Below, in pieces: positions 1 to 64,000 of a DNA stretch of 64,000 bases. The notes under the pieces were generated by a model that saw only the letters and a list, made by a program, of their open reading frames with translations, made no database searches and was not told the DNA's origin. Origin of the DNA: an uncultured Syntrophobacterales bacterium (GTDB lineage Bacteria; Desulfobacterota; Syntrophia; Syntrophales; UBA5619); the NCBI GenBank assembly GCA_903928915.1, contig CAIYSL010000085.1, forward strand, positions 1 through 64,000. The letters are read 5' to 3'. The translations under genes were made by a program, and so were the position numbers. Numbering within the stretch: the first letter of the stretch is position 1; the number at the start of each line of letters is the position of its first letter.

Positions 1-1559
1 CCGTCGAGGACACCATTTCCATCCTGCGCGGACTCAAGGAGCGCTTCGAGGTGCATCACGGCGTCCGGATCAAGGACGCGGCCATCATCGCCGCCGCGAC
101 CCTTTCCGACCGGTACATCAGCGACCGGTTTCTCCCGGATAAGGCGGTCGACCTCGTCGACGAGGCGGCCTCGCGCCTGCGGATCGAGCTGGACAGCATG
201 CCCGCGGAGATCGACGCCCTCGACCGCCGCGTCATCCAGCTCGAGATCGAACGGCAATCGCTGAAGAACGAAACAGACCGGACCTCCGTCGAGCGACGCG
301 AAAAGATCGAGGCGGAACTCGCCGAGCTTCGCGCATCGATGGCGGAGATGAAGCTCCACTGGACGAACGAAAAGGACGCGATCAAGCGTATCCAGGAGAT
401 CAAGGGCCGGATCGAGACCCTCAAGGTCGAGGAACAAAATGCCCAGCGCGCCGGCGACCTGGCCCGGGCGGCGGAGATCCGCTACGGGAAGCTCGTCGAA
501 CTGAGCAAGGAGCTGGAGAGGGACAACGACGCCCTCGCGGGGGTGCAGAAGAGCCGGCAGATGCTCAAGGAAGAGGTGGATGCGGAGGACGTGGCGGCGG
601 TCGTCGCCAACTGGACCGGGATCCCCGTTGCCCGCATGCTCGAGAGCGACGTCCAGAAGCTGATCCACATGGAGGAGCGGCTCCGGCAGCGGGTCATCGG
701 CCAGGAGGAAGGCATTGCCGCCGTCTCCAGCGCCCTCCGGAGGGCGCGCTCCGGGCTCCAGGACCCGAACCGCCCGATCGGATCTTTCATCTTCCTGGGC
801 CCCACCGGCGTGGGGAAGACCGAACTGGCCAAAGCGCTGGCCGAATTCATGTTCGACAACGAACAGGCGATGATCCGCATCGACATGTCGGAGTTCATGG
901 AAAAGCATTCCGTGGCCCGGCTGATCGGCGCCCCGCCGGGCTACGTGGGCTACGACGAGGGGGGGCACCTCACCGAGGCGGTCCGGCGCCGGCCTTACTG
1001 CGTGCTGCTGTTCGACGAAATCGAGAAGGCCCATCCCGATGTGTTCAACATTCTCCTGCAGATCCTCGACGATGGCCGTCTTACCGACGGCCACGGCCGG
1101 ACGGTGGACTTCAAGAACACCATCGCCATCATGACGTCCAACGTGGGGAGCCAGTGGCTGCAGGACACGACGCTGGCCGATGAGGAGCGGCGGGACCGGA
1201 CGATGGAGGCCCTCCGGGCGACCTTCAAGCCGGAGTTTCTCAACCGGATCGACGATATCGTCGTCTTCCGCTCCCTGGCGATGGAGGACATCGAACGGAT
1301 CATCGACATCCAGCTCGGGCTGATCCGAAAACGGCTGACGGAACGGAAATTGTCCCTGGAATTGACAGAGGATGCAAAAAATTATATAGCGCAGGAAGGG
1401 TACAGCCCGGTATACGGCGCCAGGCCTCTCAAGCGGGTGCTCCAGAAACAGATCCTGGACTCGCTTGCCATGCAACTCCTGGAAGGCTCCTTCGGCGAGG
1501 GCGACCACATCGTGATCGGCCTCGAGGACGGCAGGGTTGTGTTCCACACCGCTACGTGA
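1..1559 (+). CDS. clpB: ATP-dependent chaperone ClpB, C-terminal part (5' end outside window)
   Basis: Hsp100 disaggregase that works with DnaK/DnaJ/GrpE to resolubilise aggregated proteins in the cytoplasm. The reading frame is open from the window edge (codons begin at base 3), so the N-domain and most of NBD1 are missing. Visible are the end of NBD1, the charged coiled-coil middle domain, and NBD2 with Walker A ([14 protein letters not shown]), Walker B ([11 protein letters not shown]) and the arginine-rich C-terminal D2-small domain ([15 protein letters not shown]). The middle domain separates ClpB from ClpA. It lies directly upstream of htpX, a stress-protease pairing. A sigma-32 type promoter would be outside the window. 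Confidence 0.97.
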
Positions 1560-1608
1560 CGGCGCTGCGTCGGGCAGCAGCGTGAATCTCAGGAGGAAAC
1601 AGAAACAG

Positions 1609-2460
1609 ATGAATACGATCAAGACCGGACTTCTCCTCGGTGCCCTCACGGGGCTCCTGATGCTGATCGGCGGACTCTTCGGCGGCCAGCACGGGGTCAT
1701 CGTAGCCTTCATCTTCGCCCTGGCACTGAATTTCGGCAGCTACTGGTTCTCGGATAAACTGGTCCTGAGCATGTATCATGCCCGGCCCGTCTCGGAAACC
1801 GAGGCCCCGGAGCTGTACGCCATGGTACGAATGCTCAGCATGAAGGCGTCGCTGCCGATGCCGCGGGTCTCTATCATCCCCGGCGATACCCCCAACGCCT
1901 TTGCCACAGGGCGCGACGAACGGCACGCGGTCGTGGCCGTCACGGAGGGTATCCTGCGTATCCTCACCCGCGAGGAGCTCGAAGGGGTCATCTCTCACGA
2001 GTTGACCCACATCAAGCAGCGGGACATCCTGATCGGCTCCATCGCCGCGACGCTCGCCGGGGCGATCGTCATGCTGGCCAACATGGCCCAGTGGACGGCC
2101 ATGTTCGGCGCAGGAAACCGTGACGATGAGGAGGGGGGCGGCGGCGGGATCGTCGGCCTGATCCTGATGGCCATCCTCGCGCCGATCGCCGCCACGATCA
2201 TCCAGATGGCGATCTCGCGATCCCGCGAGTACCTGGCCGACGCAGGCGGTGCCAAGGTTTCGGGCAAACCCTACGCCCTTGCGGCTGCCCTGGACAAGCT
2301 CTCCCGGGCATCCCAGGCGATCCCCCTGGAGGCGAACCCATCCACGGCGCACATGTTTATCGTCAACCCGCTGACGGGACGTTCCCTGCTGAATCTCTTC
2401 AGCACCCATCCCCCCGTCGAGGAGCGCATCGCCCGGCTGAGAAGCATGCGGCCGGTGTGA
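1609..2460 (+). CDS. htpX: Membrane zinc metalloprotease HtpX
   Basis: Inner-membrane M48 protease for quality control of membrane proteins. The 283-aa product has two N-terminal membrane segments, the zinc motif [11 protein letters not shown] (HEXXH), a second hydrophobic pair, and a downstream [13 protein letters not shown] segment carrying the third zinc ligand Glu. I chose the ATG at 1609, which follows an AGGAGG-type ribosome site; the longer open frame upstream overlaps clpB and has no such site. It sits 49 bp after clpB, probably in the same stress-response transcript. Length is normal for the family. Confidence 0.95.
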
Positions 2461-2663
2461 CGGTTGCAGGCTGCTGCCCCGGGCAATGGCCCGGGCGCTG
2501 GCCGCCGGGGGAGGCCGGTACCGGACGGACCCGCCGTGTCCCGCCCCGAGCCTCCGGACCGGCGGGGCATATCCGTCCCGCCGTTGCTCTCGTCCCCCTC
2601 CAAGCGGCGCAGCCCGGGGGAAACCTGTCTGCCGAACCATCGACGTACATACCAGGAGGGTTC

Positions 2664-3095
2664 ATGGAAGAGGAGAAAAAGGAAAAGGGGTTCGTGATCA
2701 AGGACCGTCGCCATTTCGACGAGTCCGGGTCCGTCCGCGGGGGGGAAGAACCTCCTCCCGCACAGCCGAAAGCGGAAACCGCCCCCGAACCGGCCGGAGA
2801 GGCACCGGAGAAGGAACCGCCGCCCGCTGCGGACGAGCGGCCTCTTCCGGAGATAACCTTTGCCGGTTTCATCCTCTCGCTGAGCACGACTGCCCTGTTC
2901 CACTTCGGGGATTTTCCCGATCCCGTTACGCAGGAGACACGGCAGGACCTTGCCGCCGCCAAGCAGACGATCGACCTGCTGAGCATCCTCGGCGAGAAGA
3001 CGGCGGGCAACCTCACCGCCGATGAGCAGCAGCTGCTCGAAGGCATGCTGTATGAACTTCGCATGCGGTTCGTCAAGGAAAAGACGAAGAAATGA
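2664..3095 (+). CDS. DUF1844 domain protein
   Basis: 143-aa cytoplasmic protein with no assigned reaction. The start at 2664 follows an AGGAGGG site. The N-terminal half (about residues 1-65) is charged and rich in Pro and Glu, likely disordered. The C-terminal half is a helical DUF1844 domain, recognisable from FAGFILSLSTTALFHFGDF and the following QQLLEGMLYELRMRF. Members are common in Deltaproteobacteria and Acidobacteria. Its stop overlaps the ispE start by 4 bp (ATGA), so the two are translationally coupled; nothing in the sequence explains a functional link to isoprenoid synthesis. Confidence 0.85.
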   Translation: MEEEKKEKGFVIKDRRHFDESGSVRGGEEPPPAQPKAETAPEPAGEAPEKEPPPAADERPLPEITFAGFILSLSTTALFHFGDFPDPVTQETRQDLAAAKQTIDLLSILGEKTAGNLTADEQQLLEGMLYELRMRFVKEKTKK

Positions 3096-3928
3096 TCCCC
3101 AAGCCGGCACCGGCAAAGGTGAATCTTACGCTGCGGGTCCTGGGGAGAAGAGAGGATGGCTATCACGACATCCTCTCCCTGATGCAGAAGATCAGCCTCT
3201 GCGATGAGCTGGTTTTTTCGCCCCGGGCCGAGGGGATCGTCCTGCGCTGTCCGGACAGCCCACTTCCCGAGGACGGGCGCAACATCGCGCATCGTGCAGC
3301 CGCGTCCTTCATCGCCCGGACCGGTGCCCCCCGGGGCGTGGCCATAACCATCCGCAAACGGATCCCCCTCGCCGCGGGGCTGGGGGGAGGCAGCTCCGAT
3401 GCCGCCACGACCCTGCTGACGTTGAATGAAATGGCGGGGTACCCTCTCAGTCGCGAGGAGCTGATGAGGCTGGGCAAGGACCTGGGGGCGGATGTCCCCT
3501 TTTTCATGTTCGGCGCCACGGCCTGGGCCGCCGGCATCGGCGACCGCCTCGTCGAAGCCGCACCGCTCCCCCCCCTCTGGTTCGTCCTGGTCAACCCCGG
3601 GTTCGCCGTCTCCACGAAAATGGTGTACCAGAGCCTCAATTTAGGATTGACAAACACTGAAATACGTTATAGCATCCCCCGATTTTCCACCGTAGAGGAT
3701 TTACTCGGCGGCCTCACCAACGATCTGGAGAGCGTGACGGTGAGGCAACATCCTGTTCTTGATCACATCAAGACCCTTTTGCTCGAGAACGGCGCCCGCG
3801 GCGCCCTGATGTCCGGCAGCGGACCTACCGTTTTCGGTATCTTCACCGATGCGGACGCCGCCAACCGGGCGGAAAGAAACCTGGGGCATGTCGACCGGTG
3901 GTCGGTGTTCGGGGCGCACTCCCTGTAG
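3092..3928 (+). CDS. ispE: 4-diphosphocytidyl-2-C-methyl-D-erythritol kinase
   Basis: GHMP-family kinase that phosphorylates the 2-hydroxyl of CDP-ME in the MEP isoprenoid pathway. The 278-aa protein has all three GHMP motifs: PAPAKVNLTLRVLGRREDGYHD at the N-terminus, the ATP loop PLAAGLGGGSSDAATTL near residue 90, and the C-terminal LMSGSGPTVFGIF. Length is typical. It starts inside the stop of the DUF1844 gene and is followed by tRNA-Gln and prs, an ispE-tRNA-prs-rplY-pth order seen in many proteobacteria. Confidence 0.97.
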   Translation: MIPKPAPAKVNLTLRVLGRREDGYHDILSLMQKISLCDELVFSPRAEGIVLRCPDSPLPEDGRNIAHRAAASFIARTGAPRGVAITIRKRIPLAAGLGGGSSDAATTLLTLNEMAGYPLSREELMRLGKDLGADVPFFMFGATAWAAGIGDRLVEAAPLPPLWFVLVNPGFAVSTKMVYQSLNLGLTNTEIRYSIPRFSTVEDLLGGLTNDLESVTVRQHPVLDHIKTLLLENGARGALMSGSGPTVFGIFTDADAANRAERNLGHVDRWSVFGAHSL

Positions 3929-3994
3929 ACAGAGCGACTTCGGTCTGAGCAGCCCGTACGGAAGCCGTACGCAGTCCGCCGTACCGATCGGAAC

Positions 3995-4069
3995 TGGGGC
4001 GTCGTCAAGCGGTAAGACACAGGAATTTGGATCCTGCATTCGGAGGTTCGAATCCTCCCGCCCCAGCCA
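3995..4069 (+). tRNA. tRNA-Gln (anticodon TTG)
   Basis: 75-nt cloverleaf with encoded CCA. The acceptor arms TGGGGCG and CGCCCCA pair, the D arm is GTC...GAC, the anticodon stem CAGGA/TCCTG encloses a 7-nt loop with TTG at positions 34-36, and the T arm GGAGG/CCTCC holds TTCGAAT. It lies between ispE and prs and is probably processed from that transcript. Confidence 0.97.
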
Positions 4070-4095
4070 AGCGACTATAGCGTAAAGGAATTCAG

Positions 4096-5040
4096 ATGCT
4101 TGAAAAAATAAGGGTTTTTACCGGCAACGCCAATCCCGCCCTCGCGCAGAAGATCTGCGAGAACCTGGGCATTTCCCTGGGCAAGGCCCATGTGAGCGCC
4201 TTCAGCGACGGAGAGACGCGGGTCGAGATCAACGAGAACGTCCGGGGGATGGATGTGTTCATCATTCAGCCCACCTGTCCGCCGGTCAACATCACCCTGA
4301 TGGAACTGCTCGTCATGATCGATGCGGTGCGGAGGTCGTCGGCAGACCGGATAACCGCCGTCATCCCATACTACGGCTACGCCCGGCAAGACCGGAAGGT
4401 GGCGCCCCGGGCGCCGATTTCCGCAAAGCTCGTCGCCGACATCATCACCAAGGCAGGGGCCAACCGGGTGCTGGCGCTCGACCTCCACGCCGGGCAGATC
4501 CAGGGGTTCTTCAACATCCCGGTGGACAACCTCTTCGCCACCCCGGTCCTGCTCGAGTACATCAAGAAGAACTACCGCGGCGAGAACATTGTGACCGTTT
4601 CCCCCGATACCGGCGGCGTGGAGCGGGCCCGGGCCTTCGGCAAGCGGCTCGGCGCGAGCCTCGCCATCATCGACAAGCGCCGCGAAGGGCCGAACGAGGC
4701 GCAGATCATGAACATCATCGGTCATGTCAAGGGGATGCAGGTCATCATCCTCGACGATATGATCGACACGGCCGGAACAGTGGTCCAGGCGGCACGAGCG
4801 CTTACCGAAGCAGGGGCAGTCGCAGTGACCGTCTGCTGCACCCATCCGGTGCTCTCCGGACCGGCGATCGAACGGATCGAGCAGTCGGGCATCAAGGAGG
4901 TCATCGTCACAGACACGATTCCGCTGCACGCAAAGGCCAAGGCCTGTGACCGGATCAAGGTGCTGTCCGTCTCGGGCCTGCTCAGCGAGGCCGTCAGGAG
5001 AATCTATTACAACGACTCAGTGAGTTCACTATTCATTTAG
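4096..5040 (+). CDS. prs: Ribose-phosphate pyrophosphokinase
   Basis: Makes PRPP from ribose 5-phosphate and ATP, feeding purine, pyrimidine, NAD, His and Trp synthesis. The 314-aa class I enzyme shows the ATP-binding flexible loop region ([10 protein letters not shown]), the catalytic site residues ([12 protein letters not shown]) and the PRPP loop [13 protein letters not shown]. An AAAGGA ribosome site lies 6 nt before the ATG. It is followed after 10 bp by rplY, suggesting cotranscription. Confidence 0.98.
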
Positions 5041-5050
5041 GAGGAATACC

Positions 5051-5692
5051 ATGGAGGCAATAGAATTAGGCGCCAGTATCCGCACCGAATCCGGCAAGGG
5101 ACCGGCGAGACGCTTACGGCAGAAGGAGCAGATCCCCGCCGTTTTTTACGGCCGCGGCCAGGACGCTACGCTCCTGGCGGTGAACGCAGCCGACCTGATG
5201 AAGATCGTGAAGGCGAAGAAGAAGAACATCTTCATCAAGCTGCACATCGAAGGGGAAAAGCGGAAGGAGCACCTGTCGCTGCTGAAGGAGCTGCAGGTAG
5301 AGCCTGTCAGCAGACGGTTCACCCATGCCGATTTCTACGAAATCCGCATGGACCACAAACTGACGCTCGACATCCCCCTCCGGTTTGTCGGCGACCCCAT
5401 CGGCGTCCTGAACGGCGGCGAGCTCCAGCACCTCAAACGGGATCTGAAGGTCACCTGCCTCCCCGGAGACCTTCCCGACTTCATCGACCTGGACGTGAGC
5501 GGCTTGGATATCGGCCATTCGATCAAGGTGCAGGATATCGCGGTTCCGGAAGGGGTTACCGTCCTCGACCCGGGTGACGTGGGCGTGGCCATGGTTGCCA
5601 TCGTGAAGGTCTCCGTACCGCAGGCTGCCGAGGCGGAAGGGGCTGCCGAGCCGGCCGAGGGCGCCGCGGAAGCGAAAAAAGAGGAAGCCTAG
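5051..5692 (+). CDS. rplY: Large ribosomal subunit protein bL25 (Ctc form)
   Basis: Binds 5S rRNA in the 50S subunit. At 213 aa it is the long TL5/CTC form with an N-terminal L25 domain (about 1-95: SGKGPARRLRQKEQIPAVFYG) and a C-terminal beta domain (about 100-185), followed by an Ala/Glu/Lys tail. Ribosome site TAGGAGGAATACC sits just before the ATG. The prs-rplY-pth order is a classic bacterial cluster. Confidence 0.96.
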   Translation: MEAIELGASIRTESGKGPARRLRQKEQIPAVFYGRGQDATLLAVNAADLMKIVKAKKKNIFIKLHIEGEKRKEHLSLLKELQVEPVSRRFTHADFYEIRMDHKLTLDIPLRFVGDPIGVLNGGELQHLKRDLKVTCLPGDLPDFIDLDVSGLDIGHSIKVQDIAVPEGVTVLDPGDVGVAMVAIVKVSVPQAAEAEGAAEPAEGAAEAKKEEA

Positions 5693-5743
5693 GCGCGGAT
5701 GATGCCTCTGATCGCCGCCTGACGGCCGCCCGGAGGTTGTTGC

Positions 5744-6334
5744 GTGAAATGTGTTGTGGGATTGGGAAATCCGGGCCCCCGGTACCGGTGGAACAGGCAC
5801 AATGCGGGGTTCCTCGTTCTGGAGCACGTTGCCCAGCAGCACAGCATATCCCTTAGTCAATCCCTGTTCGATGCCGTCGTCGGCAGGGGGAGTATAGCCG
5901 GCACCGCCGTTTTACTCGTCCAGCCGCAGACGTTCATGAACCTGAGCGGTACGGCGGTTCGGAGGCTCACCGACTATTTCCGGATAGCCAGCGGGGATGT
6001 GCTCGTCGTTCACGACGACCTGGACCTTCCTTTCCAGACGATCCGTCTGAAGGCGGGAGGGGGACACGGAGGGCATAAAGGGTTGATCTCGCTGATCGAG
6101 CATCTCGGCGCAGCGGATTTTCTCCGGGTGAGGTTGGGCATCAGCAGGCCGCCCCTGAAGTCGATGGTCGAGGGCTATGTCCTGTCCCCGTTCTCCGCCG
6201 AGGAAATGTCCGTCCTCCCCTCTCTCATCCACACAGCGGCAGAAGCCGTTTCCGACATCGTAGCGAACGGCATGCAATCGGCAACCGAAAGGCATCACGC
6301 GAAGGACAATTCCAAACTGATCAAGGAGGGCTGA
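5744..6334 (+). CDS. pth: Peptidyl-tRNA hydrolase
   Basis: Releases tRNA from peptidyl-tRNA dropped by ribosomes. The 196-aa protein begins with a GTG codon 5 to 6 nt after a CGGAGG site. Motifs: GLGNPGPRYRWNRHNAGF with the catalytic His, TFMNLSG, VVHDDLDLPF and KAGGGHGGHKGL. Length and motifs are standard. It ends 3 bp before hppA. Confidence 0.97.
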   Translation: MKCVVGLGNPGPRYRWNRHNAGFLVLEHVAQQHSISLSQSLFDAVVGRGSIAGTAVLLVQPQTFMNLSGTAVRRLTDYFRIASGDVLVVHDDLDLPFQTIRLKAGGGHGGHKGLISLIEHLGAADFLRVRLGISRPPLKSMVEGYVLSPFSAEEMSVLPSLIHTAAEAVSDIVANGMQSATERHHAKDNSKLIKEG

Positions 6335-6337
6335 ATC

Positions 6338-8773
6338 ATGTGCAAACGCGTTTTCTCGATTCTCGTCTGTTCACTCACCATCTCCCTGCTGTTGATCCCC
6401 CCCATGGCCTTTGCAGGTGAGGCGGACATCAAGCTCCCCGATCTGAGCCAGATCAGCTTTATGGGCGGTTCTCTCGGCGGGCTTACCATCCTGAACCTCG
6501 GTTTGGTCATCTGCGCAATCGGGATGATATTCGGCTGGTTCCAGTTCATCCAGACCAAGAATCTTCCCGCCCATCAGGCCATGCTGGATGTCTCCCACAC
6601 GATCTGGGAAACCTGCAAGACCTACCTGTTCCAGCAGGGGAAATTCCTGGCCGGCCTCTGGGTCCTGATCGCCGTCTGCATCGTCTACTACTTTGCCGGG
6701 CTGCAGGGCAACACCTTCAACGCGGTCGCAATGATCCTCTTTTGCTCCATCATGGGCATCCTGGGCTCCTACGGCGTGGCCTGGTTCGGTATCCGGATCA
6801 ACACCGTGGCCAATTCCCGGGCGGCCTTCGCCTCCCTGAGCGGCAATCCGCTGAGCCTGATCAACATCTGCCTCCGTTCCGGGATGAGCGTCGGACTCCT
6901 GTTGGTGAGCATTGAGCTCTTCTTCATGATCCTGATCCTCGCCTACATTCCCAAGGAGCTGGCCGGTCCCTGCTTCATCGGGTTTGCCATCGGTGAATCC
7001 CTCGGCGCCAGCGCGCTGCGGATCTGCGGTGGCATCTTCACCAAGATCGCCGACATCGGGTCCGACCTGATGAAGATCATCTTCCACCTGCCGGAAGACG
7101 ATCCGAAGAATCCCGGCGTCATCGCCGACTGCACGGGCGACAACGCGGGCGACAGCGTCGGTCCCACGGCGGACGGGTTCGAGACCTACGGCGTCACCGG
7201 CGTAGCGCTGATCGCCTTCCTGGCCCTGGCGCTCGCCACGAACCCCGCGATGGGCGGCAAACTGATCGTCTGGATCTTCGCGATGCGTATTCTGATGATC
7301 CTGACCTCGCTCGGCTCCTACTTCGCCAATGACGTCGTCAGCAAGTCCCTGTTCGAAGGCAAGACGGAATTCAACTTCGAGCATCCGCTGTCGAACCTGA
7401 TCTGGATCACCTCCTCGCTGTCGATCGCCGTCACCTTCATCGCGAGCTATTTTCTGCTGAGCGACGTACCGGAAGTGGCCGGGTCGATCCCGATGTGGCT
7501 GGCCCTTTCGATCATCATCAGCTGCGGGACAATCGCCGGCGCGCTGATCCCCGAGTTTACCAAGATCTTCACGAGCACCAATTCCCGCCACTGCGAGGAG
7601 GTGGTCAACGCCTCCCGCCAGGGCGGCGCGTCCCTGAACATCCTCTCCGGCCTGGTGGCCGGCAATTTCTCCGCCTTCTGGGAGGGGCTCGTCATCCTGC
7701 TGCTGATGCTGGTGGCCTACCTGGTGTCCCAGTCGGGTTCGATCCTTGCGCTGATGCCCAAGGAGTTCGTGTTCGCCGCGCCGGTGTTTGCCTTCGGTCT
7801 GGTCGCCTTCGGGTTCCTCGGCATGGGTCCAGTGACGATCGCCGTGGACAGCTTCGGCCCGGTCTCCGACAACGCCCAATCGATCTACGAGCTTTCCCTG
7901 ATCGAAAGCCGCAAAGATGCGAAAGAGACGGTCCGGAAGCACTTCGGCATCGACGTTGACTTCGAAAAGGCAAAGCACATCCTGGAATCGGCCGACGGCG
8001 CGGGGAACACCTTCAAGGCCACGGCCAAGCCGGTGCTGATCGGGACAGCCGTCGTCGGCGCTACCACGATGGTGTTCGGAATCATCATCCTGCTCGAGGG
8101 GCTGTACGGCAGCGTGATCTCCAAGCTGAGCCTGGTCCACCCTGAGATCATCCTGGGCCTGCTGATGGGCGGCTGCGTCATCTACTGGTTCACCGGGGCC
8201 TCCATTCAGGCCGTGGTGACGGGCTCCTATCAGGCCGTCGTCTACATCAAGGATCACATCAAACTGGACAAGAATGAAGCCTCGATCGAGGACAGCAAGG
8301 AGGTCGTCAAGATCTGTACGATCTATGCTCAGAAGGGGATGATCAACATCTTCGTCGTCATCTTCTTCCTGGCACTGGGTCTGGCCTTCTTCAACCCCTA
8401 CTTCTTCATCGGGTACCTGATCGCCATCGCCTTCTTCGGCCTGTTCCAAGCGATATTCATGGCCAACGGCGGCGGCTGCTGGGATAATGCCAAGAAGATC
8501 GTCGAGGTCGACCTGAAGCAGAAGAACACCCCGTTGCACGAGGCCACCGTCGTCGGCGACACCGTGGGCGACCCGTTCAAGGACACCTCATCGGTCTCGC
8601 TGAATCCGGTCATCAAATTCACGACGCTCTTCGGGCTTCTTTCCGTTGAAATCGCCGTGACCATGCAGAACGCCGGCTTGAAACTGGGGATGGCCGTTGC
8701 CTTCTTCCTGATCGCACTCATCTTCGTCTACCGCTCCTTCTACGGGATGAGGATCACGAGCGAAAAGCTGTAA
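6338..8773 (+). CDS. hppA: Membrane ion-pumping pyrophosphatase (divergent type)
   Basis: Couples pyrophosphate hydrolysis to cation transport across the cytoplasmic membrane. The 811-aa protein has a cleavable-looking N-terminal signal (ending PPMAFAGEA), about 16 membrane segments, and catalytic loops LPEDDPKNPGVIADCTGDNAGD, TIAVDSFGPVSDNA and VVGDTVGDPFKDTSS. The first loop departs from the usual DVGADLVGKVE: here it reads DIGSDLMKIIFHLPEDD, one residue shorter and without the KVE. GNTFKA has Lys where K+-dependent enzymes have Ala, suggesting K+ independence (established marker; not tested here). This fits the divergent, Chlorobium-type clade rather than the standard H+ or Na+ pumps. Ion specificity cannot be read from the sequence. 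A terminator follows. Confidence 0.93.
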   Translation: MCKRVFSILVCSLTISLLLIPPMAFAGEADIKLPDLSQISFMGGSLGGLTILNLGLVICAIGMIFGWFQFIQTKNLPAHQAMLDVSHTIWETCKTYLFQQGKFLAGLWVLIAVCIVYYFAGLQGNTFNAVAMILFCSIMGILGSYGVAWFGIRINTVANSRAAFASLSGNPLSLINICLRSGMSVGLLLVSIELFFMILILAYIPKELAGPCFIGFAIGESLGASALRICGGIFTKIADIGSDLMKIIFHLPEDDPKNPGVIADCTGDNAGDSVGPTADGFETYGVTGVALIAFLALALATNPAMGGKLIVWIFAMRILMILTSLGSYFANDVVSKSLFEGKTEFNFEHPLSNLIWITSSLSIAVTFIASYFLLSDVPEVAGSIPMWLALSIIISCGTIAGALIPEFTKIFTSTNSRHCEEVVNASRQGGASLNILSGLVAGNFSAFWEGLVILLLMLVAYLVSQSGSILALMPKEFVFAAPVFAFGLVAFGFLGMGPVTIAVDSFGPVSDNAQSIYELSLIESRKDAKETVRKHFGIDVDFEKAKHILESADGAGNTFKATAKPVLIGTAVVGATTMVFGIIILLEGLYGSVISKLSLVHPEIILGLLMGGCVIYWFTGASIQAVVTGSYQAVVYIKDHIKLDKNEASIEDSKEVVKICTIYAQKGMINIFVVIFFLALGLAFFNPYFFIGYLIAIAFFGLFQAIFMANGGGCWDNAKKIVEVDLKQKNTPLHEATVVGDTVGDPFKDTSSVSLNPVIKFTTLFGLLSVEIAVTMQNAGLKLGMAVAFFLIALIFVYRSFYGMRITSEKL

Positions 8774-8794
8774 GTTCTCCTCCGCACCAAACGA

Positions 8795-8828
8795 CAGCAG
8801 GGCGCCCCCGTTTCGGGACGCCCTGCTG
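8795..8828 (+). terminator. Terminator hairpin after hppA
   Basis: Perfect 10-bp inverted repeat CAGCAGGGCG / CGCCCTGCTG with a 14-nt loop, 21 bp after the hppA stop. There is no strong T tract on the + strand, so it may be a weak or factor-assisted terminator or an mRNA 3' stabiliser. The stretch from here to 8957 shows no gene. Confidence 0.7.
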
Positions 8829-8957
8829 TATACTTCCGATTCTCCGGCTCTCTACCCGTCTCCCCGCGCAGACCCGCGATCCGCCGGGAGCTGTTCCGCA
8901 CCGGCCGTGCCCGGGCATCGCGACGACCGCCCTGCCGGGGTATGGCCGAATTTTAGA

Positions 8958-9007
8958 TAAAAAAATGGTGGATGGAAAAGGAGGGAACCTAAAAACCATC
9001 CACCATT
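8958..9007 (-). terminator. Rho-independent terminator, minus strand
   Basis: Perfect 12-bp inverted repeat (8964-8975 and 8996-9007: AATGGTGGATGG / CCATCCACCATT), followed in minus-strand reading by six T residues and then ATCTAAAA. The T tract on that strand only shows that it ends a leftward transcript, which fits the small gene at 9077-9370. A second 8-bp hairpin (CTGAAAGG/CCTTTCAG, 9014-9045) lies between gene and terminator. Confidence 0.75.
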
Positions 9008-9076
9008 GTTAAACTGAAAGGCTTACTGCAAGAACCACCTTTCAGATTATTCTCTTTACCGCCGCGCACCGAACGA

Positions 9077-9370
9077 TCAATCCGCCGCACGCTTCACTGC
9101 CGGCGTCCGCGCCCTCCGCTTTTTTCCCGCTGCCGACGGCCGGCTCGCGGCAGTCGACTTCGGTTCTCCGGATACGCTCTGGGTAACGAAAAACTCGTAC
9201 TCCGGCACCCCCTCGTGATCATCGCCCTCACCAGCGTGCATGCCGATTCGTGAGTGGACCCGCTTCCCCGCCTCTTCCATACAACGGTCTGTCTCGCTTG
9301 CTCCGGCCACCGTCGGCCGTTCGGTTCCCGCTGTCAATCCTTCCGCAGGGTCATTCTGTCGCGTCGTCAC
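9077..9370 (-). CDS. Unrecognised small protein (97 aa)
   Basis: I do not recognise this protein. It starts at GTG (9370) with an AAAGGGG site 2 to 3 nt upstream and ends just before a minus-strand terminator, which supports it being a real gene. The sequence is hydrophilic, with no membrane segment or Cys pair. The middle is acidic with GEGDDHEGVPEYEFF, and the C-terminus is a basic tail (GKKRRARTPAVKRAAD) like that of small nucleic-acid-binding proteins. It stands alone between hppA and the sigma-54 activator. Confidence 0.5.
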   Translation of the reverse strand: MTTRQNDPAEGLTAGTERPTVAGASETDRCMEEAGKRVHSRIGMHAGEGDDHEGVPEYEFFVTQSVSGEPKSTAASRPSAAGKKRRARTPAVKRAAD

Positions 9371-9690
9371 AACCCCTTTCCCTTACGTGTAAGCAAGCAA
9401 AGTGCCAAAATCATCCAAATGCCGCGCCATGGACGCATGATTATGAATACATCAATGTATTTATGACGATACATGACACGGAGTCGGCGCATCGCACCGT
9501 CCGGCAAGGGCGCCGCCGCCCTGGCCAGGCTGGCGCGGCCGGTCGGGACCGGAAAGATCGTGCTCATATCGCACTGATATTGCCTGGGGATGAACAGAAA
9601 TGCAGGAACCGCGGGACGGAAGGTCATCTGTGCACTTCATGCACGGTTCGTGCTAAATAGGCACGCGGGTTTTTTTGGTAATTATCCGAA
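9371..9690. other. Intergenic region with short inverted repeats
   Basis: 320 bp without a convincing gene. It is more AT-rich than its surroundings around 9400-9475. It contains AATACAT-CA-ATGTATT (9446-9461), a compact palindrome that could be a regulator site for the leftward gene at 9370. Near the other end there are the hairpins GTGCA-CTTCA-TGCAC (9630-9644) and CGTGC-TAAATAG-GCACG (9649-9665), the latter followed by CGGG and seven T on the + strand. No promoter was found that would make a clear small RNA. Confidence 0.4.
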
Positions 9691-11817
9691 TTAGCTTGAT
9701 ATTTTCTTCTGTTCCCGGATGAGCTTATATCGGGAAATACCCAGGCGCCGCGCAGCCTCGGTCTTGTTTCCCCGGCTCAACTCCAGGGAGTTCTCGATGA
9801 TTTTGCGCTTGATGTCGTTCGCAATCCGTTCGGTCACCTGCGTGTAATCGAAACCGCTGGCGGACAGCTGCGGCAGGATATTGTCGATCTGGATCCGGAA
9901 CTTCTCTTGATTGGTTGTCGCCTTCATCTCCGCCGGCAGGCTTTCGGAGGTGATCAACGACCCGTTGCCGTGCAGAATCATGATCCGCTCGATGATGTTC
10001 TTCAGCTCGCGTACGTTGCCGGGCCAATGATAGGAGGTGAGGATGTGCTCCGCATCTCCCGAAAAGCCTTTAACCTTCTTCTTGAATTTCTTGTTGAACT
10101 CCTCGATGTAGTACCGGGCCAAGAGCAGGAGGTCGTCGATCCGCTCCCGAAGCGGCGGGATGACGATCGGAACGACGCTAATCCGGTAGAAGAGGTCCTC
10201 GCGAAAGGTCCCGTCCGCCACCATCCGGCTGAGGTCCCGGTTCGTCGAGAAGATGAACCGTACATCGATCGGGATGTTGTCGGTCCCCCCCAGCCGCCGG
10301 ATGTGGCCGTCCTCGAGCATGCGGAGGAACTTGGCCTGGAGATGGATGCTCATGTCCCCGATCTCGTCGAGGAGCATCGTCCCGCCGCTGGCGTCCTCCA
10401 GCAGGCCGATCTTTCTCTTGCGTGCATCAGTGAAGGCCCCCGCTTCGTAGCCGAACAATTCGCTCTCCAGCAGAGTGCCCGGGATGGCCGCGCAGTTGAT
10501 GTCGACGAACTTCTTGTTGTTGCGGTTGCTCTGCCGGTGTATCGCCCGGGCGATCAGTTCCTTCCCGGTCCCGCTCTCCCCCTGGATGAGGATGTTGGTG
10601 TTGTGGCCGGCCACCTCCTCGATCACGTGGAACAGGCCGAGCATCTTCTTCGATTTTCCCAGGATGTTGTGAAACCCCAGCAGGATGTCCTCTCGCTCCT
10701 TGAGTTTCTCCACCTCCGTCTTGAGGGATTTCGCCTCCAGGGAGAGGAGCGAATGCATGATGGCGTTGTCGTACGAGGTCGAGGTGTTCTTGACGAGGAT
10801 GTCGAGGACGTGGATCTGGTCCTGGGAGTAGCACCCCGTCTTCTTGGCGAGATACAGGGCGCCCTTGAACTTGTCCTTCACCCGGAGCGGGAGGGCGATT
10901 TCCGTCGGGTACCCGGGAAAAACGGGCTCGCGGGAGGGCTCATCGGAGGAGGACTGCCGGGTGACGATGACGTTGGTCTCGCTGGCCTGCTGGATGATGG
11001 TCTGCCCGAATTTCTGCCCGCAGACGCTGCTGTCGTCGAGCGAAACTTTCCCCCCGTCGTTCACGAGGCAGCGGTTCTTCTCGATGTCGAGGAAATAGAC
11101 CAGCACCTTCTCCGACGAGGCGATCTTCAAGGCGCTCTTGACGAGGATCTCCAGGATGTGGTTGTCCAGGACGTAGCTGGCATTCATCTCGGAGACGGCC
11201 TCCTGGAGGATCATCAGCTGCCGGATCTTCTCGGCGTTGGCCTCGAACAGCCGCAGGTTGTAGATGATGAAGCTCAGCGTGTTGGCGTAGGTGACGAAGA
11301 GGCTGATCTCCTCCGGGAAAAACTTGGTCTCCTCCTTGAACCAGGCAGCGATGATCCCGATCACCTCTTCCCCGATCTTCAGCGGTGCGCAGAAATAGGA
11401 GCCCCGGTCATAGATCTTCGTCAGCATCCGGTCGGTCTCGGTCATCCGGGGGTCGGTGGCCGTCACCTCCACCGCAATCGGCTGACCCGATCTTGCCACC
11501 TTGGTGGCGATGCAGTCGTGCTCGTGGATGTTGAGAGCCACCGAGAAGACCCGCTGGGTCTCTTCGGGGGTGTAGTTCTTGACGACCTTGGCTTCGAGGT
11601 TCTCCCGCGAATCATCGAACAGACGGATGATCCCCTTGTCGAATCCGATGCTCTCGACCACCTCGTCGAGGATCTGCACGAGGATCTCGTTCACGTTCGA
11701 CGGAGCGGTCAGAAAGGAGCTCAGCCGGAAGATGCTCTGCAGCAGTTTATCCTTGTCCAGCAGGAGGACGGAGCCCCCCCCGGCAGGGGAATCGATGAAT
11801 TGTGATGTTTGGGTCAC
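9691..11817 (-). CDS. Sigma-54-dependent transcriptional activator with two GAF domains
   Basis: 708-aa enhancer-binding protein. Order: GAF domain (about residues 25-175), second GAF (about 195-345), short coiled linker, AAA+ domain (Walker A GESGTGKELIARAIH, DEIGDM Walker B, R-finger region RIDDLLLLARYY), and C-terminal Fis-type helix-turn-helix (GNKTEAARRLGISRYKLI). The sigma-54 contact loop reads GAFTDA rather than GAFTGA. Start: GTG at 11817 follows AAAGGA by 7 nt; an upstream ATG (11844) adds nine residues but has a weaker site. There is no receiver domain, so the GAF pair probably senses a small ligand. It is the last gene of a minus-strand run that includes an EF-G gene. Confidence 0.92.
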   Translation of the reverse strand: MTQTSQFIDSPAGGGSVLLLDKDKLLQSIFRLSSFLTAPSNVNEILVQILDEVVESIGFDKGIIRLFDDSRENLEAKVVKNYTPEETQRVFSVALNIHEHDCIATKVARSGQPIAVEVTATDPRMTETDRMLTKIYDRGSYFCAPLKIGEEVIGIIAAWFKEETKFFPEEISLFVTYANTLSFIIYNLRLFEANAEKIRQLMILQEAVSEMNASYVLDNHILEILVKSALKIASSEKVLVYFLDIEKNRCLVNDGGKVSLDDSSVCGQKFGQTIIQQASETNVIVTRQSSSDEPSREPVFPGYPTEIALPLRVKDKFKGALYLAKKTGCYSQDQIHVLDILVKNTSTSYDNAIMHSLLSLEAKSLKTEVEKLKEREDILLGFHNILGKSKKMLGLFHVIEEVAGHNTNILIQGESGTGKELIARAIHRQSNRNNKKFVDINCAAIPGTLLESELFGYEAGAFTDARKRKIGLLEDASGGTMLLDEIGDMSIHLQAKFLRMLEDGHIRRLGGTDNIPIDVRFIFSTNRDLSRMVADGTFREDLFYRISVVPIVIPPLRERIDDLLLLARYYIEEFNKKFKKKVKGFSGDAEHILTSYHWPGNVRELKNIIERIMILHGNGSLITSESLPAEMKATTNQEKFRIQIDNILPQLSASGFDYTQVTERIANDIKRKIIENSLELSRGNKTEAARRLGISRYKLIREQKKISS

Positions 11818-11919
11818 GGGAAAATCCTTTCTCCTTCGCTTCATCCCGCCACCGGGATGAAATCCGCGCTTGTTGGCGGTCGCGGACGCGGCCGGCAACG
11901 CCGCCCCGCCCGGGGCGTA

Positions 11920-13956
11920 TCACGCGGAATCGTAGGCGAAAAACTGCATCGTGAAAACGGCCCTCCCCTGCGTAGCCGAGCGGAGATCGGTGGAATAGCC
12001 GAACATCGCCTTCAGCGGAACCCGGGCCCTGATTTCGCTGACCAGCCCCTTGGGCACGATCGCCTGGACCTCGCCGCGGCGGGCATTGATGTCGCCGATC
12101 ACCTCCCCCATGAATTCGGTGGGGGTCATCACATCCACCAGCATAATCGGCTCCAGCAGGACCGCGTCCGCCTTCAAGCATCCCTCCCGGAAGGCGGCGG
12201 AGGCGGCGATTTTGAAGCCCAGCGCCGTCGCTTCCCCCTCCTTCACCGGGGCGTCGAGGATGACGACCCGCACGTCGATCACCGGATACCCGGCGATGAC
12301 CCCGCTCAGGAGGGCCTCGTGGAGCCCCTCCTCGGCGGCCGCCAGGAACTCCTCCGGAGGAGCCGTCCCCTCCGCGAGGCGGCGGACGATCTCGATCCCT
12401 TCTCCCCTGCCCCGCGGCTCCAGCAGAATCCGCACCCTGCCGAAATGACGTTTCTCCCCCAGTTCCCGCTCGAAGATACCCTCGCTCTCTGCCCGTTTCT
12501 GGATGGTCTCCCGATGCACGACCCGCGGCTTGCCCACGTTCACCCGGGCATTGAACTCCCTGAGCAGACGGTCGGTGATGATCTCCAGATGGAGCTCCCC
12601 CATGCCCGAGATGACCGTCTGGGCGGTCTCGTCCTCGTACTTGACGCGCAGCGTCGGGTCCTCCTCCACCAGCTTCCCCAGGGCGACGGTCAGCTTCTCC
12701 TGGTCGGCCGGGGTCTTGGCCTCGATGGCCAGACTGATCACCGGTTCATAGAATTCGATCGGTTCGAGGAGGATGGGGTGGGCTTCATCGCAGATGGTAT
12801 CACCGGTCGTGATCTCCTTCAGCCCCATCACGGCGATGATCTCTCCGGCGACGGCCTCCTCCACGCGCTCCCGTTTGTTCGCGTGCATCTTCAGAAGCCG
12901 CGCGACCTTCTCCTTCCGCCCCCGGCTCGCGTTGTACAGTTCGTCTCCCGTATGGATGCGCCCCGAATAGACCCTCAGGTAGGTCAGTTTTCTCCCCTCG
13001 TCCTGCATGATCTTGAAGGCCAGCGCGGCCAGGGGTTCACGATCGTTGCTGCGGCGGGTCTCCTGCTGTTTCGTCACCGGGTTCGTGCCCGTCACCGGGG
13101 GGATATCCTCGGGAGAGGGGAGAAAATCTACGACCGCGTCGAGAACCGGCTGCACCCCTTTGTTCCGGAGGGCTGAGCCGCACATGACGGGGACGATCTT
13201 CAGGGCGATGGTCGCCGTGCGGAGGGCCGCGATGATCTCCTCCCCGGGTATCTCCCCGCCGTCGAGGTACTTCTCGGCGATCGCGTCGTCCACGTCCGCC
13301 AGCAGGGCGATCATCCGATCCCGGTGCTCCTGCGCCTGCGGAAGGAGTCCCGCCGGGATTTCGCCGTACCCATAGGTGAGCCCCTTGCTCGCCTCGTCCC
13401 AGGTGATGAGCTGCATCCCGATCAGGTCCACGACCCCCCGGAACTCCTCTCCCTCCCCGGCGGGAATCTGGATCGGTAGCGGCAGCGAGTTGAACCGTTC
13501 CCGCATCATCAGGATCGCGCCGGAGTAATTCGCCCCGACCCGGTCCATCTTGTTGATGAATGCCACCTTCGGAACGCCGTATTTGTCCGCCTGGTGCCAG
13601 ACGGTCTCCGACTGGGGCTCCACACCGGCCACGGCGTCGAAAACGACGACGGCCCCGTCCAGGACCCGCAGGCTGCGTTCCACCTCGATCGTGAAATCGA
13701 CGTGCCCCGGCGTGTCGATGATGTGGATCTCGTGATTCGCCCAACTGCAGGTCGTCACCGCCGAGGTGATGGTGATCCCCCGCTCCTGCTCCTGGGGCAT
13801 CCAGTCCATCACGGCCTCGCCGTCGTGGACCTCGCCCATCTTGTAGGACTTCCCCGTGTAGAAAAGGATCCGCTCCGAAACGGTCGTCTTGCCGGCATCG
13901 ATGTGGGCGACGATCCCGATATTGCGCGTGCGTGAAAGTTTCGTTCTGGAGGCCAT
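11920..13956 (-). CDS. fusA: Translation elongation factor G (EF-G)
   Basis: GTPase that drives ribosomal translocation or acts as an EF-G2-type factor. The 678-aa protein has G1 AHIDAGKTT, switch I RGITITSA, G3 DTPGH and G4 NKMD near the N-terminus, then domains II to V. It is about 15 to 20 residues shorter than the usual FusA and is not next to rpsL/rpsG/tufA but between a GerMN protein and a sigma-54 activator. That context suggests an additional EF-G copy rather than the main one in the str operon, but this cannot be settled from the window. Confidence 0.93.
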   Translation of the reverse strand: MASRTKLSRTRNIGIVAHIDAGKTTVSERILFYTGKSYKMGEVHDGEAVMDWMPQEQERGITITSAVTTCSWANHEIHIIDTPGHVDFTIEVERSLRVLDGAVVVFDAVAGVEPQSETVWHQADKYGVPKVAFINKMDRVGANYSGAILMMRERFNSLPLPIQIPAGEGEEFRGVVDLIGMQLITWDEASKGLTYGYGEIPAGLLPQAQEHRDRMIALLADVDDAIAEKYLDGGEIPGEEIIAALRTATIALKIVPVMCGSALRNKGVQPVLDAVVDFLPSPEDIPPVTGTNPVTKQQETRRSNDREPLAALAFKIMQDEGRKLTYLRVYSGRIHTGDELYNASRGRKEKVARLLKMHANKRERVEEAVAGEIIAVMGLKEITTGDTICDEAHPILLEPIEFYEPVISLAIEAKTPADQEKLTVALGKLVEEDPTLRVKYEDETAQTVISGMGELHLEIITDRLLREFNARVNVGKPRVVHRETIQKRAESEGIFERELGEKRHFGRVRILLEPRGRGEGIEIVRRLAEGTAPPEEFLAAAEEGLHEALLSGVIAGYPVIDVRVVILDAPVKEGEATALGFKIAASAAFREGCLKADAVLLEPIMLVDVMTPTEFMGEVIGDINARRGEVQAIVPKGLVSEIRARVPLKAMFGYSTDLRSATQGRAVFTMQFFAYDSA

Positions 13957-13983
13957 CGTTTCTCGGTGCGGGGATGCGGCCCG

Positions 13984-14616
13984 TCACCCCTCCTTCGGCG
14001 GCGCCGCCGGGACGATCAGTTCCCGGTTCATCGTAAAGGTATCCCGCAGTCCCACGTGCCCCTTGAGCGACTCGCGCTCCTTCCCGCCGACGAGTATCTT
14101 CACCTTCTTGACAACCGGTATGTTTGCGCCGAGGGTGTTGGTCAGGGAATAGACCGTGGCCATCTCCGCGGTGGTCCCGCCGGGATGGGTGGCCGCGAAG
14201 CTCTCCCGGAAATTCACCACAACCGTGTCGCTGCCTTCCATCCCGACGCCCTGCAGTTCCGCTTTCTCGGGGAAGGTGTTGACCAACCCCGTCTTCGACC
14301 CGGCCAGGAGGGCCTGCACCAGCTCCTGGGCCTGCGCCTCCGGCTCCTTCTCCTGGGGAACGAACCGCTTCTCCGGAACGAGAAACCGTTCATTCGCATC
14401 GGAAAAAAACAGCGTCACTTCCTGCTTATCGCGCCGTTTCGCCGCTGCCTGTTTCCCCTTCGCCGGGGGATAGAGATAATCGAACAGGGTGATGAAGAAA
14501 AAGGCCAGAAAGACGACCGACGCCACGACGATCACGGACAGCAGCAGAAAGCGCCGTTTTTTGCGCGTCTTCTTTTGTTTGACCTCATCGGTCCGCCGTT
14601 GCTTTTTCGTTGCCAT
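13984..14616 (-). CDS. GerMN domain protein, membrane-anchored
   Basis: 210-aa protein with a basic N-terminus (KKQRRTDEVKQKKTRKKRR), one membrane segment (about residues 21-45) and a C-terminal GerMN domain (about 65-200; VTLFFSDANERFLVPEKR and VYSLTNTLGANIPVVKKVKI). GerMN domains occur in spore-germination and cell-envelope proteins; in Gram-negatives the role is unknown, probably periplasmic. The ATG at 14616 has a GGAAGGGG site. It ends 28 bp before fusA on the same strand. Confidence 0.85.
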   Translation of the reverse strand: MATKKQRRTDEVKQKKTRKKRRFLLLSVIVVASVVFLAFFFITLFDYLYPPAKGKQAAAKRRDKQEVTLFFSDANERFLVPEKRFVPQEKEPEAQAQELVQALLAGSKTGLVNTFPEKAELQGVGMEGSDTVVVNFRESFAATHPGGTTAEMATVYSLTNTLGANIPVVKKVKILVGGKERESLKGHVGLRDTFTMNRELIVPAAPPKEG

Positions 14617-14739
14617 GCTGAACCCCTTCCTGTGTGAGAGCCGCGGCACTGTAGGGTATTTCCGCGGGTGTGTCAAGAACAGAACCAGCCCGGAAGGATA
14701 CGCACGGGGGAACGCGCGGGAACCCGGTCTGTCTCCCCG

Positions 14740-15537
14740 CTACGGGGTCACGGACCGGAGCTGCTGCTTCGCCTTGCGCCCGAATTCCGACTCCGGCGCC
14801 AGCCGGGCGGCAGCCTGAAACGCCGCGGCGGCATCGCTTGCCTGGTACTGCTTTTGATAGCACACGCCGAGCCAGTAGTGGGATTCGGCCAGGGAAGGGG
14901 CGAGTTCGATGGATTTCTTCAGGTGGCGGATAGCCTCCTCCGGATCGTCTTTGGCGAGCCAGACTCTTCCGATATCCTTTTCGATAAGCGGCATCAGAAC
15001 GGTATCCGGCTCCCTGGCCGCGGCGTCCCGGTAGTACCGGAGCGCGGGCTCGTACTGGCCCTTCTCATAGTATGCCCGGCCCAGGTTGTACAGCGCCGTT
15101 GCCGGGGTGTCGTAGCGGGGGGTGCCGAGCGCCCGGTTGAATGAGGCGATGGCATCGTCGGTACGTCCCCGTTCCAGATAGATCGCCCCCAAAAAATTAT
15201 GCGCTGCGGCATCATCGGGGTTGAGCTCCACTGCCCGCTTGAATGCCCCGATGGCCCGCTCGTCGAGGCCGCGTCCGTGATAGGCGATGCCGAGCAGGAA
15301 GTGCAGCTTCGGATCCTCCGGCGTCAGACGCTCCGCCTCGTGGAATTCCTTCATCGCCATGGTATACTGCCCGGAACCGAGGTACGCGGACCCGATGTTG
15401 ATGTGGTTTCCGGCCTGCTCCTTGAGTCGGGCCGTGTTGGCGCACGCCGCAAAGCCGGCCAACAGCAGCACCGCAAGCAGGAGCCGCGGCCCCCGGGCGG
15501 TGCGTCCCCCCTCAGTCCGTCGAGCCATGATTCCCAT
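14740..15537 (-). CDS. TPR lipoprotein, PilF/PilW-like
   Basis: 265-aa protein with a lipoprotein-type signal (LLLAVLLLAGFAAC, Cys about residue 32) and six TPR units, for instance AYLGSGQYTMAMKEFHEAERLTPEDP and AHNFLGAIYLERGRTDDAI. This layout matches PilF/PilW, the outer-membrane lipoprotein that helps assemble the type IV pilus secretin. No pilus genes are in the window, so the assignment is by architecture. Starts at 15537 or 15528 are both possible; the first overlaps the HD gene by 26 bp. Confidence 0.8.
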   Translation of the reverse strand: MGIMARRTEGGRTARGPRLLLAVLLLAGFAACANTARLKEQAGNHINIGSAYLGSGQYTMAMKEFHEAERLTPEDPKLHFLLGIAYHGRGLDERAIGAFKRAVELNPDDAAAHNFLGAIYLERGRTDDAIASFNRALGTPRYDTPATALYNLGRAYYEKGQYEPALRYYRDAAAREPDTVLMPLIEKDIGRVWLAKDDPEEAIRHLKKSIELAPSLAESHYWLGVCYQKQYQASDAAAAFQAAARLAPESEFGRKAKQQLRSVTP

Positions 15538-16117
15538 TTACCCACCAGTCACTCTTGTCCTTGAACCACCAGTTGGTGGAGTCCGTGGCGATGATGCTTT
15601 CCGCCAATTTCCGGGCATTGTCCGTGGCGAGACGGCGCAGGGCAAAGCGAATCCATTCCTGGCTGTACTTGTTTCCCAGGTCCCCGCACTCCTTCAGCTG
15701 GAGGATCAGCGCAAGCTGGTCCGCATCGCGGGCGATCAGCGACTCCCGCGTCTGCCGCTGGTTGAACTCCTCCAGGCTCGCCTCGATCTCCCCGCCGAAA
15801 AACAGCGATTCCGCCATCTCCCGGGCCGCCTTTTTCTCGTCGACCTGGACATACTTCTTATTCATGTAATTCATGTCGCCCGTACGCGCCTCGGGAAGAT
15901 CGTGGACCAGACAGAGGCGCAAGACCGTAAGTTCGTCGGCCTGAGGGTCAAGCTTGCACAGGACGTAGCCGATGTAGAGCGTCTGGAGGACATGCTCGGC
16001 AACCGATTCGCATCCCGATCCCAAGAACTGAAATCCGCTCCGGGGGGTTTTTTTCAACATCCCCGCTTCGAACAGAAAATCCGCTATATCCCGCATCTTC
16101 TCCTTGTCCATCACCAT
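15512..16117 (-). CDS. HD domain hydrolase (YfbR/HDDC2-like)
   Basis: 201-aa metal-dependent phosphohydrolase. Metal ligands are visible: SVAEHVLQ (His), CLVHDLPEA (HD) and RDADQLAL (Asp). The family includes 5'-deoxynucleotidases YfbR and HDDC2, so a nucleotidase on deoxyribonucleoside monophosphates is plausible. The C-terminus is Trp-rich (STNWWFKDKSDWW). It overlaps the TPR gene and is preceded by the 73-aa gene, all in one direction. Confidence 0.85.
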   Translation of the reverse strand: MVMDKEKMRDIADFLFEAGMLKKTPRSGFQFLGSGCESVAEHVLQTLYIGYVLCKLDPQADELTVLRLCLVHDLPEARTGDMNYMNKKYVQVDEKKAAREMAESLFFGGEIEASLEEFNQRQTRESLIARDADQLALILQLKECGDLGNKYSQEWIRFALRRLATDNARKLAESIIATDSTNWWFKDKSDWWVNGNHGSTD

Positions 16118-16141
16118 TCGCCGTCCGCCGCGTGCACGCGG

Positions 16142-16363
16142 TCACTGTTCCCGCTTCAGGATCCGGATACGGTTGGCCATCATCTCGGAGATGTGCTTTA
16201 TCTGCTGCTGCAGCGCGGCGACCCCTTCCGGCTTCATCATCACCACCCGGTCGATCTGATCCTTCCAGTGCTCGAGAAGCGTGATCTCCGTCTCCTTCAG
16301 CTTGCGATCAAACCGTATCTGGACCTCTTTCATCAGCAGGGCCTGCTGATCCCTCTCCGCCAT
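16142..16363 (-). CDS. Small helical protein of unknown function (73 aa)
   Basis: Starts at ATG 16363, three bases after GGGGAGGG. The product is charged and predicted almost entirely helical (MKEVQIRFDRKLKETEITLL, then QQQIKHISEMMANRIRILKR), suggesting a coiled coil. No catalytic motif or Cys. It lies 24 bp upstream of the HD gene and is probably the first gene of the leftward run to 9691. Confidence 0.7.
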   Translation of the reverse strand: MAERDQQALLMKEVQIRFDRKLKETEITLLEHWKDQIDRVVMMKPEGVAALQQQIKHISEMMANRIRILKREQ

Positions 16364-16486
16364 ACACCCTCCCCTACCCGATCCCCGCCTGAACGCACTG
16401 GCTCTCGCGGTATATACATCACGGCCAGCCCTTTGTGCAACCACCAAAATGGCGCAATCCCCCAAACCGGCTGCCCGATTCCCCGC

Positions 16487-16515
16487 TGGACATTTGCCGC
16501 AGATCGTCGTATATA
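16487..16515 (+). promoter_or_regulatory. Possible sigma-70-type promoter for the acyl-CoA dehydrogenase
   Basis: TGGACA (16487-16492) and TATATA (16510-16515) are separated by 17 bp, 143 bp upstream of the acyl-CoA dehydrogenase ATG. The -35 matches five of six consensus bases and the -10 four. A similar TATATAC element occurs at about 16411-16417. Confidence 0.4.
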
Positions 16516-16657
16516 TTCACTGTACATCCGCCGTGATACTTCACCGTTCCCGATTCGCCGCCCGCACATGAACGGCACTCCACACCGCCGCAGCCCTCCC
16601 CGGGGGCGGGGGCCATGTCGGAGGGGCGGCACAGACAGGATCAGAGGGAGATACGCG

Positions 16658-17848
16658 ATGGCGCTGGGTTTCGAATTCACTCCGGAGCAGCAGATGATCG
16701 AGGAGGTCGTCTGGCGATGGGCCTCATCCTGGCTGGAACCACAGATGGCCGCGCTTACCGAACAGGACCGGATGCCTCCCGGGCTTTTTCAGGAACTGGG
16801 GAAGATCGGCGTCAACGGCATCGCCTTCGAGGAGGAGTACGGCGGTGCGGGGCTCGGCTATGTAGAAACGCTGCTCGTGTACGAAACCATCGGACGGGTG
16901 AGCAATGCCCTGGCCATGAGCGTCGGGGCCAGCCAGACCCTCTGTTTCGACAACTTTCGCCGAAACGCCACGGAGGAGCAGAAACGGGCCATCCTCCCGA
17001 AGGCCTGCAGCGGCGAGTACATCGGCTGCCTGGGGATCACCGAGCCCAACGCCGGCTCCGATGCGATGGGGATGGCGACGCGCGCCGTCAAGACGGGGAC
17101 CCGGTACGTGATAAACGGCAGCAAGACCTTCATCACGAACGGCACCGTCGCCGACGTCATGCTCTTCTACGCGAAGACCGATAGGGCCCGCGGGGCCCAT
17201 GGGATCTCCGCCTTTTACTTTCTGACCGACGAGGTCACCGGCCTCACCCGGGAAAAGATCAGCAAATGGGGGATGCGCGCCTCCCCCACCGCCCTGATCA
17301 CCTTCGAGGACATGGAACTTCCCGAAGAAAACCTGATCGGCGGCCTGAACAGGGGCGGGGCGATCCTGACCAACGGCCTCTGCACCGAACGGATCACCCT
17401 GAGCGGCTGCTGCCTCGGGTCGCAGCGCGCCTGTCTCGAACTGAGCATCCGGTACGCCCAAGAGCGGGTACAGTTCGGCAAACCGATCGCATCCTTCCAG
17501 TTCATCCAGGGGAAACTGGCCGATATGTACACCTCCTACATGGCGTCCAAGTGGATGGCCTACAGTGCCGCCTCCTATTGCGACTCGCTGACGAACAAGG
17601 TCGGCGGAAAGGGCACCGATCTCGACCGCAAGGCCGCTGCCGCCCTCCTGTTCTGCGGCGAGATGGGGACGAAGGTGGCGGCGGATGCCGTTCAGATCCA
17701 CGGCGGGTACGGCTACTGCCCGGAATACGCCGTTTCCCGACACTACCTCGATCAGAAACTCTGGGATATCGGCGCCGGGACGGCCGAGATCCGCCGGATG
17801 ATCATCGCCCGGGAGCTTCTCCGGGACAATTTCCAGAGCGGCCGCTGA
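16658..17848 (+). CDS. Acyl-CoA dehydrogenase (isovaleryl-CoA-dehydrogenase-like active site)
   Basis: FAD enzyme introducing an alpha,beta double bond into an acyl-CoA. The 396-aa protein has the FAD/substrate motif LGITEPNAGSDAMG and the C-terminal IGAGTAEIRRMIIARELL. The usual catalytic Glu of the YEGT motif is Ala here; instead Glu244 in CTERITLSG occupies the position used by isovaleryl-CoA and long-chain enzymes. This points to branched-chain or other substrates, not simple short-chain fatty acids. The ATG at 16658 follows a GAGGGAG site. No ETF genes are adjacent. Confidence 0.93.
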   Translation: MALGFEFTPEQQMIEEVVWRWASSWLEPQMAALTEQDRMPPGLFQELGKIGVNGIAFEEEYGGAGLGYVETLLVYETIGRVSNALAMSVGASQTLCFDNFRRNATEEQKRAILPKACSGEYIGCLGITEPNAGSDAMGMATRAVKTGTRYVINGSKTFITNGTVADVMLFYAKTDRARGAHGISAFYFLTDEVTGLTREKISKWGMRASPTALITFEDMELPEENLIGGLNRGGAILTNGLCTERITLSGCCLGSQRACLELSIRYAQERVQFGKPIASFQFIQGKLADMYTSYMASKWMAYSAASYCDSLTNKVGGKGTDLDRKAAAALLFCGEMGTKVAADAVQIHGGYGYCPEYAVSRHYLDQKLWDIGAGTAEIRRMIIARELLRDNFQSGR

Positions 17849-17883
17849 GGGGCGACATGGCGAAACCGTCCCCGCATCGCCCT

Positions 17884-17912
17884 TTGACATTTGCCGGCAT
17901 GTCCGGTATCCT
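17884..17912 (+). promoter_or_regulatory. Sigma-70-type promoter for the LysM gene
   Basis: TTGACA (17884-17889), a 17-bp spacer and TATCCT (17907-17912). The -35 is perfect and the -10 matches four of six. It sits 58 bp upstream of the ATG at 17971, and makes that start more likely than the in-frame ATG at 17857, which lies upstream of the promoter. Confidence 0.65.
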
Positions 17913-17970
17913 TTGGCCCGCGGAGCGTGGGGCGCGCCCCGACGGCGCAGGGCAGCACGAGGGACCAACG

Positions 17971-19776
17971 ATGAGCCGGACAGCAGTTTGCATGGACCTC
18001 CCCGGTCGCGGGGAACGCGAACAGGGGCGGGACCGTCACGCCCCGCAGGGGCCCGGCACCTCGGGGGCGGGGACGGCCGCCAGACCGGCCGGCGGCGGCT
18101 CCCCCCGGCGATCGGTCGCGCCTGCCGCGGTCGCCCTCGCCGCCCTGCTCTTGCCGGCCCTCTTCCCGCCGGGGCTTCTGGCCCGCGAGGACAGCGCCCG
18201 GCTCGTCCTGCAAAAAAGCGCCGGCCCCCGCAAGACACGCCTGTACGTGGTAAAGAAGGGCGAGTTCATCACCGGCATCTTCCGGAGCCAGCTGGGGGAC
18301 GAACCGGTTCCCATCGCCCTGATCCGCCAGCTCAACCCGGAGATCAGGAATCTCAACCGGATCTACCCCGGACAGCAAATCGTGCTGCCCATCCGGGAGA
18401 CGGCCGGCCAGCCCGTCTCCGCACCCGGCGAAGACCGGAAGACCAAGGCGCCGCCGAGGCAGTACACCGTCCAGGAGGGTGATTCCATCAGCCGGATCAT
18501 CCTTGCCGAGCTGGAGGTCGCTCCGGAGAATGTGCTCGTCACCTACCGGCAGCTTCGCCGGCTGAACCCCGACATCACGGACCTGAGCCAGCTCACGGCG
18601 GGTCAGCTCCTTAACCTCCCCCCGGGACCCGTCCGTGCGGACTGGCCGACGGCGGACCCCCTTCCGACCGTCGTGCTCCCCCCGGAGCCCGCCCCTGCGG
18701 AGCGGCCCGACAAGGTCGCGCCCGTCACCGAGCGGCAGCTGGGGATCATCCGCCCGATCATCAGCCGGATGAAGGGCAGCCTCACCTCCGCGGGAAGTTA
18801 CTTCATCCCCCTCAAGGATAACGCCCAGGTGACGATCGACTGCTCGCTGATACCGGTCGTCGAACTCGACGACGGCTCGACGGTGCTGCTCGATTTCGGC
18901 AACCGTCTGTCGCCCAGCCTCAAAGCCCTGATCAGCCAAGCATGGACGAACTATAGCTTTCTCGCCGCGGACGAGCTCGGCGACGACCTCGGCGCGCTCC
19001 AGGGAATCATCCGTCGATCCCGAAACTACACCATGTCCCGGGTCAACACGCCGCTGACCCTGACCGCGAAACCGGAGGTCCTGGTCTTTCCCGACTGGAT
19101 TATCGCGGCGAAACGGGCCGTCGGCGGGATGCTCTACCGCCAGGGGCTGTTTCTCCTGGGCGCCAACGAGCAGCCGCTGCCGCGGGGAGCGGCCGCCTTC
19201 CTGGAGAAGAGCGGCCTGATCATCACGGAGGTCTCGGAAGGCGCCGCGCAGACCCTGTCCGCCGCGCCGCCCCCTCCCCCGGCGATCCTCGACCTGCGGG
19301 GCCTCACGGGAATCGCGTTGGCCGAGGGGCTGCTGAAGAGCCTGGACGCGGCCCCGGAACGCAACGTCCCGATCGTCGTGTTCGAACAGGCCAAGGACGG
19401 GTTCAACCTCTCGATAACAGTCGACCTCCTGGTACGGAAAGGGGAAAAGCGGTACCTCATCCACACCAAGCGACTCCCCGATCAGTTTGTCCGCATCCTG
19501 AAGGAGCAGGGCAGCGAGACCGTCTTTCTCCGGGAGAACGCCCCGCGGCGGGCCCTGATCGAGGAGCTGCTCCCGCGGCTCGACATCCCCGTTTCCTTCG
19601 GCCACTTCTCCTTCCGGATTCCCGAGGAGGGTGTCCGCCCCCGGCTGATCGCCACGTTTCCGGCCCTCCGGTCGACGGTCGCCGGCGAACCGTTGTATCT
19701 GTTCGACTTCGATCTTTCACCCGATACCACGACGCTCCTCCAGGGACGCCTGAAGGGACGCATGGCCAAGTACTGA
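17971..19776 (+). CDS. Exported protein with two LysM domains
   Basis: 601-aa protein, probably periplasmic and peptidoglycan-bound. After a long Gly/Arg/Pro-rich leader there is a hydrophobic segment (VALAALLLPALFPPGLLA, about residues 55-72) that may be a signal or anchor. Two LysM modules follow (YVVKKGEFITGIF... near 90-140 and YTVQEGDSISRII... near 165-215). The remaining ~380 residues match no family I recognise. The start at 17971 has GAGGGA six nt upstream and a promoter before it; the ATG at 17857 would add 38 residues. It is an orphan between an acyl-CoA dehydrogenase and a PP-loop enzyme. Confidence 0.85.
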   Translation: MSRTAVCMDLPGRGEREQGRDRHAPQGPGTSGAGTAARPAGGGSPRRSVAPAAVALAALLLPALFPPGLLAREDSARLVLQKSAGPRKTRLYVVKKGEFITGIFRSQLGDEPVPIALIRQLNPEIRNLNRIYPGQQIVLPIRETAGQPVSAPGEDRKTKAPPRQYTVQEGDSISRIILAELEVAPENVLVTYRQLRRLNPDITDLSQLTAGQLLNLPPGPVRADWPTADPLPTVVLPPEPAPAERPDKVAPVTERQLGIIRPIISRMKGSLTSAGSYFIPLKDNAQVTIDCSLIPVVELDDGSTVLLDFGNRLSPSLKALISQAWTNYSFLAADELGDDLGALQGIIRRSRNYTMSRVNTPLTLTAKPEVLVFPDWIIAAKRAVGGMLYRQGLFLLGANEQPLPRGAAAFLEKSGLIITEVSEGAAQTLSAAPPPPPAILDLRGLTGIALAEGLLKSLDAAPERNVPIVVFEQAKDGFNLSITVDLLVRKGEKRYLIHTKRLPDQFVRILKEQGSETVFLRENAPRRALIEELLPRLDIPVSFGHFSFRIPEEGVRPRLIATFPALRSTVAGEPLYLFDFDLSPDTTTLLQGRLKGRMAKY

Positions 19777-19834
19777 CCCGGAGCGGCGCCTTTCGCATCC
19801 GCGAATCACCGCAGCCGGACAACGAGGTTTCCCG

Positions 19835-20815
19835 ATGGCAACTGCAAAAGGGGTCGCACTGTTTTCCGGAGGTCTGGACAGCATCCTCGCCTTCAAGGTC
19901 CTCCAGGATCAGGGGATCGACGTTCAGGGGGTCACCTTCGAGACCCCCTTTTTCAACGCCGCCAGGGCCCGGGCCACGGCCGAACGGATCGGCCTGCCCC
20001 TCACCGTCCTGGACATAACCGAGGAGCATCTGCGGATGCTCCGTTCGCCCCGGTACGGATACGGGAAGAACCTGAACCCCTGCATCGACTGTCACACGCT
20101 GATGATCAGGATCGCCGGCCGGCTGATGGAGGAGCGGGGGGCAGATTTCGTCTCGACCGGGGAGGTGCTCGGCCAGCGCCCCATGTCCCAGGGAAAACAG
20201 TCGCTCCAGGTGGTGGCGAAAAACGCGGGGTTCCCGGAGCGGCTGCTCAGACCCCTGAGCGCGCACCTGCTGCCGGAGACGGCGCCGGAGCGGGAAGGGA
20301 AAGTGGACCGCAGCCGCCTGCTGGACATCTCGGGGCGGGGCCGGAAGCGGCAGATGGAGATGGCCCGCAGCTACGGGATCACCTCCTACCCCCCGCCGGC
20401 CGGTGGATGCCTGCTGACCGATCCGCTGTTCACCCGGCGGCTCCGCGATCTCTTCGCCCACCACCCCGGCCACGGCATCCGCGACATCGAACTGCTGAAG
20501 GCGGGCCGGCACTTCCGCCTCACCGCGGCGGTGAAGGCCGTGGTGGGCAGAAACGCCGCGGACAATGAGGCCGTCGAGCGCCTGGCTGCTCCGGCCGACG
20601 CCCTGATCCGCGTCCGGGAATTCCCCGGCCCCACCGTCCTGGTACCCGGCGGCGGCGATGAGCAGACCCGGCTGGTGGCGGCGCGGCTCGCCGCGCGATA
20701 CAGCGACGCCCCCCGCGATCGGACGGTCGCGGTCACGTGTCTGCTGGACGGCGCGCAGTCGTCATGGATGGTCCTGGCGCTGCCGCCCGCGGAGTCGGCG
20801 CTGCTGCTCATCTGA
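19835..20815 (+). CDS. PP-loop ATPase, tRNA-thiolation-like (DUF814-type C-terminus)
   Basis: 326-aa protein with the PP-loop ALFSGGLDSILA at residue 9 and two Cys motifs, NPCIDCH (about 90) and PPAGGCLLT (about 190), the arrangement of MnmA/ThiI-type thiouridine synthases that adenylate tRNA and use catalytic cysteines. No THUMP domain is present. The C-terminal third resembles the NFACT-R/DUF814 RNA-binding module. A tRNA 2- or 4-thiouridine role is likely but the target base is unknown. Starts with GTTTCCCG then ATG, without a strong ribosome site. Confidence 0.8.
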   Translation: MATAKGVALFSGGLDSILAFKVLQDQGIDVQGVTFETPFFNAARARATAERIGLPLTVLDITEEHLRMLRSPRYGYGKNLNPCIDCHTLMIRIAGRLMEERGADFVSTGEVLGQRPMSQGKQSLQVVAKNAGFPERLLRPLSAHLLPETAPEREGKVDRSRLLDISGRGRKRQMEMARSYGITSYPPPAGGCLLTDPLFTRRLRDLFAHHPGHGIRDIELLKAGRHFRLTAAVKAVVGRNAADNEAVERLAAPADALIRVREFPGPTVLVPGGGDEQTRLVAARLAARYSDAPRDRTVAVTCLLDGAQSSWMVLALPPAESALLLI

Positions 20816-20850
20816 GGGTCTCCCCGGGAGGCGCCGGATGGCCGGCGGAC

Positions 20851-22398
20851 TCATCCGGCGAGGTGCGGGGACCGCAGAAGGTCGGATACGGTCTTCACCG
20901 GGTTGAAGGTCGCCAGCGGAACCTCGACGAACAGCGTGTTCCAAAAGGCCATCGAACCGTTCCAGAGCCCCGGGAGTTCAAGGGCCAGCAGCTCCTTGCC
21001 CTGTTCCGACTTGCGGGTGATGATCGCCGACGACGGATCGGCAAACCGGGTAAGCGGGAATTTGTTTCCCCGGAAGTCTCGGATGCCGCAGACCAGGTCG
21101 ACGGGGTTGAAATGGGTGGCGCTTCCCCAGACCGCCCGCTGTGCGGGGTCGGTGCGGTCGATCTGCACCTCCTCGACGATCTGGAGCGGCGTGAGCCCCT
21201 TCCCCTCCGGGTCGTCCACCCAGAACGGCCCCCCTCCGGGCTCGCCCTCGTTTTTCACCACCCCGCAAACCCTGAGCGGCCGGTCGAGCAGCCCCGCGAG
21301 GTGCGCCCGCCGCTCTGCCGGGGGGAGCTGCGCGAACCCCGGCGGGAGCGAAAGGTGGAGCCTCTCCCGGCAGAACAGGGCGATCTCCACGAGGGCGTCC
21401 TCCCCGGCAGCGCCGCGTTCCCGCAAGAGGGCGAGACGCCGGAATATCCCCTCCTGGAGGGTGAGCAGGACGCCGCCGAGGATCTTCTTCCAGCGGACCG
21501 TTTCCGGCTTCAGCCGGTCGGGAACGACGTTGTCGATGTTCTTCAGGAAGACCACGTCCGAGCCGAGCAGGTCGAGGTTCGCCAGGAGCGCCCCGTGGCC
21601 GCCCGGACGGAAGACGAGCCCCCCCCCGTCGTCCCGAACGGGGCGGCGCGACCCGTCGACCGCCAGGGTATTCGTGGCGCGCGACTGCACGGAGATCCCG
21701 ATTGCGAAACGCGTCCCGCAGGCCGCCTCGTGCAGGCGCTGAACCCGGTCCAGACACTCCCGCACGCCCTGCTCGTGTTCCGCGGAGACGGTCAGATGGA
21801 GACGCGCGCATCCATCCGCATTGCGGACATACAGCGCCGCCTCGACGAGGTGCTCCTCCAACGCGGTGCGGCCCCCCGCCGGGTAGGCATGGAATTTCAC
21901 GAGCGCCTTGGGAAGCTGCCCATAGTTGAGCCCCTCCCCCGTCAGGATGAACCGCAGGAGGGTTTCCGCATCCCGCCTTCCCCGCAGGTCCTCGGCGGCG
22001 AGCCCCCGCGCCGCAAGGACGGCCGTAAGGTCTCCGAAGAAGGCATAGCGCCCCAGGTCGCGGAGGAAGGCGTCCGCGTCGGCCGCCGCGGTAAATCCCC
22101 CCTCCCGCAGGCCGCTGAACCACTCCTTGAACATCCGACTCGCCGCTCCGGATGCCGGCACAAACTTCGTGACCTCCCGCCCCCCAAGCGCCCCTCCATA
22201 CGCGGCGAGCAGCTCTTCCTGTTCGGCCGCGGTGAGACGCGTGATCCCGTCTCCCACGCGGCAGGGCCTGTTCAGCCGCGCCGGCGATCCCCCTCCGCAC
22301 AAGAGCGCCAGCTGCCGGTCGGCCTCCGCGACAGTCAGTCCCTCCGCCGCAATCCGCTGCCGGTCCCGGCTGGACCATCCCCCACCCTGTCCGCTCAT
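20851..22398 (-). CDS. DUF4301 family protein
   Basis: 515-aa cytoplasmic protein of an uncharacterised family found in Bacteroidetes and Deltaproteobacteria. Recognisable is the FVPASGAASRMFKEW motif (about residue 75), a glycine-rich loop reminiscent of nucleotide-sugar enzymes but without a proven reaction. The start at 22398 overlaps the stop of a 38-aa basic ORF as ATGA, so it is translationally coupled to it. It is the final gene of the leftward RND-pump run, 3' of the efflux pump, with no obvious functional link. Confidence 0.8.
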   Translation of the reverse strand: MSGQGGGWSSRDRQRIAAEGLTVAEADRQLALLCGGGSPARLNRPCRVGDGITRLTAAEQEELLAAYGGALGGREVTKFVPASGAASRMFKEWFSGLREGGFTAAADADAFLRDLGRYAFFGDLTAVLAARGLAAEDLRGRRDAETLLRFILTGEGLNYGQLPKALVKFHAYPAGGRTALEEHLVEAALYVRNADGCARLHLTVSAEHEQGVRECLDRVQRLHEAACGTRFAIGISVQSRATNTLAVDGSRRPVRDDGGGLVFRPGGHGALLANLDLLGSDVVFLKNIDNVVPDRLKPETVRWKKILGGVLLTLQEGIFRRLALLRERGAAGEDALVEIALFCRERLHLSLPPGFAQLPPAERRAHLAGLLDRPLRVCGVVKNEGEPGGGPFWVDDPEGKGLTPLQIVEEVQIDRTDPAQRAVWGSATHFNPVDLVCGIRDFRGNKFPLTRFADPSSAIITRKSEQGKELLALELPGLWNGSMAFWNTLFVEVPLATFNPVKTVSDLLRSPHLAG

Positions 22399-22511
22399 GG
22401 CTTCCCGCCCTTCTTCCGGTTTCCGCCCTTGGGCGGCGGCGGGACGCGTCTCTTTTCCCACAGCAGCCGGGAGATGTCCTTCTGTCGCCGCGTTGTCTGA
22501 CCCTTTGCCAT
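22395..22511 (-). CDS. Tiny basic ORF (38 aa) coupled to DUF4301
   Basis: Begins at ATG 22511 with GGAGGGG four nt upstream and ends at TGA 22395-22397, sharing ATGA with the DUF4301 start. The 38-residue product is MAKGQTTRRQ at the N-terminus and ends NRKKGGKP; 13 of 38 residues are Lys or Arg, with a PPPPKGG centre. No family recognised. Translational coupling argues for a real gene or a leader peptide that sets DUF4301 translation. Confidence 0.5.
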   Translation of the reverse strand: MAKGQTTRRQKDISRLLWEKRRVPPPPKGGNRKKGGKP

Positions 22512-22565
22512 GGCCCCTCCCCCCGCCGCCCGGAACCGGCGCGGCGCGCGTCATCAAGGCGGACG

Positions 22566-25500
22566 CTACTGCTTCTCTTGCATCGGCAGGACCTTCCGGC
22601 CCCGCGTGAAGAACTCCTGCCAGTCACCGAACAGGTCGTATGCCGCCGGTACGACCACGAGGGTCAGAAACAGCGAGGTCAGCAGCCCGCCGATCACCGC
22701 GATCCCCATCGGGGCGCGGGTTTCCGCTCCTTCCCCCATGCCGAAGGCGACCGGCAGCATCCCGAAGACCATGGCGAAGGTCGTCATCAGGATCGGCCGG
22801 AGCCGGACCGGACCGGCCTGGAGGATCGCCTCGCGCCGCGGAACCCCCCGCTCCCGCAGGACGTTTGTGTAGTCCACCAGCAGGATCGCGTTCTTCTTGA
22901 CGAGCCCCATCAGGAGGATCAGGCCTATGAAGCTGAACATGCTGATCGTGTTTCCCGTCAGCAGCAGCCCGCCGAAGGCGCCGATGAACGACAGCGGCAT
23001 GGACAGCAGCACCGTGAAGGGGTGAACGAAGCTTTCGAACTGGGCGGCTAGGATCATGTAGGCCATCGCGATCCCGAGGATCAGGGCGAACATCAGGAAT
23101 CCGAATGATTCAGCCATCGTATCTGCCTGGCCCTTGTGCTTGGGCAGAAAGTCCGCCGGCAGGATCCTGCCGGCTATCGCGTTCAGTTCCTCTACCGCCT
23201 GGCCCAGCGGCGTTCCCTCGAGGCTGGCAAACAGCGTGATCGCCCGCTGGCGGTCGACGCGGTTTATCACGCTCGGCCCTCCCCCTTCCTGGATATGGAC
23301 GAGGTTGCGGAGCTCCACGAGACGGCCGTCGCGCGCCCGGACGTACAGCCTGCCCAGGTCGCTGGGGTTCGACCGTTCCTCGGGGAACAGGCGGACCCGC
23401 AGGTCGTACCGCTTCCCCCGGGATTCGTCCTTGTATTTGGTCACCTCGGTCTCGCCGCTGATCAGGAGGTTGATCGCCTCGGCAATGGTCGATACGTCCA
23501 CGCCGAGGTCAGCCGCTTTGTCCCGGTCGATGAAGACCTTCAGTTCCGGCTTGCCCATCTCGAGGGAGGTGTCCACGTCCACGACCCCCGGCACCTTCGC
23601 GAAGTCGGTCGCGATCTGCCGCGTGTAGTCCCGAAGCGCCCCCAGGTCCGGCCCGCGTACGCTGTACTGGATCGGCACCTGCCGCTGCCCCTGGCCGATC
23701 ATCGAGAAGTCTTCCGCCGAGACCTTGAGCCCGGGGATCCGCCGCAGCTTCTGGCGCACCTCCTTCTTCAGGTCCATCTGGGTCTTCTTCCGCTCCACCT
23801 TGGGGATCAGCCGCGTCATCAGGAACCCGCGGTTGATCGCGCCGCCGAGCCCCTGCCGGTAGAATACGGCCTGGACCTCGGGCATCTGCCGCACGATCTC
23901 CTCCGCCGGCCGGAACAGCTCTTCCGCCTTCTCCATGGAATAGTCGATCGGGGCCTCCAGGCGGATGATGAACTGCCCCTGGTCCTCCGGCGGCACAAAC
24001 TCCTTGCCCAGGTACCGCGTCATGAAGATGCTCACGGCGAACAGTGCCACGGCACCGATCAGCACCAGGGCGCGGTGCCCGAGCGAAACGGCCAGAACGC
24101 GTCGGTAGCCAGCCTCCACCTTCCGGTACCCGCCTTCGAACCACTCCCCGGGCCGCAGCCAGGCCTTGGCCGTACGGCGGGCCGGGGCAGCGGCCGCAGT
24201 CCCCTGCGGCAGCCGTACATGGCCCTTCAGGAACAGCGAGGCGAGCATCGGGGTCAGGGTGAAGGAGACCAGCAGCGAAACCAGGACCGAGAACACCACC
24301 GTCAGCGCGAACTGGAGAAAGAACCTGCCGATCATTCCCTTCATGAAGGCCACGGGAAGGAAGATCGCCACGATGGCGAAGGTGGTCGCCATCACGGCCA
24401 GCCCGATCTCGGAGGTGGCGAAGGTCGCCGCCTCGCGCGGGGCCATCCCCTCTTCCACGTGCCGGTAGATGTTCTCGATGACGATGATCGCGTCGTCGAT
24501 CAAGAGCCCCACGGAAAGGGTGAGCGCGAGCATCGTCATGTTGTTGAAGGTGAACCCGAAGGCCCTGATCAGGGCGAAGGTGGCGATGATCGAGACCGGC
24601 AGGGCCACGGCGCTGATCAGCGTCGTCCTGACGTTCCCCAGAAAGATGAACACGGCGATGACGGCGAACAGCGATCCCAGGACCAGGTGCTTTTGCACCT
24701 CTTCGATCGACCGCCGGATGAAGATAGACTGGTCGATGGCGATGTTGAGCTTCATCCCCGGGGGGAGGGTCTTGTTGATCTTGCCGATCTCCGCCCGGAC
24801 TGCATCGACGACGGCCACGGTGTTCGTCCCGGACTGCTTCTGGATCCCCAGACCCACTGCCGGGACCCCGTTGAACCGGGCGATCGAGCGGCGCTCCTCC
24901 ATCCCGTCTTCTACGCGGCCGACGTCCCGCAGCCGGATCGGGGCCCCCTTCTCGTAGGCGATGACCAGGTCGTTGAATTCGGCGACGGTGGGGAACTCCC
25001 CCTTGACCTTCACCGTGTATTCCTTCGAGAGGCTCTCGATCCGGCCGCCGGGGAGTTCCACGTTCTGCCGCTTCAGGGCGCTCATCACGTCGCCGGCCGC
25101 GAGTCCGTAGCCCCTCAGCTTCCCGGGGTCGATCCAGACGCGGACCTGCCTGAGCTGCAGTCCCCCCAGTTGGACGTCGCCCACGCCGTTGATCCGCTGG
25201 AGTTGCTCTTTGAGGACCTCGTCCACGTACAGGGAAAGCTCGCGGATCGTCTTGGCGCCCGACAGGTTCAGCCACATGACTGCCGTGGCATCCGGGTCGA
25301 CCTTGGCGATCCGGGGTTCCTCGATGTCCTCGGGCAATTTGTTCCGGATCAGGGCGACCTTCTCCCGCACATCCTGGACTGCAAGGTCGATGTCCCGTTC
25401 GAGGATGAATTCGATCGTGATCCGCGATTCCCCCTCGTAGCTGCTCGACGTGATCGACTTTACCCCGTTGATCGTGTTGACGGCCCCCTCGATCTTGTCG

Positions 25501-25691
25501 GTGATGTCCACATCGATCACCTCGGGGCTCGCCCCCTTCAGCGAAGTGCTGACCGAGACGATCGGGAAGTCCACCTTGGGGAACAGATCCACGCCGATCT
25601 CGGGATAACTGACGATACCGAGGACCACCAGGGCCATGATCACCATGGTGGCGAAAACCGGGCGCTTGACCGAGGTATCAGCGAGCCACAT
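22566..25691 (-). CDS. RND multidrug efflux transporter (HAE1, AcrB-like)
   Basis: Inner-membrane proton-driven exporter of drugs or other amphiphiles. 1041 aa, with the N-terminal segment VKRPVFATMVIMALVVLGIV, two porter halves and 12 membrane segments. The conserved TM4 Asp pair is in GLLIDDAIIVIENIYRH, and the second half carries the usual GLVKKNAILLVDYTN. It overlaps the membrane fusion protein gene by 14 bp and sits in an operon tetR-tolC-tolC-MFP-RND. Confidence 0.96.
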   Translation of the reverse strand: MWLADTSVKRPVFATMVIMALVVLGIVSYPEIGVDLFPKVDFPIVSVSTSLKGASPEVIDVDITDKIEGAVNTINGVKSITSSSYEGESRITIEFILERDIDLAVQDVREKVALIRNKLPEDIEEPRIAKVDPDATAVMWLNLSGAKTIRELSLYVDEVLKEQLQRINGVGDVQLGGLQLRQVRVWIDPGKLRGYGLAAGDVMSALKRQNVELPGGRIESLSKEYTVKVKGEFPTVAEFNDLVIAYEKGAPIRLRDVGRVEDGMEERRSIARFNGVPAVGLGIQKQSGTNTVAVVDAVRAEIGKINKTLPPGMKLNIAIDQSIFIRRSIEEVQKHLVLGSLFAVIAVFIFLGNVRTTLISAVALPVSIIATFALIRAFGFTFNNMTMLALTLSVGLLIDDAIIVIENIYRHVEEGMAPREAATFATSEIGLAVMATTFAIVAIFLPVAFMKGMIGRFFLQFALTVVFSVLVSLLVSFTLTPMLASLFLKGHVRLPQGTAAAAPARRTAKAWLRPGEWFEGGYRKVEAGYRRVLAVSLGHRALVLIGAVALFAVSIFMTRYLGKEFVPPEDQGQFIIRLEAPIDYSMEKAEELFRPAEEIVRQMPEVQAVFYRQGLGGAINRGFLMTRLIPKVERKKTQMDLKKEVRQKLRRIPGLKVSAEDFSMIGQGQRQVPIQYSVRGPDLGALRDYTRQIATDFAKVPGVVDVDTSLEMGKPELKVFIDRDKAADLGVDVSTIAEAINLLISGETEVTKYKDESRGKRYDLRVRLFPEERSNPSDLGRLYVRARDGRLVELRNLVHIQEGGGPSVINRVDRQRAITLFASLEGTPLGQAVEELNAIAGRILPADFLPKHKGQADTMAESFGFLMFALILGIAMAYMILAAQFESFVHPFTVLLSMPLSFIGAFGGLLLTGNTISMFSFIGLILLMGLVKKNAILLVDYTNVLRERGVPRREAILQAGPVRLRPILMTTFAMVFGMLPVAFGMGEGAETRAPMGIAVIGGLLTSLFLTLVVVPAAYDLFGDWQEFFTRGRKVLPMQEKQ

Positions 25692-26808
25692 TGACCAGCA
25701 CCCCTTCCATCAGGTTGTTCTGCCCCACGGTGACCACGACCTCCTTCGCCTTGAGGCCTTCGGTGATCTCCATCAGCTCCCCGTATTTTCGACCGATCTT
25801 GACCTTCCGCTCCTTCGCCCGGGTCCCCTCGACCACAAACAGCTTGATCGTGCTGTTGTCGTACTGGAGCGCGGTGACCGGCACCACGACCGTTTCGCGG
25901 GCCGGTCCGGTGTAGAGGGTCACCCGGGCGAACAGGCCCGGTTTGAGGCGGAGGTCCGCGTTCTTCACCACGGCCTCCCCCTGGAGGGAGCGGGTCTTCT
26001 CCTCCAGGCTGGGGTAGATCGTCTTCACCTGGCCGTGGAATTCGCGCCCGGGGAAGGCATCCACCGCAAAGGTCACATCCTGGCCCGCCTGGAGTCTTCC
26101 CACGTCCTTTTCCGAGACGGTGAAGGAAAGCTTGATGAGATCGGTCCGGATGATCGAGACGATGAACGTGCCGTTGCGGATGTAGTCACCCGCGGTGACC
26201 TTCTTCTCCCTGACGCTGCCGGCCAGCGGGGCGAATATCTTCGCCTTCGTCAACCGCTCCTTCGCCAGGTCCACGCCGGCCTTGGCCCGCTCCACGTCCC
26301 CCTCGGAAAGGGCGCGGCGGGCGACCACGTCGTCGAACTGCTGCTTGGTCACCAGCTCCTCGCGGTACAGAGCCTCCTTGCGCTGATGTTCCAGTCGGGC
26401 GTTGGCGAGGGCCGCTTCAGCCTGCTTCAGGACCGCCGTCGCCTGTTCAAGGGCGAGACGGTAGTCGGTGTCCTTGATCTCGGCGATGAGCTGGCCGCGG
26501 GTAACGGGAGCGCCCTCGTCCACATGGATCACCTGGAGGATGCCGTCCAACTCGGAACTGACGTTGACCACCTCGTAGGGGTTGAGCGTTCCGATCGACT
26601 CCACGAAGGGCCTAAGCGAGCGGCTCTCCGCCGTCCAGACCCGGACGTTCACGGCCCGCTCCTGCTCGACCTTCTTCTCCTGCTTCTCGCATCCGCCCAC
26701 CGCGAACGCGACGATACCCAGCAGGATCACCGACACGACAATGCCGGGCCTGTCTACACGACTGCCCGCTCTCCTCACCCCGGCTCCATCCGCCCATCGC
26801 CCGACCAT
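25678..26808 (-). CDS. RND efflux periplasmic adaptor (MFP) lipoprotein
   Basis: Links the RND pump to the outer-membrane channel. 376 aa; signal with lipobox AVGGC (Cys about residue 40), then HlyD-type biotinyl-lipoyl domain, helical hairpin (about 115-185) and beta-barrel (KVKIGRKYGELMEI near the C-terminus). ATG at 26808 follows AAGGAG. Its 3' end overlaps the transporter gene. Confidence 0.95.
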   Translation of the reverse strand: MVGRWADGAGVRRAGSRVDRPGIVVSVILLGIVAFAVGGCEKQEKKVEQERAVNVRVWTAESRSLRPFVESIGTLNPYEVVNVSSELDGILQVIHVDEGAPVTRGQLIAEIKDTDYRLALEQATAVLKQAEAALANARLEHQRKEALYREELVTKQQFDDVVARRALSEGDVERAKAGVDLAKERLTKAKIFAPLAGSVREKKVTAGDYIRNGTFIVSIIRTDLIKLSFTVSEKDVGRLQAGQDVTFAVDAFPGREFHGQVKTIYPSLEEKTRSLQGEAVVKNADLRLKPGLFARVTLYTGPARETVVVPVTALQYDNSTIKLFVVEGTRAKERKVKIGRKYGELMEITEGLKAKEVVVTVGQNNLMEGVLVNVAR

Positions 26809-26889
26809 GCACTGACTCCTTCCCGAGACTCTCGTACCGCCCCCGTACCGGCGAAGCTCCTCGCAACACGCTGCGGGGGATCTCCGTCC

Positions 26890-28230
26890 CTAGCGGGGAG
26901 CGCCCCCTTTCATCCATTCCCCCGCCGCCGACGAGCGCTGCGAGAGGAGCGTGCCCGTCGCTCTGCGCATCACGAGCAGGGCGTACTGGAAATTGTAGGC
27001 GGCCGAAGCCGCTTTCCGCTCCGCCGAAACCAGCAGCGTGTTGGCGTCCATCACGTCGAGGCTGTTGGACAGGCCGTACTCGAACTGCCTGGCCACCGCG
27101 CGGTAATTGTCACGGGCGAAGGCGAGCTGGTCGATGAGGAACCGGAGAACCCCCTTCTGGGTCATCAGGTCCAGGTAGGTAGTGCGGACCTCGATCTCGA
27201 TCGCCTTCTTCAGGTCGTCGTACTGGAGCGCCGTCTGCCGCTGGCGGGCCCTGGCCTCCGCAACCTCCGCCTTCCGCAGGCCGCCTTCGAAGAAGGGAAA
27301 ATTCAAGCTCGCGCCCGCATAAAAGCTGTCGCGGACCATGCTCCCCGTGGCCGGATACTGATCCACTCCCGCGTAGACGCCGGCCAGGGAAAGCGTGGGC
27401 CAGAAGGCCCCTTCGGCATACCGAATCTGGTCCGCTGCGGTCCGCTTCTGCACTTCCATGCTCTTCAGGTCGGGCCGCGCCTCGAAGGCCAGGGTCCGGA
27501 AAAAATCCATCGGGGGGATGTCCCCCTCCTCCAGGGGATCCTCGCGAAGCGACAGCGGCCCCTGGATCCCCACGTTCCTCGCCAGGACCGCCGTCGCCAG
27601 TTCGAGACCGTTCTTAGCCTGGAGCTGATCCGACCTCGCCCCGGAGAGTTCCCCTTCGGCCCGGAGCAGGACGGTCCGCGTCACCTCACCCACCCGGAGA
27701 CGTTTCTCGGCGGCGTCGCGGTACTTCGTCAGCCGCTCCAGGTTCGCATCGGCGATCTCGAGGTTCTTGCGGGCCAGCAGTACGTTGTAGTAGGCAGACG
27801 CGACGAACCGTATGACGTAATCTTCGCGGAACGCCGCGAGGTCATGCAGGCTCCTGTCTACCGACTGACGGGAGATATCCAGCGCCGTCAGCTCCCTCCC
27901 GCTGAGTGAAAGGGTCTCGTCCACCCGGATGCCCCAGGTCGCCCCGGTCTCGGGCTGGATCACGCTTCCGGTGGCGGAGTATTTCTTTCCCGAATACTGG
28001 GTAACGCCGCCCAGGGCGGTGACGCGGGGAAACAGGAACGACCGGGCCTTGTCCGTCCCGAGCTCGGCGATCGCGAGGTTCTCTTCGGCCACCTTCAGCC
28101 GCTCCGACCGGGTCAGGGAAATTCCGATGAGGTCGTCGAGGGAATACTCCTTGCCCTGGGCCGCCGTTACCGGTGCGACCAGAAGCCATACGGCCGTGCA
28201 GGCCGACACCACTCTCCCATATCTGCTCAT
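26890..28230 (-). CDS. TolC-family outer-membrane factor (second copy)
   Basis: 446-aa outer-membrane channel. ATG 28230 is preceded by GAGGAG; signal peptide ends VTAAQGKE. Long paired helices and the repeated TolC motif (AYYNVLLARKNLEIADANLE ; YNFQYALLVMRRATGT) identify the family. It lies between the first TolC gene and the adaptor gene, so the operon carries two different outer-membrane partners for one pump. Confidence 0.93.
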   Translation of the reverse strand: MSRYGRVVSACTAVWLLVAPVTAAQGKEYSLDDLIGISLTRSERLKVAEENLAIAELGTDKARSFLFPRVTALGGVTQYSGKKYSATGSVIQPETGATWGIRVDETLSLSGRELTALDISRQSVDRSLHDLAAFREDYVIRFVASAYYNVLLARKNLEIADANLERLTKYRDAAEKRLRVGEVTRTVLLRAEGELSGARSDQLQAKNGLELATAVLARNVGIQGPLSLREDPLEEGDIPPMDFFRTLAFEARPDLKSMEVQKRTAADQIRYAEGAFWPTLSLAGVYAGVDQYPATGSMVRDSFYAGASLNFPFFEGGLRKAEVAEARARQRQTALQYDDLKKAIEIEVRTTYLDLMTQKGVLRFLIDQLAFARDNYRAVARQFEYGLSNSLDVMDANTLLVSAERKAASAAYNFQYALLVMRRATGTLLSQRSSAAGEWMKGGAPR

Positions 28231-28321
28231 CGGTGCTCCTCGTACCATACCGCCTCGCTCCCCGCCGCCCCCTCCCCTCGCGGTTGGCCCTGACCTGCCA
28301 CCGCCGTACCGGCCTCCGCTA

Positions 28322-29674
28322 TCAGTGCGTCTCGCGCCAGGAGGAACCCGTCGCCCGTTCGAGCCGGGCGAGGTTGATGTTGAAATCGCCCAGGGCGGTG
28401 TTCCGGTCCGCCTTCGCCCTGGTGAGCAGGGTCTGGGCATCGATCACATCGGTTGCCGTCCCCACCTGCTCCCGGTACCGCTCCGAGCTGATGCGGAAGT
28501 TCTCCTCGGCCTGTTCGATCGCCGTCGCCGCCACCTGGATCTGCTTTGCCGCCTCGTGGAGGCGCAGGAAGGCACTCTTCACCTCGAAGACGACCTGATC
28601 CCGGATGTTGGCCAGCAGGTCGGCCGCCTGATTCTCCCTGCTGGTCACCGCAGCGACGCGGTGCCTGGTCTTGCCCCATTCCCAGAAATTCCAGGTAGCC
28701 ACGGCCATCACGTACCAGCTCTCCTGGTCCCTGAACGGGCTTCCCGAAACACCCGGCGTATCGCCGAACTTGGCGTAGTTGCCGACGAGACTGACGCTGG
28801 GGTAGTACTCCCCGCGGGCAGCCTTGACCTGGCTTCCCGCCTGCTCGCGGCGCAGGGCGAAGGCGCGGATCTCGGGCCGGCGCTCCAGGGCGGCAGCGAT
28901 GCAGTCGTCGATGCTCTTTGTGTAGGGGCGATCGGCCATATCATCGACGATCGCCACCGGGGTGTTGATCGGACGACGCAGCAGCGTATTGAACCGCGAA
29001 CGGGCGATCTCAAGGCCGTTATCCGCCCGCAGCAGGAATTGCCGGCCGTTGGCGAGCTCCACCTCCGCGACGAGCAGGTCGTTGCGCGGGATCATCCCGT
29101 GCTCGAAAAAGCTCCGGGCAGTATCCCGGTGTGCCTGCAGCTGCGCCAGCGACTGCAGTGCCACCTCCAGGATCCGCTCCGCCTTCAGCACGGAGAAATA
29201 GGCGGTCCGCACCTCCAGGACCAGGTCCTGGGTCGCCGCGGCCTCGTCGAACCGGGCGATCTCCGTTCCGGTCCGGCTCGCCTCGTAGTTCGCCAGGATC
29301 GTCCCCCCGCTGAACAGCGGCTGGCGCGCCTCCACGATCCAGGTGTAATTGTCCTTGGTCCCCACGGTCAGAGTGGCCGGCGGGATCGCCGGTGGGATCC
29401 CCGGAAAGGCCAGATAGGGGTCCCGGTTGTAGCGGGTGTAGCTGTAGGAGGTGCTGAACCGCGGCAGGAAACCGGTAAAGGCCTCCCGCTGGTGCGCCTC
29501 GGCGCCCCGCACCCCTTCCTGGGAGGCGTGGACAAGGACGCTTCGTTCGAGGGCGCTGTCGATGCTCTCGCGAAGCGACAGGGGCCTGACCGCCTCCGCG
29601 GCAATGAGCGGAGCGGCAGCCGCGAGGCACAGCAGAACCGACAGGCAGGCACAGCGGGTCTTACGGCGCGTCAT
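28322..29674 (-). CDS. TolC-family outer-membrane factor (first copy)
   Basis: 450-aa outer-membrane channel with signal peptide (CLSVLLCLAAAAPLIAAEA) and the usual two helical hairpins (AYFSVLKAERILEVALQSL ; DFNINLARLERATGSSW). ATG 29674 overlaps the tetR stop as ATGA. It is clearly not a simple duplicate of the neighbouring TolC: leaders and inner segments differ. With the adaptor and RND genes it forms one transcript under the TetR repressor. Confidence 0.94.
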   Translation of the reverse strand: MTRRKTRCACLSVLLCLAAAAPLIAAEAVRPLSLRESIDSALERSVLVHASQEGVRGAEAHQREAFTGFLPRFSTSYSYTRYNRDPYLAFPGIPPAIPPATLTVGTKDNYTWIVEARQPLFSGGTILANYEASRTGTEIARFDEAAATQDLVLEVRTAYFSVLKAERILEVALQSLAQLQAHRDTARSFFEHGMIPRNDLLVAEVELANGRQFLLRADNGLEIARSRFNTLLRRPINTPVAIVDDMADRPYTKSIDDCIAAALERRPEIRAFALRREQAGSQVKAARGEYYPSVSLVGNYAKFGDTPGVSGSPFRDQESWYVMAVATWNFWEWGKTRHRVAAVTSRENQAADLLANIRDQVVFEVKSAFLRLHEAAKQIQVAATAIEQAEENFRISSERYREQVGTATDVIDAQTLLTRAKADRNTALGDFNINLARLERATGSSWRETH

Positions 29675-30282
29675 CTTCTCACCCCCTCTAGAAAGATCGC
29701 GAGGGCGGACGACGTCTTTCGCCTCAACGATTCCGTTTCCGCCAGGGCGATCCATTGCGATGCGTAGGAGTTGACGATCCCGGTCAGCGCGGTGGCCATC
29801 GTCGTCGGGTCCATCTCCCGGAGGACACCCGCGCGGATCCCCGTGCGCAACACCTCGGCGATGAATGCCACGTGGCGGGCATAGTCCCTCCTGATCCCGG
29901 CGCGCAGCTCCGCGCTCCCCTCGGAGAGCGACAGATAATCGCCCCGCACGAAGATGCCGCAGAATTCGGCGTTCTCCTCCACGAACCGGAATTGGGAATC
30001 GACGAGCTGTTCGATCTTCCCGACGATGTCGGACGCTCCCCCGACGGCCGCCCGGATAGCCGCGTACATGGCGGTCAGTTTCTCCGTGAGCAGTGCGCTG
30101 TACAGCTGCTCTTTGCCCGCGAAGAACTGGTACAGGGTGCCGATGGCGAACCCCGAAGAGGCGGCGATCTCCGCGACGGTGGCGTTGTGGAATCCCTTGG
30201 CGGCGAAGATCTTCACTGCCGCATCCAGGATGTCCGCCCGCCGCAGATTGAACTCCCGCTCCTTGCGTCTTGCCTTTTCCAT
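29671..30282 (-). CDS. TetR-family transcriptional repressor
   Basis: 203-aa regulator; N-terminal helix-turn-helix ADILDAAVKIFAAKGFHNATVAEIAASSGFAIGTLYQFF, followed by a ligand-binding helical domain with no motif specific enough to name the ligand. Start ATG 30282 or the adjacent GTG 30285. It is the first gene of the tolC-tolC-MFP-RND operon and has a long dyad 16 bp upstream of its start, so it very likely represses its own operon. Confidence 0.93.
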   Translation of the reverse strand: MEKARRKEREFNLRRADILDAAVKIFAAKGFHNATVAEIAASSGFAIGTLYQFFAGKEQLYSALLTEKLTAMYAAIRAAVGGASDIVGKIEQLVDSQFRFVEENAEFCGIFVRGDYLSLSEGSAELRAGIRRDYARHVAFIAEVLRTGIRAGVLREMDPTTMATALTGIVNSYASQWIALAETESLRRKTSSALAIFLEGVRR

Positions 30283-30300
30283 CACGAACCGGAGACGATA

Positions 30301-30341
30301 AAGGTGAATTGCCGTTCAAAATATGAACGGCGCCTCACCTT
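30301..30341. promoter_or_regulatory. 41-bp operator-like dyad upstream of tetR
   Basis: Left half AAGGTGA-ATT-GCCGTTCA, spacer AAATA, right half TGAACGGC-GCC-TCACCTT. The outer 7 bp and inner 8 bp of each arm are perfectly inverted; only the three bases between them differ. Position right before tetR fits an autoregulatory TetR operator. A minus-strand TTGACA lies at 30360-30365 but no -10 at correct spacing was found. Confidence 0.7.
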
Positions 30342-30447
30342 GCGGGGAAAAACCCCGTTTGTCAAGCGAAATAAATCGCTGCGTCACGCTACGCCCCGCC
30401 GGCCTGAAGAAGCCGCGACTGTCCCCGGAGGACCTGCGCTGCGGCGA

Positions 30448-31452
30448 TCAGGTCCGGTAGGGAACCGGGGAGGCAAACAGCTCCCGGAGCCGGCCCATAT
30501 CCCGCGTCAGGCTCAGGGCCAGGATCAGCTTGACCCGCGCCTTCGGACCGCTCAGCCCCGGGGCGGGGATCGCTCCCCGCTCCCGCAGATACTTCTCGCT
30601 TCCCACGAAGGCGTAGACGTCTTCCGTCACGAGGCTCTCATAACAGCGGCTGGTGAGGATCACCGGCTTGTCCGCCGCGACGATGTTGCCGATTGCGTGG
30701 GCCACCTCGACGGAGACATGTCCCACCCCCGCAGCCTCCACTACCACTCCGTCGGCCGCCGAACCCCGGGCAGCGTCGAGAAGGAGGGTACTCATCCCCA
30801 GACAGAACTTGATGAGCTCTACCTGGGCCGAGATCGCCTGCGTGGGGATCGATTCCCTGAGCCCTCCGGCAGGCCGGACAAACCGGACGCTGCGGCCGTA
30901 GGTCAGGCCGACCGGCCCGAACAGGGGGCTGCGGAAGGCGTTGAGCTGGGTGGCAGTGGTCTTGGTGACCTCCCGGGCCAGATGGATCTCGTTGTTGAAC
31001 ACCACCAGGACCCCCTTGCCGCGGGCCGCCTCGTCCGCAGCCGTGAGGACGGCGTTCAGGATGTTGGCCGGTCCGTCGGCGCTGATCATGGCGCTCGTCC
31101 GCATGGCCCCGGTCACGACGACCGGCCGGTCGCCGCCGAGCAGGAGGTCCAACTCGTAGGCGGTCTCCTCGAGCGTGTCGGTCCCGTGGGTGACGACCAC
31201 GCCGTCCGCCTCGTCCCGGTCAAAGATCCCCGCGATCACCCTCCCCAGTTCCAGGACCTCCTCGATCCGGATGTGGGGCCCCGGTTTGTTGCAGAAGTTG
31301 AGCACCTCCACGCTGGCGATCTCCCGCAGGTCGGGTATGCCCAGCATCAGGTCCTCGCCGCTGAGGAGCGGCACGGCGCCGCCCGTCTGCGGGTCCACCC
31401 CCATGGCGATCGTACCGCCGGTAAAGATGACCGTAACCCGTTTTGCCGCCAT
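30448..31452 (-). CDS. L-asparaginase
   Basis: Hydrolyses asparagine to aspartate and ammonia. 334 aa, no signal peptide, so a cytoplasmic type. Catalytic motifs: FTGGTIAMGVD (Thr near residue 12) and VVTHGTDTLEETAYELDLLL (Thr-Asp pair, about residue 90), and the Lys region of the active site (SAMISADGPANIL). ATG 31452 follows CAGGAGGTGACAGGCA. It is divergent from the formate dehydrogenase operon, which starts 150 bp away. Confidence 0.94.
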   Translation of the reverse strand: MAAKRVTVIFTGGTIAMGVDPQTGGAVPLLSGEDLMLGIPDLREIASVEVLNFCNKPGPHIRIEEVLELGRVIAGIFDRDEADGVVVTHGTDTLEETAYELDLLLGGDRPVVVTGAMRTSAMISADGPANILNAVLTAADEAARGKGVLVVFNNEIHLAREVTKTTATQLNAFRSPLFGPVGLTYGRSVRFVRPAGGLRESIPTQAISAQVELIKFCLGMSTLLLDAARGSAADGVVVEAAGVGHVSVEVAHAIGNIVAADKPVILTSRCYESLVTEDVYAFVGSEKYLRERGAIPAPGLSGPKARVKLILALSLTRDMGRLRELFASPVPYRT

Positions 31453-31602
31453 TGCCTGTCACCTCCTGGCAAAGGAGTCTAACGGCGACAACGACGGCTG
31501 TCAATGCATTTGACCCGTAATATGTATTGACAGGCCCCGCCGTATTCCTGTATTTAACCTACGGCAGAAGTTCTCAGTCCGAGGTCATGTACAGGAGCAG
31601 GT

Positions 31603-32073
31603 ATGAGTTTTTCCTTAGCGAGCCACCTTCAGGAGCTGGACGACCTGATCGACCGGGAGAAGGCCAGGGGCGGTGCATTGATCCCGGTGCTGCACCAGGC
31701 CCAGGAGCTCTACGGCTATCTCCCCCGCGAGCTCCAGGATTACATCGCCGACAGACTCGACCTCCCCCAGAGCACCGTGTACGGGGTGGTGACCTTCTAC
31801 GCCTTTTTCACCACCAGGCCCCGCGGCCGCCATCGCGTCGGCGTCTGTCTGGGGACTGCCTGCTACGTGCGGGGAAACACCAAGAACCTGGAACGGTTGA
31901 GCCAGGAATTGGGAGTCTGCCCTGGCGAGAGCACGCCGGATTGGCGCTACAGCCTGGAGGTCTGCCGCTGCATCGGCCTGTGCAGCCAGGCCCCGGCGAT
32001 CATGATCGACAAATCGGTCCATTCCAAGGTTCAACCGGACCAGGTGGCGGAAATTCTATCTCAGTACGAATAA
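31603..32073 (+). CDS. NuoE-like [2Fe-2S] subunit of NAD-linked formate dehydrogenase
   Basis: 156-aa thioredoxin-fold ferredoxin. The four Cys ligands are in VCLGTACYVRG and VCRCIGLCSQAP. It passes electrons between the NuoF-like flavin subunit and the Fe-S chain of FdhA, as in HymA/HndA of anaerobes. GTATG start with CAGGAGCAG six nt upstream. First gene of the fdh operon; the next gene begins 145 bp downstream. Confidence 0.9.
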   Translation: MSFSLASHLQELDDLIDREKARGGALIPVLHQAQELYGYLPRELQDYIADRLDLPQSTVYGVVTFYAFFTTRPRGRHRVGVCLGTACYVRGNTKNLERLSQELGVCPGESTPDWRYSLEVCRCIGLCSQAPAIMIDKSVHSKVQPDQVAEILSQYE

Positions 32074-32217
32074 CTGCATGCCCTTCCCCGGCACCCTTCT
32101 TCCTCCTCCGCATGCAGGAGAGCAGCAACCAATCCGCACAGCATCGAACGCCGCAGGTCGGAGCAGCACGCTGACCGCTGGGTGATGATTTGGATATGAC
32201 AGGGAAGAGGTAATGCC

Positions 32218-33858
32218 ATGACCAGAGAGGAACTCGAACGTATCCGCGCCGAGGCGAAGCAGGCCCTGGAGGCGCGCGATATGACGACGCTGCCCGAGGG
32301 CGAACTGAAGCCTCCCCGGCCCGGGGAGGTCAGGGTCGTGCTCAGGAACTGCGGCCAGATCGATCCGACGCGGATCGAAGACTACATCGCCCGGGACGGC
32401 TACTTCGCCCTGGCTAAGGCCCTGGGCATGAGTCCGGAGCAGGTGATCGACGAGGTCAAGCGCTCCGGCCTGCGCGGCCGGGGCGGCGCGGGATTCCCCG
32501 CGGCCCAGAAGTGGCTCTTCGCCCGCCAGGCAGTCGCCGCCCGGCCCGCACCCGCCGATGGCAGCCCCCCCGCCTACCTGATCTGCAACGGCGACGAAGG
32601 CGACCCCGGCGCATTCATGGACCGCGCCGTCCTGGAGGGGGACCCCCATTCCGTGCTCGAAGGCATGACGATCGCCGCCTACGCCATGGGCGCGACCCAG
32701 GGATACCTCTATGTGCGCGCCGAATACCCCGTGGCGGTGGACCATCTCCAGAAGGCCATTCCCCAGGCCCGCAAGCTCGGCCTCCTGGGCAAGGACATCT
32801 TCGGTGCGGGGTTTGACTTCGACGTGGACATCCGGATCGGCGCCGGGGCCTTTGTCTGCGGTGAGGAAACCGCCCTGATCGACAGCATCGAAGGCCGCCG
32901 CGGCGAGCCGCGTCCCCGGCCGCCCTTCCCGGCGGTTTCGGGCCTCTGGGGAAAGCCCACCTCGGTGAACAACGTGGAGACCCTGGCCAACGTCCCGCAG
33001 ATCATCCTGAAGGGGGCCGAGTGGTTCGCCGCCATGGGCACTGAGAAGAGCAAGGGGACCAAGACCTTCGCCATCGCCGGCAAGGTGAAGAACACGGGGC
33101 TGATCGAAGTCCCGATGGGCATCACCATGCGCGAGATCATCTACGACATCGGCGGCGGCATCCTCGACAAGAAGAAGTTCAAGGCCGCCCAGACCGGCGG
33201 GCCGCTGGGAGGATGCCTGCCCGAGCAGTACCTGGACACCCCCATCGACTTCGAAAGCCTCGCCGCTGCCGGCTCGCTGATGGGCTCCGGCGGGCTGATC
33301 GTCCTGGACGAAAACGACTGCATGGTGGACGTGGCCCGCTTCTTCATGGATTTCACCCAGGACGAGTCCTGCGGCAAATGTCCGCCCTGCTCGCTGGGGA
33401 CCAAGCGGCTGCTGGAGATCCTGACTCGCATGACCCGGGCCGAGGGTACCCCGGAGGACCTGCTGACCCTCGAATACCTTACCCAGAACATCGCCACCAC
33501 GGCCCTGTGCGCCCTGGGTCAGGGGAGCGTGAACCCGGTGGTGACCACGCTGCGCCACTTCCGGGACGAATACGAGGCCCACATCCGCGACAAGTTCTGC
33601 CCGGCCGGCGTCTGCAAGGGGATGTTCCACTACGAGATCCTTGCCGAGTGCTGCACCGGCTGCGGCGTGTGCCGCAAGAAATGTCCGGAGGGGGTGATCA
33701 GGGGCGAGAAGAAGGCGCCCCACGAGATCGACCAGCCCAACTGCATCGTCTGCGGCGATTGCTACAAGGCGTGCAAGTTCGCGGCCATCGCCATCCGGCC
33801 CGGCCCGACGGAGAAGTCGCGGCGCGCGGCGCACAAGACAGAGACACCGCAAGGATAG
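32218..33858 (+). CDS. NuoF-like FMN/NAD(H)-binding subunit of formate dehydrogenase (HymB type)
   Basis: 546 aa. FMN/NADH core ([29 protein letters not shown]), the [4Fe-4S] site [15 protein letters not shown], and a C-terminal pair of ferredoxin [4Fe-4S] motifs ([14 protein letters not shown] and [13 protein letters not shown]). It lacks most of the N-terminal thioredoxin [2Fe-2S] domain of longer HymB proteins. Electrons move between NAD(H) and the FdhA Fe-S chain; the two extra clusters would also permit a ferredoxin. The 32073-32218 gap holds no gene. Confidence 0.93.
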
Positions 33859-33884
33859 CGGCACCGATTCAGGAGACCCGACAT

Positions 33885-36620
33885 ATGGCCCAATTGACGA
33901 TAAACGGAAAGAAGATCCAGACCCCCGGCGGCACCATCCTCGCGGTAGCCCGGGAGCACGGCATCCGCATCCCCACCCTCTGCCACCATCCGGCGCTCGG
34001 CCCGAAGGGGGCCTGCCGCCTCTGCCTGGTGGAGGTCAAGGGATCAAGGGTGCTGCAGCCCGCCTGCACATTCCCCGTATCCGAAGGGATGGAGGTGCAG
34101 ACCGACACCCCCAAGATCCGGACGGCCCGGAAGTTCGTCCTGGAGCTGCTCCTGTCGGACCATCCCCAGGACTGCATGACCTGCGAGATGTGCGGCGCCT
34201 GCGAGCTGCAGGACCTGATGTACGAGTACGGCGTCAAGGAGACCCCCTTCCGGGGCGAGCGGCACGCATATCCGGCGGATGACCGCGACCCCTTCATCCT
34301 GCGGGACATGGAGAAGTGCATCCGCTGCCGCCGCTGTATCCGGGCCTGCGACGAGCTCCAGTCGGTCAACGCCATCAGCATGATCAACCGCGGGTTCCGC
34401 GCCAAGGTGGCCACCTCCTTCGACACCCCGCTGCAGGAGAGCAACTGCGTTTTCTGCGGCCAGTGCATCTCCGTCTGCCCCACCGGCGCCCTGACCGAGA
34501 TCGACAGCCGGGGTGCGGGCCGTACCTGGCAGACGCAGAAGGTCACCACCACCTGCCCCTACTGCGGGGTGGGCTGTAATTTCGACCTGCACGTGCGCGA
34601 CGGCAAGGTGGTTAAGGTCACCTCCCGCTGGGACAGCCCGGTCAACCGAGGAGTCCTCTGCGTCAAGGGGAGGTTCGGATGGCAGTTCCTCCACAGCCCC
34701 GACCGCCTGACCGTGCCGCTGATGAAGGCCGAGCTGTGGAAGAAGCGCACAGGCACCGACGGCACCCCCTCCCCGTACGCCGGGTTCGTCGAGGCCGACT
34801 GGGAAGCCGCCCTCGACGCGGTCAGCGATGGGCTTGCCGCCGCCAAGGCGCAGGCAGGCCCGGACGCCGTCGCGGTCCTGGCCTCGGCCAAGTGCACCAA
34901 CGAGGAGAACTACCTGATCCAGAAGCTGGCGCGCAGGGAGATCGGCACCAACAACGTCGATCACTGCGCCCGGCTCTGACACGCCCCCACCGTGTCCGGT
35001 CTGGGCACGTCGTTCGGCAGCGGGGCGATGACCAACAGCATCGCGGACCTGGCCAAGGCAGAGGCGTTCTTCGTCATCGGTTCGAACACTACGGAGCAAC
35101 ACCCCGTGATCGGGGCAGCCGTCAAGCGCGCCGTACGCGCCGGGGCCGGTCTGATCGTTGCCGACCCCCGGCGGATCGAGCTGGCGCGGATGGCCTCGGT
35201 CCACCTCCGACAGCGGCCCGGCTCGGACATCGCGCTGATCAACGCCCTCTGCAACGTCATCATCGCCGAGGATCTGTACGATACTGCCTTCGTGGCCGAG
35301 CGCACCGAAGGGTTCGAACAGTTGAAGGCCGCGGTGGAGAAGTACACCCCGGCCTTTGCCGCCGAGATCACCGGCGTCCCGGCGGAAGAGATCCGGAAGG
35401 CGGCCCGGCGCTATGCGGCCGCCAGGCCGGCGGCGATCCTCTATTCGATGGGGATCACCCAGCATGCCAGCGGCAACGCCGCGGTCATGGCCATCGCCAA
35501 CCTGGCCATGCTCTGCGGGAATCTCGGCGTGGAGGGGGGCGGCGTGAACCCCCTGCGCGGCCAGAACAACGTCCAGGGCTCCTGCGACATGGGCGCCCTG
35601 CCCGACGTCCTGCCCGGCTACCAGAAGGTGGCCGACCCGGCGGCACGGGCCAAGGTGGAGAAGGCCTGGGGCGCGTCGATCTCCGACAGGCCGGGACTGA
35701 CCGTGGTGGAGATGATGAACGCGGCCCACGCCGGCGATCTCAAGGCCATGTACATCCTGGGCGAGAACCCGCTGGTGACCGACCCGGACCTCCGCCACGT
35801 GCAGGAGGCCCTGGAGAAGCTCGACTTCCTCGCGGTCCAGGACATCTTCTTCACCGAGACCGCCGCGCTGGCCGACGTGGTCCTGCCCGGCGCCGCCTTT
35901 GCCGAGAAGGACGGCACCTTCACCAACACCGAGCGCCGCGTCCAGCTCGTGCGCAAAGCCATAGACCCGCCGGGCAAGGCGCGGCCCGACTGGCAGATCA
36001 TCGCCGCGATCGCCCGACGGCTTTCGGCGGACAAGGCGCTCTGGGACTACCCCTCGCCCGCCGCGATCCTGGCCGAGGCCGCGGCGATCACGCCCCAGTA
36101 CGCCGGCATCAGCCACAGCCGGCTCGAACGCGGCGGGCTCCAGTGGCCCTGCCCGTCGCCGGACCATCCCGGCACCAGGATCCTGCACGTGGGAAAATTC
36201 AGCCGTGGGCTCGGGAAGTTTTCCGCCGGAGCGTACATCCCGCCGGCCGAGGAGCCCGACGCCGAGTACCCGCTGATCCTGACCACAGGCCGCCGTCTGC
36301 AGCACTACCACTCCGGCTCCATGACCCACCGCGTGGCGGGGCTCAACAGGCTCCTCGCCGAGGAGCGGATGGAGATCAACCCCGACGACGCCGACGCCCT
36401 GGGGCTGGCGGATGGCGACACGGCGCTCATCGCCTCACGGCGCGGTCGGGTGCAGGCACGGGTGCAGCGGACCGACCGCATCAAACCGGGGGTGGTGTTC
36501 ATGACCTTTCACTTCCCGGAGACGGCGGTGAACCTGCTGACCGTCTCCGCGCTCGACCCGGTAGCCAAGATCCCGGAGTTCAAGGTGGCCGCCGTAAAGG
36601 TGACGCGGCTCGCCCCCTGA
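33885..36620 (+). CDS. fdhA: Formate dehydrogenase catalytic subunit, selenocysteine-containing
   Basis: 911-aa protein read through an in-frame TGA at 34977-34979 (residue 365). Order: plant-type [2Fe-2S] domain (residues 1-75), NuoG-type Fe-S binding (CxxCGxC..., [12 protein letters not shown]), two [4Fe-4S] ferredoxin motifs ([29 protein letters not shown]), then the molybdopterin oxidoreductase domain with [14 protein letters not shown], Sec in VDHCARLUHAPTV, and the MoCo dinucleotide domain ([18 protein letters not shown]). The Sec at the metal ligand site, its SECIS hairpin and unbroken homology on both sides show the TGA is decoded, not a stop. It oxidises formate or reduces CO2. ATG 33885 follows AGGAG. 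Confidence 0.96.
34977..35009 (+). promoter_or_regulatory. Bacterial SECIS element for UGA readthrough
   Basis: TGA codon (34977-34979), 11 nt, then the upper stem CGTGTCC/GGGCACG (34991-34997, 35003-35009; one G-U pair) with apical loop GGTCT. The 11-nt distance and GGUCU loop agree with the E. coli fdhF-type SECIS that binds SelB. The organism should therefore carry selA, selB, selC and selD elsewhere. Confidence 0.85.
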
Positions 36621-36661
36621 GCGACGGCGTTGCCTGACTTCCGACCGCGCAGGAGGAACGC

Positions 36662-37402
36662 ATGCAGCACATCATCATCGCGCTATTCTGTCTGGCGGCG
36701 GGAACGGCATCCGCCGCGGAGATCCGGGTGATCAGCGGGGGTGCCGTCGAGCCTGGACTGGAGGCCTTCCGCCAATTCGTGAAACGCGGGACGGGCCACG
36801 AGCTCAAGATCCTGTACAACACGGCCCCGCAGATCGCCAAGCGCCTTGCCGGCGGCGAGGTGTTCGACATCCTCATCTCCCCGCCGGCCACGATCGACCC
36901 GGCCCTGAAGGAGGGCAAGGTCATCGCCGAGACCCGGGTGAAGGTGGGCCGCGTAGGCGCCGGCATCATCGTACGGTCGGGTGCAGCAGCCCCCGACGTC
37001 GCCACGGTCGATGGCCTGAAGCAGGCGCTCCTCGCCGCCGATTCGGTGGTGTACAACACCGCATCGACCGGGATCTACCTGGACAAGCTCTTCGCATCGC
37101 TGGGGATCAGCGCAGCCCTGAAGCCAAAGACCACTCGGTACCCCACCGGCGCTGCGGTCATGGAGCACGTGATCAACGGCACGGGTAAGGAGATCGGGTT
37201 CGGCGCCATGACCGAGATCCGCATGTACGAATCCAGGGGGCTGAAGCTGATCGGGCCGCTGCCCGCGGCGGTCCAGAACTACACGAGCTACGACGCCGTG
37301 GTCATGGCCGGCGCGACGGCAGACGAGGCGGCGCGGGCGGTTCTGCGGCTGCTGGTTACCCCCGCGGCAAAGGCCGCCTTTGCCTCGGGCGGCGTCGAGT
37401 AG
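36662..37402 (+). CDS. Periplasmic substrate-binding protein, ModA-like
   Basis: 246 aa; signal peptide IIIALFCLAAGTASAAE, then a two-lobe binding fold of the molybdate/extracellular-solute type (TGHELKILYNTAPQIAKRL). Residues contacting oxyanions cannot be assigned. No permease or ATPase gene follows, so it is an orphan binding protein. Its place directly after fdhA (42 bp) suggests Mo or W supply for formate dehydrogenase, but a different small anion or organic ligand is possible. Start preceded by AGGAGGAACGC. Confidence 0.75.
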   Translation: MQHIIIALFCLAAGTASAAEIRVISGGAVEPGLEAFRQFVKRGTGHELKILYNTAPQIAKRLAGGEVFDILISPPATIDPALKEGKVIAETRVKVGRVGAGIIVRSGAAAPDVATVDGLKQALLAADSVVYNTASTGIYLDKLFASLGISAALKPKTTRYPTGAAVMEHVINGTGKEIGFGAMTEIRMYESRGLKLIGPLPAAVQNYTSYDAVVMAGATADEAARAVLRLLVTPAAKAAFASGGVE

Positions 37403-37542
37403 CGGGGGCGGGGTGCGTTCCGACCGATACGGAGCTTCTTGATGATGCGCCTCCTTCCCGAGCTTCGCAAAGCCTCCCGGATACGCGAGCGGCATCGCCC
37501 GGGCGGTATGAGCCCCGACAGGGGAACACGGGAAGGAGGGTC

Positions 37543-38331
37543 ATGCACATTTTCGACAGGGACATGCAGCTCACGGACGCGGGCGCATCCCGCTTCACCG
37601 CCATCGTTTCGGACAACTGGTCGGTGAACGGCACCCCGAACGGCGGATACCTGATGGCGTTGCTCGCCAGCGCCATGCTCCGCAAGAGCGACAAGCATCA
37701 GACCCCCACCATCACCGCGAACTACATCGCCCGCTGTGTCCCGGGCGGGGCGGAGATCGCCGTCTCCGAGATCGCACGCTCCCGGCAGTTCACCCGGTTC
37801 GAGGCCCGGCTCTTCCAGGATGGAAAGGAGAAGATCCGGGCTTTCGGCACCTTCGTTTCGGGAGACAACGGCTGCAGCGTTCACCGGTACGAAACCGGGG
37901 CCCCGGCACTCGCTCCGGTCGAAGCCTGCGTAGCGATGCCAGCCATGCCGAAATACACCCTCTTCCACAACCTCGACCTCAGGCTCGACCCAGCCTGCGC
38001 CGGCTGGATGTCCGGAAGGCTGGCGGAAGTATCCGAGAACAAGGGCTACTTCCGGTTCAGCGCCGCCCGGCCCGTGGACCTGCCGGCGCTCTTTCTGATC
38101 ATCGATGCCATGCCGCCTGCGGCCCTGGCCACCCAAGGCATGGCCGCCTGGGTCCCCACCATCGAGCTGTCCGTGAACGTGAGAAACATTCCCCGGACCG
38201 ACCGACTCACGTGCAGCCTCCGCACCCGCTTCATCACCTGCGGGCTCTTAGAGGCGGACGGCGAGGTGTGGGATGAGGAGGGTAACCTCGCGGCAATCTC
38301 CCGCCAGATAGCCCAGTTCAGGAAGGACTGA
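37543..38331 (+). CDS. Acyl-CoA thioesterase family protein (double hotdog)
   Basis: 262 aa, cytoplasmic. N-terminal hotdog half (SVNGTPNGGYLMALLASAML, about 25-50) and a second hotdog half ending DEEGNLAAISRQIAQF show a TesB-like double fold. Substrate is unknown. Starts 140 bp after the binding protein with GGAAGGAGGGTC before the ATG. It does not overlap fdh genes, so cotranscription is uncertain. Confidence 0.8.
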   Translation: MHIFDRDMQLTDAGASRFTAIVSDNWSVNGTPNGGYLMALLASAMLRKSDKHQTPTITANYIARCVPGGAEIAVSEIARSRQFTRFEARLFQDGKEKIRAFGTFVSGDNGCSVHRYETGAPALAPVEACVAMPAMPKYTLFHNLDLRLDPACAGWMSGRLAEVSENKGYFRFSAARPVDLPALFLIIDAMPPAALATQGMAAWVPTIELSVNVRNIPRTDRLTCSLRTRFITCGLLEADGEVWDEEGNLAAISRQIAQFRKD

Positions 38332-38434
38332 GGATTGGCTTCAGCAAGACCCTGGCGAACCCCATGCCGCCGGGAGCGGAGCGATTCTGCATGGATCATG
38401 CTGACTAGGACGGGCAGTTGGTCCACGCACCCCG

Positions 38435-38617
38435 TCACATCAGCGTTGGATCATAATTCCCCGATTGCGGCCCCCCGCATTCGGGCTGGTAACAGGTTAC
38501 GTTCGTAAAGGTGCAATCGTTCTTACAGGCCGGACAGGGCCGGGGGGGTTCCTTACCCACATCCTGCTGAACAAGATAGGCGCACCCAGTGCACTTCCAC
38601 CAGATCTTTTCGTCCAT
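38435..38617 (-). CDS. Small rubredoxin-like Cys protein (60 aa)
   Basis: Contains CTGC and CPAC pairs 17 residues apart, resembling the rubredoxin iron knuckles, plus two further Cys (VTCYQPECGG). These likely hold one Fe or Zn; the KCTGC start is of the RCKP-type rubredoxin-like domain. It begins with AAAGGAGGGAACC before ATG at 38617 and lies 18 bp after the FabH-like gene. Confidence 0.75.
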   Translation of the reverse strand: MDEKIWWKCTGCAYLVQQDVGKEPPRPCPACKNDCTFTNVTCYQPECGGPQSGNYDPTLM

Positions 38618-38635
38618 GGTTCCCTCCTTTGCCGC

Positions 38636-39772
38636 TCACCGTTTGCGCAGTACCAGACTTCCGACGGAGTATCCCGCACCGAAGGAACAGATCATCCCGA
38701 TATCGCCCGCGATCAGATCGTTATGGTAGAGATGAAAAGCGATGATCGACCCGGCGGAGGCGGTGTTTCCGTACTGTTCGAGGACCGAGGGGATCTTCTC
38801 CGGCGCCACGTCGTCGCCGAGGAGCTCTTTGATCACCATCCGGTTCATGTTGATGTTTGCCTGGTGCAGCCAGAACCGCTTCACATCCTGCGGCGTCAGG
38901 CCGAGGTTCGCCAGGTGGTCGCTGATGTGCCGGGCGGCGACCGGGCTCACTTCCTCGAACACCAGCCGTCCGGACTGGTGGAACAGCTTATCGCGGCCGA
39001 AGGGTTCACAATCGGCGGCATAGGACAGGTGACCGAAGTTGGAGCGGATGTTGCTGGAGAACTGGGTCAGCGCCTTTGTGCTCAGGACCGCGAAGCTCCC
39101 CGGGCTGGTGCAGGTTTCGGCGCGCTCCATGATGACCGCGGTGGCGACATCGCCGAAGATGAAATGGCTGTCCCGGTCGCGGAAATTCACCTGGGGGGTG
39201 ACCAGCTCCGGGTTGACGGCCAGGACGCACCGCGCAGAGCCGGCGGCCAGGCTGTCGTAGGCCCGATGCAGACCGAAGGTGGCGGCCGAGCAGGCCACCA
39301 GCATGTCGAACCCGAACCCTTCGATCCCGAGCTCCTTCTGGATCTCGATGGCGATGGCGGGATAGGGCCGCTGGGTGTAGGCGGCGGCTACGACGACCAT
39401 GTCGATGTCGGAGGCGGTCTTGCCGGCGCTCGCCATGGCCTGGCGCGCGGCGAAGACGCCGATCTCCGCCTGGTTGCCGAGCTCGTCTTCTCTCCGTTCG
39501 GGGAACCGGGGCCGCATCCGGTCGATGTCCAGGATGCCGTCCCGGGTGTACACGTGGCGGGACTTTATCCCTGAGGATTTCTCGATGAACCGCACGCTGG
39601 AAAGGGGCTTCTCCTCGACCTTGCCCGCGGCGATCTCCGCGCCGTACTCGTTGTTGAACCGCTCCGCATAGGCGTTGTAGCTTGCCACCAGCTCCTCGTT
39701 GGTTATTGCTTCCGGCGGGGTCCAGAGGCCCGTGCCGCTGATGACGATCGTGGGGGACGCATTCGCGGTCAT
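38636..39772 (-). CDS. 3-oxoacyl-ACP synthase III family protein (FabH-like)
   Basis: 378-aa thiolase-fold condensing enzyme. Catalytic Cys in VACSAATFGLH (about residue 150), His in LHQANIN (about 300) and Asn in YGNTASAGS (about 335). Longer than E. coli FabH (317 aa), with an extra N-terminal section. It could start fatty-acid chains or condense a special acyl-CoA. GGAAAGGGCGAAC precedes the ATG at 39772. Downstream is the rubredoxin-like gene, transcribed together. Confidence 0.9.
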   Translation of the reverse strand: MTANASPTIVISGTGLWTPPEAITNEELVASYNAYAERFNNEYGAEIAAGKVEEKPLSSVRFIEKSSGIKSRHVYTRDGILDIDRMRPRFPERREDELGNQAEIGVFAARQAMASAGKTASDIDMVVVAAAYTQRPYPAIAIEIQKELGIEGFGFDMLVACSAATFGLHRAYDSLAAGSARCVLAVNPELVTPQVNFRDRDSHFIFGDVATAVIMERAETCTSPGSFAVLSTKALTQFSSNIRSNFGHLSYAADCEPFGRDKLFHQSGRLVFEEVSPVAARHISDHLANLGLTPQDVKRFWLHQANINMNRMVIKELLGDDVAPEKIPSVLEQYGNTASAGSIIAFHLYHNDLIAGDIGMICSFGAGYSVGSLVLRKR

Positions 39773-39962
39773 GTTCGCCCTTTCCGTTTTTTTCGTAACA
39801 CATACCGAGCATGCGGTGAAAATGCAACCGATTTCACGGCATCAAGACCGGCCCGTTCAGCCGAAAAAACCCCGTTGCCCGGAGAGATTCTCTGGGGTAT
39901 AGACCGTATGCACCCTATCCGCCGGTGGATCGGCCGGCGGTACGACGGCTCGGAGGCAGGGC

Positions 39963-40706
39963 ATGAAGATCACCTTTCTGGGCACCAACGGCTGGTTTGA
40001 TTCGGGAACGGGAAACACGATCTGCACCCTCGTGCAGACCAGAGAGTACGACATCGTCTTCGACGCCGGGTACGGCATCCACAAGCTGAACCGGTACGTG
40101 GACTGGTCCAAACCGGGTTTTCTGTTCCTCGGCCATCTCCACGTGGACCACATCGCGGGCCTCCACACCCTGGCGAAGTTCCGCTTTGCCCAGGGGCTGA
40201 CCATTTGCGGGCCCGCGGGCTGCCGCGAGACCCTCGGCACCTTCCTCAAGGATCCGTTCACGATCCCGCTTCCCTGGCTCTCCTATCCCGCGCGGATCCT
40301 GGAGCTGCCCGCCGAGGACTCCTCCCTCCCCTTCCCCGTGGAGGCCCTGGCGCTTCGCCACTCGTCGCTCACCCTGGGCTACCGGCTGGAGCTCGACGGC
40401 AAAACGCTCGCCTACTGCTCGGACACGGGCTACTGCGACAACGCCGTCGCCCTGGGCCGTTCGGCCGACCTCTTGATCACCGAGTGCGCCTACAAGGAGG
40501 GGCAGTCCCTCGAGGAGTGGCCCCACCTCAACCCCGAGACCGCCGCCCGGATCGCCCGCGAGGCGGGGGCGAAGCGCCTCGCGCTCACCCACTTCGACGC
40601 GGAGACGTACAAGAGCATCGACGAACGGAAGGCGGCGGGGCGCATCGCGGCCGGGCTGTTCCCCGCGACGACTGCGGCGACCGACGGGCTCGCGATCGAG
40701 CTGTAG
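39963..40706 (+). CDS. Metallo-beta-lactamase-fold hydrolase (RNase Z-like)
   Basis: 247 aa. Metal motif GHLHVDHIAGL (HxHxDH), later His (LALRHSSLTLGYR), Asp (YCSDTGYCDN) and C-terminal His (LTHFDAETYK) complete the two-zinc site. Family includes RNase Z and phosphodiesterases; the short length and missing exosite argue against true tRNA 3' processing. ATG 39963 has CGGAGGCAGGGC upstream. It is 45 bp before the lut genes and may belong with them. Confidence 0.85.
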   Translation: MKITFLGTNGWFDSGTGNTICTLVQTREYDIVFDAGYGIHKLNRYVDWSKPGFLFLGHLHVDHIAGLHTLAKFRFAQGLTICGPAGCRETLGTFLKDPFTIPLPWLSYPARILELPAEDSSLPFPVEALALRHSSLTLGYRLELDGKTLAYCSDTGYCDNAVALGRSADLLITECAYKEGQSLEEWPHLNPETAARIAREAGAKRLALTHFDAETYKSIDERKAAGRIAAGLFPATTAATDGLAIEL

Positions 40707-40751
40707 TTTTTTCAATTGTCTTTTCCGCGGATCGGTTGTATGAGGCGTTCC

Positions 40752-41489
40752 ATGGAACCGGTGCAACTGTTCGTCACCTGTATGGCGGAAAACCTCCTGG
40801 CCGACGTCCTCGAAAAGATGGTCGGCCTGCTGGAGCGTCTGGGCGTGCAATGCGAATTCCCCGCAGACCAGACCTGCTGCGGGCAGCCCTTCTACAACAG
40901 CGGATTCCAAAGAGAGGGCCGGGAGATGGCGCTCCGGTGGATGGAGGTGTTTGCCGCGACCGCCGGGCCGATCGTGGCCCCCTCGGGCTCCTGCGTGGAG
41001 TTCGTCAAACACCGCTACCCGCTGCTGTTTCCCGAAGGGTCCCCGGAGCGGGCCCTGGCGGTGCGGACCGCCGCCCGCGTCCGGGAGCTCAGCCAGTTTC
41101 TCGTCGGGGACCTGAAGCGCTCCGACGTGGGGGCCTCCTTCCCTCACCGGGTCGCCTGCCACTCCCCCTGTCATCTTACCCGGGGCCTGGGCGTCCGCAC
41201 CGAGCAGCAGACCCTGCTCAAGGCGGTCCAGGGGCTGGAACTGATCGACTTGAACGAGTCGGACACCTGCTGCGGGTTCGGCGGCATCTTCAGCGTCGTG
41301 TATCCCGAGGTGTCACAGGCGATGGTGGAGGCCAAGGTCAGGAACATCGCCGCCAGCGGCGCCGAGGTGGTGGTGGTGAGCGAGCCCGGGTGCTTGGTCA
41401 ACATCCGCGGCGGACTGGCCAAGATGAACTCGACCGTGAAGGCGATGCATCTGGTCGAGATCCTGGCGGCGCAGGGGGGCGGGCGATGA
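40752..41489 (+). CDS. lutA: LutA-like (Fe-S)-binding oxidoreductase subunit
   Basis: 245-aa heterodisulfide-reductase-like CCG domain protein. Two CCG-type motifs: QTCCGQPFYNSGF (near residue 40) and SDTCCGFGGIFSVVYPEVS (near 180), with SPCHLTRGLG between. In LutABC it transfers electrons in L-lactate oxidation. ATG 40752 has TGAGGCG; an in-frame ATG at 40740 is also possible. Overlaps lutB (ATGA). Confidence 0.9.
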   Translation: MEPVQLFVTCMAENLLADVLEKMVGLLERLGVQCEFPADQTCCGQPFYNSGFQREGREMALRWMEVFAATAGPIVAPSGSCVEFVKHRYPLLFPEGSPERALAVRTAARVRELSQFLVGDLKRSDVGASFPHRVACHSPCHLTRGLGVRTEQQTLLKAVQGLELIDLNESDTCCGFGGIFSVVYPEVSQAMVEAKVRNIAASGAEVVVVSEPGCLVNIRGGLAKMNSTVKAMHLVEILAAQGGGR

Positions 41490-42943
41490 AGGAACCGATG
41501 GAGAAGATCGACTTTCGCGCCAACGTCCAACAGGCATCCCCTGCCGTCATCGCCGCGACGCGAAACAGCACCCGCACGGCGCTGCGCATCCGGGGCGACG
41601 TCGTCCATGCCTTCGGCGAGGAGCGCTGGCAGCGGCTGAGGCAGGCCGGCCACGACCTCCGCCTGCACAGCCTGACCCACCTGGACCGCTATCTCCCGCT
41701 GCTTGAGGAGCGGGTCACCGCCGCCGGCGGTCGTGTCCACTGGGCCGCCGACGCTGCCGAGGCAAACGGAATCGTCCGGGAAATCGCCGCCCGGCACAAC
41801 GTCCGGAGCATCGTCAAGTCCAAGAGCATGGTGTCCGAGGAAATCGGCCTCAACCACAGCCTGGAGGCGGCCGGGCTCCGCGTATACGAGACCGACCTGG
41901 GCGAATTCATCGTGCAGCTCGCCGGCCAGAAACCCTCGCACATCACCGCCCCGGCCCTGCACATGACCAAGGAGGAGATCGCCCGGCTCTTCCGCGAGAA
42001 GCTGAAGGTCGATGCCCGGCCCGTTCCCGAGGAGCTCACCGAGCTGGCCCGCCAGCGCCTGCGCCCGGAGTTCCTCTCCGCCGGCATGGGGATCTCGGGC
42101 GGCAACTTCCTGATCGCGGAGACCGGGACGCTGCTGATCGTGACCAACGAGGGGAACGGCCGGCTGAGCACCACCTTGCCACCTGTCCACGTGGCCATCG
42201 TCGGCATCGAGAAGGTGATCCCGGACTGGGAGAGCGCCGCCGTGCTGCTGAAGCTCCTGGCGCGGAGCACCAGCGGGAGCAAGATCACCGCCTACAACAC
42301 CTGCATCACCGGAACCCGGGAGGCTGGTCCGCAGGAATTCCACCTGGTCCTGCTGGACAACGGCCGCTCGCGGATCCTCGCCGACCCGATCGCCCGGGAG
42401 ACCCTGCTGTGCATCCGCTGCGGGGCCTGCATGAACATCTGCCCCGTGTACAACAACGTGGGCGGCCACGCCTACGGCGGCGTCTACCAGGGGCCGATCG
42501 GCGCCATGCTGACGCCCCAACTGATGGGGACAAGGCTCGCCGGAGGACTCCCCTTCGCCTCCACCCTGTGCGGGGCCTGCGCCGAGTTCTGCCCGGTGAT
42601 GATCCCGATCCCCGAGATCCTCCTGCACCTCAGGCACCGGTTCGTCGAGGGGGACGCCTGCGAGGGACCTTCGGTCCCGGGGCTCCTGAAGGCCGCTGCC
42701 TGGGCCGGCCGCCGCGTGCTCGGCTCCCCTTCCCTGTACCGCCTTGGCGGCCGCATGGCCCGGACCCTCCAGGCCCCCTTCCGCCGGGGCGACTGGCTTC
42801 CCTCGCTGCCCGCTCCGCTGAACCGCTGGACCGCGGCGCGGCCGTTCCCGGCGTTCCGGGGGGATTTCCGCAGTTGGTGGGGGAAGCGAACGGCGGCGGG
42901 ATCCGCCGTGGAGCCGGGCACGGGACGAGGAGCGCGGCCATGA
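41486..42943 (+). CDS. lutB: LutB-like iron-sulfur protein
   Basis: 485 aa. LUD domain followed by two [4Fe-4S] ferredoxin motifs, CIRCGACMNICPVYNN (near residue 310) and CGACAEFCPVMIPI (near 365). Homologue of B. subtilis LutB / E. coli YkgF. Starts within the lutA stop and ends within the lutC start, so all three are translationally coupled. Substrate (L-lactate or other 2-hydroxy acid) is not proven here. Confidence 0.93.
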   Translation: MKEPMEKIDFRANVQQASPAVIAATRNSTRTALRIRGDVVHAFGEERWQRLRQAGHDLRLHSLTHLDRYLPLLEERVTAAGGRVHWAADAAEANGIVREIAARHNVRSIVKSKSMVSEEIGLNHSLEAAGLRVYETDLGEFIVQLAGQKPSHITAPALHMTKEEIARLFREKLKVDARPVPEELTELARQRLRPEFLSAGMGISGGNFLIAETGTLLIVTNEGNGRLSTTLPPVHVAIVGIEKVIPDWESAAVLLKLLARSTSGSKITAYNTCITGTREAGPQEFHLVLLDNGRSRILADPIARETLLCIRCGACMNICPVYNNVGGHAYGGVYQGPIGAMLTPQLMGTRLAGGLPFASTLCGACAEFCPVMIPIPEILLHLRHRFVEGDACEGPSVPGLLKAAAWAGRRVLGSPSLYRLGGRMARTLQAPFRRGDWLPSLPAPLNRWTAARPFPAFRGDFRSWWGKRTAAGSAVEPGTGRGARP

Positions 42944-43593
42944 ATGAGAAGCTGTCGGCACGGGAAGCCATTCTTGCACGGGTGGGGTCGGCTGTGGGAG
43001 CCTTCGCGGAGACGCCCCTGGAACCGCCCGCCTCGGCCCGGTTCGCACCGAGGAGAGCGGCCGGTCCCGACGCGGAAATGGACCTGCTCCTGGAAGAGGT
43101 GCGCCGGCTGAACGGCCACGGCCGCACAGTGCAGGGGCCCGGGGGATTCGGCGCGGCGCTCGCGGAGCTGGTGAAGGCCCAGGCAGTGCAGAAGGCTGCC
43201 TTCAGCGACCACCCCCTCTACCGGCGTTACGACCTTTCCGGAGAACTGGCCCGGCTCGGGGTGGAGATCGTCCCCCCGACGAGCGACCGGAGCCTCGTCG
43301 CCGCGTGCGACCTGGGGATTACGGTGGCCGACGGCGCGCTCCCCGAAACCGGGACCGTGCTCCTGAGGACGACAACGGGGCAGCCCGACCTCCTGTCGCT
43401 GCTGCCCCGGGTACATCTGGCGCTCGTCACCCCCGACACCCTCCTGGCGGACCTGCATCACGCCTTCAGCCTGGCCAAGGGGGACAGACACTTCGTTTTT
43501 GTCAGCGGTTCAAGCAGGACCGCGGACATCGAGAAGGTCCTCACCCTCGGTGTCCACGGTCCCAAATCCTTCCATCTCTGGATCTGTCTCTGA
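42940..43593 (+). CDS. lutC: LutC-like LUD domain protein
   Basis: 217 aa; LUD domain with the C-terminal motif FVSGSSRTADIEKVLTLGVHGPKSFHLWI. Third member of the lut operon; overlaps lutB by ATGA. Together with LutA and LutB it makes a membrane-associated 2-hydroxyacid oxidising complex. No lactate permease is seen in the window. Confidence 0.9.
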   Translation: MNEKLSAREAILARVGSAVGAFAETPLEPPASARFAPRRAAGPDAEMDLLLEEVRRLNGHGRTVQGPGGFGAALAELVKAQAVQKAAFSDHPLYRRYDLSGELARLGVEIVPPTSDRSLVAACDLGITVADGALPETGTVLLRTTTGQPDLLSLLPRVHLALVTPDTLLADLHHAFSLAKGDRHFVFVSGSSRTADIEKVLTLGVHGPKSFHLWICL

Positions 43594-43597
43594 AAGA

Positions 43598-44584
43598 CTA
43601 CAGCTGTGGGATGTTCAGCTTTTTGATCAGGCCGCCCCAGAAGTCGGACTGGGTCTTCCAGAACTTCGCATGCTCCTCCGGAGATTTGTTGGCAATCACC
43701 ACGGCGCTCACCTGGTTGAAGCGGTCCTGCACTCCCTTGTCCTCCACGACCTTCATCATCACGTTGAACAACTTGTCCACGATCGGCCGCGGTGTGCCCG
43801 CCGGGACCTGAATCCCCTGCCAGGAGGCGGTAGTCAGCTCCGGGAATCCCGATTCCACGAGAGTCGGGAGGTTGGGATGGCTCGCCAGGCGCTTCTCGGC
43901 CAGGACGCCGATGATCCTGAGTTTCCCCGATTGATGGTGCGTGGCAAAGGAGGCCATGGTCCCCACGGCGATCTTGACCTCCCCGCTCAGGGCACCGATC
44001 GTCGCCGCGCCGGCCCCTCCCTTATAGGGGACGTGCAGAATCTTCAGACCCGCCTTGTCGATCAGGAACTCGAAGGAGAGGCTCTGGGCGCTGCTCACGC
44101 CCGCGGAACCGTACGTGAGCTCGCCGGGGCGGGCCTTGGCGTAGGCGACCAGTTCCTGGATCGTGTTCACCGGTACCGAGGGGTGGACCACAACCCCGCC
44201 GGGGAGGTCCGCGATGGCCGTGATGCCGACCAGATCGCGCATCGGCTGGACCTTCAGGTTCCGGTAGAGGTGCGGGTTGATCGCCATGGTGCCGACGTTC
44301 CCGAGCAGGACGGTGTAGCCGTCGGGGGCCGAGCGCGCGACGATTTCCACGGCGATGTTCCCGCCGGCGCCGGCCCGGTTTTCGATCACGACCTGCTGAC
44401 CCAAAAGCTCCATCATCTTCGGTTGGATGATCCGGGCGACAAAATCCGAAGCCCCGCCCGGGGCGAACGGAACGATCATCCGGATCGCCTTGGTCGGATA
44501 ATCGGTTGCAGGCTGCGCGGAGGCGGGGTTCGCCGTCAGCAGCACGGAAATGGCCAACATAACCGCCAGAGATACACGCTTCAT
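43598..44584 (-). CDS. TctC/Bug-type tripartite tricarboxylate transport binding protein
   Basis: 328-aa periplasmic binding protein; signal peptide VMLAISVLLTANPASAQP then PIRMIVPFAPGGASDFVAR-like motif (PTKAIRMIVPFAPGGA) and GTMASFATHHQSGKLR. The TctA/TctB membrane partners are absent nearby, so either an orphan or served by components elsewhere. The ATG at 44584 is preceded by CAGGAGGAAACC. It converges with lutC, five bases apart. Confidence 0.93.
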   Translation of the reverse strand: MKRVSLAVMLAISVLLTANPASAQPATDYPTKAIRMIVPFAPGGASDFVARIIQPKMMELLGQQVVIENRAGAGGNIAVEIVARSAPDGYTVLLGNVGTMAINPHLYRNLKVQPMRDLVGITAIADLPGGVVVHPSVPVNTIQELVAYAKARPGELTYGSAGVSSAQSLSFEFLIDKAGLKILHVPYKGGAGAATIGALSGEVKIAVGTMASFATHHQSGKLRIIGVLAEKRLASHPNLPTLVESGFPELTTASWQGIQVPAGTPRPIVDKLFNVMMKVVEDKGVQDRFNQVSAVVIANKSPEEHAKFWKTQSDFWGGLIKKLNIPQL

Positions 44585-44758
44585 GGTTTCCTCCTGTTGT
44601 GGGTTTGATGGTCTCTTCGGTGCAGGTGTACACCCGGGAACGGAGTCGCCGCATCGATCCGGGCGTCATCCAGCGCAGCGACATGGCGATGAGCTTATGC
44701 GGGTCGGCCGGGCATGTCAAGCTGATTGTGCGCCGTCGCCGGCACCGGGGCATGGCGG

Positions 44759-45700
44759 TTAGTCGAGCATTTCCCGGAGCATCGGGATCAGCAGGTCCAT
44801 AGCCCGCTTCCCCTCGGCGATCGACTCTGCCGCCCGGTTGAACTCCATCAGCCCGACATGGGCGAGCTTCGGTTTGACGAGGATGTCCGGCGGGTCCGCG
44901 AGGAGCTTCTGGCGGGTGATGGCATCCTGCATGATCTTCACCGAGGTGGCCATCACATCGAACAGCGATGGCCCGCGGTCGGGCTGCTCCTGGAACAGTT
45001 GTCGAAAGGCCGGCAGATTGCCGCGCTCCGCCGCCTGGCTGAGAAAGGCCGCCCAGCGTCCCTGCGCCCCGGGGGAAACGCCGTTGCGGCCGTTGGCCGG
45101 GGGGTCGGGCATCTGGAGGACCTGCGGCTTCCCCATGATGTCCGAATTCAGGTTCACCGCGATGACGATGTCGGCCCCCAGCTCCCGGCAGGGTGAGACC
45201 GGAACGGGGTTCACCAGCCCTCCGTCCACCAGCCACTGTCCGTCACGGCTGACGGGGGTGAAGATGCCGGGGAGCGAGATGCTCGCCCGCACGGCGTCGA
45301 TCAATGATCCCTGCCGGATCCACACCTCCTTGCCCGTCTTGAGGTCGGTCGCGACGGCGGCAAACGGAATCGGCAGCTCCTCGATCCGTGGGTCGGAGAT
45401 CACCTGACGCAGGTACACGCTGATCTTCTCGCCTTCAACCAGCCCGGACCGGGGGATCATAACGTCCATGAACCCGATGATGTGCGGCCAGGAAAGCTTG
45501 CGCACCCACCGATCCAGCGGGTCGAGAAACCCCGCCGCGAACGACCCGGCCACGAGCGCCCCGATGGAGGCGCCGCACGTGCAGGCGATCGGAATCCGCG
45601 CCTCCAGCAGGCTCCGGACCACGCCGATATGGGACCACCCCCGGGCAGAACCGCTTCCCAGGGCAATACCGACCCTTTTTGCCATGCCCCTCCTTTTCAT
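44759..45700 (-). CDS. Patatin-like phospholipase (RssA-like)
   Basis: 313-aa serine lipase/esterase. Oxyanion loop GSGSARGWSHIGV, nucleophile in GASIGALVAG (about residue 45), and catalytic Asp in VDGGLVNPVPV (about 165). No signal peptide. Likely acts on membrane phospholipids or acyl chains. Starts at ATG 45700 or 45685. Same strand as, and 61 bp after, the activase gene. Confidence 0.9.
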   Translation of the reverse strand: MKRRGMAKRVGIALGSGSARGWSHIGVVRSLLEARIPIACTCGASIGALVAGSFAAGFLDPLDRWVRKLSWPHIIGFMDVMIPRSGLVEGEKISVYLRQVISDPRIEELPIPFAAVATDLKTGKEVWIRQGSLIDAVRASISLPGIFTPVSRDGQWLVDGGLVNPVPVSPCRELGADIVIAVNLNSDIMGKPQVLQMPDPPANGRNGVSPGAQGRWAAFLSQAAERGNLPAFRQLFQEQPDRGPSLFDVMATSVKIMQDAITRQKLLADPPDILVKPKLAHVGLMEFNRAAESIAEGKRAMDLLIPMLREMLD

Positions 45701-45761
45701 CCCGATTGGGAAATTGCAGGCTGCTTCTTATCACATCCGGCAGCGGCGAGGCGGAACTTTC

Positions 45762-48700
45762 TCACCATGCCCGCGCGTATCTGCCCGCCGACACCCCGCC
45801 GGGCTCGGGCAGCCTCCGGCCGGGGTTCAGCCCCTCGCGGGCGGAGACGACCATGAAGTGGAGCCGGTTCATGATGTTCACCTCGCTCGCCCCCGCATCC
45901 ATATCGATGAACAGGATGTTCAGCCGCTCGTACAGCGACTTGAGCCGTTTCTCCACCCCTTTGCCGATGATCTGGTTGGCAAGGCAGCCGAAGGGTTGCA
46001 GACAGATGATGTTCCCCACACCTTCCTTGAGCATGGCGATTATCTCGGCGGGAAGCAGCCATCCCTCCCCGGCCTGATTGGCCAGGCTCGTCGTCCGACT
46101 GGCCTCCGCCGCGAGTGTCGCCAAGTCGGGGTCGCGCCGATAGGAGCGGAACCCCTCCATCACCCGCTCCACCCGGTTCAGGTAGAACCGGACATACCAG
46201 TTCTGCAGACGCGTCGTCACCAAGTCCCGTACCGAACGCTTCAGATAGGCTCCCTGGTCGAACCGCTCGTTCACGAACCGCTGTTCGAAAAAACTCAGCA
46301 GCGACGGGATGACCACTTCCACCCCTTGGCCGATCAGCCATTCCACGATGTTGTTGTTGGAAAAGGCGTTATGCTTGACGAAGATCTCCCCCAGCACTCC
46401 CACCGCCGGTGCGGGGCCCTGCTTCACCTCGATCCTGTTGAACGCGTCGACCGCATCTCCCAGGAGCGCGAGCAGGGCGCGAAAATCCTCCCTGCCGGCG
46501 CACTCGCCCATCGCGGCGATGTAGCGCCGCTGGAGCGTCATCGCCGCCCCCGGCTGGAGCTCACGGGGTGCCGTTGCCAGCGCCATCCGGGCCAGCGCAT
46601 CGCTGAAGACGAACCCGAGCGCGAGCCGTTTCATCAGCCGTCCGTGGTCGATCGGAACGCCCGACAGGGCCAGGGTGCGCTCGGCGGCAAGCGATACAAC
46701 CGCTACCTCGGGAAATCCGGCGGCCTGGAGCGCCTTCCGGGCGAGCGGCAGGTAATTGGAGGCGCGGCACTGGCCGAAGGTCTGCGGGAGGAGGACCGTT
46801 GTGGTCTCCGGTTCATACCGGCCTGATTGGAGGGCCTTGATGATGTCGCCGATGACGATCACGGCGGGATAGCACATGTCGTTGTTCACGTATTGCAGGC
46901 CGACCTCTACGGAGGTGCGGTCCTGGGGCAGAAGCAGCTCCAGCCGGCAGCCGAACGAGGCAAACACCGACGGGAGGAACGGGGAGTAGAGGGGAGAGAA
47001 CCAGGGGACGAGTACGGTCCGCTTCTCCGGTGTTCCCGGGCGGGGGCGAACGACGCGCTCCGGGAGCGGCACGGACCTACCCGTCCCGGCGCGCTCCCGG
47101 ATCGCCTCGAGCATGGAACGCAGACGGATCCGAACGGCGCCGGGGTTGGCGATCTCATCCACCTTGATCAGCGTATAGGTCTTGCCGGCGCCCTGCAGGA
47201 CCTCGCGGACCTCGTCGGCGGAAATTGCATCCAGGCCGCACCCGAAGGAGGTGACCTGGAGCATCTCCAGGTGCGGTGTGCGGGCCACCGTCCCGGCCGC
47301 GGCGAGGATCCGGTTGGTGTAGGCCCACTGGGTGAGGACCGCGCTGTCCTGCAGGGTTTGCTCGGGGGCAATCGGCACGGCGCTCTCCGGGATGACGTCC
47401 ACGCCGAGGCCCGCCAGCAGGTCCGGAAGGCCGTGGTTGATCAGCGGATCGCCATGGTAGGGGCGGCCGGCCACGACGACGGCGACGGTGCCCCGCCGTG
47501 CCGCCCCCTCCATCACCCTGCACGCCTGCCGCCGCAGCTCCTGCTGCATCTGGCGCTGCGCCGCGATTCCCTGCTCTACGGCCCGGTCGATGCAGCGCAT
47601 CCCCACCCCGAGGGGCCCCAGGTACCGGCGGAGCTGTTTCTTCAGGAGACGCGTATCCTTGAAGCTCACCACGGGGCTGTCGATCGGCACGCCGTAGCGG
47701 CCCTCGGGATCGACGGCGCTCCGGATCACGTCGGGATAGCCCGTGACCACCGGGCAGTTGAAGCTGTTGTGGGTCTGCCGATCATCGCCGCGCTCGAAAA
47801 CGACGAGCGGATAGAAGATCCGGTCCACCCCCCGCTCGATCAGCTCCAGGACATGGCCGTGCACCAGCTTCCCGGGAAAGCAGATGCTGTCGGACATCAC
47901 CGTGGCGATCCCCTTTTCCAGCTGCCCTATCCCCGACGGCGCCGATAGGGCGACCCGGAACCCGCAGGCCCTCAGGAGGGTGCACCAGAAGGGGAAATTT
48001 TCGTACATGTTGAGGACCCGGGGGATCCCGATCGTCAGGCGGGGGAGCCCCGCGGGTTCCAGCGGCCGCTCGAACAGCAGCCGCAGGCGGGTCGCAACGA
48101 GGTTCTCGCCCGGCTGTCGCGCGCCCCCGGCGTTGCCCTGCAGGCGATCGCAGCGGTTGCCGGTGAAGTAGCTTCTGCCGCTGGGGAAGCTCAGCCGCAC
48201 CACGCCGCAGCGGTTCTCACATCCGGCGCAGCGAATCTCCTTCCGCGTGACCCCTTCGCCGGCAACGCCGTCGAAGGCGCGCAGGGTCGTCGGCACGGCC
48301 GGCTCCCTGCGGTGGTTTGCGAGCGCCGTCAGGGCGGCCCCGTAGGCCCCCATCGCCTCGGAGATGTCCGGCCGGATGACCTCCCTCCCGATCAGAAGCT
48401 CGAAGGCCCTCAGCACCGCCGGGTTGCGGAAGGTCCCTCCCTGGACGACGATTGAGTCTCCCATCGCCGCAGGATCCTTGAGCTTGAGCACCTTGTGGAG
48501 GCTGTTCTTGATCACGGAATAGGCGAGCCCTGCGGCGATGTCGCCGACCGTAGCCCCTTCCCGGAGGGCCTGTTTCACCTTTGAGTTCATGAACACGGTG
48601 CACCGCGTCCCCAGGTCGAAGGGCTCGTTCGGTCCGCAGGCGCACCGGGCGAAGTCAGCCACCGCGTACCCGAGGGAACGGGCGAAGGTCTCCAGGAAGG

Positions 48701-50093
48701 AGCCGCACCCCGACGAACAGGCCTCGTTGATCTGGACCTCGGCGATGGCGCCGTCGCGAATCCGGATCGCCTTCATGTCCTGGCCGCCGATGTCGAGGAT
48801 GAAGGAGACGCCCGGGACGAAGGACCGCGCCGCACGGTAATGGGCCAGCGTTTCGACGACGCCGTCGTCGACGGCAAAGGCAGCGCGGATGAGATCCTCT
48901 CCGTACCCGGTCACGGCGCTGCGACTAATTCGGAGGTCCGCCGCGGCCGCATTGCACGCTGCGCGCAGCGCCGCCATCCCCGCCTCCAGGGCGCCGACGG
49001 GGTCGCCCCCGTTCGCCCCGTACCAGCTGAACGCCACGCGGCCTTCCGCGTCGGTCAGGACGAGCTTCGTCGTCGTCGACCCCGAATCGATCCCGACGAA
49101 ACAGGGCCGCCCGTCCAGCCGGCTCAGGTCGGTCTTCGCGACGCAATCCCGGCGGTGCCGTTCCTCCCATGCCGCGAACTCGCCGTTCGGACCGAACAGC
49201 GGGGCAAGACGTTTCGCCGCACCGCCGTGCCGCTGCAGCCCGCCGAGGTCGAGGGCGGCGATGCACTGGTCGAGCTCCACCGGGCAGGAGAGATCGTCAT
49301 GGTGGAGTGCCGCCCCTTCGGCGGCGATCAGCTCCGGGTGGGCGCAGTCGGCCACGGCCCGCACCGGGTCCAGCCGCAGCACCCGGAGAAAGGCGGCGCG
49401 CAGGCGGGGGAAAAAGGTGAGCGGCCCCCCGGCGAACAGCACCTTCGGCCGGATGTCGCAGCCGCGCGCCAGCGTGGAGATCACCTGGAGGGCAACGGCG
49501 TGGAAGACCGAGGCAGCGATGTCCTCCCGGGCCACCCGGTTGGCGATGAGCGACTGGATATCGGTTTTTGCGAACACCCCGCAGCGCGAGGCGATGGGGT
49601 ACAGGGTGGTGCTCAGTCCGGCGAGAGCGTCGAACTCCCCGAGGGGGACGTTCGTCAGCAGCGCCATCTGTTCGATGAAGGCCCCGGTTCCGCCCGCGCA
49701 GTTCCCGTTCATCCGGATATCCGGCTGAAACTGATCGTCGAAAAAGGCGATCTTGGAGTCCTCGCCGCCGATCTCGATCAGGGTCCGGACATCGGGCCAC
49801 CTGCTCCTGATGAGCCGCGTGGAAGCCACCACCTCCTGGAGGAACGGATAGGCGAGCGACTCGGCGACGCCCATGCCGGCGGATCCGGTGAACGCCGGGT
49901 CGATCAGCCGATTACCCAGCTCCCGGCGGGCTTCGGCCAGGATCGACCGGAGTGTTTCGACCGCGAGGGCGTTGTGGCGACGGTACCGAAAGAAGCGAAC
50001 CGCCCGACCTTCGCAGATGACCACCTTTACCGTCGTGGAACCGATATCGATGCCCACCGGGAAAGGTTCCCGAACCCGCAAATCCCGCACCAT
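45762..50093 (-). CDS. Giant CoA-enzyme activase, 2-hydroxyacyl-CoA dehydratase type
   Basis: 1443 aa. ATPase domain 1 (FPVGIDIGSTTVKVV, residue 14 on; GEDSKIAFFDD; CAGGTGAFIEQMA), ATPase domain 2 (VGIDSGSTTTKLVL, about 331; CSSGCGSFLETFA), Cys motif CAGCENRCG (about 620), DUF2229 region (IGIPRVLNMYENF, from about 690) and an HgdB/HgdA-like C-terminal part. Established: such activases hydrolyse ATP to give a low-potential electron to a Fe-S dehydratase or a double-cubane protein. No separate target gene is near. ATG 50093 follows a GGGTGG site; an open frame extends to 50228. The start is uncertain. Confidence 0.92.
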   Translation of the reverse strand: MVRDLRVREPFPVGIDIGSTTVKVVICEGRAVRFFRYRRHNALAVETLRSILAEARRELGNRLIDPAFTGSAGMGVAESLAYPFLQEVVASTRLIRSRWPDVRTLIEIGGEDSKIAFFDDQFQPDIRMNGNCAGGTGAFIEQMALLTNVPLGEFDALAGLSTTLYPIASRCGVFAKTDIQSLIANRVAREDIAASVFHAVALQVISTLARGCDIRPKVLFAGGPLTFFPRLRAAFLRVLRLDPVRAVADCAHPELIAAEGAALHHDDLSCPVELDQCIAALDLGGLQRHGGAAKRLAPLFGPNGEFAAWEERHRRDCVAKTDLSRLDGRPCFVGIDSGSTTTKLVLTDAEGRVAFSWYGANGGDPVGALEAGMAALRAACNAAAADLRISRSAVTGYGEDLIRAAFAVDDGVVETLAHYRAARSFVPGVSFILDIGGQDMKAIRIRDGAIAEVQINEACSSGCGSFLETFARSLGYAVADFARCACGPNEPFDLGTRCTVFMNSKVKQALREGATVGDIAAGLAYSVIKNSLHKVLKLKDPAAMGDSIVVQGGTFRNPAVLRAFELLIGREVIRPDISEAMGAYGAALTALANHRREPAVPTTLRAFDGVAGEGVTRKEIRCAGCENRCGVVRLSFPSGRSYFTGNRCDRLQGNAGGARQPGENLVATRLRLLFERPLEPAGLPRLTIGIPRVLNMYENFPFWCTLLRACGFRVALSAPSGIGQLEKGIATVMSDSICFPGKLVHGHVLELIERGVDRIFYPLVVFERGDDRQTHNSFNCPVVTGYPDVIRSAVDPEGRYGVPIDSPVVSFKDTRLLKKQLRRYLGPLGVGMRCIDRAVEQGIAAQRQMQQELRRQACRVMEGAARRGTVAVVVAGRPYHGDPLINHGLPDLLAGLGVDVIPESAVPIAPEQTLQDSAVLTQWAYTNRILAAAGTVARTPHLEMLQVTSFGCGLDAISADEVREVLQGAGKTYTLIKVDEIANPGAVRIRLRSMLEAIRERAGTGRSVPLPERVVRPRPGTPEKRTVLVPWFSPLYSPFLPSVFASFGCRLELLLPQDRTSVEVGLQYVNNDMCYPAVIVIGDIIKALQSGRYEPETTTVLLPQTFGQCRASNYLPLARKALQAAGFPEVAVVSLAAERTLALSGVPIDHGRLMKRLALGFVFSDALARMALATAPRELQPGAAMTLQRRYIAAMGECAGREDFRALLALLGDAVDAFNRIEVKQGPAPAVGVLGEIFVKHNAFSNNNIVEWLIGQGVEVVIPSLLSFFEQRFVNERFDQGAYLKRSVRDLVTTRLQNWYVRFYLNRVERVMEGFRSYRRDPDLATLAAEASRTTSLANQAGEGWLLPAEIIAMLKEGVGNIICLQPFGCLANQIIGKGVEKRLKSLYERLNILFIDMDAGASEVNIMNRLHFMVVSAREGLNPGRRLPEPGGVSAGRYARAW

Positions 50094-50300
50094 GACCAAC
50101 CACCCGGAAGCGCCTGGCGAAATCCTCCGCCGCCGCAGCACTGCGGTGACCGGAGTCAACGACGTAGCAGATTCTAGCGCATCGGCATCGGTTGTCAACG
50201 CCCATTTTCCCGGTGGCCAGGACCGCACGGTTTAGACAGGCGGGAACGATTCGGGGGGCCAGCCGTGCGTCCCCCGGGCAGCCCCCTGGTTCGGGCTATT

Positions 50301-50315
50301 TGCATATTAGTTGCA
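50301..50315. promoter_or_regulatory. Candidate Zur/Fur box upstream of the fur gene
   Basis: TGCA-TATTAGT-TGCA, 46 bp before the fur ATG. It lies between a weak -35 (TTGCAT, 50300-50305) and -10 (TAGACT, 50323-50328; 17-bp spacing). A similar TGCA-N7-TGCA occurs before znuA (50802-50816), giving the same length and GT at the end of N7. Confidence 0.45.
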
Positions 50316-50360
50316 TTTGTGTTAGACTCCAACCATCACGACCGCTTGCGGGGGAACCCC

Positions 50361-50837
50361 ATGAACAGCTCCATCGCCCATTGCGATGCATCGGAAACCT
50401 TGAAAAACGCCGGGCTTGCCAAGACGTCCCAACGGATGGCGGTCCTCGAGAAGCTGATCGGCGCCCCCGGCCCGCTGACCGCCCGCGACCTCCTCGCGGA
50501 GACGAGCCAGCGGCTGAAGATCAACCGGGTGACGATCTACCGTATCCTCGCCTCCTTCCGGGACGGCGGGATCGTCCGGGAGATCGACGCGGGCGGCGGG
50601 ACCGCCTACTACGAGATGGCCTGTCGCCACAATCCGATCCACCCCCACTTCCACTGCCGGCGGTGCGACTGCCTGATCTGTATGCCCCCGCTGACGCTCT
50701 CGCAGACCTGGGAGTGGCTTACCCGCCCCACCGACTTCTCGGTCGAATCGATCAACGTCCACATCACCGGGGTCTGCGGTCCCTGCCGCGAAAAGGAATA
50801 TTGCAACGATGTTGCATCCGAGAGGAATACGCGATGA
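50361..50837 (+). CDS. zur: Fur-family regulator, probably Zur
   Basis: 158-aa metal-sensing repressor. Winged helix (KTSQRMAVLEKLIGAPG..., about residues 20-90) and zinc site Cys pairs CRRCDCLIC and CGPCREKEYC. The location directly before znuA, znuC and znuB with 4-bp overlap to znuA strongly suggests zinc as cofactor; the iron-type Fur cannot be excluded by sequence alone. It starts at ATG 50361 after GGGGGAACCCC. Confidence 0.85.
   Translation: MNSSIAHCDASETLKNAGLAKTSQRMAVLEKLIGAPGPLTARDLLAETSQRLKINRVTIYRILASFRDGGIVREIDAGGGTAYYEMACRHNPIHPHFHCRRCDCLICMPPLTLSQTWEWLTRPTDFSVESINVHITGVCGPCREKEYCNDVASERNTR
50802..50816. promoter_or_regulatory. Candidate Zur box before znuA
   Basis: TGCAAC-GAT-GTTGCA, a perfect inverted repeat of six bases inside the 3' end of the fur gene and 18 bp before the znuA ATG. 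Together with the site at 50301 it may allow separate repression of the transporter genes. Confidence 0.5.
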
Positions 50838-51676
50838 ATCCCCGTTCGCGCCTGCCGATCCTCTGCATCCTTGCCCTGTCGCTCATCTCCGGCGCCGAGT
50901 GCCCGGCTGCCGAACAGATCCGGGTCACCGTCACCATCCTCCCCCAGGCGTACTTCGTCGAGCGCCTGGCAGGCCCGCGCGCGAAGGTCAATGTGCTGAT
51001 CCCGAAGGGTGCGAGCCCCGAAACCTACGAACCGACGCCGCAGCAGCTCGTCGCCCTGTCCGAATCGCGGCTGTACATCAAGGTCGGCGCCCCCGGCCTC
51101 CCCTTTGAGGAAGAGCACCTGAAGACCGCCGCGGGACGGAACCCGAAGATGCGGATCATCAACATGACGGAGGGCATGGCCTACCGGGAGGGGGACCCCC
51201 ACGTGTGGACGTCGCTCGTTGCCGCCCGGCTCGCCGCACGCCACATCGCCGCCGCCCTCACCGTCTGCGCCCCTGCCTCTGGCGAGGAATTCCAGAAAAA
51301 TCTCCGCGGCCTTCTCGCCGATATCGATTCCCTGGACGGCGAGATCAGGCGGGCGATCGGCCGAATGCAGGGGGCGGCGTTCATGGTGTACCATCCCGCC
51401 TGGGGCTATTTTGCCGCCGAATACGGCCTGGTCCAGCTCGCCGTCGAAGAGGAGGGCAAGCCGGTCAACGCGGCGCACATCCGCCGGATGGTCGATCTGG
51501 CGCGGGCCAAGGGGATCCGTTCTCTGATCGTCCAGAAAGGGTTCGACGCGAAGAGCGCCCGGGCGATCGCCCGCGAAATCGGCGGGGAGGTCGTGGAGGC
51601 CGATCCGCTCGAGCGGGATTGGCTGCGGGGAATGAAGAGATTCGCGGCGCTCCTGACGACGGCAGTGAGGAAATAG
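50834..51676 (+). CDS. znuA: Zinc ABC transporter binding protein (ZnuA-like)
   Basis: 280-aa periplasmic cluster A-I binding protein. Signal peptide LCILALSLISGAECPAAEQ, then VTILPQAYFVERLAGPRA, GDPHVWTSLVAARLAARHI (His ligand), YHPAWGYFA (His) and C-terminal VEADPLERDW (Asp). The usual first His (in HxYEPTP) is replaced: SPETYEPTP. The His-rich loop of many ZnuA is absent. The neighbouring fur/zur and the znuCB genes fit zinc uptake; Mn is a weaker alternative. Confidence 0.88.
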   Translation: MNPRSRLPILCILALSLISGAECPAAEQIRVTVTILPQAYFVERLAGPRAKVNVLIPKGASPETYEPTPQQLVALSESRLYIKVGAPGLPFEEEHLKTAAGRNPKMRIINMTEGMAYREGDPHVWTSLVAARLAARHIAAALTVCAPASGEEFQKNLRGLLADIDSLDGEIRRAIGRMQGAAFMVYHPAWGYFAAEYGLVQLAVEEEGKPVNAAHIRRMVDLARAKGIRSLIVQKGFDAKSARAIAREIGGEVVEADPLERDWLRGMKRFAALLTTAVRK

Positions 51677-51677
51677 G

Positions 51678-52439
51678 ATGGAACCGCTGATCGCGATCGA
51701 ACATCTCACCTACGGATACGAGCAGCGGGCGGTGGTGGAGGACGTCTCCCTCCGGATCGTCCCGGAAGATTTCATCCTCCTGATCGGTCCGAACGGCGGG
51801 GGGAAGACGACCCTCCTCAAGCTGATCCTCGGGATCATCTCACCCTGGAGCGGCACGATCCGATTCCGCGGGGACGCCGAAGGGCGTCTCGGGTATGTGC
51901 CACAGTTCGCCAATTTCAACCGCACGTTCCCGATCTCGGTTCTCGACATGGTCCTGACCGGCTGCCTCAACCGGGAGAACTACTACCTGAGCCGCCGCCG
52001 CAACGCGGACCGGGAAAAGGCCGCGGCGACCCTTGCGAAGCTCGGTCTGATCGAACGGCAAGGGTCGAACATCTCCGACCTCTCGGGGGGGCAGCTCCAG
52101 CGCGTCCTGATCGCCCGCGCCCTCGTCTCCGATCCGCTCATCCTGTTTCTCGACGAACCGACCACGTCGATGGACGCCTCCTCGCAGAGCGGTCTGCTCG
52201 AACTGATCGACAGCCTCCGGGCGCACATGGCCATCGTGGTGGTTACCCACGACCCGACCCCCTATGCGCACCGCTATGACCACATCGCCTGCCTCAACCG
52301 GGAGCTCCACTACCACCGGCGGGGCGAGCTCGATTCCCCGACCCTGGAGAAGGTGTACGGCTGTCCGGTGGAAATCCTCGGACACGGGATACCCCACACC
52401 CTCCTTCCCCGGCACGCGCGGAGGGGGGACCGGCCGTGA
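51678..52439 (+). CDS. znuC: Zinc ABC transporter ATP-binding protein
   Basis: 253 aa. Walker A GPNGGGKTTLLKLIL, signature LSGGQLQRVLIARAL, Walker B LILFLDEPTTSMD and H-loop VVVTHDPTPYAHR. Energises the metal uptake with ZnuA and ZnuB. Overlaps the permease start by 4 bp (GTGA). Confidence 0.94.
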   Translation: MEPLIAIEHLTYGYEQRAVVEDVSLRIVPEDFILLIGPNGGGKTTLLKLILGIISPWSGTIRFRGDAEGRLGYVPQFANFNRTFPISVLDMVLTGCLNRENYYLSRRRNADREKAAATLAKLGLIERQGSNISDLSGGQLQRVLIARALVSDPLILFLDEPTTSMDASSQSGLLELIDSLRAHMAIVVVTHDPTPYAHRYDHIACLNRELHYHRRGELDSPTLEKVYGCPVEILGHGIPHTLLPRHARRGDRP

Positions 52440-53272
52440 GCGAAGTCCTCTCCTACGGATTCATTCAGCATGCGATCCTGGCCGGCATCATGGCAAGCGT
52501 CGTCTGCGGCGTGATCGGCCCGTTCATCGTGGCGCGGCGGATGGTGTTTATCAGCGGTGGACTCAGCCATACCGCCTTCGGCGGCCTGGGAATCGCCTAC
52601 TGGCTGGGGATCCATCCTCTCCTCGGGGCGACCGTCTTCGTCCTGGCCGCGGCAGTCCTGATCGCGCGCATCCATGAGAAGAACCTGAACCAGAACGATC
52701 TCGCCATCGGCATCCTCTGGGCCGTCGGCGTTGCGATCGGCATCATCTTCATCCATCTCACCCCCGGCTACGCACCCGACCTGATGACCTTCCTGTTCGG
52801 GAACATCCTCACGGTTTCCCCCGGCGATCTTCTCGTCACCCTGCTCCTCGTCCTGACCGTTACGGCGACCGTCGTGGTCCTGTATCGGGGATTCGTCGCC
52901 GTCGCCCTCGACGAGGAGTATGCAAAGGCGCGGCGCCTTCCCGTCGCGTCGCTCAAGATGGGGCTGATGGTCCTCACCGCCCTTTCGATCGTCACCCTGA
53001 TTCAGGTCGTCGGCATCCTCCTGGTGATCGCGCTGCTCACCATCCCCGTGGCCATCGCTTCCGAACTCACCCGCGATTTTCGCCGGATCATGCTCCTGTC
53101 GATCCTCTGCGGCATCTTCACCTGCCTGGCGGGGCTTCTGGTCTCGTACGTCGCCGAGCTTCCGTCCGGGGCCTCGATCATCCTCTGCGGCGGGGCCCTG
53201 CTGGGTCTCGTCCGGATCGGTAACCGTCTGTTCGCCGGCCGGAAATCTCCGCCGCCAACCCTGCGGCAGTAG
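52436..53272 (+). CDS. znuB: Zinc ABC transporter permease
   Basis: 278 aa, about eight membrane segments, ABC-3 family. GTG start in the overlap with znuC. The motif RRMVFISGGLSHTAFGGLGIA and PVAIASELTRDFRRI are characteristic. Last gene of the zur-znuACB operon. Confidence 0.93.
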   Translation: MSEVLSYGFIQHAILAGIMASVVCGVIGPFIVARRMVFISGGLSHTAFGGLGIAYWLGIHPLLGATVFVLAAAVLIARIHEKNLNQNDLAIGILWAVGVAIGIIFIHLTPGYAPDLMTFLFGNILTVSPGDLLVTLLLVLTVTATVVVLYRGFVAVALDEEYAKARRLPVASLKMGLMVLTALSIVTLIQVVGILLVIALLTIPVAIASELTRDFRRIMLLSILCGIFTCLAGLLVSYVAELPSGASIILCGGALLGLVRIGNRLFAGRKSPPPTLRQ

Positions 53273-53428
53273 AGACTGCGCGGCGATGCGTGCGCAGGAT
53301 CGCCTGCTCCTTGACTTTGCGCCCCTTTTTTGTTGAGATGTCGCCACCGACTCTCTTACAGACGCAGAACCGGGGTGCCCCTGTCCCCCCGCGGACATCC
53401 CCGCAATCTCCGGGAGCGACGTTCCTCG

Positions 53429-54337
53429 ATGGCAAAACTGAGACTGCTGCTCCGCAACCGAAACGTCATCTTTCTGCTGGCGCTGGGGACAGGCCTTCTC
53501 CTACCGCACGCCGTGCGGGTCACCACCCACCTCGTGCTGCCCGCGCTGGCCCTGGCAATGGCCCTCTCCACACTGGAGATCGAAACTGCCGTCTTCCGCC
53601 GTCCGCGCTCGCTCATCTTTCCGTCGCTGCTCGGGATCATCATGAACTACGTCATCCTGGGCAACAGCATCATCGGCATGGCCGCGCTGACGATCCGCGG
53701 CGAGGAGATCTGGACCGGGTTCGTCCTGCTGGCGGCGGTTCCGCCGGCCGTGGCCGTAATCCCCTTTTCCGCCTTTCTCCGCGGGAACGGCACCCTCTCC
53801 CTGTTCGGAACCGTCGGCGCCTATCTGGGCGCGCTGGCCATCATGCCGCTCATCGCCTTCGGTCTGCTCAGTGCGGCGGCCTTCGACCCGCTGAAACTCC
53901 TGCTGATCATCCTCGCGCTGATCGTCCTGCCGCTGGCCGTCTCCCGCCTCCTGATCCAGCGGGGACTGAAGCAGCGGATCGACCCCTATCGGGGCACCGT
54001 CACGAACTGGAGTTTCTTCGTTGTCCTGTACACCATGCTCGGTCTGAATCGCGACATCATCCTCGGTCAGCCCCTGGCCCTCATCCCCGTCGCTTCGATC
54101 GCGGTCGCCTCGATGTTCATCCTCGGCCTGCTGATCGATTGGGTCCTGGGTCTGTTCCACATCCCGCGGGAAACCAGGACCAGCCTCGTCCTCCTCGGTA
54201 CCTTGAAGAATCAGGGCATGGCCGGAGGGCTGGCCCTGGCGCTCTTCGGCCAGGAAGCCGCGCTCCCCGCAGCGGTTTCCACCGTCGTGATGACCCTGTA
54301 CATCGTCTGGCTCGATTTCAAGGCCGCCCGGACGTAA
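53429..54337 (+). CDS. BASS/bile-acid:sodium-symporter-like permease
   Basis: 302 aa with about ten membrane segments (e.g. VIFLLALGTGLLLPHAV, SLLGIIMNYVILGNS). Similar to bile acid:sodium or AEC-type carriers; substrate unknown. The conserved Na-site glutamates of true BASS proteins are not obvious. ATG 53429 has only a weak site. The 157 bp between znuB and this gene carries no clear promoter. Confidence 0.75.
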   Translation: MAKLRLLLRNRNVIFLLALGTGLLLPHAVRVTTHLVLPALALAMALSTLEIETAVFRRPRSLIFPSLLGIIMNYVILGNSIIGMAALTIRGEEIWTGFVLLAAVPPAVAVIPFSAFLRGNGTLSLFGTVGAYLGALAIMPLIAFGLLSAAAFDPLKLLLIILALIVLPLAVSRLLIQRGLKQRIDPYRGTVTNWSFFVVLYTMLGLNRDIILGQPLALIPVASIAVASMFILGLLIDWVLGLFHIPRETRTSLVLLGTLKNQGMAGGLALALFGQEAALPAAVSTVVMTLYIVWLDFKAART

Positions 54338-54422
54338 CGCGCACCGATCTTTTTCGTGGCACGGCGGCTCTCCGGATGGTAGAATGGTGTCAAACCCTCA
54401 CCCGATGAAAGGAGACGCGACA

Positions 54423-55013
54423 ATGATAACGCTACCCGAACTTCCCTATGCAAAGGATTCCCTGGCCCCGGTAATCAGCGCCAACACGCTGGAGTTCCAT
54501 CACGGAAAGCACCACAAGGCCTACGTGGACAACCTGGGAAAATTGATCGCGGGGACCGATCTCGCGGATCGGGACCTGGAGACGATCATCGCGAAAGTCG
54601 CCGGCGATTCCGCCAAGGCGGGGATCTTCAACAACGCCGCCCAGGTCTGGAACCACACCTTCTACTGGAACTGCTTGAAGGGCGGCGGAGGCGGTGCCCC
54701 GACGGGACCGGTGGCGGCCGAAATCACCGCGACCTGGGGGAGCTATCAGAAATTCGCCGAGGAGTTGAAAAACGCCGGCGTAACGCAATTCGGCAGCGGG
54801 TGGGCATGGCTCGTCCGCGACGGCGGGCAGCTGAAGATCACCAAGACCGCAAATGCCGATACGCCGCTCGCCCACGGCCAGAAGCCGCTCCTGACGATCG
54901 ATGTCTGGGAACACGCCTACTATCTCGACTATCAGAACCGCCGCCCCGATTACCTGGCCGCGGTCATCGAGAAGCTGATCAACTGGGATTTCGTCAACGC
55001 AAACCTCGGCTGA
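54423..55013 (+). CDS. sodB: Iron superoxide dismutase
   Basis: 196-aa Fe-SOD. Metal ligands His26 (EFHHGKHHKAYV), His in QVWNHTFYW, and Asp/His in DVWEHAYYLDY; Gln before the second His (NNAAQVW) is the Fe-type marker. No signal peptide, so cytoplasmic. ATG 54423 has AAGGAGACGC. TAGAAT at 54381-54386 could be a -10. Typical oxygen protection of an otherwise anaerobic organism. Confidence 0.97.
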   Translation: MITLPELPYAKDSLAPVISANTLEFHHGKHHKAYVDNLGKLIAGTDLADRDLETIIAKVAGDSAKAGIFNNAAQVWNHTFYWNCLKGGGGGAPTGPVAAEITATWGSYQKFAEELKNAGVTQFGSGWAWLVRDGGQLKITKTANADTPLAHGQKPLLTIDVWEHAYYLDYQNRRPDYLAAVIEKLINWDFVNANLG

Positions 55014-55097
55014 CCGCTGAGCACGGGCGGAGGGGACCGCTCCTTCGCCCTGCATGCTCGCCACGCCGGCAGCCGGCCGTCTCGCAGGGGGGCTCAC

Positions 55098-55286
55098 ATG
55101 GTACGCAACGTCGGCAGAACGGATCGCATCGTCCGGGTAATCATCGGCCTCGGCATCATCTGGGCGGGGTTCACCTACGAAAGTTGGTGGGGAGCGGTCG
55201 GCATCGTTCCTCTGGCCACCGCCGCGCTCGGCCACTGCCCGGCCTATGTCCCGTTCAAGTTCTCCACCTGCGGACGGGACGACTGA
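55098..55286 (+). CDS. DUF2892 membrane protein (YgaP-TM-like)
   Basis: 62 aa; N-terminal NVGRTDRIVRVIIGLGIIW with two membrane helices (about 14-45) and a CPAY Cys motif (about 47) in LGHCPAYVPFKFSTC. Short inner-membrane protein of unknown function. Lies between sodB and radC. Confidence 0.85.
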   Translation: MVRNVGRTDRIVRVIIGLGIIWAGFTYESWWGAVGIVPLATAALGHCPAYVPFKFSTCGRDD

Positions 55287-55308
55287 TCCCGGTCCTGACG
55301 GGGGGGCT

Positions 55309-56001
55309 ATGGCGCAGGCAGTCCCGAAGGATGACAACCGCGGCCACCGGATGAGGCTGAGACGCAGGTTCCTGACCGCGGGAATCAACGCCTTCCAGGA
55401 GTATGAAGTCCTGGAGCTCTTCCTGACCTACGCGCTTCCCCGGGCCGACGTCAAGCCGCAGGCGAAGCGGCTGATCGCACAATTCGGTTCGCTCAAGGCG
55501 GTCGTCGACGCGGACATCGCCGAGCTGACGGCGATCGCCGGGGTCGGGGAAAACTCCGCAGTGCTGATCAAACTCGTCAAGGAGATCGCCTCGCTGTACC
55601 TCCTGCAGAAGGCGAAGCAGAAACGGCAGGTGAGCTGCACCTCCGAGCTGTTCGATTTCTGCCGGACGGCGATGGGGGGGAAACGGGACGAGGAGTTCAG
55701 CGTGATCTACCTGGACGCACAGAATCAGGTGATAGAATTTGAACCCATCCAGAAGGGGATCGTCAATCAGGCCGTTGTGTACCCGCGGCAGGTCCTCGAG
55801 AACGCCCTGAAGAAGAAGGCCTCGGCGATCATCCTCACCCACAACCACCCTTCCGGCCATGTCCGCCCCTCGGAGGCCGACATCCGGCTGACGAAAACGA
55901 TCCAGGAAACGGCGAAGCTCCTGGACATCCTCGTCCATGACCACATCATTGTCGGAGAAAACCGCTTCTTCAGTTTCCGCGAGGAGGGGTTGCTTCCCTG
56001 A
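55309..56001 (+). CDS. radC: RadC family protein (JAB/MPN domain)
   Basis: 230 aa. N-terminal HhH-like part (EYEVLELFLTYALPRADV, GSLKAVVDADIAELTAIAGVG) and a C-terminal JAMM motif HNHPSGHVRPSEADIRLT that binds zinc. Function in DNA repair is not settled. ATG 55309 has GGGGGGCT; a 21-residue upstream extension is less likely because it overlaps the DUF2892 gene. Confidence 0.93.
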   Translation: MAQAVPKDDNRGHRMRLRRRFLTAGINAFQEYEVLELFLTYALPRADVKPQAKRLIAQFGSLKAVVDADIAELTAIAGVGENSAVLIKLVKEIASLYLLQKAKQKRQVSCTSELFDFCRTAMGGKRDEEFSVIYLDAQNQVIEFEPIQKGIVNQAVVYPRQVLENALKKKASAIILTHNHPSGHVRPSEADIRLTKTIQETAKLLDILVHDHIIVGENRFFSFREEGLLP

Positions 56002-56101
56002 GCACGGCCGAACGACGCAGGCGGTGCGCCGGGTAAGGGCTGCGACCGCGGGAGTGCTCCGGATGTTCCGCGGCGGTCGGGAAGCGCCGCCCGGGCAGGG
56101 A

Positions 56102-56130
56102 AAATAAAAAAGGGGGCAGCGATGACCCCC
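56102..56130 (-). terminator. Terminator for the IHF-like gene
   Basis: Minus-strand GGGGG-TCATCGCTG-CCCCC followed by six T then ATTTT. A second strong hairpin CGTTCCCG-TC-CGGGAACG (56164-56181) lies between the stop codon and this terminator. Confidence 0.7.
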
Positions 56131-56190
56131 GATCCGTTCGTATCGTTCCTCTGCGCAGCCGGACGTTCCCGTCCGGGAACGGCTGCGAGA

Positions 56191-56472
56191 CTACTTCTTC
56201 TTGTCTACCCGCTCTTTCAGCTCCTTACCGACCTTGAAGAAGGGCAGTTTCTTGGGGGCAACCTTGATGCTCTTTCCCGTCTTGGGGTTTCTCCCCGTAT
56301 AGGCATCGTACTTCCGCACGACAAAACTTCCAAACCCTCTGATCTCGATCCGGCCATTCCGCTTCAGTTCGTCGGTGAAGCCTTTGAATACCAGATTTAC
56401 CAGGTCGATCGCCTTCTTCTCCGTCAGGTTTTCCTTCCGGCTTAACGACTCGATGAGTCCAGACTTATTCAT
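56191..56472 (-). CDS. IHF/HU-family DNA-bending protein
   Basis: 93 aa. Beta-arm signature IEIRGFGSFVVRKYDAYTGRNPKTGKSIKV and Lys-rich ends. Closer to IHF-beta than to the HU gene at 60215. GTATAAGGAGGAGGTC precedes the ATG at 56472. It is downstream of rluB on the same strand but separated by about 90 bp, and has its own terminator. Confidence 0.92.
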   Translation of the reverse strand: MNKSGLIESLSRKENLTEKKAIDLVNLVFKGFTDELKRNGRIEIRGFGSFVVRKYDAYTGRNPKTGKSIKVAPKKLPFFKVGKELKERVDKKK

Positions 56473-56562
56473 GACCTCCTCCTTATAAATAATGGCTTCC
56501 CACCTTCATGTGCGAGACCTCGGGCAAGGTCTTGCGCGATCAAATAACGTAATAATATATCA

Positions 56563-57357
56563 TTAGTTTTGGCGACTATTATTTATTTTCAGGTGAATGT
56601 CAAGCGAATTTTTCCCGAATATTTCCCGTTTTCCGCTCTTGGCGCGGGCCGTCAGGCGATCGATTTCCCGCTGCTTGAGCGGGCGCCATTCGCCCTCGCG
56701 AAGCGATCCCAGGGAGAGATCCGCCACAGCGGTCCGCACGAGACGGACGACCGAATGGCCGAGCGCGTCGAAGGCCCGCCTGACGACGCGGTTTCTCCCG
56801 TCGGTGATGGTGAGTTCTACCCAGGTGCTGGAGCGATTCGTCTTTTCGACACGGAAGGCGACCGGAGCGAACTTCCCGTCGGGAAGGTCTATCCCCTTCT
56901 CGAAGGCCCGGAGCTCCGTCCGGGTGAGCGCCCCTTCCACCTTGACGCGGTAGGTCTTGGGAATACCGTAGCTCGGGTGCTGGATCCGTTGGGCAAACTC
57001 CCCGTCATTGGTCAGGATCAACAGCCCCTCCGAGTCGTAGTCCAGCCGACCGACCGGGTATACCCGCTCCGCCACCCCGGCGAGCAGATCGGTCACGATC
57101 GGTCTGCCCTGGGGATCGCTCAGGGTGGTCACATACCCCGGAGGTTTGTGCAGCGCCAGATAGATCTTGTCGGTGTCCGGCGAGATGAGCTTGCCGTCCA
57201 CCCGGATTTCATCCTTCCGGAGATCCGCCTTCGTTCCCGGCGCCCGCACCACCGCGCCGTTCACGCTGATCCGCCCCGCGGCGATCATCTCCTCCGCCGC
57301 ACGCCGGGACGCCACACCGGCCCGGGAGAGAATCTTCTGCAGACGCTCCAGGGTCAT
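56563..57357 (-). CDS. rluB: Ribosomal large-subunit pseudouridine synthase B
   Basis: 264 aa. S4 domain (LQKILSRAGVASRRAAEEMI, 1-60) then RsuA/RluB catalytic domain with catalytic Asp in PVGRLDYDSEGLLI. Modifies U in helix 80 of 23S rRNA. Start ATG 57357, 1 nt after the scpB stop, preceded by AGGAG. The open frame continues upstream into scpB and was not used. Confidence 0.93.
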   Translation of the reverse strand: MTLERLQKILSRAGVASRRAAEEMIAAGRISVNGAVVRAPGTKADLRKDEIRVDGKLISPDTDKIYLALHKPPGYVTTLSDPQGRPIVTDLLAGVAERVYPVGRLDYDSEGLLILTNDGEFAQRIQHPSYGIPKTYRVKVEGALTRTELRAFEKGIDLPDGKFAPVAFRVEKTNRSSTWVELTITDGRNRVVRRAFDALGHSVVRLVRTAVADLSLGSLREGEWRPLKQREIDRLTARAKSGKREIFGKNSLDIHLKINNSRQN

Positions 57358-57358
57358 T

Positions 57359-58330
57359 TCACTCCTGCCGCTCATCCGCGCCGCTCCGGGGAACTTCTGA
57401 ATCCGCCGGAGTGGGAGAACCGGGATCATCCGCCGGCCCGGGGCCATTGTCCGCCGACGGTGCGGAATAGTCAGCGGGGCCGTCGCTGCCCTGCGTAGCC
57501 TCGGAATCCGGCAAGACCGGCGCTTCGGACCGCTCCGCGGGGCCGGGGCCGTTGTCCTGCGGCTCCCGCTCACCGCGCGATTCCGCCGCTCCGGAACGCC
57601 CGGCATCAGCGCCGTCACCCTGCGGTTCATGCGAACCCGGCACAGCCGCCGCCGCGGTTCCATCCCTGCGGGCGCGGTCATCCTCTTCCCGCGGCTCGAT
57701 CGCGTCGGGGAGCGTCAATGGCTCGCGGAAGGCCGCGGTTCCGCGCCCTCCCTGCCCCTCCTGGTCTTCCAGAATGTTCGGCAGTTCGAGGTTGACGGGC
57801 GCCCCGTCATCCTGCAGGTCCTTCAGATCCCGCAGGGTGGGCAATTCGGTGAGGTCCCTGAGGTTGAACACCTCGAGGAATTTCTTGGTGGTGCCGTAGA
57901 TGATCGGCTTACCGGGGACATCCTTCCTCCCGACGATCCGCACGATCTTCTTCTCCAGCAGCCCCTTGAGGGCCCCGCTCGCATCGACGCCGCGCACCCG
58001 GTCGATGTCCGCTTTCACGATCGGCTGGCGGTAGGCGATCACGGCCAGCGTCTCGAGCGCCGCCGTCGACAGCATGGCGGGCCGTGCCGCTTTCAGCTTC
58101 CGGATCCAGGGGGCCATATCCGGTCGGGTCCTGAACTGGAAGCCTCCCGCTACCTGCACGAGCTGGATCCCTCCCCCCCGCGCGTCGTACGTCTGCCCCA
58201 ACGCTTCGAACAGCGCCAGGACCCCCGCTCGGTCCGCATCGGTCAGGACCTCCACCGCCCGCTCCGGGGTCAGCGGGCTCTCGGAGGCAAACACGAGCGC
58301 CTCGAGGATCGCGATCATTTCTTGACTCAT
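57359..58330 (-). CDS. scpB: Segregation and condensation protein B with long acidic tail
   Basis: 323 aa. Core winged-helix ScpB (IAILEALVFASESPLTPERA; STAALETLAVIAYRQPIVKADI; KFLEVFNLRDLTELPTL) covers residues 1-175; the rest is a Glu/Asp/Pro/Gly/Ser-rich disordered tail of about 140 residues, much longer than usual (~190 aa). Partners ScpA and SMC. Start overlaps scpA by ATGA. Confidence 0.95.
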   Translation of the reverse strand: MSQEMIAILEALVFASESPLTPERAVEVLTDADRAGVLALFEALGQTYDARGGGIQLVQVAGGFQFRTRPDMAPWIRKLKAARPAMLSTAALETLAVIAYRQPIVKADIDRVRGVDASGALKGLLEKKIVRIVGRKDVPGKPIIYGTTKKFLEVFNLRDLTELPTLRDLKDLQDDGAPVNLELPNILEDQEGQGGRGTAAFREPLTLPDAIEPREEDDRARRDGTAAAAVPGSHEPQGDGADAGRSGAAESRGEREPQDNGPGPAERSEAPVLPDSEATQGSDGPADYSAPSADNGPGPADDPGSPTPADSEVPRSGADERQE

Positions 58331-59052
58331 GACTCCACCGCCAGAAACAGCCGGATCGCCCCGAAGGGGCCGGCCTGGTAGGCACGGATCATCCGGAGCT
58401 TCATCAGCTCGAGGATTGCCAAGAACGTGTAGACGATCCGCCTTCTGTCCGTACGCTCTCCGAGCAGCTCCGTGAAGGACAACTGTTTCGCTTCCGTCAA
58501 TTGATCCATGATCTCGTTAATCCGGTCGGCCAGGGAGATCTTCTCCGTATCGAACGCCAGCCGCTCCGTCTTATCGAGATTGGCGACAATCCTGCGGAAG
58601 GCTTCGACGAGTTCGAAAACATCCACCTCGACCATCGCCTCGTCATCATCACCGGCATGGTCGGGCTGTTCGGAAGGTGCGCCGCGGGCGAACACGTCGC
58701 GCTCAAGCAGGGGACGGTGTTCGAGGGTAAGCGCCGCCTCCTTGTAAGCCCGGTACTCCAGCAGTTGCTGGACAAGCTCGGCCCGCGGGTCCTCTCCCTC
58801 CTCCTCCTGGTCTTCGTTCTCGACGGGCGGCAGGAGCAGCCGCGATTTGATGTGGAGGAGGGTCGCCGCCAGCACCAGGTATTCTCCGGCCAGATCCAGG
58901 TTGAGCGAGCGCATCAAGTCGAGATACCCCAGGTACTGCTCCGTTATCAGGGCAATCGGGATATTGTAGATATCGATCTCGTTTTTCCGGATGAGATAGA
59001 GCAACAGGTCCAGGGGACCTTCAAAGATGTCGAGCTTGATCTCATAGCTCAT
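58327..59052 (-). CDS. scpA: Segregation and condensation protein A
   Basis: 241-aa kleisin that bridges SMC and ScpB. N-terminal YEIKLDIFEGPLDLLLYLI binds the SMC neck; the C-terminal winged helix (RRRIVYTFLAILELMKLRMI) binds the SMC head. Starts inside the trpS gene and overlaps scpB by 4 bp, so trpS-scpA-scpB-rluB form a transcript. Confidence 0.95.
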   Translation of the reverse strand: MSYEIKLDIFEGPLDLLLYLIRKNEIDIYNIPIALITEQYLGYLDLMRSLNLDLAGEYLVLAATLLHIKSRLLLPPVENEDQEEEGEDPRAELVQQLLEYRAYKEAALTLEHRPLLERDVFARGAPSEQPDHAGDDDEAMVEVDVFELVEAFRRIVANLDKTERLAFDTEKISLADRINEIMDQLTEAKQLSFTELLGERTDRRRIVYTFLAILELMKLRMIRAYQAGPFGAIRLFLAVES

Positions 59053-60043
59053 GGCTTATCTTCATGGCGTCGCGCACCTCCGCCAAGGTGGCCTTCGCGA
59101 TCCGGGCGGCCCGGACATTGCCGTCCTCGATGATCGCCCTGACCTCGCCGGGATTGGCCAGGTAGTGGTCCCGCCGCTTGTGGATCGGCCGCAGCCCCGC
59201 GGCGATCGCGTCGGCGAGCCGCCGTTTGCACTCCGTGCAGCCTATGGCCGCACTCCGGCAGGCGGCTTCCATCTCCGCGACCGTCGCCGCAGAAGAATAC
59301 AGCCCGTGAAAGGTGAACACGTTGCACAACTCCGGCCGACCGGGGTCGCGTTTCCGCTGCCGCTGCGGATCGGTGAACATCGCCGCTACTTTCTTCTGCA
59401 AGGCCTCGCCCCGATCGCTCATGAAGATCGAGTTGTCGTAGGACTTGCTCATCTTTCGCCCGTCGATGCCCAGGAGTTTCGGCACCTCCGTCAGCAGCGG
59501 CTCGGGGATGGGGAAGATCTCACGGTACAGAAAATTGAAGCGGCGGGCGATCTCCCGCGTAAGTTCCACGTGGGGAAGCTGATCGACACCGACCGGAACG
59601 CCGTAGGCCTTGTACATGATGATGTCCGCCGCCTGCAGGACCGGATACCCGAGGAACCCGAAGGTGGAAAGGTCCTTCTCGGTCAGTTCGTCCTTCATCT
59701 CCTTGTAGGTGGGGTTCCGCTCCAGCCAGGCCAGGGGGGTGATCATGGAGAGCAGCAGGAACAGTTCTGCATGCTCCTTCACGCTCGACTGGATGAACAG
59801 GGTGCTCTTCGCCGGATCGAGCCCGGCAGCGAGCCAGTCGATGACCATGTCGACGGTGTTGGCCCGAATATCCTCGGTCTTCGCGTAATCGCTCGTGAGC
59901 GCGTGCCAATCGGCAACGAAGTAATAGCAGTCGTACCCGCCGCTGTCCTGCAGTGCAACCCAGTTCGAAAGCGCCCCGTACAGGTTGCCCAGGTGAAGCT
60001 TTCCCGTGGGCCGCATCCCGCTCAATATCCGTTTCCCGGTCAC
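59042..60043 (-). CDS. trpS: Tryptophanyl-tRNA synthetase
   Basis: 333-aa class I synthetase. HIGH-type motif PTGKLHLGNLYG, KMSKS motif MSKSYDNSIF (about residue 200). GTG start at 60043 with AGGAGG six nt upstream. Ends inside scpA by 11 bp. The trpS-scpA-scpB order is common in Deltaproteobacteria. Confidence 0.96.
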   Translation of the reverse strand: MTGKRILSGMRPTGKLHLGNLYGALSNWVALQDSGGYDCYYFVADWHALTSDYAKTEDIRANTVDMVIDWLAAGLDPAKSTLFIQSSVKEHAELFLLLSMITPLAWLERNPTYKEMKDELTEKDLSTFGFLGYPVLQAADIIMYKAYGVPVGVDQLPHVELTREIARRFNFLYREIFPIPEPLLTEVPKLLGIDGRKMSKSYDNSIFMSDRGEALQKKVAAMFTDPQRQRKRDPGRPELCNVFTFHGLYSSAATVAEMEAACRSAAIGCTECKRRLADAIAAGLRPIHKRRDHYLANPGEVRAIIEDGNVRAARIAKATLAEVRDAMKISHEL

Positions 60044-60157
60044 CCAACCCTCCTGAAGGGACCATTCCCGTCCCCCTGTGTCCTGCCGCGATGCCGCCCG
60101 GTCGCGGCAGGGCCGCCCTTCCGCCGGCAGCTTCGCTCTGTATCACGATAACGAAAA

Positions 60158-60189
60158 TGCCTCCATCGAAAAAATCAATGGAGGCCTTT
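60158..60189 (-). terminator. Terminator between HU and trpS
   Basis: TGCCTCCAT/ATGGAGGC hairpin with an A-rich loop, 8-bp stem (60159-60166 and 60178-60185). T-runs of four on both sides make it potentially bidirectional; here it most likely ends the HU transcript. Confidence 0.65.
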
Positions 60190-60214
60190 TCGTCCGTATT
60201 CTGTACCGACCCGC

Positions 60215-60487
60215 TTATTTTACTTTGTCCGCCAGCGCCTTACCGGCCTTGAATTTGATGACCTTCTTCGCCGCTATCTTGATGGTCTTGCCGGTCTGCG
60301 GGTTGCGTCCCTCACGGGCCTTCCTCTTGACCACGGAAAACGTGCCGAATCCGACCAGTCCGAGTTTGCCGCTCTTCTTGAGCTCTTTCGCCACTGCCAT
60401 GGTGTAGGCCTCAAGCGCACACGCAGCGGCCGCCTTGGTAATATCCGCCTCTTCCGCCATCACCGCAATCAATTCCGCCTTCGTCAT
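60215..60487 (-). CDS. HU-family DNA-binding protein
   Basis: 90 aa, MTKAELIAVMAEEADITKAAAACALEAYTMAV then the HU beta arm GLVGFGTFSVVKRKAREGRNPQTGK. ATG 60487 has GGGGGA 9 nt upstream. Monocistronic: its own promoter lies in the 60488-60892 region and a terminator follows. Second HU/IHF-type protein in the window. Confidence 0.93.
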   Translation of the reverse strand: MTKAELIAVMAEEADITKAAAACALEAYTMAVAKELKKSGKLGLVGFGTFSVVKRKAREGRNPQTGKTIKIAAKKVIKFKAGKALADKVK

Positions 60488-60892
60488 TCCTTTACATCCC
60501 CCTTTCATCAAAAGTGTTATGGACCATTACGTCTTCCCCACCCCACGGTGGTTAAACTCCTGTCAATTGATTCCCGGAGAACGATAAATGCCTGATTCGA
60601 TCGGAATCATTCGCATTTTATGCAACATCGGCCGGAGGCGATGTTGCCCGGAAAACGACGTCTACCCTGCAAACATAACGATAATTGTTAAAGAATATTG
60701 AGCAGCTCTGCGCCCGTGCCCAACGTTGGGCATATCCCTAACACAAAGAAAAACAACAAGCAAGAAAAATCTAATATATTTCATCAATACGGCCGGCACA
60801 GAATCGGAGGTGCAGGACTGACGCCGGTTTGACAACCATCAGGCTTTGTGTTACGCACGGCCAGGCGATTTGGGAAGGGATGAGGGCACGAA
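60488..60892. promoter_or_regulatory. Intergenic region with three inverted repeats
   Basis: 405 bp between the diverging HU and prenyltransferase genes, AT-richer than flanks. Three perfect inverted repeats: TGATTC-N5-GAATCA (60593-60609), GCAACATCG-N8-CGATGTTGC (60622-60647) and the 16-bp palindrome TGCCCAACGTTGGGCA (60718-60733). The half CGATGTTGC also occurs in the znuA box (50807-50815). No clear sigma-70 promoter was found; no ORF of note. Confidence 0.6.
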
Positions 60893-61822
60893 ATGGCGCG
60901 CAGGGAAACGGACATCGGGACGAAGTTTGCAGGCTGGCTCGGCCTGTTGCACCCGCCCTTCCACACGGTCGGGATACTTCCATTCATCCTCGGCACCGTT
61001 CTGGCCCGGCGCGCCGGAGCGGGCTTCAGCATCACGAATCTGATCCTCAGCACGCTCGGCATCGTGCTGGTCATGCTGGCAACCTACTATGCCGAAGAAT
61101 ACTTCTCCTACCGGGAAGGTGAGCGCTCCCGGCGTCTCTTCCGGTACCCGCTGGCCGGCGGGGTCGGGCCGATTCCCGATGCGCGGCCGCCGCGTTCCCG
61201 CGCGCTGCTGATCAGTTCCGCCGCAGCCGCACTCGCCGCCGTCATCGGCATCGTCCTGCAATTCGGCCTCCACACCGGCCCGCTGACCATCCTGCTCGGG
61301 CTGCTCGGCGCCCTGCCCGGTCTGTTTTACTCCACCCGGCTGATTCGGCTGTTCGAAAAGGGATTCGCCGAGCTGTTCATCGGCTTCTGTTACGGCTGGC
61401 TCCCGCTTGCCGCAGCCTTCTACGTCCAGCAGGGATTTATCGATCCCCGCATCCATTGGATGGCGGTACCGATCGGTCTTTCCATCTTCAACGTCATCCT
61501 GCTGAACGAATTCGTCGAGTATCCCGCCGATACCACCGTCGGCAGGACGACGCTCCTGGTGCGGATGGGGAAGACCACGGGGATGTCCGCGTATGTGCTG
61601 TTCTCGGTCCTCTCCTGGCTCTCCATGTACCTGTCCGTCGGGGCGGGCATCCCGCGAAAAGCCCTGTTCTTCTATCTGCCCGTGATGCTCCTGTCGGCGT
61701 GGATCTGCCTGATGATGGTCCGCGGAAAATACGAAAACCCCCTCCTTCTGGAGTTGCTCTGCGGATTGAACATCGCCGTGAACCTCGGAACGGCGGTCGC
61801 GTATATGCTGACCTTTCTCTGA
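60893..61822 (+). CDS. UbiA-family prenyltransferase (divergent)
   Basis: 309 aa with about eight membrane segments. Second Asp-type motif EYPADTTVGRTTLLVRMGK is present, but the usual first motif NDxxD is EEYFSYREGE, so lacks the first Asp pair. Could be a menaquinone or heme prenyl enzyme, or another UbiA member. Start at ATG 60893 with GGGATGAGGGCACGAA upstream. Confidence 0.85.
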   Translation: MARRETDIGTKFAGWLGLLHPPFHTVGILPFILGTVLARRAGAGFSITNLILSTLGIVLVMLATYYAEEYFSYREGERSRRLFRYPLAGGVGPIPDARPPRSRALLISSAAAALAAVIGIVLQFGLHTGPLTILLGLLGALPGLFYSTRLIRLFEKGFAELFIGFCYGWLPLAAAFYVQQGFIDPRIHWMAVPIGLSIFNVILLNEFVEYPADTTVGRTTLLVRMGKTTGMSAYVLFSVLSWLSMYLSVGAGIPRKALFFYLPVMLLSAWICLMMVRGKYENPLLLELLCGLNIAVNLGTAVAYMLTFL

Positions 61823-61873
61823 CCCCTCAGGCTGTTGAGCTGCCGGCGCAACGTTGCCGTCTCCCCCCTGCGG

Positions 61874-63091
61874 CTAACGGCTGTTCCCGCGTTTCTTCAC
61901 GAGGAAGTACAGCTCCCCCCGCTCTGCCAGGCTTCCCGCCAGCATCTCCGCCTGCGTGCCGCTGCCGCAGAACAGATCGACCCGACCCGGCCCCTTGATC
62001 ACGCCGCCCGCATCCTGGCTGACGACGAAGCGCGAGAAGGGCGTCCAGGACTCCACGCCTCCATCCCTGTCGAGTTTCGGCTTTCTCGCCCGCATGAAGG
62101 CCAGGGCGCCGCGCGGGAAGACCGCCGCGTCGGTGGCGATCGAACGGCCCGCCGTCAAGATCTCGCCGAGCGAACCGACCGGACCCTCGGTGACTTCACG
62201 GAAGAAGATGAAACTCTCGTTGTGGCCGAGGATCTCCGGGAGTTCCTCGGGGTGCTCCCGCAGGTAACGTTTGATCGACCGGTAGGATATCTCCGCAGCG
62301 GAAATCCTCCCCGTTTCCCGCAGGTACCGGGCCAAGCTCTGCCACGGTCGTCCGTTCTTCAGGGCGTAGCCGATTTGCAGGAGCCTTCCGTCGGGCAGTC
62401 GAATCTTGCCGGAGCCCTAGGTGTGGAGAAAGAAGAGATCGATCCGGTCGTCCACCCAGGCAATCTCGAGCCCCCGGCCCGCAAGCGCGCCGAGCTCTTC
62501 GATCTCGTTCCGGCTGTAATAGGGAATGAGTTCCCCGTTCCTGACGCGGCCGATCAGCTGTTCGTACGGGTACCGCTCGGCGAATCGGCCGAGGTTGACC
62601 ACGACGGCATCCTCCGGGGCCCGGTAGACGGGGTAGCGGTCCCGCTCGGTCTTTACGAGCGAACCGCTGATGATCGGTTCGAAATACCCCGTGAACAGGA
62701 CCGTATTCCTGCCGTCCCCGCCGGTCGACTGATAGACGTCGAAGCCCTCCCGGATCCGCACCTGTTTGAGCGGGTCGGGTTCATCGCGCCGGAGGATCTC
62801 CCGGAGGGCGATCAGGGTCTCCCGCAGCTCCCGGACGGTGACCATGGCCTCGCCCATCCGGCGGGGTCCGTCGCCGGCTGCGCGATCGTAATACCGGAGG
62901 CTCTTCTCGACGGCCCGCTCCAGCGAGGCAAGGTCCATGTCGTCGGCAAACAGCGGAACGCGTTCGGGGGGCAGCAGCACGAGGGCGGGCGGTTTTTCCA
63001 CCCGGGGGGGTGGCACGGGTCGGGTTACCGGGACCGCGCACCCGGCGAGCAGAACGAGGGCCAGAGCAAACAGCAGGGCGCGTCGTGCCAT
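61874..63091 (-). pseudogene. mltA: Murein lytic transglycosylase A interrupted by an in-frame amber codon
   Basis: Lipoprotein (LVLLAGC, Cys about residue 18) with MltA domain and C-terminal 3D-like domain. The frame is continuous from 63091 to 61874 except for a TAG at 62417-62419, at the place of the conserved Gln in the HTQGSG motif (LFFLHT-stop-GSGKIRLPDG). Both sides keep good homology, including the catalytic Asp-type motif VDLFCGSGTQAEML. A CAG to TAG change explains it. It may be a recent pseudogene, an amber-suppressed gene or a sequencing error. It lies 1 bp after the acetyltransferase gene. Confidence 0.85.
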
Positions 63092-63092
63092 C

Positions 63093-63551
63093 TCACAGTT
63101 CCAGGATCATGGCCACTTCGTCGCAGAAGTCGGGATACTTGGAACAGCGGAAACAGTCCGACCAGATCTTCTCGGGGAGCGTGGACCTCTCCACGTCCCG
63201 AAAGCCGAGCTTCCGGAAGAACTCCCGCTTGTAGGTGAGGGTGAAGATCCGAAACAGCTCCAGCGTGATCGCCTCGGAGATGCAGGCCTCCACGAGGTTG
63301 CGTCCGATCCCTTCCTTCCGGCGTTCCTCGGCCACGTACAGGGACCGGATCTCCGCCAGATTCTCCCAGATGATGCTCATCGCGCAGATGCCGAGGATTT
63401 CTTCCTTCCCGTCCTCCTGGTAGATGAAGAAATCCCGCAGGCTGCCGTAGATGTCCATCAGGGAACGGGGGAGCATTTCCCCCTGCCCCGACGAGAGGTT
63501 GATCAGCCGGTGAATGGTCTTGACGTCCCCGATTCGCGCCTTTCTCAGCAT
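63093..63551 (-). CDS. GNAT N-acetyltransferase, ArgA-like
   Basis: 152 aa. Acetyl-CoA site VAEERRKEGIGRNLVEACI and following FFRKLGFRDVERSTLPEKIW. Resembles the ArgA/NAGS C-terminal acetyltransferase acting on glutamate in arginine synthesis, common in Deltaproteobacteria. ATG 63551 has CAGGAGTGAGGA upstream. No arg genes are near. Confidence 0.88.
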   Translation of the reverse strand: MLRKARIGDVKTIHRLINLSSGQGEMLPRSLMDIYGSLRDFFIYQEDGKEEILGICAMSIIWENLAEIRSLYVAEERRKEGIGRNLVEACISEAITLELFRIFTLTYKREFFRKLGFRDVERSTLPEKIWSDCFRCSKYPDFCDEVAMILEL

Positions 63552-63649
63552 TCCTCACTCCTGGTGTACCGCATCCCGGCGGGTGTGCCGATCGGCCCCC
63601 GCCGTGTGTCCGAACAGCCGCCCTGGACGGCGACGGCGACCGTGGAACC

Positions 63650-64000
63650 TCATCCGCGCACCGCCGCGAGCAGCATCTCCCGCGCGTGCTCCCGCGCCGT
63701 TTCCGTCAGCTCCACCCCCCCCAGCATCCGGGCGATCTCCTCCACGCGCTCCGCCTCGGGCAGGAGGGACAGAGAGGTGTTGGTCCTCTCCCCGGCGACC
63801 CGCTTCGCCACCCGGTAATGCCGGCTGCCGCAGCAGGCGATCTGGGGGAGATGGGTGATGCAGAGGACCTGGTGGTGGCGGGAAACCTCCCTGAGTCTCT
63901 GGCCGACGATCTCGGCCGTGGCCCCGCCGATCCCGCTGTCCACCTCGTCAAAAACGATCGTCCCGACGGAACCGGTCCGGGCCAGCACCTTCTTCAGCGC
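63650..64000 (-). CDS. recN: DNA repair protein RecN, C-terminal end (start outside window)
   Basis: SMC-like ATPase for double-strand break repair. The frame is open to the right edge. Seen: Walker B IVFDEVDSGIGGATAE, the switch motif CITHLPQIACC and a C-terminal helix. The N-terminal head, coiled coil and Walker A lie beyond base 64000. Confidence 0.93.
   Translation of the reverse strand, partial: ALKKVLARTGSVGTIVFDEVDSGIGGATAEIVGQRLREVSRHHQVLCITHLPQIACCGSRHYRVAKRVAGERTNTSLSLLPEAERVEEIARMLGGVELTETAREHAREMLLAAVRG

What the first reader, a model, noticed from the sequence alone, without database searches (positions are those of the whole stretch)
61874..63091. mltA with an in-frame amber at the conserved Gln of QGSG
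Frame and homology continue on both sides of TAG 62417-62419. A single CAG to TAG change fits; the position is a highly conserved residue. The second half also carries plausible internal starts, so split function or suppression is conceivable.
Basis: partly seen in the sequence, partly recalled or inferred. Interest (0 to 1): 0.6.

Follow-up and report, generated by a model that had tools for sequence, protein, structure and literature searches.

The report
Recently stop-interrupted mltA cell-wall gene
A single stop codon cuts short an otherwise intact and well-conserved cell-wall-trimming enzyme gene (mltA) in an uncultured Syntrophales-type bacterium; this looks like a fresh one-letter mutation or a sequence-assembly error rather than a new way of reading the genetic code.

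Summary
On the minus strand, 63091..61874 encodes a lipoprotein of the MltA lytic transglycosylase family with a TAG at 62419-62417 (codon 225). The TAG falls on the Gln of the QGSG motif, a known substrate-binding residue. Every one of 110 related loci aligned there has Gln (85 CAG, 25 CAA), and the six other genomes of the genus show no internal stop. Both halves are otherwise as conserved as in intact relatives: 0 of 52 near-invariant residues are changed and the part after the stop shows no extra divergence. So the change is very recent or a consensus error.

Recoding is not supported. RF1 is intact, TAG ends about 14 of 45 predicted genes in the window including mltA itself, no PylS and no CUA tRNA were found, 106 AMP-binding/ABC matches contain no in-frame TAG, and no structure follows the stop. 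"Plausible internal starts" is wrong: the first ATG after the stop is codon 333, and a TTG at 253 has no ribosome site. The product would lack the catalytic Asp372. Loss is plausibly tolerated: four SLT-domain genes and one MltG gene are intact. Reads are needed to separate mutation from error. Ordinary.

The parts
61874..63091 (-). mltA-like gene (membrane-bound lytic murein transglycosylase A), 405 codons plus a terminal TAG, interrupted at codon 225
   Evidence: conserved neighbourhood GNAT-mltA(-ubiA) in genus and family relatives
62417..62419 (-). in-frame amber TAG at the position of the Gln of QGSG (codon 225)
   Evidence: Gln in 110 of 110 aligned relatives
63038..63091 (-). signal peptide with lipobox LAGC (codons 1-18)
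   Evidence: sequence
62198..62698 (-). MltA domain (PF03562), cut by the stop
61901..62146 (-). 3D domain (PF06725), wholly downstream of the stop
61976..61978 (-). codon 372 (GAT), aligned with the catalytic Asp354 of A. baumannii MltA; not made if translation stops at the amber
   Evidence: residue roles from PMC8562663
61874..61876 (-). terminal stop of the gene, also TAG

Best explanation
A single recent nonsense substitution (C-to-T in the coding strand, CAG-type Gln codon to TAG) has inactivated the only mltA copy of this bacterium. Translation ends after 224 residues. The truncated lipoprotein has the membrane anchor and the first part of the fold, but lacks the substrate-binding Gln/Ser/Tyr/Asp residues from the stop onward and the catalytic Asp. 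Cell-wall turnover is then presumably carried by the remaining lytic transglycosylases. Shown: the stop, the universal Gln in relatives, undecayed sequence on both sides, and normal use of TAG as stop. Inferred: that the base is real in the cells, that the product is inactive, and that the other enzymes compensate.
For: Codon 225 is CAG (85) or CAA (25) in all 110 related loci aligned. In 80 relative genomes no MltA match other than this one has an internal stop, nor do the matches in the six other genomes of the genus. No other damage: 0 of 52 near-invariant residues altered, and the divergence of the half after the stop is in line with intact pairs. It is the single MltA gene, in its native neighbourhood. 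RF1 intact and TAG ends about 14 of 45 predicted genes. Redundancy: four intact SLT-domain genes and one MltG. Nine of 80 relatives, five of them high-quality, have no MltA match, so loss seems tolerated. In E. coli single and multiple LT knockouts are viable (PMC10139938).
Against: No reads are available, so a consensus error is not excluded. The complete lack of further decay fits an error as well as a recent mutation. No second strain of the species is held.
Confidence: 0.58

Rival explanations
1. Sequencing or assembly consensus error, or a minority-strain variant fixed in the consensus of a draft assembly (141 contigs, 3.59% contamination, probably a metagenome bin). In the living population the gene is intact.
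For: The genome is a fragmented draft and its closest relatives are metagenome bins. Nothing else in the gene is damaged. The changed base creates a CTAG tetranucleotide, which is strongly avoided in this window: 7 sites (14 counted over both strands) against about 36 (73) expected.
Against: Substitution errors are rare in short-read consensus (general knowledge). No other gene of the window was found interrupted in this way.
Confidence: 0.34
2. The amber is read through, by a suppressor tRNA, pyrrolysine insertion or near-cognate Gln-tRNA, so that full-length MltA is made at a useful level.
For: The C-terminal half is under the same constraint as in intact relatives. A Gln-tRNA with anticodon UUG (3995-4069) could misread UAG weakly (general knowledge). 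The tRNA set looks incomplete (no Asp, Ile, Ala-UGC or Val-UAC found).
Against: No tRNA with anticodon CUA among those identified. No PylS over cut-off; best cross-hit 24.5 bits against a cut-off of 178, while one of the 14 control genomes passes it. RF1 intact. TAG is a common normal stop and ends this gene too. 25 AMP-binding and 81 ABC-ATPase matches contain no in-frame TAG. No RNA structure follows the stop (z = 0.11).
Confidence: 0.06
3. The gene has been split into two functional proteins, the second starting inside the C-terminal half and complementing the first.
For: Both halves are conserved.
Against: The first standard start after the stop is TTG at codon 253 without a ribosome-binding site; the first ATG is codon 333. 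A C-terminal product would lack a signal peptide while MltA acts outside the inner membrane. No relative shows the split.
Confidence: 0.02

Closest known systems
MltA, lytic transglycosylase family 2 (E. coli 2ae0, A. baumannii 7esj, Neisseria GNA33 2g5d)
   Same: Lipobox signal peptide, MltA domain plus 3D domain, QGSG motif region, catalytic-type Asp (codon 372) in the C-terminal 3D domain.
   Different: In-frame TAG at the substrate-binding Gln (Gln213 in A. baumannii numbering, PMC8562663), so the standard product is cut before the 3D domain.
Ordinary recent nonsense pseudogenes in bacterial genomes
   Same: Single substitution, no other decay, redundant function.
   Different: Nothing evident; reads not available to exclude error.
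Pyrrolysine / UAG recoding systems of Deltaproteobacteria (e.g. PMC8318568)
   Same: In-frame UAG inside a conserved gene.
   Different: No PylS or CUA tRNA found; UAG replaces Gln in a cell-wall enzyme, whereas known Pyl sites lie in genes such as methylamine methyltransferases (general knowledge).

Membership tests
MltA (PF03562 / LT family 2) | MltA domain plus C-terminal 3D domain | tested here: met
   Only if read through the stop: PF03562 187 bits and PF06725 60 bits. The unsuppressed 224-residue product lacks the 3D domain.
MltA (PF03562 / LT family 2) | catalytic Asp and substrate-binding Gln/Ser/Tyr/Asp | tested here: met
   Asp360, Asp372, Ser227 and Tyr242 are encoded after the stop; the Gln itself is the TAG, so met by the read-through frame except for that residue (residue roles from PMC8562663).
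Functional single-chain MltA enzyme | uninterrupted reading frame | tested here: not met
   TAG at codon 225.
UAG recoding (pyrrolysine or suppressor tRNA) | PylS or a tRNA with anticodon CUA | tested here: not met
   No PylS over cut-off; no CUA tRNA among 46 tRNA matches. The draft genome may lack a few tRNAs.
UAG reassignment genome-wide | UAG not used as terminator, RF1 lost, many in-frame UAGs | tested here: not met
   About 14 of 45 predicted genes end in TAG; RF1 533 bits; no TAG inside 106 domain matches.
Recent nonsense pseudogene | stop present in reads of the organism | not testable with these tools
   No reads held.

The most novel reading that the evidence does not exclude
UAG in this gene is read as an amino acid (Gln) at useful efficiency, by an unrecognised tRNA or by near-cognate Gln-tRNA, so that MltA amount is set by readthrough.
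Probability: 0.04. Interest if true: 0.55.

Novelty: already known. Interest (0 to 1): 0.12.

Why it matters
It matters little: single nonsense changes in redundant cell-wall hydrolases are ordinary, and drafts of uncultured bacteria contain base errors. The practical use is for annotation: the gene should be marked as interrupted, not as recoded or as two genes.

Tried and rejected
Genome-wide UAG reassignment and pyrrolysine: rejected as far as the draft allows. CUA tRNA pattern search: nine matches; seven coincide with ordinary tRNAs or a partial copy of tRNA-Leu (C33:523), one overlaps the selenocysteine tRNA (C43), and one lies inside a release-factor-like gene (C14); none is a CUA tRNA. 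Methylated-cytosine hotspot (the site would read CCAGG with Gln, a Dcm-type motif): no C5-methyltransferase in the genome (PF00145, 0 matches with good controls), so not supported. Downstream readthrough structure: none. Other interrupted genes in the window: the five other same-frame ORF pairs are neighbouring genes of different families such as an EF-G-like GTPase, a sigma-54 activator, OEP/HlyD and CCG. Apparent internal stops in some relatives' alignments are just their natural C-terminal ends.

Full report
What is there. The gene is on the minus strand, 63091 to 61874. It begins with a lipoprotein signal peptide (MARRALLFALALVLLAGC), runs 224 codons, meets TAG at 62419-62417, and continues in the same frame for 180 codons to a second TAG at 61876-61874. 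Read through, it matches the Pfam MltA domain over its full length and then the 3D domain, and solved MltA structures across the stop. The window is contig C85 positions 1-64000 of a 4.34 Mb, 141-contig draft genome. Its nearest named relatives are Syntrophus/Syntrophaceae bins.

The residue. In 110 related loci aligned at this position the codon is CAG (85) or CAA (25), with no other residue (some loci come from the same genome through two searches, so the number of independent genes is smaller). All six other genomes of the genus held here show no internal stop in their match, and of the MltA matches in 80 relative genomes none has an internal stop except this one. In A. baumannii and E. coli MltA the Gln and Ser of this motif (Gln213/Ser215 and Gln182/Ser184) are named as substrate-binding residues, and Asp354/Asp328 as the catalytic residue (PMC8562663). 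By the alignment the Gln corresponds to codon 225 here (chain residue 191, offset 22 to the paper's numbering, with the catalytic Asp at chain residue 332 showing the same offset). The catalytic Asp is codon 372, 147 codons after the stop.

Constraint. Taking columns that are at least 97% identical across MltA proteins of at least 45% identity, the window protein departs from none of 20 in the first part and none of 32 in the second. Distances after the stop relative to before it (ratio 0.61-0.87) lie within the range for pairs of intact genes (0.19-1.03), and codon changes are mostly synonymous after the stop. There is no sign of relaxed selection after the stop, so the stop is recent, erroneous or suppressed. 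The flanking genes are the same as in the genus: GNAT acetyltransferase upstream and, where the locus reaches far enough, the UbiA-family prenyltransferase or the next conserved gene downstream. It is the native locus and the only MltA gene in the genome.

Is UAG read as an amino acid here? The evidence is against it. Predicted genes of the window end in TGA 25, TAG 14 and TAA 6 times (a simple codon-score gene picker, so approximate, and the count of 14 TAG includes the amber itself). The gene itself ends in TAG. Release factor 1 is intact. No PylS passes its cut-off. Forty-six tRNA matches were examined: ARAGORN names no CUA anticodon, and the two it did not call are a tRNA-Phe-like fragment and a truncated tRNA-Arg at a contig end. 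The set seems to lack a few expected tRNAs, so absence is not complete proof. None of 25 AMP-binding and 81 ABC-ATPase matches contains an in-frame TAG; a single ABC fragment has two TGA. The RNA after the stop is no more structured than shuffles.

Could it be two genes? After the stop the first start-like codon is TTG at codon 253, with no clear ribosome-binding site before it; the first ATG is codon 333.

Can the cell do without it? Four SLT-domain genes and one MltG-family gene are intact, nine of 80 relatives (five of 55 high-quality ones) have no MltA match, and E. coli tolerates single and multiple lytic transglycosylase deletions (PMC10139938). Loss by a point mutation is thus unremarkable.

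Mutation or error? This cannot be decided here. The change would be a single transition. A Dcm-type methylation hotspot was considered, because the site with Gln would read CCAGG, but no C5-methyltransferase was found. The altered sequence creates a CTAG, which is rare in the window. That is compatible with a recent or erroneous base, but weak. My split is 0.58 real recent mutation, 0.34 error or strain mixture, 0.06 readthrough, 0.02 split gene. Either way the finding is ordinary.

Noticed in passing
L178 514-623 (G000:C33 around 523) and L179 1432-1541 (C33:47162): A roughly 110-base, 88% identical copy of the tRNA-Leu(CAG) region lies in opposite orientation about 47 kb from the tRNA on the same contig; it may be an attachment-site remnant of an integrated element.
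   Followed up: partly
L171 (G000:C63:31063-31131): A degenerate copy of the tRNA-Phe region (86% over 117 bases against the intact tRNA-Phe locus L129), not called by ARAGORN; possibly another attachment-site remnant.
   Followed up: partly
L181 1485-1582 (G000:C43:75081): The genome has a selenocysteine tRNA (anticodon TCA), so in-frame TGA codons elsewhere in this genome may be real selenocysteines.
   Followed up: no
G000:C50:3653-3925: ABC-ATPase fragment with two in-frame TGA codons, probably a decayed pseudogene.
   Followed up: no
window 1-64000: The tetranucleotide CTAG is strongly avoided: 7 sites against about 36 expected.
   Followed up: partly
G000:C7:4663-4733 and G000:C79:34789-34859: Two tRNA-Gln(CTG) matches of equal score, each close to a contig end; possibly one gene at the edges of an unresolved repeat.
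   Followed up: no
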